A stretch of DNA of 12,043 bases, taken from the NCBI GenBank assembly GCA_019417795.1, contig DXUR01000057.1:1-12043 (forward strand), in the 5' to 3' direction. Under the pieces are notes generated by a model. It did not search any database and had not been told where the DNA came from. It worked only from the letters and a program-made list of their open reading frames with translations. This DNA comes from Clostridiales bacterium. GTDB lineage: Bacteria > Bacillota_A > Clostridia > Oscillospirales > Oscillospiraceae. Positions 1 to 12,043 of this stretch are shown here, in pieces. Position numbers and translations under genes: made by a program. Position 1 is the first letter of the stretch; the number at the start of each line of letters is the position of its first letter.

Positions 1-14
1 AATTTATCTTAAAA

Positions 15-110
15 CTAGATAATCTCATCTTTCTGCTTTGGCAGCTCTATAACAATAAACGCACAAACTATTCGAACGCCTGCTACATCATTGAGATATG
101 TCTGTATTCT
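15..110 (-). pseudogene. Possible remnant of a RelA/SpoT-type (p)ppGpp synthetase
   Basis: Immediately downstream of the AI-2E permease, and overlapping its last codons in another frame, the minus strand can be read as RIQTYLNDVAGVRIVCAF and then about a dozen further codons to a TAG stop at 15-17. The NDVAGVRIVCAF string resembles the conserved 'xDIAGxRxxCxF' segment of RelA/SpoT nucleotidyltransferase domains, as in the small alarmone synthetases of Firmicutes. The rest of the domain is absent on both sides, so any such gene would be a scrap left by a deletion or insertion. The match is one short motif recognised by eye and could be chance. Confidence 0.35.
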
Positions 111-1242
111 CGTCTGAGTTGCTTTGTACATTGGACAGCTCCGGTTTGCGGGTATGCAGCCGCCGTTCGATTGATTCGTGTAGAAGCTGAGATACAAGAG
201 CCATTAACGGAATAAAGAAGATCATGCCAAGGACACCGAACAGTTTACCGCCCAGCAAAACCGCCAACAACGTCCAGAACGGGGATAGCCCTACACTGTT
301 TCCCACGACGTGCGGATAGATGAACTGATTTTCAACAAACTGAGTTGCCTGATAGACGATCAAGCATAGGAGCGCCTTGTTCGGAGCCGCCAATAAAGTA
401 AATAAAATGCCGAAAGCGCAGGAGAGAAATCCTCCAATATAAGGAACGAATGCAAAGGCGGCAGTTAAAACGGCTGTTAGCCCCGCATATGGAATCCCTG
501 CAACAGAAAACGAAAGAAAGATCAATGTTCCAAGAATCATAACCTCGACACACTGACCAGAAAGAAACTTCGCATAGGTGTCATGTGCAAGTTTCGAAAT
601 ATGGCAAATTCTATCTGCAACGGATTCCTTACAGTAGGCATACAGTGCCCGTTTGCTTTGACTGCTCAATTCACGCCATCCAATTAGCACATAGAATGTG
701 ATCACAAGTGAAATTGCAACATCAGCAATCGCAGATACCGTAGAGCCAGCAACATTGGCAACTGAGGAAATCACTGTGTTCATTTCGCTCGAAATGCTTT
801 GCAGAATAGATTTCCAATCGAGCGCAGCAAAATGTGCCGACAGTTTCTCTGTGTCAATGCCGTATCTTTGCAATAAGCCGACCCAGTCAGGCCATTTTTC
901 TTGAACAAGAGCAGCAATGCTTTTTACAGATGCAGTGAGCTGTGGAATCGCAATTACACACAGAAGAGCAATAATCGCAATAACACATATCAGCGTCAGT
1001 AACAGGCTTATCATGTCTATTTGCCGATCTGTAGCTTTAGTCAGCTTTCGTCGAAGCCTCTTTGCCAGTCCGCGCACGGGTACACTTAGAACAAAGGCCA
1101 GCAAAAGGCCTGATAAAATCGGAGCGAGCAAGCCAATACACGATTTTAGAAAGTTGGCAACATAGTTTAGATTGTTGAATGCCGCAAATAAGATCACCCC
1201 AAACGTGATTAGTAGAAGCGGCTTTTTGTAGGATTTATCCAT
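88..1242 (-). CDS. AI-2E family transporter (putative membrane permease)
   Basis: A 384-residue polytopic membrane protein of the AI-2E/YdiK-PerM-type family (Pfam AI-2E_transport), whose members export small molecules or act as Na+/H+ antiporters; autoinducer export itself is shown for few. Two N-terminal membrane segments (about residues 7-55) are followed by a basic cytoplasmic stretch, another membrane segment, a long loop (about 110-165) and a cluster of C-terminal segments. The 'PYIGG' motif in the C-terminal half is typical of the family. Length is normal. The ATG at 1242 is preceded by ACGAGGATG, which serves as ribosome binding site and overlaps the stop of the PAP2 gene 2 bp upstream, so the two are translationally close. 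It is the last gene of the lipid operon. Its substrate cannot be told from sequence; context suggests a membrane-related role. Confidence 0.9.
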   Translation of the reverse strand: MDKSYKKPLLLITFGVILFAAFNNLNYVANFLKSCIGLLAPILSGLLLAFVLSVPVRGLAKRLRRKLTKATDRQIDMISLLLTLICVIAIIALLCVIAIPQLTASVKSIAALVQEKWPDWVGLLQRYGIDTEKLSAHFAALDWKSILQSISSEMNTVISSVANVAGSTVSAIADVAISLVITFYVLIGWRELSSQSKRALYAYCKESVADRICHISKLAHDTYAKFLSGQCVEVMILGTLIFLSFSVAGIPYAGLTAVLTAAFAFVPYIGGFLSCAFGILFTLLAAPNKALLCLIVYQATQFVENQFIYPHVVGNSVGLSPFWTLLAVLLGGKLFGVLGMIFFIPLMALVSQLLHESIERRLHTRKPELSNVQSNSDENTDISQ

Positions 1243-1244
1243 GA

Positions 1245-1946
1245 TTACATCCTCGTAAGAAATCGGTTTGTTTTATTATTGGGGAGTATCTTATAGGCAA
1301 TCCACCAACCAAAGAAACAGACTGGCAATGCAGCGAGAACATCCATGATAGAATGCTGTTTCATAAAAACGGTGGAGAGACTGATACACACGGCGATTGA
1401 TGTAGCAGCGATTTTCCATCCGACGCTTTGGAGCGCCTTGCAATCCCATAACCCAAACATCGCGGCAACAGAGCCTATTACATGAAGTGAGGGGCAAACA
1501 TTTGTATTGGTATCGAAACTATAGAATAATTCAATAAAGCGTGTAAGTAGATTATTGCGTACAAATGCTTCTGGCCGCAAATTTTGGCAGGTTGGAAAGA
1601 ACAGGTAAATCAAAACCGTGATCGTATAGGTGACTATCACAAAATACATCATACGCCGAAATGCAGGTACATCGACGAAAAAAGTATAAACCAACGTACC
1701 GATTAGAAAGACAAACCAAAATAGATACGGAATCAACGCCCATTCACAAAATGGTATTATATCATCGAGTCCACAATAGACGGGATAGTAATTTCGTTGC
1801 GGTTGCAACCGCTCAAGAAACAAAAACAGCAAGCCGAAAATTGGCCAGTAAAGCAATAGCCTGACGTGAGAAAATTCAGGTGTATTAAGTTTATGGATGC
1901 GGAACTCACGGTAATTAACTTCCGGCTTTATATGATTACTTTGCAT
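1245..1946 (-). CDS. PAP2-family membrane phosphatase / phosphotransferase
   Basis: A 233-residue membrane protein of the PAP2 superfamily, which dephosphorylates lipid phosphates or transfers lipid head groups. Counting from the ATG at 1946, the motifs are NLRPE (about 122-126), CPSLHV (151-156) and MKQHSIMD (195-202, with the His and Asp expected for catalysis), separated by about six hydrophobic segments. The PSLHV form and the motif spacing resemble the inositol-phosphorylceramide-synthase-like branch more than the PSGH phosphatidate phosphatases. The open frame extends upstream to 2039, but those 31 codons lie inside the glycosyltransferase gene and look unrelated to the family. The ATG at 1946 gives an 11-bp overlap with the upstream stop; the ATG at 1964 is an alternative. 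Neither has a strong Shine-Dalgarno sequence, suggesting translational coupling. Substrate is unknown; a lipid intermediate of the neighbouring enzymes is a reasonable guess. Confidence 0.85.
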   Translation of the reverse strand: MQSNHIKPEVNYREFRIHKLNTPEFSHVRLLLYWPIFGLLFLFLERLQPQRNYYPVYCGLDDIIPFCEWALIPYLFWFVFLIGTLVYTFFVDVPAFRRMMYFVIVTYTITVLIYLFFPTCQNLRPEAFVRNNLLTRFIELFYSFDTNTNVCPSLHVIGSVAAMFGLWDCKALQSVGWKIAATSIAVCISLSTVFMKQHSIMDVLAALPVCFFGWWIAYKILPNNKTNRFLTRM

Positions 1947-3054
1947 GACTGTATATCCATTCATAGATTTTATCGGCTGCCGTACATTCCGTCTGCGACC
2001 GCATTGCCGCGCGCATTTTAGAAAGAAGCACTGGGGCATTTAGCGTTTTTATTGTGGTGACTGCGATTGCTTTTGGCGTATTGGCTGTGACGGCCATTCC
2101 ATTACGCAGAAAAAAATTCAGATTATGTGTCTCGCAGCCAGCCACTGCATCGATAAGCACCATTGGTAACTCTGCCGCCATTGCCTCAGATGTACTTAGA
2201 CCTCCGGGCTTTGTCAGGAATAGGTCTGAGGCTTGCATGAGCTGCGGCACATTATTGACGGTTCCCAGAACATGAACTTGAGAATACTTTTCTGTCCTTT
2301 TTTGGAGTTTTTTGCGTAAATCATCATTTGTGCCGCATACAACACTAAGTTCTTGTTCTGTTGTGAGGTAAGGGCAGAGATACGATATAATCTCCTCCAT
2401 TGGACCGCAGCCCATGCTACCGCACATCATTAAAATATGCTGATGAGCAGGAGAGATTCCGGCGTTGGCTTTTCCTGCTTCTTGTGACACACGCTGGTAG
2501 AATTGCTGCCGCACAGGGATTCCACTGGCGATCAGCTTTTGAGGTTGAAGTCCACATTGTTCAAACTCACCTAACAGCGAAGTGGACGGAATGAAATACC
2601 AGTCCAGCGCAGAATCCGCTGTGCAGGGAGCGCAGGTATAGTCTGTAGAAATGTGGCTCGTTACAAGCTGTAAGCATGGGTGCTGTCGGCGCATTTCTGT
2701 CAACGCCAAGGCTGGGAATACATGAGTACAGATGATATTATCGTAGCCTGCAGAGCGGATGTATTGATACATCCGCTCTGCGCCGGAGGAAAGTAGCTTA
2801 TAGATCGGCGTTCCCTCACAAAAAATATCTTCGTGAGATTCCGCACGCTGATACCCAGCATCAAAAAGCCTTGGAGCATGGCGGTAAATTCGGGTATGCC
2901 AATTAGAAATAAACGTGGATGCTTTTTCTGAAATAAACTGCAAAGAATCTGTAATATTGCAGATTTCTCCGCGAGAGTGGTAGGCTTCCTGAACTGCTTG
3001 CGCACAGGAGTTATGCCCTGCGCCAGTGTTGCAGCTTAGAATTAGTGTTTGCAT
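1936..3054 (-). CDS. MGDG-synthase-like glycolipid glycosyltransferase (UgtP-like, GT28)
   Basis: A 372-residue GT-B glycosyltransferase. The N-terminus has the MGDG_synth signature with GAGHN at residues 11-15, as in diacylglycerol glucosyltransferase UgtP/YpfP and plant MGDG synthases. The C-terminal GT28 domain carries the nucleotide-sugar-binding stretch TKPGGLSTSEAMA (281-293), followed by an acidic/His segment. Such enzymes move glucose or galactose from a UDP-sugar to a membrane lipid at the inner membrane face. Length is normal and the motifs look intact. TAGGAGATTCAA precedes the ATG, and this Shine-Dalgarno sequence overlaps the upstream TAG stop (9-bp gap). Sitting beside a CrtO-like acyltransferase and a PAP2 protein, it may build an acylated glycolipid. 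Acceptor and sugar are not determinable here. Confidence 0.9.
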   Translation of the reverse strand: MQTLILSCNTGAGHNSCAQAVQEAYHSRGEICNITDSLQFISEKASTFISNWHTRIYRHAPRLFDAGYQRAESHEDIFCEGTPIYKLLSSGAERMYQYIRSAGYDNIICTHVFPALALTEMRRQHPCLQLVTSHISTDYTCAPCTADSALDWYFIPSTSLLGEFEQCGLQPQKLIASGIPVRQQFYQRVSQEAGKANAGISPAHQHILMMCGSMGCGPMEEIISYLCPYLTTEQELSVVCGTNDDLRKKLQKRTEKYSQVHVLGTVNNVPQLMQASDLFLTKPGGLSTSEAMAAELPMVLIDAVAGCETHNLNFFLRNGMAVTANTPKAIAVTTIKTLNAPVLLSKMRAAMRSQTECTAADKIYEWIYSHAK

Positions 3055-3063
3055 TTGAATCTC

Positions 3064-3525
3064 CTATTTTTTCCTTTGCTGCATAGCAAACAGCTTTTGC
3101 AGGCGTGGGCGATTATAGCGCTGGACAACAATAAACGGCAAATTACCCAGCACAATGTAGATAATCGTTATACATACCCCGCCAACACCGGACCATATTT
3201 TCAGCAGTCCAAGACCGGCGATAGACAACAGAATATGTGTCCACTCTGCCACGCAAGTTTCTTCTATCATGCGCGGCAAGTTCTCATAGTTTTCCTTTGT
3301 CAGTTTCTTTTCCGGCATGATTTTAACGAATATGCGGCTCATATCGGGGATCTTTGCCTGCCATTTCCGAACATGAAGCCGCTTCCATAGTTTTTGCTCT
3401 GCCGGGTGGCAGACCCAAGGAAAACGATCGGCGTGAAACCAATGCTTCGGGATCAAGCGCCCCACTACAAAGGAGAGAACCCCTAACGCCGCGATATATA
3501 GCAGACACATAAGAAAATGCTTCAT
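3064..3525 (-). CDS. CrtO-like acyltransferase (glycosyl-4,4'-diaponeurosporenoate acyltransferase family)
   Basis: A 153-residue protein resembling staphylococcal CrtO, which esterifies a glycosylated C30 carotenoid acid in the last step of staphyloxanthin synthesis. Visible family signatures are VRKWQAKIPD (52-61), a central MIEET...AEW.H acidic/His segment (about 86-97) and the VVQRYNRPRLQ block (133-143). Two or three hydrophobic segments (about 4-22 and 97-135) place it in the membrane. The frame is open to 3567, but the ATG at 3525 has a TTGAGGTTTTT ribosome site that overlaps the TGA of the cardiolipin synthase gene (7-bp gap), and the longer start would lie inside that gene. No carotenoid genes are in the window, so the acceptor is probably another glycolipid, perhaps the product of the next gene. 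That is inference. Confidence 0.82.
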   Translation of the reverse strand: MKHFLMCLLYIAALGVLSFVVGRLIPKHWFHADRFPWVCHPAEQKLWKRLHVRKWQAKIPDMSRIFVKIMPEKKLTKENYENLPRMIEETCVAEWTHILLSIAGLGLLKIWSGVGGVCITIIYIVLGNLPFIVVQRYNRPRLQKLFAMQQRKK

Positions 3526-3532
3526 AAAAACC

Positions 3533-5050
3533 TCAACATAGCGGTGCGAAAATACGAAGGACACCATCTACGACCCAGCGGCGCGAATAATGTTTCATAT
3601 CATAGGGCTTTACCTCTTTACATTTTGCCTGTGTAGCGATGAAATCGTCCTTTATTGCTGCAATAATACTGGAACGATAAAAGAACGAATTGTTTTCAAA
3701 GTGGAGAAAGAGACTGCGGTAGTCCAGATTGACAGTTCCTATCGTCGCAACTTTGTCGTCTGATACAAAGCTCTTTGCATGAACGAAGCCGGGAGTATAC
3801 TCATAAATCTTGATGCCGCCAGTCAGCAACACCTGATAAAAGCTCCGAGACATACGGAAAATCAGCTTCTTATCAGGGATGCCGGGCATAATGATCCGCA
3901 CGTCTACACCACGTTGAGCAGCGGAAATCATTGCATCCATCAAGTCATCGCCAAGCATAAGATACGGTGTAAAAAACCATGCGTAATCCGTGCTTTGAGA
4001 AAGCAAGTCAATAAAGAGCTGATTACTGGTAGCTTCATGGTTAAGGGGCGAATCGTAGTAACTAAGCACATAACCATCAAATGTGTGCGGCGGCGCAGGA
4101 TACCTTTTGGGATATGTGGGCATTGCAAGCTGTCCTGCTTCTTTTTCCAGCGAAAATGCGTTCCAAAAGGTCAAGAACATATGGGTAAAATTTTTTACTG
4201 GCTCACCAGTAATCCGAAAGCCTGTGTCCTTCCAGTGTCCATAGGGATGTTCCAAATTGATATACCGATCTGATAAGTTGATACCTCCGCTATAAGCAAC
4301 TTCGTTGTCAATAATCAGCATTTTGCGATGATCGCGATAGTTTGCAGTTCCTTTTAAGGCAAGGAAAGGATTAAAAGGAATACATGGAATGCCTTTCTTT
4401 TTCAGTTCACGGACATTACTGAAATTGAACGAAGAAATACTGCCAAGATCATCGTATATCACACGTACATCAACGCCCTGCTCCATTTTTACTTCCAGTT
4501 CGTTCACGATTGCGTCCCACATATGCCCCGGCTCAATAATGAAGTATTCTACGTAAATCGAGTTTCTTGCATTTTTCAAATCGGCAAGCATATCAGGGAA
4601 CATATTATCGCCCAACGGATAGTAACGAACCTGCTCAACTGCACACATCGGATATTGCGTTTTTTCTTCCAGCCACCGCACTGTTTGCCCCATGCGTTTT
4701 TCGCCGTCAAAGGGCGCTTCTTTTATTGGAAGAGGCTGCGGATTGCAACTCTTTTGAACTTGCTGCAAGCGCCTTTTTAGAGGGCGGGCCGTCCGTTTAT
4801 TTCCAAAGAGCAGATATAGTAACGCTCCTACCAAAGGTAGTGACAGAATAACCAGCAGCCAAAGCAATTTATAAGCGGTTTCATCTCTCTTTATAATAAT
4901 AAATACCACCAAGAAAAACGCTGCAACGGAAAGCAGTGACACAATAATCGGTGCGTAAGGGGTCAGCCATTTCATCAACAGCAAAAGCCAGAGCGATTGT
5001 AAAGCCACCGCTGGAATAATTGTTAGAATGCGTCGAATGATTTTTCCCAT
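3533..5050 (-). CDS. cls: Cardiolipin synthase (phospholipase D type)
   Basis: A 505-residue bacterial cardiolipin synthase, which joins two phosphatidylglycerol molecules to cardiolipin plus glycerol at the membrane. The N-terminus has hydrophobic segments at about 7-28, 31-53 and 61-83 (PLDc_N region). Two HKD motifs follow: HRKMLIIDNEVAYSGG from residue 241 and HAKSFVSDDKVATIGT from residue 424, each with the catalytic His, Lys and Asp and the downstream G-G/G-T and N residues. Length and architecture match Firmicute Cls enzymes. A purine-rich AGAGGGGGG lies before the ATG at 5050, 19 bp after the tetR stop, so the two are probably cotranscribed. Changes in Cls activity alter membrane charge and tolerance of cationic antimicrobials in Gram-positives (known for the family). 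Whether this operon does so is not visible. Confidence 0.95.
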   Translation of the reverse strand: MGKIIRRILTIIPAVALQSLWLLLLMKWLTPYAPIIVSLLSVAAFFLVVFIIIKRDETAYKLLWLLVILSLPLVGALLYLLFGNKRTARPLKRRLQQVQKSCNPQPLPIKEAPFDGEKRMGQTVRWLEEKTQYPMCAVEQVRYYPLGDNMFPDMLADLKNARNSIYVEYFIIEPGHMWDAIVNELEVKMEQGVDVRVIYDDLGSISSFNFSNVRELKKKGIPCIPFNPFLALKGTANYRDHRKMLIIDNEVAYSGGINLSDRYINLEHPYGHWKDTGFRITGEPVKNFTHMFLTFWNAFSLEKEAGQLAMPTYPKRYPAPPHTFDGYVLSYYDSPLNHEATSNQLFIDLLSQSTDYAWFFTPYLMLGDDLMDAMISAAQRGVDVRIIMPGIPDKKLIFRMSRSFYQVLLTGGIKIYEYTPGFVHAKSFVSDDKVATIGTVNLDYRSLFLHFENNSFFYRSSIIAAIKDDFIATQAKCKEVKPYDMKHYSRRWVVDGVLRIFAPLC

Positions 5051-5069
5051 ATGTTTACCCCCCTCTGTG

Positions 5070-5597
5070 TTATTTCTCCTCCGAAGATGCTTCCCAATCG
5101 CAAACTATTTGTGCCATTTCCTGTGGGGTTTCTTTATAGCCTCGTAATACCCACGCATTCATAAGCCCAAACAATCCATATGTAATAAATTGGATAAAGT
5201 AGTGCGTTTTGGCATCGGCATTAGCGACAATGGATGCCGCTTCTTGTAAATAGAAGTTTAGAATCACATATTGGCGATCAGCTGAGTAGAGCAGATCACA
5301 AATAGGACGAGTGGAAAGGCAAAATTCAAAAAACAGCCTGATGCCGTCATAACTACCAGTGGCGAAGTTGGTAGCACCGTGTTCGTCGGAAAAGCGCTTC
5401 CACAGACATGTGATTTTGAAAGACAGAACTTCATCTTTACTTTTGAAATAACGGAAATAAGTGGAGCGACCTACATCTGCCTTGGCAGTCATCTCCTCAA
5501 TACTGATTTTTTCAATGGGTTTTTCTTTCATTAGTTCCAGCAACGCTGTACCCATACATTCTTTCAGATAGTCTGTTGTAGCCGTTGTCCTTCGCAT
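5070..5597 (-). CDS. TetR/AcrR-family transcriptional regulator
   Basis: A 175-residue TetR-type repressor. Residues about 10-55 form the N-terminal DNA-binding domain, with the typical run EKISIEEMTAKADVGRSTYF followed by RYFKSKDEVL. The C-terminal ligand-binding part is helical and divergent; its ligand cannot be predicted. The frame is open to an ATG at 5696, but those 33 extra codons do not look like the family. The ATG at 5597 has GGAGACGTTTCTT as ribosome site, so I chose it. It is the first gene of the lipid operon and diverges from an ABC transporter remnant. It probably represses its own operon through the palindrome over the promoter at 5704-5733, and may once have controlled the ABC transporter too. 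Confidence 0.92.
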   Translation of the reverse strand: MRRTTATTDYLKECMGTALLELMKEKPIEKISIEEMTAKADVGRSTYFRYFKSKDEVLSFKITCLWKRFSDEHGATNFATGSYDGIRLFFEFCLSTRPICDLLYSADRQYVILNFYLQEAASIVANADAKTHYFIQFITYGLFGLMNAWVLRGYKETPQEMAQIVCDWEASSEEK

Positions 5598-5703
5598 AAG
5601 AAACGTCTCCTTTAATTGCGTATCATTGAAACAAGGATTGTCATTTGTTCCACTTTCGCTCGGACTATTGACAACGCCTGCTTCTGTGATATTCATAGCA
5701 TCT

Positions 5704-5733
5704 ATGATACTATCGTTTCATTTATACTATCAT
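5704..5733. promoter_or_regulatory. Candidate TetR operator (30-bp imperfect palindrome)
   Basis: The arms ATGATACTAT (5704-5713) and ATACTATCAT (5724-5733) are reverse complements at 9 of 10 positions, around a 10-bp centre. The sequence ATACTATC also occurs as a direct repeat at 5707-5714 and 5724-5731. It overlaps the -10 of the minus-strand promoter, where a repressor would block RNA polymerase, and lies about 55 bp before the divergent ABC transporter start. Its assignment to the adjacent TetR protein is inference from position. Confidence 0.55.
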
Positions 5734-5752
5734 TTGCTATTTGCCCTGTCAA
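5724..5752 (-). promoter_or_regulatory. Promoter of the tetR-cls lipid operon
   Basis: On the minus strand a consensus -35 TTGACA (5747-5752) stands 17 bp from a -10 TAGTAT (5724-5729). Transcription would start near 5717, about 120 nt before the chosen tetR start, leaving an untranslated leader with no strong hairpin that I can see. A second TAGTAT copy lies at 5707-5712. The -10 is covered by the palindrome described separately. Confidence 0.75.
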
Positions 5753-5788
5753 GCTAAAATGCGAGTACGACGAGCAGAAAGGAAAACT

Positions 5789-6007
5789 ATGGGTACGATT
5801 TTTTCCCGTGTAAAACTCAGCGGAAAGCATGTGGCCGCCCTCTTGGCGCTGATGCTGCTCTCCGCTGTGACAGCCATGCTGCTGCCTACTGCCCTGGCCA
5901 GTATGATTGACATCGGAGTGGCCGGAGAAAACCGAAACACCATCCTAATCATTGCGGCGGTGATGGCAACCCTGGCCATTCTGCGGCTCTGTGTTTATTA
6001 TATCTGA
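5789..6007 (+). pseudogene. ABC transporter permease/ATPase, N-terminal fragment only
   Basis: The 72 codons from the ATG at 5789 (ribosome site AAAGGAAAACT) encode the start of an ABC exporter half-transporter: a short basic N-terminus, a first membrane helix (LLALMLLSAVTAMLLPTALA), the conserved 'ASMIDIGVAGEN' loop and part of a second helix ending at LRLCVYYI, then a TGA. A full-length member has nearly 600 residues with six helices and an ATPase domain. Nothing downstream continues it, and recombinase sequence starts about 55 bp later. It diverges from tetR, a common arrangement for TetR-controlled exporters. The most likely history is truncation by insertion of, or deletion at, the recombinase-bearing element. 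The fragment cannot transport anything. Confidence 0.8.
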
Positions 6008-6063
6008 GCTATTCACAGTAAAGTTGGACATTTGTATTCAGCGGGAGAAAATAACCTTGACAA

Positions 6064-7620
6064 ATCTCGTCTCAGAAGGCCATGCTTTTGCAGTATGCCA
6101 GGGAGCATCACTTCCCCAACCCAACCTTTTTCGTGGATGACGGTGTAAGCGGTGTGACCTATGACCGTCCCGGCTTTCAGGCCATGCTGGCCGAAATCGA
6201 GGCGGGACGGGGGGCCGTGGCGATCGCCAAAGACCTTTCCAGACTGGGCCGCAACTCCGCGCTGACCGGGCTTTACACCAACTTCACCTTTCCGCAGAAC
6301 GGTGTTCGTTTCATCGCCATCAACGACAACTACGACACCATTGACCCTAACCGTGTGGACAACGATTTTGCGGGCATCAAAAACTGGTTCAACGAGTTCT
6401 ATGCCCGGGACACCAGCCGCAAGATCAGAGCCGTCCAGAAAGCCAAGGGTGAGCGAGGCGTACCCCTGACCACCAATGTGCCCTATGGCTATGTAAAAGA
6501 CCTGGAGAACCCCCGCCGCTGGGTGGTTGACCCGGTAGCCGCTGATGTGGTGAAACGCATCTTCGACCTGTGTATGAAGGGCCGTGGTCCCATGCAGATC
6601 GCCAACCAACTGAAAGCGGACAAGGTGCTAACGCCCAGCGCATACAGGGCCTTGCAGGGCATCAAGACCCCAAACAAGAAACCGGAGGACCCCTGCGACT
6701 GGCACAGCAGTACCGTTGTGGCGATTCTGGAACGGCGGGAGTACACGGGCTGTACGGTGAACTTCAAGACCTATACCAACTCCATCTGGGACAAGAAGCA
6801 GCGGGACAATCCCCTTGAGAAGCAAGCCATCTTCCCCAATACACATGAGGCCATCATCGAGGAAGCCGTGTTTGAGAAGGTACAGCAGGTGCGCCAGCAG
6901 CGGCATCGCAAGACCCGTACAGGCCGAAGCAGCATCTTTTCCGGGCTGGTGTACTGTGCCGACTGCGGTGAGAAGCTGTATTACGGGGCGACGAACAATT
7001 ACCGACCGGAGGGCGCGTTCTTTGACTGTTCTCTCCATTAGAAGCACAAGGACAAGTGCGGTACTCATTACATCCGGGAAACCGTACTCAGCCACATAGT
7101 CCTGAAACACATTCAGGCTGTGACGGGCTACATTCTGCGGCATGAGGCACATTTCCGTGCAGTGATGGAGGAACAACTCCGGCTGGAAAGCAGTGAGCAG
7201 ATCCGCATCCGAAGGAAACGGCTGGAACGGAACGAAAACCGCATCGCTGAACTGAAACGGCTGTTCATCCGGATTTACGAGGACAACGCCTGCGGACGGC
7301 TGAGTGATGAGCGCTTCGATATGCTGAGCCTGACCTATGAAACGGAGCAGAAGCAGTTGGAGACCGAGTGCGTAACTTTGCGACAGGAAATTGAAGTACA
7401 GGAACGACAGAACGAAAACGTTGAGAAGTTCATTCAGACGGCGCACAAGTATGTGGGCATCGATAAGCTGGACGGCTACGCTCTGCGGGAACTGGTGTCC
7501 GCCATCTATGTGGACGCACCGGACAAATCCAGCGGGAAGCGTGTGCAGCACATTCACATCCAGTACGATGGGCTGGGCTTCATCCCGCTGAATGAGCTGA
7601 TGAAAGAGGAAACGGCGTGA
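6064..7620 (+). pseudogene. Large serine recombinase (TndX/TnpX type), N-terminally truncated with internal amber stop
   Basis: One reading frame from about 6064 to 7620 encodes most of a large serine recombinase. ISSQKAMLLQYA is the tail of the first resolvase segment. DDGVSGVTYDRPGF, the AIAKDLSRLGRN block and the acidic D..N...GIKNW stretch complete the resolvase domain. GYVKDLENPRRWVVDP begins the recombinase domain, CADCGEKLYYG (about 6955-6990) starts the zinc ribbon with its second Cys pair further on, and a coiled-coil C-terminus ends at the TGA at 7618-7620. Two lesions are visible. The first 40 or so residues with the catalytic Ser are missing, since the frame meets TGA at 6058-6060. 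A TAG at 7039-7041 interrupts the zinc ribbon between CSLH and KHKDKCGTHYI. It is a dead remnant that marks a probable mobile-element boundary. Confidence 0.9.
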
Positions 7621-7641
7621 CCGAAGTCACGCCGCACCCTT

Positions 7642-7675
7642 TGAAAACTCAAGGTTTTCACCATTTTTTTATTTT
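7642..7675 (+). terminator. Rho-independent terminator after the recombinase
   Basis: TGAAAAC (7642-7648) pairs with GTTTTCA (7654-7660) around a 5-nt loop, followed by CCATTTTTTTATTTT. It sits 22 bp after the recombinase stop in the right orientation. The stem is A/T-rich but the U tract is long. Confidence 0.65.
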
Positions 7676-7718
7676 ACTGTTTTACGACCACCCGGCCAAT
7701 GATGTGACCATTATGAAA

Positions 7719-7746
7719 GAGGGGCACCCAAAAACGGGTACCCCTC
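7719..7746 (-). terminator. Probable terminator hairpin of the tRNA operon
   Basis: Arms 7719-7729 and 7736-7746 form an 11-bp stem around a 6-nt loop, five bases beyond the last tRNA. Read on the minus strand the only non-Watson-Crick pair is a stable U-G; read on the plus strand it would be a C-A mismatch. That asymmetry argues for function on the minus strand. The U tract after it is weak (CUUUCAU). Confidence 0.65.
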
Positions 7747-7751
7747 TATTT

Positions 7752-7839
7752 TGGTGGGTCAGGTTGGAATTGAACCAACGATGTTTCAGATGTCACGGTT
7801 TTACAGACCGCTGCGATCGCCAACTACGCGCACTGACCC
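7752..7839 (-). tRNA. tRNA-Tyr (anticodon GUA)
   Basis: The 88-nt gene includes an encoded CCA. Acceptor GGGTCAG pairs with CTGACCC. The anticodon stem GCGGT/ACCGT carries the loop CTGTAAA (GUA, normal U33), and the T arm is GTTGG-TTCAATT-CCAAC. It is class II with a long variable region, but that region reads as a direct repeat (ACATC...ACATC) rather than an obvious stem, and the D stem is only about 3 bp. Last tRNA of the eight-gene array. Confidence 0.88.
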
Positions 7840-7842
7840 ATA

Positions 7843-7930
7843 TGGCGGAGAGCGCAGAACTCGAATCTGATATCACTTCTGATACGATCCGCTTAGCGGG
7901 CGGTCCCCGGGCCTTCCGGGTTCACTCTCC
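7843..7930 (-). tRNA. tRNA-Ser (anticodon GCU), with C33
   Basis: An 88-nt class II tRNA with encoded CCA and discriminator G. Acceptor GGAGAGT pairs with GCTCTCC. The anticodon stem CCGC/GCGG carries the loop CCGCTAA. Anticodon GCU reads AGC/AGU, but position 33 is C where nearly all tRNAs have U. The outermost anticodon-stem pair is A-A and the first T-stem pair is U-C, so the fold is somewhat degenerate. The D loop is unusually G/C-rich. Confidence 0.85.
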
Positions 7931-7935
7931 AAATA

Positions 7936-8011
7936 TGGCTGGGGTGGCTGGACTTGAACCAACAAATGCCGGTGTCAGAGACCGGTGCCTTGACCATTTG
8001 GCGACACCCCA
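7936..8011 (-). tRNA. tRNA-Gln (anticodon CUG)
   Basis: A 76-nt tRNA starting TGGGGTGTCGCCAA, typical of tRNA-Gln with its U1-A72 pair, discriminator G and encoded CCA. The stem CCGGT/ACCGG carries the loop CTCTGAC (anticodon CUG, reading CAG, normal U33). Confidence 0.95.
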
Positions 8012-8017
8012 GTATAT

Positions 8018-8092
8018 TGGCAGGGATAGGGCGACTCGAACACCCACGGGCGGTTTTGGGGACCGCTGTTCTTCCGGTTAAACTATACCCCT
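8018..8092 (-). tRNA. tRNA-Trp (anticodon CCA), with C33
   Basis: A 75-nt tRNA. The 5' end AGGGGTATAGTTTAA and discriminator G match bacterial tRNA-Trp, and CCA is encoded. The anticodon stem GCGGT/ACCGC is perfect and carries the loop CCCCAAA. With the anticodon CCA at 34-36, position 33 is C; normal bacterial tRNA-Trp has CTCCAAA. This is the second tRNA of the array lacking U33. Confidence 0.93.
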
Positions 8093-8101
8093 GTATGATG
8101 A

Positions 8102-8178
8102 TGGTGATGCCTGCGGGATTTGAACCCAGCATTACAAGCTTGAGAGGCTTGCGTCCTAACCAATTAGACGAAGGCACC
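8102..8178 (-). tRNA. tRNA-Glu (anticodon CUC)
   Basis: A 77-nt tRNA. Acceptor GGTGCCT pairs with AGGCATC (one G-U), discriminator A, CCA encoded. The stem CAAGC/GCTTG carries the loop CTCTCAA (anticodon CUC, reading GAG). Many Firmicutes decode GAG with tRNA-Glu(UUC) alone, so a dedicated CUC species is notable. Confidence 0.93.
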
Positions 8179-8181
8179 AGA

Positions 8182-8258
8182 TGGAGATACGGGTCGGATT
8201 CGAACCGACGATTAACAGCTTTGCAGGCTGTCCTCTTCAACCTCTTGAGTACCGTATC
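8182..8258 (-). tRNA. tRNA-Cys (anticodon GCA)
   Basis: A 77-nt tRNA. Acceptor GATACGG pairs with CCGTATC. The discriminator is U, a known Cys identity element, and CCA is encoded. The stem ACAGC/GCTGT carries the loop CTGCAAA (anticodon GCA); the T arm is GTCGG-TTCGAAT-CCGAC. Confidence 0.94.
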
Positions 8259-8259
8259 A

Positions 8260-8335
8260 TGGCTGGGATAGTTGGATTCAAACCAACAGTGGCCGGCATC
8301 AAAGGCCGGTGCCTTAGCCGCTTAGCAATATCCCA
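8260..8335 (-). tRNA. tRNA-Gln (anticodon UUG)
   Basis: A 76-nt tRNA starting TGGGATATTGCTAAG, with U1-A72, discriminator G and encoded CCA. The stem CCGGC/GCCGG carries the loop CTTTGAT (anticodon UUG, reading CAA). Only one base separates it from tRNA-Cys, so the transcript must be cut precisely. Confidence 0.95.
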
Positions 8336-8341
8336 GTATTA

Positions 8342-8418
8342 TGGAGATCCGCGCCGGACTCGAACCGGTCATTGCAGCCGTGAAAGGGCTGTGTCCTAAC
8401 CATTTAGACGAGCGGACC
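8342..8418 (-). tRNA. tRNA-Glu (anticodon UUC)
   Basis: A 77-nt tRNA. Acceptor GGTCCGC pairs with GCGGATC (one G-U), CCA is encoded and position 73 is U, unusual for Glu. The stem CAGCC/GGCTG carries the loop CTTTCAC (anticodon UUC, reading GAA). First tRNA of the array; it starts about 5 nt after a hairpin that follows the XRE gene. Confidence 0.93.
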
Positions 8419-8423
8419 GTATG

Positions 8424-8444
8424 GCAGGGAGAAGTTCTCCCTGC
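8424..8444 (-). other. Hairpin between the XRE gene and the first tRNA
   Basis: GCAGGGAG (8424-8431) and CTCCCTGC (8437-8444) form a perfect stem with a 5-nt loop, 3 nt after the XRE stop codon and 5 nt before tRNA-Glu(UUC). There is no U tract, so it looks more like an RNA-processing or mRNA-end-protecting structure than a terminator. It may separate the mRNA part from the tRNA part of one transcript. Confidence 0.6.
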
Positions 8445-8447
8445 ATA

Positions 8448-8684
8448 TTAAGCAACCGAGTGATCGGTAATGAGGATATCATCAATACGCACATGCAGCA
8501 GTGCAGCAAGGGCGATAAGATTATCTACAGTCGGCAGCGCAGTGCCGTTTTGCCACTTGTAAATGGCCTGCGGGGAATTGAAGCCGAATGCCATTTGTAG
8601 GTCATGCACCGTCAGCCCCGCTGCTTTGCGAAGCATCACAATATTGGTGCCTGTGCGAGCAAGGTTGATCGTTGGAATGTTCAT
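8448..8684 (-). CDS. Small XRE-family helix-turn-helix regulator
   Basis: A 78-residue protein that is essentially one XRE/Cro-CI HTH domain: IVMLRKAAGLTVHDLQMAFG (helices 1-2), then SPQAIYKWQNGTALPTVDNL (recognition helix and following turn), then ALAALLHVRIDDIL. The frame can be extended to a GTG at 8696, but that codon lies in the AGGAGGTG ribosome site; the ATG at 8684 is 11 nt after AGGAGG and is preferred. It lies downstream of a transcription terminator in its own leader and directly upstream of eight tRNAs, so it is probably expressed only when that terminator is read through. It may feed back on the unit's promoter. Its operator is not apparent. Confidence 0.88.
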   Translation of the reverse strand: MNIPTINLARTGTNIVMLRKAAGLTVHDLQMAFGFNSPQAIYKWQNGTALPTVDNLIALAALLHVRIDDILITDHSVA

Positions 8685-8703
8685 TCTCAAATACACCTCC
8701 TAT

Positions 8704-8776
8704 CTGAATTATTTGGCCTCATGGGCATGAAAAAGCCGCTTGTCTGCACTCAAGACAAGCGGCTTCAATAATTCAG
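8704..8776 (-). promoter_or_regulatory. Attenuator: terminator hairpin nested in a larger stem, ahead of the XRE-tRNA operon
   Basis: On the minus strand AAGCCGCTTGTCT (from 8765 down to 8753) pairs perfectly over 13 bp with AGACAAGCGGCTT (8745-8733) around a 7-nt loop, and runs into a five-U tract (8734-8730). This is a strong intrinsic terminator placed after the leader ORF and before the XRE ribosome site. A second perfect 10-bp pair, CTGAATTATT (8776-8767) with AATAATTCAG (8713-8704), encloses the terminator and ends just ahead of AGGAGG. Part of the terminator's 5' arm and loop (8750-8760) can instead pair with leader codons at 8842-8852 (11 bp, one G-U), which would prevent termination. 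That alternative pairing is my inference. Confidence 0.75.
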
Positions 8777-8809
8777 AGAAGGAGATCCTGATAGACCGAT
8801 TCTTTCAGG

Positions 8810-8944
8810 TCAACAGGTACTCAATCCGATCATATTCTTCTGCTTATCTTGATATGGGCGTGCTTCGCAAAAGCTATATTCCTCGCACTGGAAGATAGCC
8901 TGCCATTCGCTCATATAGAAGATAGCGGAAGAAATAGTCTTCAT
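8810..8944 (-). CDS. Leader peptide ORF (44 codons) matched to the downstream tRNAs
   Basis: This ORF starts at ATG 8944, 9 nt after AAAGGA and about 40 nt after the predicted transcription start, and ends at TGA 8810-8812, 34 nt before the outer stem of the attenuator. Codons 12-27 read SEWQAIFQCEEYSFCE; 12 of these 16 use AGC, GAA, TGG, CAG, TGC, GAG or TAT, exactly the codons of the downstream tRNAs. Six more occur outside the core (TAT twice, CAA, CAG, AGT, TGT), so all eight anticodons have a cognate codon. The two Ser codons outside the theme (TCT, TCC at 5-6) are not read by tRNA-Ser(GCU). GCTATCTTC occurs twice (codons 7-9 and 16-18). No domain, signal peptide or membrane helix is visible. 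The natural reading is a regulatory leader whose translation senses charged tRNAs; a true small protein is the alternative. Confidence 0.8.
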   Translation of the reverse strand: MKTISSAIFYMSEWQAIFQCEEYSFCEARPYQDKQKNMIGLSTC

Positions 8945-8990
8945 GGTTCTGCGTCCTTTCTGTAGAGATTTGTTCTTGGTTTCTGACTGT

Positions 8991-9019
8991 ACTATACCAC
9001 AACTCTTTCGGTTTGTCAT
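8991..9019 (-). promoter_or_regulatory. Promoter of the leader-XRE-tRNA unit
   Basis: The -35 ATGACA (9014-9019), a 17-bp spacer and the -10 TATAGT (8991-8996), with an extended TGG directly before it, form a near-consensus sigma-A promoter. The start would be near 8984. It lies just after the stop of the upstream small gene, so the unit has its own promoter. Confidence 0.78.
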
Positions 9020-9030
9020 TCAACTTGTGG

Positions 9031-9270
9031 TTAAATATCGCTGTTTTCTGGAGAGATGACACCATTCTCAACATAGTATCGGTAGCTGCCGTCGATATTG
9101 ACCTTGCCCCAGTGCTTAATATCATCATTCTCTTCAAGCTCATCTGGATGGATACAAAAGTCGTCGATCTGGTCGCCATAATCCTCGTCGGCATATACCT
9201 GACAATAGTATCCGCCTTCATTAGGCTCACAATCTGGCGTTGCAGAAACATAAAGGCCCCTGTACTCCAT
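9031..9270 (-). CDS. Small acidic hypothetical protein
   Basis: A 79-residue protein beginning MEYRGLYVSATPDCEPNEGG, very acidic and rich in Tyr (nine) and Asp/Glu, with three Cys, no membrane segment and no domain I recognise. The frame is open to 9333, but the ATG at 9270 stands 9 nt after AAGGAG while the nearby ATG at 9276 is too close to it, so 9270 is chosen. It follows the 128-codon gene by 72 bp in the same direction and is likely in the same transcript. Small acidic proteins like this are common cargo on Clostridia conjugative elements, and some are DNA mimics or antirestriction factors; nothing here proves that. Confidence 0.75.
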   Translation of the reverse strand: MEYRGLYVSATPDCEPNEGGYYCQVYADEDYGDQIDDFCIHPDELEENDDIKHWGKVNIDGSYRYYVENGVISPENSDI

Positions 9271-9342
9271 GGTCATCGACTCCTTGTACAAAAAATGCAG
9301 TCCCAATATGTCAGAATGCACAAACCGTTTCAAGTGCAGTTT

Positions 9343-9729
9343 TCACCCATTACACCAGGCTACAGCCTCTTTGAATTGCTCCCATGTAATAGCTGTACCG
9401 TATTCATCATAGATGCTGAACTCGGGATTGTCGCGGAGCCACTGCTCTACGGAGAAAATGTCTCGAAACCCGTTCTCGACTCTCCAGGAAAAATGGCCGG
9501 CTCTTGCTGTGCCGATCACGACGGACGCACTTTCCGGTTCCTCAATCTGAAAGAGGAACTGATTTGAGATTTTATTAAGCAGTTCATCCATGGTGTCCTC
9601 CAGGTCAGAAGTGACGGGGATTTCTTTGATCCGGTTGATGCAATCCGCCTGAATTGCGATTAGCTTTTCCTGAAGAGCAGCCACTTCTTCAACGACCTGT
9701 CGTTTCATAAATTCATATTGCGTACTCAT
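9343..9729 (-). CDS. Hypothetical accessory protein with N-terminal coiled coil
   Basis: A 128-residue protein of unknown function. Residues about 5-60 are a charged helical, probably coiled-coil stretch. The C-terminal half is compact and aromatic, with FSWRVENGFRDIF, VEQWLRDNPEFSIYDEYG and ITWEQFKEAVAWC. The frame is open to 9744, but the ATG at 9729 follows GGGAGG by about 7 nt. Its ATG overlaps the TGA of the preceding gene fragment (ATGA), so the original operon was translationally coupled. Soluble; no family assigned. Confidence 0.78.
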   Translation of the reverse strand: MSTQYEFMKRQVVEEVAALQEKLIAIQADCINRIKEIPVTSDLEDTMDELLNKISNQFLFQIEEPESASVVIGTARAGHFSWRVENGFRDIFSVEQWLRDNPEFSIYDEYGTAITWEQFKEAVAWCNG

Positions 9730-9836
9730 TGTGTTTCCTCCCATGAGTCATGACTGCCGTGCACTGCCTTCAAGGCATCTCTATGCGCAACCTCTTCAAC
9801 AAGATAGTCAGCCTGTGCGACCGTGGATTTTTGTTG
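9726..9836 (-). pseudogene. C-terminal fragment of a lost gene
   Basis: A 36-codon frame, bounded by TAA at 9837-9839, reads ...STVAQADYLVEEVAHRDALK... and ends at a TGA (9726-9728) that overlaps the ATG of the next gene. ATGA overlaps arise between true adjacent genes, so this is probably the tail of a real gene whose body has been removed. The break coincides with the end of the HdeD gene. No start codon or ribosome site exists for it. The family is not recognisable. Confidence 0.5.
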
Positions 9837-9843
9837 TTAAGCT

Positions 9844-10377
9844 TTACATCCAGAACCGTCCGGACAGACACCCGAACGCGATGGAAACCACGCCCTGGAT
9901 CATCAGGAACAGCCCCGCCAGAACGGACAGCGTCACCGCCGCAGCCAAGGGGTCCATAAAGGAGAGGAATCCAGCCGCCGCCATCAGCAGGCCGAAGGCT
10001 GTCACCCAGCCCCATCCCCGCACTCCAAACCGGCGCAGATCAAAGGAGTTTACAAATTTCGTGATGCCGGAGAACAACAGCCACATACCCAGAATATAGG
10101 GCAGGGTCATCATGGTGAACATCTGGTTGCACAGCAGGAAGATGGACAGCAGCACCGTAAGGATGCCATCCACCAAAAACCATCCGGAACCGTAAATACT
10201 GCTGCCCGCCGTGGCAAAAATTATAATATCTACCACACCGGAAAATAACATGGCCATTCCTAACAGGAAGGACAGCCCGCTCAGGGCAGCGCCGGGATGG
10301 AGCATACACGCACCACCCGCCACGATCAGCAGCACACCTGCCACGATCCACAGCACGCGGGAAACGGTTTTATTCAT
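9844..10377 (-). CDS. HdeD-family (DUF308) membrane stress protein
   Basis: A 177-residue integral membrane protein with about six evenly spaced hydrophobic helices and short loops, the layout of the HdeD/DUF308 family. Enterobacterial HdeD contributes to acid resistance at high cell density; HdeD-like proteins also occur in transferable heat- and stress-tolerance islands. Helices begin with WIVAGVLLIVAGGACMLHPG; the WFLVDGILTVLLSIFLL segment and the repeated 'G...F.G' pattern fit the two-repeat DUF308 fold. The ATG at 10377 is 8 nt after AGGAGG. It lies downstream of hsp20 in the same direction, separated by a terminator, so it depends on readthrough or an undetected promoter. Mechanism unknown. 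Confidence 0.85.
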   Translation of the reverse strand: MNKTVSRVLWIVAGVLLIVAGGACMLHPGAALSGLSFLLGMAMLFSGVVDIIIFATAGSSIYGSGWFLVDGILTVLLSIFLLCNQMFTMMTLPYILGMWLLFSGITKFVNSFDLRRFGVRGWGWVTAFGLLMAAAGFLSFMDPLAAAVTLSVLAGLFLMIQGVVSIAFGCLSGRFWM

Positions 10378-10446
10378 ACATCATGCCTCCTAAGGAAAAA
10401 GAGGGGGATCCAACTTTCCTCCCGTCGATCCATTCGATCTTGTTTC

Positions 10447-10477
10447 GTATCCCCGCCCGGAACCCGGACGGAAATAC
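10447..10477 (-). other. Hairpin in the hsp20-hdeD intergenic region
   Basis: GTAT (10447-10450) with ATAC (10474-10477) closes a hairpin whose inner stem CCGUCCGG/CCGGGCGG (minus strand) has 8 pairs including one U-G, around the loop GUU. No U tract follows. It could protect a processed hdeD transcript or separate the two genes; function unknown. Confidence 0.5.
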
Positions 10478-10492
10478 GACGCAGGACCGCCG

Positions 10493-10534
10493 TTAAAAGA
10501 AACCGGCCGGGACCCGTCCTTGCGGGCCCCGGCC
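10493..10534 (-). terminator. Rho-independent terminator of hsp20
   Basis: On the minus strand a G/C-rich stem (GGCCGGG with CCCGGCC, plus the inner CCCG/CGGG) is followed by GGTTTCTTTT. It begins 6 bp after the Hsp20 stop codon. It is strong, so hdeD may receive little transcription from the hsp20 promoter. Confidence 0.8.
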
Positions 10535-10540
10535 ATTTGG

Positions 10541-10975
10541 TCACTCAATGGCGATAGCGGTCTGAGCAGGCACCTGCTTGACCTCGGCCTTGGGGACGAA
10601 CAGCTTCAGAACGCCGTTCTCATACTTGGCCTTCACATCCTGAGGCTCCACATCCTCGCCCACATAGAAGCTGCGGCTGAGAGAACCGGCGTAACGCTCC
10701 TGACGGATATAACGGCCCTTCTTATCCTCCTCGTCCTTGTCCAGTCCCTTGGCGGCGCTGACGGTCAGGCAGCCGTCCTGCAGCTGGATCTCTACCTCGT
10801 CCTTCTTAAAACCGGGCAGGTTCATGTCGATCTCGTAACCGTTCTCGACCTCCCGCACATCGGTGTTCATCAGGTTCTTCGCATGCTTGCCGTACAGCTC
10901 ATGTTCGGCCTTCGGGAACATTGCGCTATTAAAGAAATCATCAAACAGGTTCTCACTAAAAATACTGGGTAACAT
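10541..10975 (-). CDS. hsp20: Small heat-shock protein, Hsp20/alpha-crystallin family
   Basis: A 144-residue ATP-independent holdase chaperone. A short N-terminal arm (MLPSIFSENLFDDFF) leads into the alpha-crystallin domain from about residue 38: TDVREVENGYEIDMNLPGF and KDEVEIQLQDGCLTV (beta strands 2-5), then RQERYAGSLSRSFYVGEDV and the diagnostic ENGVLKLFVPK (about 119-129). The C-terminal tail has VPAQTAIAIE instead of a clear I-x-I. The frame extends 5 codons to 10990, but those codons contain the GGAGG ribosome site; the ATG at 10975 stands 7 nt after it. Upstream lie a consensus promoter overlapped by a CIRCE operator and a G/C-rich hairpin in the untranslated leader, so heat control by HrcA is likely. 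Confidence 0.95.
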   Translation of the reverse strand: MLPSIFSENLFDDFFNSAMFPKAEHELYGKHAKNLMNTDVREVENGYEIDMNLPGFKKDEVEIQLQDGCLTVSAAKGLDKDEEDKKGRYIRQERYAGSLSRSFYVGEDVEPQDVKAKYENGVLKLFVPKAEVKQVPAQTAIAIE

Positions 10976-11000
10976 AAATTGTTCCTCCATTCAATTCCCG

Positions 11001-11033
11001 CTCTCGGTTCCGGGAGAAGCTCCCGGTCCGGAG
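11001..11033 (-). promoter_or_regulatory. G/C-rich hairpin in the hsp20 5' untranslated region
   Basis: CCGGGAG (11010-11016) pairs with CTCCCGG (11020-11026), and an outer CTC-CGG/CCGGAG stem extends it to 11001-11033. It lies about 15-20 nt before the GGAGG ribosome site. It does not include the ribosome site, so it is more likely an mRNA stabiliser than a classical RNA thermometer; heat sensing cannot be excluded. Confidence 0.5.
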
Positions 11034-11103
11034 CTTGAGTATTTATAATTTGATTTGATCTCTTGGGGGGGATCTCTTTATCCCTCTCCCTAAGATCGTG
11101 TTC

Positions 11104-11131
11104 ATTATAACCCCGTTTTTAGCAATGTCAA
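11104..11131 (-). promoter_or_regulatory. Sigma-A promoter of hsp20
   Basis: Perfect consensus TTGACA (11126-11131), a 16-bp spacer and TATAAT (11104-11109) on the minus strand. It leaves an untranslated leader of roughly 120 nt and is overlapped by the CIRCE element. Confidence 0.85.
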
Positions 11132-11145
11132 TATACGAGTGCCAA
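11119..11145 (-). promoter_or_regulatory. CIRCE element (HrcA operator)
   Basis: On the minus strand TTGGCACTC - 9 bp - CATTGCTAA matches the CIRCE consensus TTAGCACTC-N9-GAGTGCTAA at 15 of 18 arm positions with exact spacing. It covers the -35 of the hsp20 promoter, the position where HrcA represses heat-shock genes in Firmicutes. hrcA itself is not in the window. Confidence 0.75.
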
Positions 11146-11183
11146 CGTTTACAAAATCAGCGATCTTTGTTCACACTTTCCTG

Positions 11184-11579
11184 CTATTTTTGAGTATTCG
11201 TTTTGTTATATTCGATTTTTCTTTGGTTTCGATTTAAATTATCGTCATTTTGTTTATAAATTAAAAACTCGCATCCCGACTTCTTTACATAGAGGGCGCC
11301 GGCCTCAGTCAAATCAACAGAGACTTCCTTGCCGGCTTCTTCCCAGGATACGGTGTAACCGGCATCCGGCGCTTCGTATAACCACCAGCCGATATTGTCA
11401 TACTGGTCTTGCATAGTGTACTTCAGCAAATCGCGCAGTGCGAGCAGGTAGAGATTGTCCTTGTCGAAGGCAGGAAAACCATCGCACATTTTACTGAGGG
11501 CCTTATCGAACTCATCAATACGAGCCTCCTGCTGGCGTATCTTCTCAATCGTGCTCAAAAACAGTGCTTTTGGCAGCAC
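11184..11579 (-). CDS. Hypothetical accessory protein, possibly with replaced C-terminus
   Basis: A soluble protein of about 131 residues, no family recognised. The N-terminal half is helical (LPKALFLSTIEKIRQQEARIDEFDKALSK written in pieces: LPKALFLSTIEKIRQQEA and the helix after it). The middle has the aromatic segment YDNIGWWLYEAPDAGYTVSW and a short beta-like VSVDLTEAGALYV. The last 27 residues are Asn/Lys-rich and encoded by AT-rich DNA unlike the rest, so the native end may have been cut off around 11270. An ATG at 11603 overlaps the phosphoesterase stop by 8 bp but lacks a ribosome site. The GTG at 11579, 8 nt after AAAGGAG, is my preferred start. Confidence 0.65.
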   Translation of the reverse strand: MLPKALFLSTIEKIRQQEARIDEFDKALSKMCDGFPAFDKDNLYLLALRDLLKYTMQDQYDNIGWWLYEAPDAGYTVSWEEAGKEVSVDLTEAGALYVKKSGCEFLIYKQNDDNLNRNQRKIEYNKTNTQK

Positions 11580-11595
11580 AGGCAGCACTCCTTTC

Positions 11596-12043
11596 TTATT
11601 CATGCGCGGATAGGATTTCTTTCAGCGTTCTCGGCTCGTAGCCCATGTAAGGCATCATGCAGCCGACATTGATGGCGCGAATGGGCTTTCCTTGTTGAAC
11701 ATTCAGTTTCTTGTTCTCGTTGAGCTCTTTGACGCATTTCTGGAAGAATGCCTCTTCCACAGTATTATGAGTATGGGCGTAGAGAAGAATCGATCCGCGA
11801 TGCTGGCCGTTCCACATCAGGATGGGATAGTGCATCAAGCAGAGCTTGTATGTCTTTCCATCAAAGGAATCGGCAATCTCCCGGTAGTCAGTGATTTCCT
11901 CAAAGAGCCGCTGATAGCGATAGTCGGACAGGTCATCGTGGTTACCGCGAAACAAAATCTTCTTACCCTTCAACTGGGCAACCAGCGCGAGTAGTGCACT
12001 GTTCTTACCCCGCATGGCCATATCGCCCAGGATATAGACGGTA
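11596..12043 (-). CDS. Calcineurin-like metallophosphoesterase (5' end outside the window)
   Basis: Partial gene; about 149 residues are visible. Reading from the window edge it gives TVYILGDMAMRGKNS, then FRGNHDDL, LMHYPI and YAHTHN. These are the GD..xxRG, GNHD, H and HxH metal-binding motifs of calcineurin-type phosphoesterases in order. The first motif (D-x-H) must lie just beyond 12043. Related small phosphoesterases are frequent on Clostridia plasmids and integrative elements and probably act on nucleotides or nucleic acid ends; the substrate is unknown. It ends at TGA 11596-11598 and overlaps or nearly adjoins the next gene, so they form an operon. Confidence 0.88.
   Translation of the reverse strand, partial: TVYILGDMAMRGKNSALLALVAQLKGKKILFRGNHDDLSDYRYQRLFEEITDYREIADSFDGKTYKLCLMHYPILMWNGQHRGSILLYAHTHNTVEEAFFQKCVKELNENKKLNVQQGKPIRAINVGCMMPYMGYEPRTLKEILSAHE

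What the first reader, a model, noticed from the sequence alone, without database searches (positions are those of the whole stretch)
7752..8944. Leader ORF codes for exactly the amino acids of the tRNA array it precedes
In one predicted transcript, a 44-codon ORF is followed by a terminator, an XRE gene and eight tRNAs (Glu-UUC, Gln-UUG, Cys-GCA, Glu-CUC, Trp-CCA, Gln-CUG, Ser-GCU, Tyr-GUA). Codons 12-27 of the ORF (SEWQAIFQCEEYSFCE) include 12 cognate to those tRNAs; overall 18 of 44 are cognate and all eight anticodons are represented. In ordinary proteins I would expect roughly a fifth of residues to be in this set. Even the Ser codons in the core are AGC, the box read by tRNA-Ser(GCU). 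Amino-acid operons (trp, his and others) use such leaders to sense charged tRNA; here the regulated product would be the tRNAs themselves. This suggests a self-sensing tRNA replacement operon, which I do not know to be described.
Basis: partly seen in the sequence, partly recalled or inferred. Interest (0 to 1): 0.95.

Follow-up and report, generated by a model that had tools for sequence, protein, structure and literature searches.

The report
Self-sensing tRNA replacement operon
In many gut and rumen bacteria, a very short gene placed before a cluster of transfer-RNA genes contains codons for nearly all the amino acids that those transfer RNAs carry, and it is predicted to work as a stall sensor that would switch the cluster (and often an RNA-repair enzyme) on when those transfer RNAs run short.

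Summary
A module (promoter, 39-52-codon leader, terminator, often rtcB, small HTH gene, tRNA array) recurs in Clostridia. In 20 leader clusters, 138 of 143 amino acids carried by the arrays have a codon in their own leader's first ~30 codons; 0 of 20,000 array shuffles reach this. The leader's 3' part and the HTH protein show no such match by coverage. On 18 of 18 contigs with two modules each leader fits its own array better; a small hold-out covers 27 of 28; a Ruminococcus albus plasmid has three matched pairs. Codons ~28-37 are complementary to the terminator's 5' arm, so a ribosome stalled earlier should free an antiterminator. Best explanation: a ribosome-mediated attenuator that senses shortage of many tRNAs and induces their replacement, often with RtcB repair. 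Not shown: expression, stalling, trigger. Limits: leaders hold many non-array codons; between close sisters arrays change faster than leaders; same-type leaders also precede rtcB operons without arrays. Eight full-text searches found no description.

The parts
8991..9030 (-). promoter (-35 ATGACA 9019-9014, -10 TATAGT 8996-8991) inside an inverted repeat CCACAA (9030-9025) ... TTGTGG (9002-8997); proposed operator of the HTH protein
   Evidence: 10 of 12 consensus matches, 17-nt spacer; dyad read by eye; a dyad-like pattern stands upstream of 56 of 69 distinct leaders with arrays, shuffled upstreams mean 1.3, maximum 7. That the HTH protein binds it is inferred.
8810..8944 (-). leader ORF, 44 codons plus stop, MKTISSAIFYMSEWQAIFQCEEYSFCEARPYQDKQKNMIGLSTC
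   Evidence: 70 related proteins at E <= 1; no Pfam family at E <= 0.01
8855..8941 (-). sensor, codons 2-30: 13 of 29 codons cognate to the array
   Evidence: clusters of relatives
8842..8852 (-). antiterminator segment UCAAGAUAAGC (codons 31-35), complementary to GCUUGUCUUGA in the 5' arm of the terminator
   Evidence: ViennaRNA duplex -17.1 kcal/mol; position and own-arm tests
8733..8765 (-). intrinsic terminator AAGCCGCUUGUC...GACAAGCGGCUU followed by U-rich tail
   Evidence: -20.9 kcal/mol
8448..8684 (-). small HTH (XRE-type) protein, 78 aa; proposed autorepressor
   Evidence: PF01381; related proteins; function inferred
8342..8418 (-). tRNA-Glu (UUC)
8260..8335 (-). tRNA-Gln (UUG)
8182..8258 (-). 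tRNA-Cys (GCA)
8102..8178 (-). tRNA-Glu (CUC)
8018..8092 (-). tRNA-Trp (CCA)
7936..8011 (-). tRNA-Gln (CUG)
7843..7930 (-). tRNA-Ser (GCU), atypical
   Evidence: lowered threshold; not; ends read by eye
7752..7839 (-). tRNA-Tyr (GUA)
7716..7746 (-). closing hairpin GAGGGGUACCC...GGGUGCCCCUC with a short U tail, possible end of the operon
   Evidence: read by eye; not listed by the terminator scan

Best explanation
The leader ORF contains codons for the tRNAs encoded behind it and is predicted to be the sensor of a ribosome-mediated transcription attenuator that would induce the tRNA array, and in many relatives the RNA ligase RtcB, when one of those tRNAs runs short. Shown by sequence: sensor codons match the amino acids of their own array across leader clusters and across two modules on one contig; codons ~28-37 are complementary to the 5' arm of the terminator that follows; the usual order is leader, terminator, [rtcB], HTH gene, tRNA array. 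Inferred: with plentiful charged tRNA the ribosome runs through the sensor and over the complementary codons, the terminator folds and transcription stops. If a listed tRNA is cleaved, depleted or uncharged, the ribosome stalls within the first ~28 codons, the complementary codons stay free, pair with the terminator's 5' arm and let the polymerase through. The HTH protein probably represses the promoter through the dyad. The likely natural input is tRNA cleavage by anticodon nucleases, because the enzyme made from the same operons is RtcB; amino-acid starvation could throw the same switch.
For: Match of leader and array: 77 unique units with >=3 tRNAs in 20 clusters, 138 of 143 array amino acids covered (0.967 vs 0.818 shuffled; 0 of 20,000), 171 of 177 at 24 clusters; 14, 17 or 20 clusters of 44 loci with >=5 tRNAs and uncut arrays, 0 of 20,000; shuffles kept within Mogibacterium-type and other loci, 0 of 20,000. 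Tandem modules: 18 of 18 contigs; one contig for each of 7 families: 88 of 89 unique amino acids covered by the own leader, 59 of 89 by the neighbour's, codons 203 vs 89. Codon boxes of Ser, Leu, Arg: own box present in 47 of 48 cases, other box in 28 of 48 (cases not independent). Narrow arrays, 23 clusters: 0.163 vs 0.097, 0 of 20,000. Hold-out: 27 of 28, 54 of 20,000 shuffles reach. R. albus plasmid: own pairing of three leaders and arrays is the best of 6 (30 cognate codons, next 22). Controls: 3' part of leader and three stretches of the HTH protein do not match (exceptions under evidence against). Attenuator: complementary stretch at codons 28-37 in 34 of 44 clusters vs mean 9.1, maximum 20 in 500 codon shuffles; own arm vs permuted arms 0 of 20,000; folding of 11 units of 7 loci. 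rtcB lies within 900 nt before the HTH gene in 45 of the 79 loci (PF01139 in the one tested).
Against: No expression, stalling or read-through data. Leaders hold many non-array codons: 163 of 301 amino-acid presences in leaders have no tRNA in the array. Sister pairs: 12 changes with, 6 against, 41 none. Of 79 loci 12 have a leader and no tRNA. 10 of 44 clusters lack the complementary stretch at the usual place, and so do modules 1 and 3 of the R. albus plasmid. Two control values were low: fraction cognate for the leader's 3' part (p 0.03) and covariance in the hold-out (213 of 5,000). With codons up to 28 masked, the completed RNA prefers the terminator in 9 of 11 units, so the switch needs kinetics. 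tRNA shortage and starvation cannot be told apart by this design.
Confidence: 0.85

Rival explanations
1. The attenuator's main job is to induce RtcB (tRNA repair) on any translational stall; tRNA arrays joined later and the codon match is a secondary refinement.
For: 12 of 79 loci have a leader without tRNAs, 11 of them with rtcB; 13 such genomes hold 21 HTH loci, of which 2 lie beside tRNAs within 1.5 kb; arrays differ between sisters without a change in the leader in 41 of 59 cases.
Against: The between-cluster match, the tandem modules and the narrow arrays need array-specific selection on the leader; many modules, the window's included, have no rtcB.
Confidence: 0.3
2. The leader encodes a functional small protein (for example a toxin, or a partner of the HTH protein), and the codon match is incidental.
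For: The window's leader family is conserved as peptide (70 relatives at E <= 1).
Against: Leaders of other loci share little sequence while keeping the layout; small insertions and deletions occur within the window's family; the conserved 3' part coincides with the antiterminator segment; sensor codons track arrays.
Confidence: 0.07
3. Array and leader match only because both follow the codon usage of the element or host: the array supplies tRNAs that local genes need.
For: tRNA arrays on mobile DNA have been linked to codon usage (recalled).
Against: Three stretches of the HTH protein of the same loci show no match (permutation p 0.66-0.999); two leaders on one contig match different arrays.
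Confidence: 0.03
4. Chance: a short ORF that happens to be rich in these residues.
For: In the window alone the signal is moderate (P 0.0019).
Against: It recurs in 20 clusters and in data fetched afterwards.
Confidence: 0.01

Closest known systems
Ribosome-mediated transcription attenuators (trp, his, leu, thr, ilv, pheA; PMC1183508, abstract and passages seen)
   Same: Leader ORF with regulatory codons, antiterminator against terminator, stall leads to read-through.
   Different: Known leaders there are cognate to the amino acid made by the operon; here the list is long (commonly 4-13 amino acids) and the product is the set of cognate tRNAs, often with RtcB.
Anabaena trn operon with its repressor TrcR (PMC10272220, outline and passages seen)
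   Same: Large tRNA array, silent in normal growth, induced by translational stress; rtcB under the same regulator.
   Different: Control by a ribbon-helix-helix repressor; the terms leader, attenuat and terminator do not occur in its main text. rtcB is encoded elsewhere.
[quoted passage not shown]
   Same: Induction of RtcB by tRNA damage.
   Different: Signal is tRNA halves bound by the CARF domain of RtcR, not a stalled ribosome; the passages name no tRNA array in the operon.
tRNA array units of Firmicutes and Mycobacterium (PMC5966550, passages seen)
   Same: Dense runs of tRNA genes, often on mobile DNA.
   Different: The terms leader, attenuat and promoter do not occur in its main text.
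T-box riboswitches
   Same: Read tRNA charging with a specifier codon and a terminator choice (recalled).
   Different: They bind one tRNA directly without translation (recalled); no T-box match in the window at E up to 1.

Membership tests
Ribosome-mediated transcription attenuator | translated short leader ORF with ribosome-binding site | tested here: inconclusive
   ORF and Shine-Dalgarno-like motif present; translation not measured
Ribosome-mediated transcription attenuator | regulatory codons cognate to the regulated product | tested here: met
   138 of 143 covered, 0 of 20,000 shuffles reach
Ribosome-mediated transcription attenuator | intrinsic terminator before the structural genes | tested here: met
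Ribosome-mediated transcription attenuator | alternative antiterminator that uses the terminator's 5' arm and is freed by upstream stalling | tested here: met
   in silico only: 34 of 44 clusters, 11 of 11 folded units
Ribosome-mediated transcription attenuator | read-through rises when regulatory codons are translated slowly | not testable with these tools
   needs a reporter
T-box riboswitch | match to the T-box covariance model | tested here: not met
   no Rfam family other than tRNA (and one sub-threshold plastid family on a tRNA) in the window at E <= 1
Anabaena-type trn operon | ribbon-helix-helix repressor TrcR | tested here: not met
   the operon's regulator-like protein is HTH_3, PF01381; a TrcR elsewhere in the genome was not sought
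RtcR-rtcBA operon | RtcR (CARF and sigma-54 activator) with rtcB | not tested
   no search for RtcR was made; the rtcB of L065 is PF01139
tRNA array unit | dense run of tRNA genes | tested here: met
   eight tRNAs in 667 bp

The most novel reading that the evidence does not exclude
A widespread class of operons in Clostridia whose leader is a written list of their own tRNA genes: losing any tRNA on the list stalls the ribosome, frees an antiterminator and switches on synthesis of that same set of tRNAs, often with the ligase that mends cut tRNAs. It is a self-checking backup of the decoding machinery, probably aimed at anticodon nucleases of phages, rivals and defence systems. New lists evolve with new arrays, and two or three lists can stand side by side on one element, each checking its own set.
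Probability: 0.72. Interest if true: 0.95.

Novelty: new variant of a known kind. Interest (0 to 1): 0.92.

Why it matters
tRNA arrays in Firmicutes are on record, but in what I could find they have no stated control and no settled purpose. A leader that lists its array suggests both: the arrays would be inducible replacement sets and the leader their alarm. It extends ribosome-mediated attenuation from one or a few amino acids to many tRNAs at once, links tRNA replacement to RtcB repair in one operon, and makes the question 'what are tRNA arrays for?' directly testable with a reporter. The lists may also show which tRNAs come under attack in a lineage.

Tried and rejected
Own genome of the window: not held. 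The shared promoter motif in viral contigs gave 24 stretches, of which two (L046, L057) carried the HTH gene with a tRNA array. Leader-profile searches in 394 and 350 genomes found the same three strong loci. HTH homologs of about 52-63% identity on other contigs lie without a tRNA array within 1.5 kb and look like a separate paralog. The Ligilactobacillus plasmid hit has no tRNA in 8 kb. I first took the Ruminococcus albus plasmid hit to be without tRNAs because its gene table lists none; a recheck with ARAGORN found three modules.

My first position statistic for the antiterminator (45 of 46 clusters) was circular, because the unit filter required that position; it is replaced (34 of 44). 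A first count of the promoter dyad (21 of 70) used a faulty pattern; one search replaces it (56 of 69), with a pattern written after reading the sequences.

Rows dropped before counts: L033 and later (its scan hit was another ORF; its likely leader has its best complement at codon 19); L231, L150 and L212, L231; units with fewer than 3 tRNAs; loci with fewer than 5 tRNAs or with arrays cut by a contig end, cut arrays; tRNA calls with A34 other than ACG, AGA, AAG and undetermined tRNA calls. Searches use one representative per cluster (the one with most tRNAs), 20 random choices per threshold gave p 0.001, the limit of 1,000 shuffles. Units were filtered on complementarity to the terminator, not on tRNAs. 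ARAGORN can miss tRNAs, as the window shows.

Literature: 8 searches of open-access PMC text; nothing listed describes a leader ORF or attenuator before a tRNA array. Subscription papers and preprints are mostly not held, and only the best-ranked papers of each search were listed, so this is not proof of absence.
Full report
WHAT IS IN THE WINDOW. On the minus strand, in order: a promoter inside a dyad (9030-8991), a 44-codon ORF with a Shine-Dalgarno-like sequence (8944-8810), an intrinsic terminator (8765-8733), a 78-aa HTH protein (8684-8448; PF01381), eight tRNAs (8418-7752) and a closing hairpin (7746-7716, by eye). Alone they are only moderately surprising (P = 0.0019 for 13 of 29 sensor codons against a 19.7% background). 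The title's 'exactly' is too strong: 26 of 44 codons are not cognate.

COLLECTING THE FAMILY. A second profile (A3) found HTH matches in 7 of 391 genomes of the class, in 44 of 79 genomes of one genus and, with nearly one genome per genus, in 51 of 299 genomes of one family (E <= 1e-25). An HTH match is not proof of a module, and the weaker matches include a paralog. The named records are Clostridia and other Bacillota (Mogibacterium, Butyrivibrio, Oribacterium, Lachnospiraceae, Oscillospiraceae), many of them labelled as from the rumen or gut of animals. Of these 79 loci, 71 have a leader, 63 at least one tRNA and 48 at least three in the array, and 45 have rtcB within 900 nt before the HTH gene (the one tested is PF01139). 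So the full module is promoter, leader, terminator, [rtcB], HTH, tRNA array; the window has the short form. In 32 of 32 printed units with 150-900 nt between terminator and first tRNA, the longest ORF there looks like an HTH protein (by eye).

THE LEADER LISTS ITS ARRAY. Leaders were chosen by terminator hairpin, ORF length, Shine-Dalgarno motif and complementarity; tRNAs played no part. In 44 loci (unique, >=5 tRNAs, array not cut by a contig end; from 108 with a leader among 127 examined), grouped into 14, 17 or 20 leader clusters, 96% of array amino acids have a codon in the sensor (codons 2 to about 29) against 84-85% when arrays are shuffled between clusters; 0 of 20,000 shuffles reach the observed coverage, fraction cognate or presence covariance. 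Counting each module separately: 77 units, 20 clusters, 138 of 143 (0.967 vs 0.818, best shuffle 0.914); at 24 clusters 171 of 177. Trp, rare in proteins, is in leader and array in 5 clusters, leader only in 1, array only in 0, neither in 14. Controls: the 3' part of the leader shows no match in the units (4,615-4,929 of 5,000 shuffles reach); its three measures gave p 0.26, 0.03 and 0.30; three stretches of the HTH protein gave p 0.66-0.999. Shuffling only within Mogibacterium-type and other loci, or leaving the former out, changes nothing (0 of 20,000).

INTERNAL CONTROLS. Several contigs carry two modules in a row. In L104 a leader reading ...ITTTSEITI... precedes Thr, Thr, Ile, Ile, and the next leader (MIAVRFSLSGKKHMEQLQSSFNYLDRHF...) precedes Glu, Gln, Asp, Leu, Ser, Lys, Asn, Met, His, Phe, Tyr. 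In Butyrivibrio (L093) MTTMNRNYCLYSESYESSLQSKSEWMFNFMR precedes Ser, Trp, Leu, Glu, Tyr, and MYYVTINQQFNNKQFMQFCKNQKCFVSYA, inside the cluster, precedes Gln, Cys, Phe, Lys, Asn, Met. In L078 the first leader covers Ser, Leu, Cys, Pro, His, Thr, Gly and the second Glu, Arg, Met, Gln, Phe, Ile. On 18 of 18 such contigs, codons for amino acids unique to one array are more frequent in the own leader. With one contig for each of 7 families, 88 of 89 unique amino acids are covered by the own leader and 59 of 89 by the neighbour; codons 203 against 89. Narrow arrays (1-3 amino acids, 23 clusters, hold-out loci included) have leaders with 0.163 cognate codons against 0.097 for the same set in other leaders; own is higher in 21 of 23, 0 of 20,000 permutations. 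The sharpest is L327: Arg-UCU and Arg-ACG after a leader with 7 Arg in 27 codons. For Ser, Leu and Arg, where an array holds only one codon box, that box is in the sensor in 47 of 48 cases and the other box in 28 of 48 (cases not independent).

HOLD-OUT. The frozen code was run on 60 loci fetched afterwards. 26 gave a unit; 6 new units with >=3 tRNAs formed 6 clusters. 27 of 28 array amino acids were covered (0.979 vs 0.732; 54 of 20,000 shuffles reach; fraction cognate 24 of 20,000). The 3' control was not clean here: 1,010 and 213 of 5,000 reach for coverage and covariance. Found later, and in none of these counts: plasmid pRUMAL01 of the cultured Ruminococcus albus 7 holds three modules. 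MNKFTVSYLYSESLLSLVLESEETSFVLR... precedes three Leu and one Glu tRNA; MNSIMNNTVVRSYDDYQCFFSFSFDWQDEG... precedes Asp, Gln, Cys, Phe, Gln, Trp; MKNTVFAFSYSYSYSS... precedes two Tyr and four Ser. Of the six ways to pair the three leaders with the three arrays the true one has most cognate codons (30; next 22).

THE ATTENUATOR. In the window the codons YQDKQ (UCAAGAUAAGC) are complementary to GCUUGUCUUGA in the terminator's 5' arm. Across families the sequences change together: GAGACAAG with CUUGUCUC, CAUAUAAGGCAA with UUGCCUUGUAUG, AUAUGAGAUAAG with CUUAUCUCAUAU. With complementarity not used to choose hairpins or ORFs, the best complementary stretch starts at codons 28-37 in 34 of 44 clusters (codon-shuffled ORFs: mean 9.1, maximum 20 in 500), and own arms score 17.8 against 14.1 for permuted arms (0 of 20,000). 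ViennaRNA on 11 units from 7 loci: if codons before 29 are masked, the RNA made before the terminator's 3' arm folds into the antiterminator in 11 of 11; if codons before 37 are masked it does not, and the terminator forms. In the window the last cognate codon before this segment is codon 27, which leaves about one ribosome front edge between a stalled A site and the segment (inference from a recalled footprint size). With codons before 29 masked, the completed RNA prefers the terminator in 9 of 11 units, so the switch must be kinetic; PMC1183508 describes such a race for classical attenuators.

PROMOTER AND HTH PROTEIN. A dyad-like pattern (ACYRY, 18-32 nt, KTGNTA) stands upstream of 56 of 69 distinct leaders with arrays; shuffled upstreams give a mean of 1.3 and a maximum of 7 (pattern written after seeing the sequences). 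I infer autorepression by the HTH protein. The second Butyrivibrio module has another dyad (TGTCATCTGATGACA) and another HTH protein.

WHAT SPEAKS AGAINST A SIMPLE STORY. (a) Leaders are not pure lists: 163 of 301 amino-acid presences in leaders have no tRNA in the array. (b) Between close sisters arrays change faster than leaders: 59 differences in 22 pairs, 12 with, 6 against, 41 no change. Handsome cases exist, but are picked: in L098, L104 and L117 position 10 is Trp, Gly, Cys as the array has Trp, neither, Cys; in L128 and L141 position 20 is Trp and Cys likewise; L034 lacks Cys in leader and array. (c) 12 of 79 loci have a leader and no tRNA, 11 of them with rtcB; in 13 genomes of array-less loci 21 HTH loci were found, and 2 of them lay beside tRNAs (1.5-kb flanks or less). 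So the older function may be induction of RtcB, with arrays joined later and the list following on a longer time scale. (d) The window's own leader has Phe and Ile codons without such tRNAs; its relative L046 has Phe-GAA in the array. (e) Modules 1 and 3 of the R. albus plasmid show no complementary stretch at the usual place.

HOW IT LIKELY WORKS. Ample charged tRNA: the ribosome reaches the complementary codons in time, the terminator forms, the operon is silent. Shortage of a listed tRNA: stall, antiterminator, transcription of rtcB (where present), HTH gene and tRNAs. RtcB would rejoin cut tRNAs and the array replace them. Shown: anatomy, match, complementarity. Inferred: stalling, read-through, repression by the HTH protein. 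Untested: the trigger; tRNA cleavage is favoured because of RtcB.

KNOWN OR NEW. It works like trp- and his-type attenuators (PMC1183508, passages) but for many tRNAs at once and for the tRNAs themselves. The Anabaena trn operon (PMC10272220, outline and passages) is nearest in output, with a different control; the Salmonella and E. coli rtcBA operons (PMC7790460, passages) sense tRNA halves through RtcR. tRNA arrays are known from Firmicutes (PMC5966550, passages). Eight searches gave no description of a leader for tRNA arrays. I rate it a new variant of a known kind.

Noticed in passing
window 7843-7930: tRNA-Ser(GCU) looks unusual: short D arm and C instead of U at position 33 (read by eye); missed by ARAGORN defaults and by cmscan. 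It could be decaying, or altered to escape an anticodon nuclease.
   Followed up: no
window 6082-7620, + strand: Serine-recombinase gene (Resolvase and Recombinase domains, then DUF4368) interrupted by a stop near 7041, next to the array: a sign of a mobile element.
   Followed up: no
L031 1179-1385 (minus strand); L212, L219, L220, L226, L235: A second HTH paralog (open frames of roughly 120-140 codons) often lies within a few kb of the array module in the same contig; its role is unknown.
   Followed up: partly
L157 2263-5642 (plasmid pRUMAL01 of Ruminococcus albus 7): Three leader-terminator-array modules in a cultured, named strain, each leader matched to its own tRNAs; the plasmid gene table lists none of the tRNAs.
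   Followed up: partly
L147, L148, L150: rtcB operons with a different leader type (ending ...HSTKM...LC) and a different terminator arm (CCACCCGUC), with almost no tRNAs near by; perhaps a sister attenuator.
   Followed up: no
L158 (phage-labelled record MT835545.1, human faeces): rtcB next to the HTH gene on a record labelled as a bacteriophage, without tRNAs in the 6.2 kb seen.
   Followed up: no
L093 4729 and like Butyrivibrio loci: The second module inside the array has its own promoter dyad TGTCATCTGATGACA and a distinct HTH protein, so different modules may answer to different repressors.
   Followed up: partly
L033 1253-1384 and 2020-2265: A GC-rich relative with widely spaced Gln and Arg tRNAs and a leader holding 4 Gln and 5 Arg codons, but without the usual antiterminator position; left out of the counts.
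   Followed up: partly
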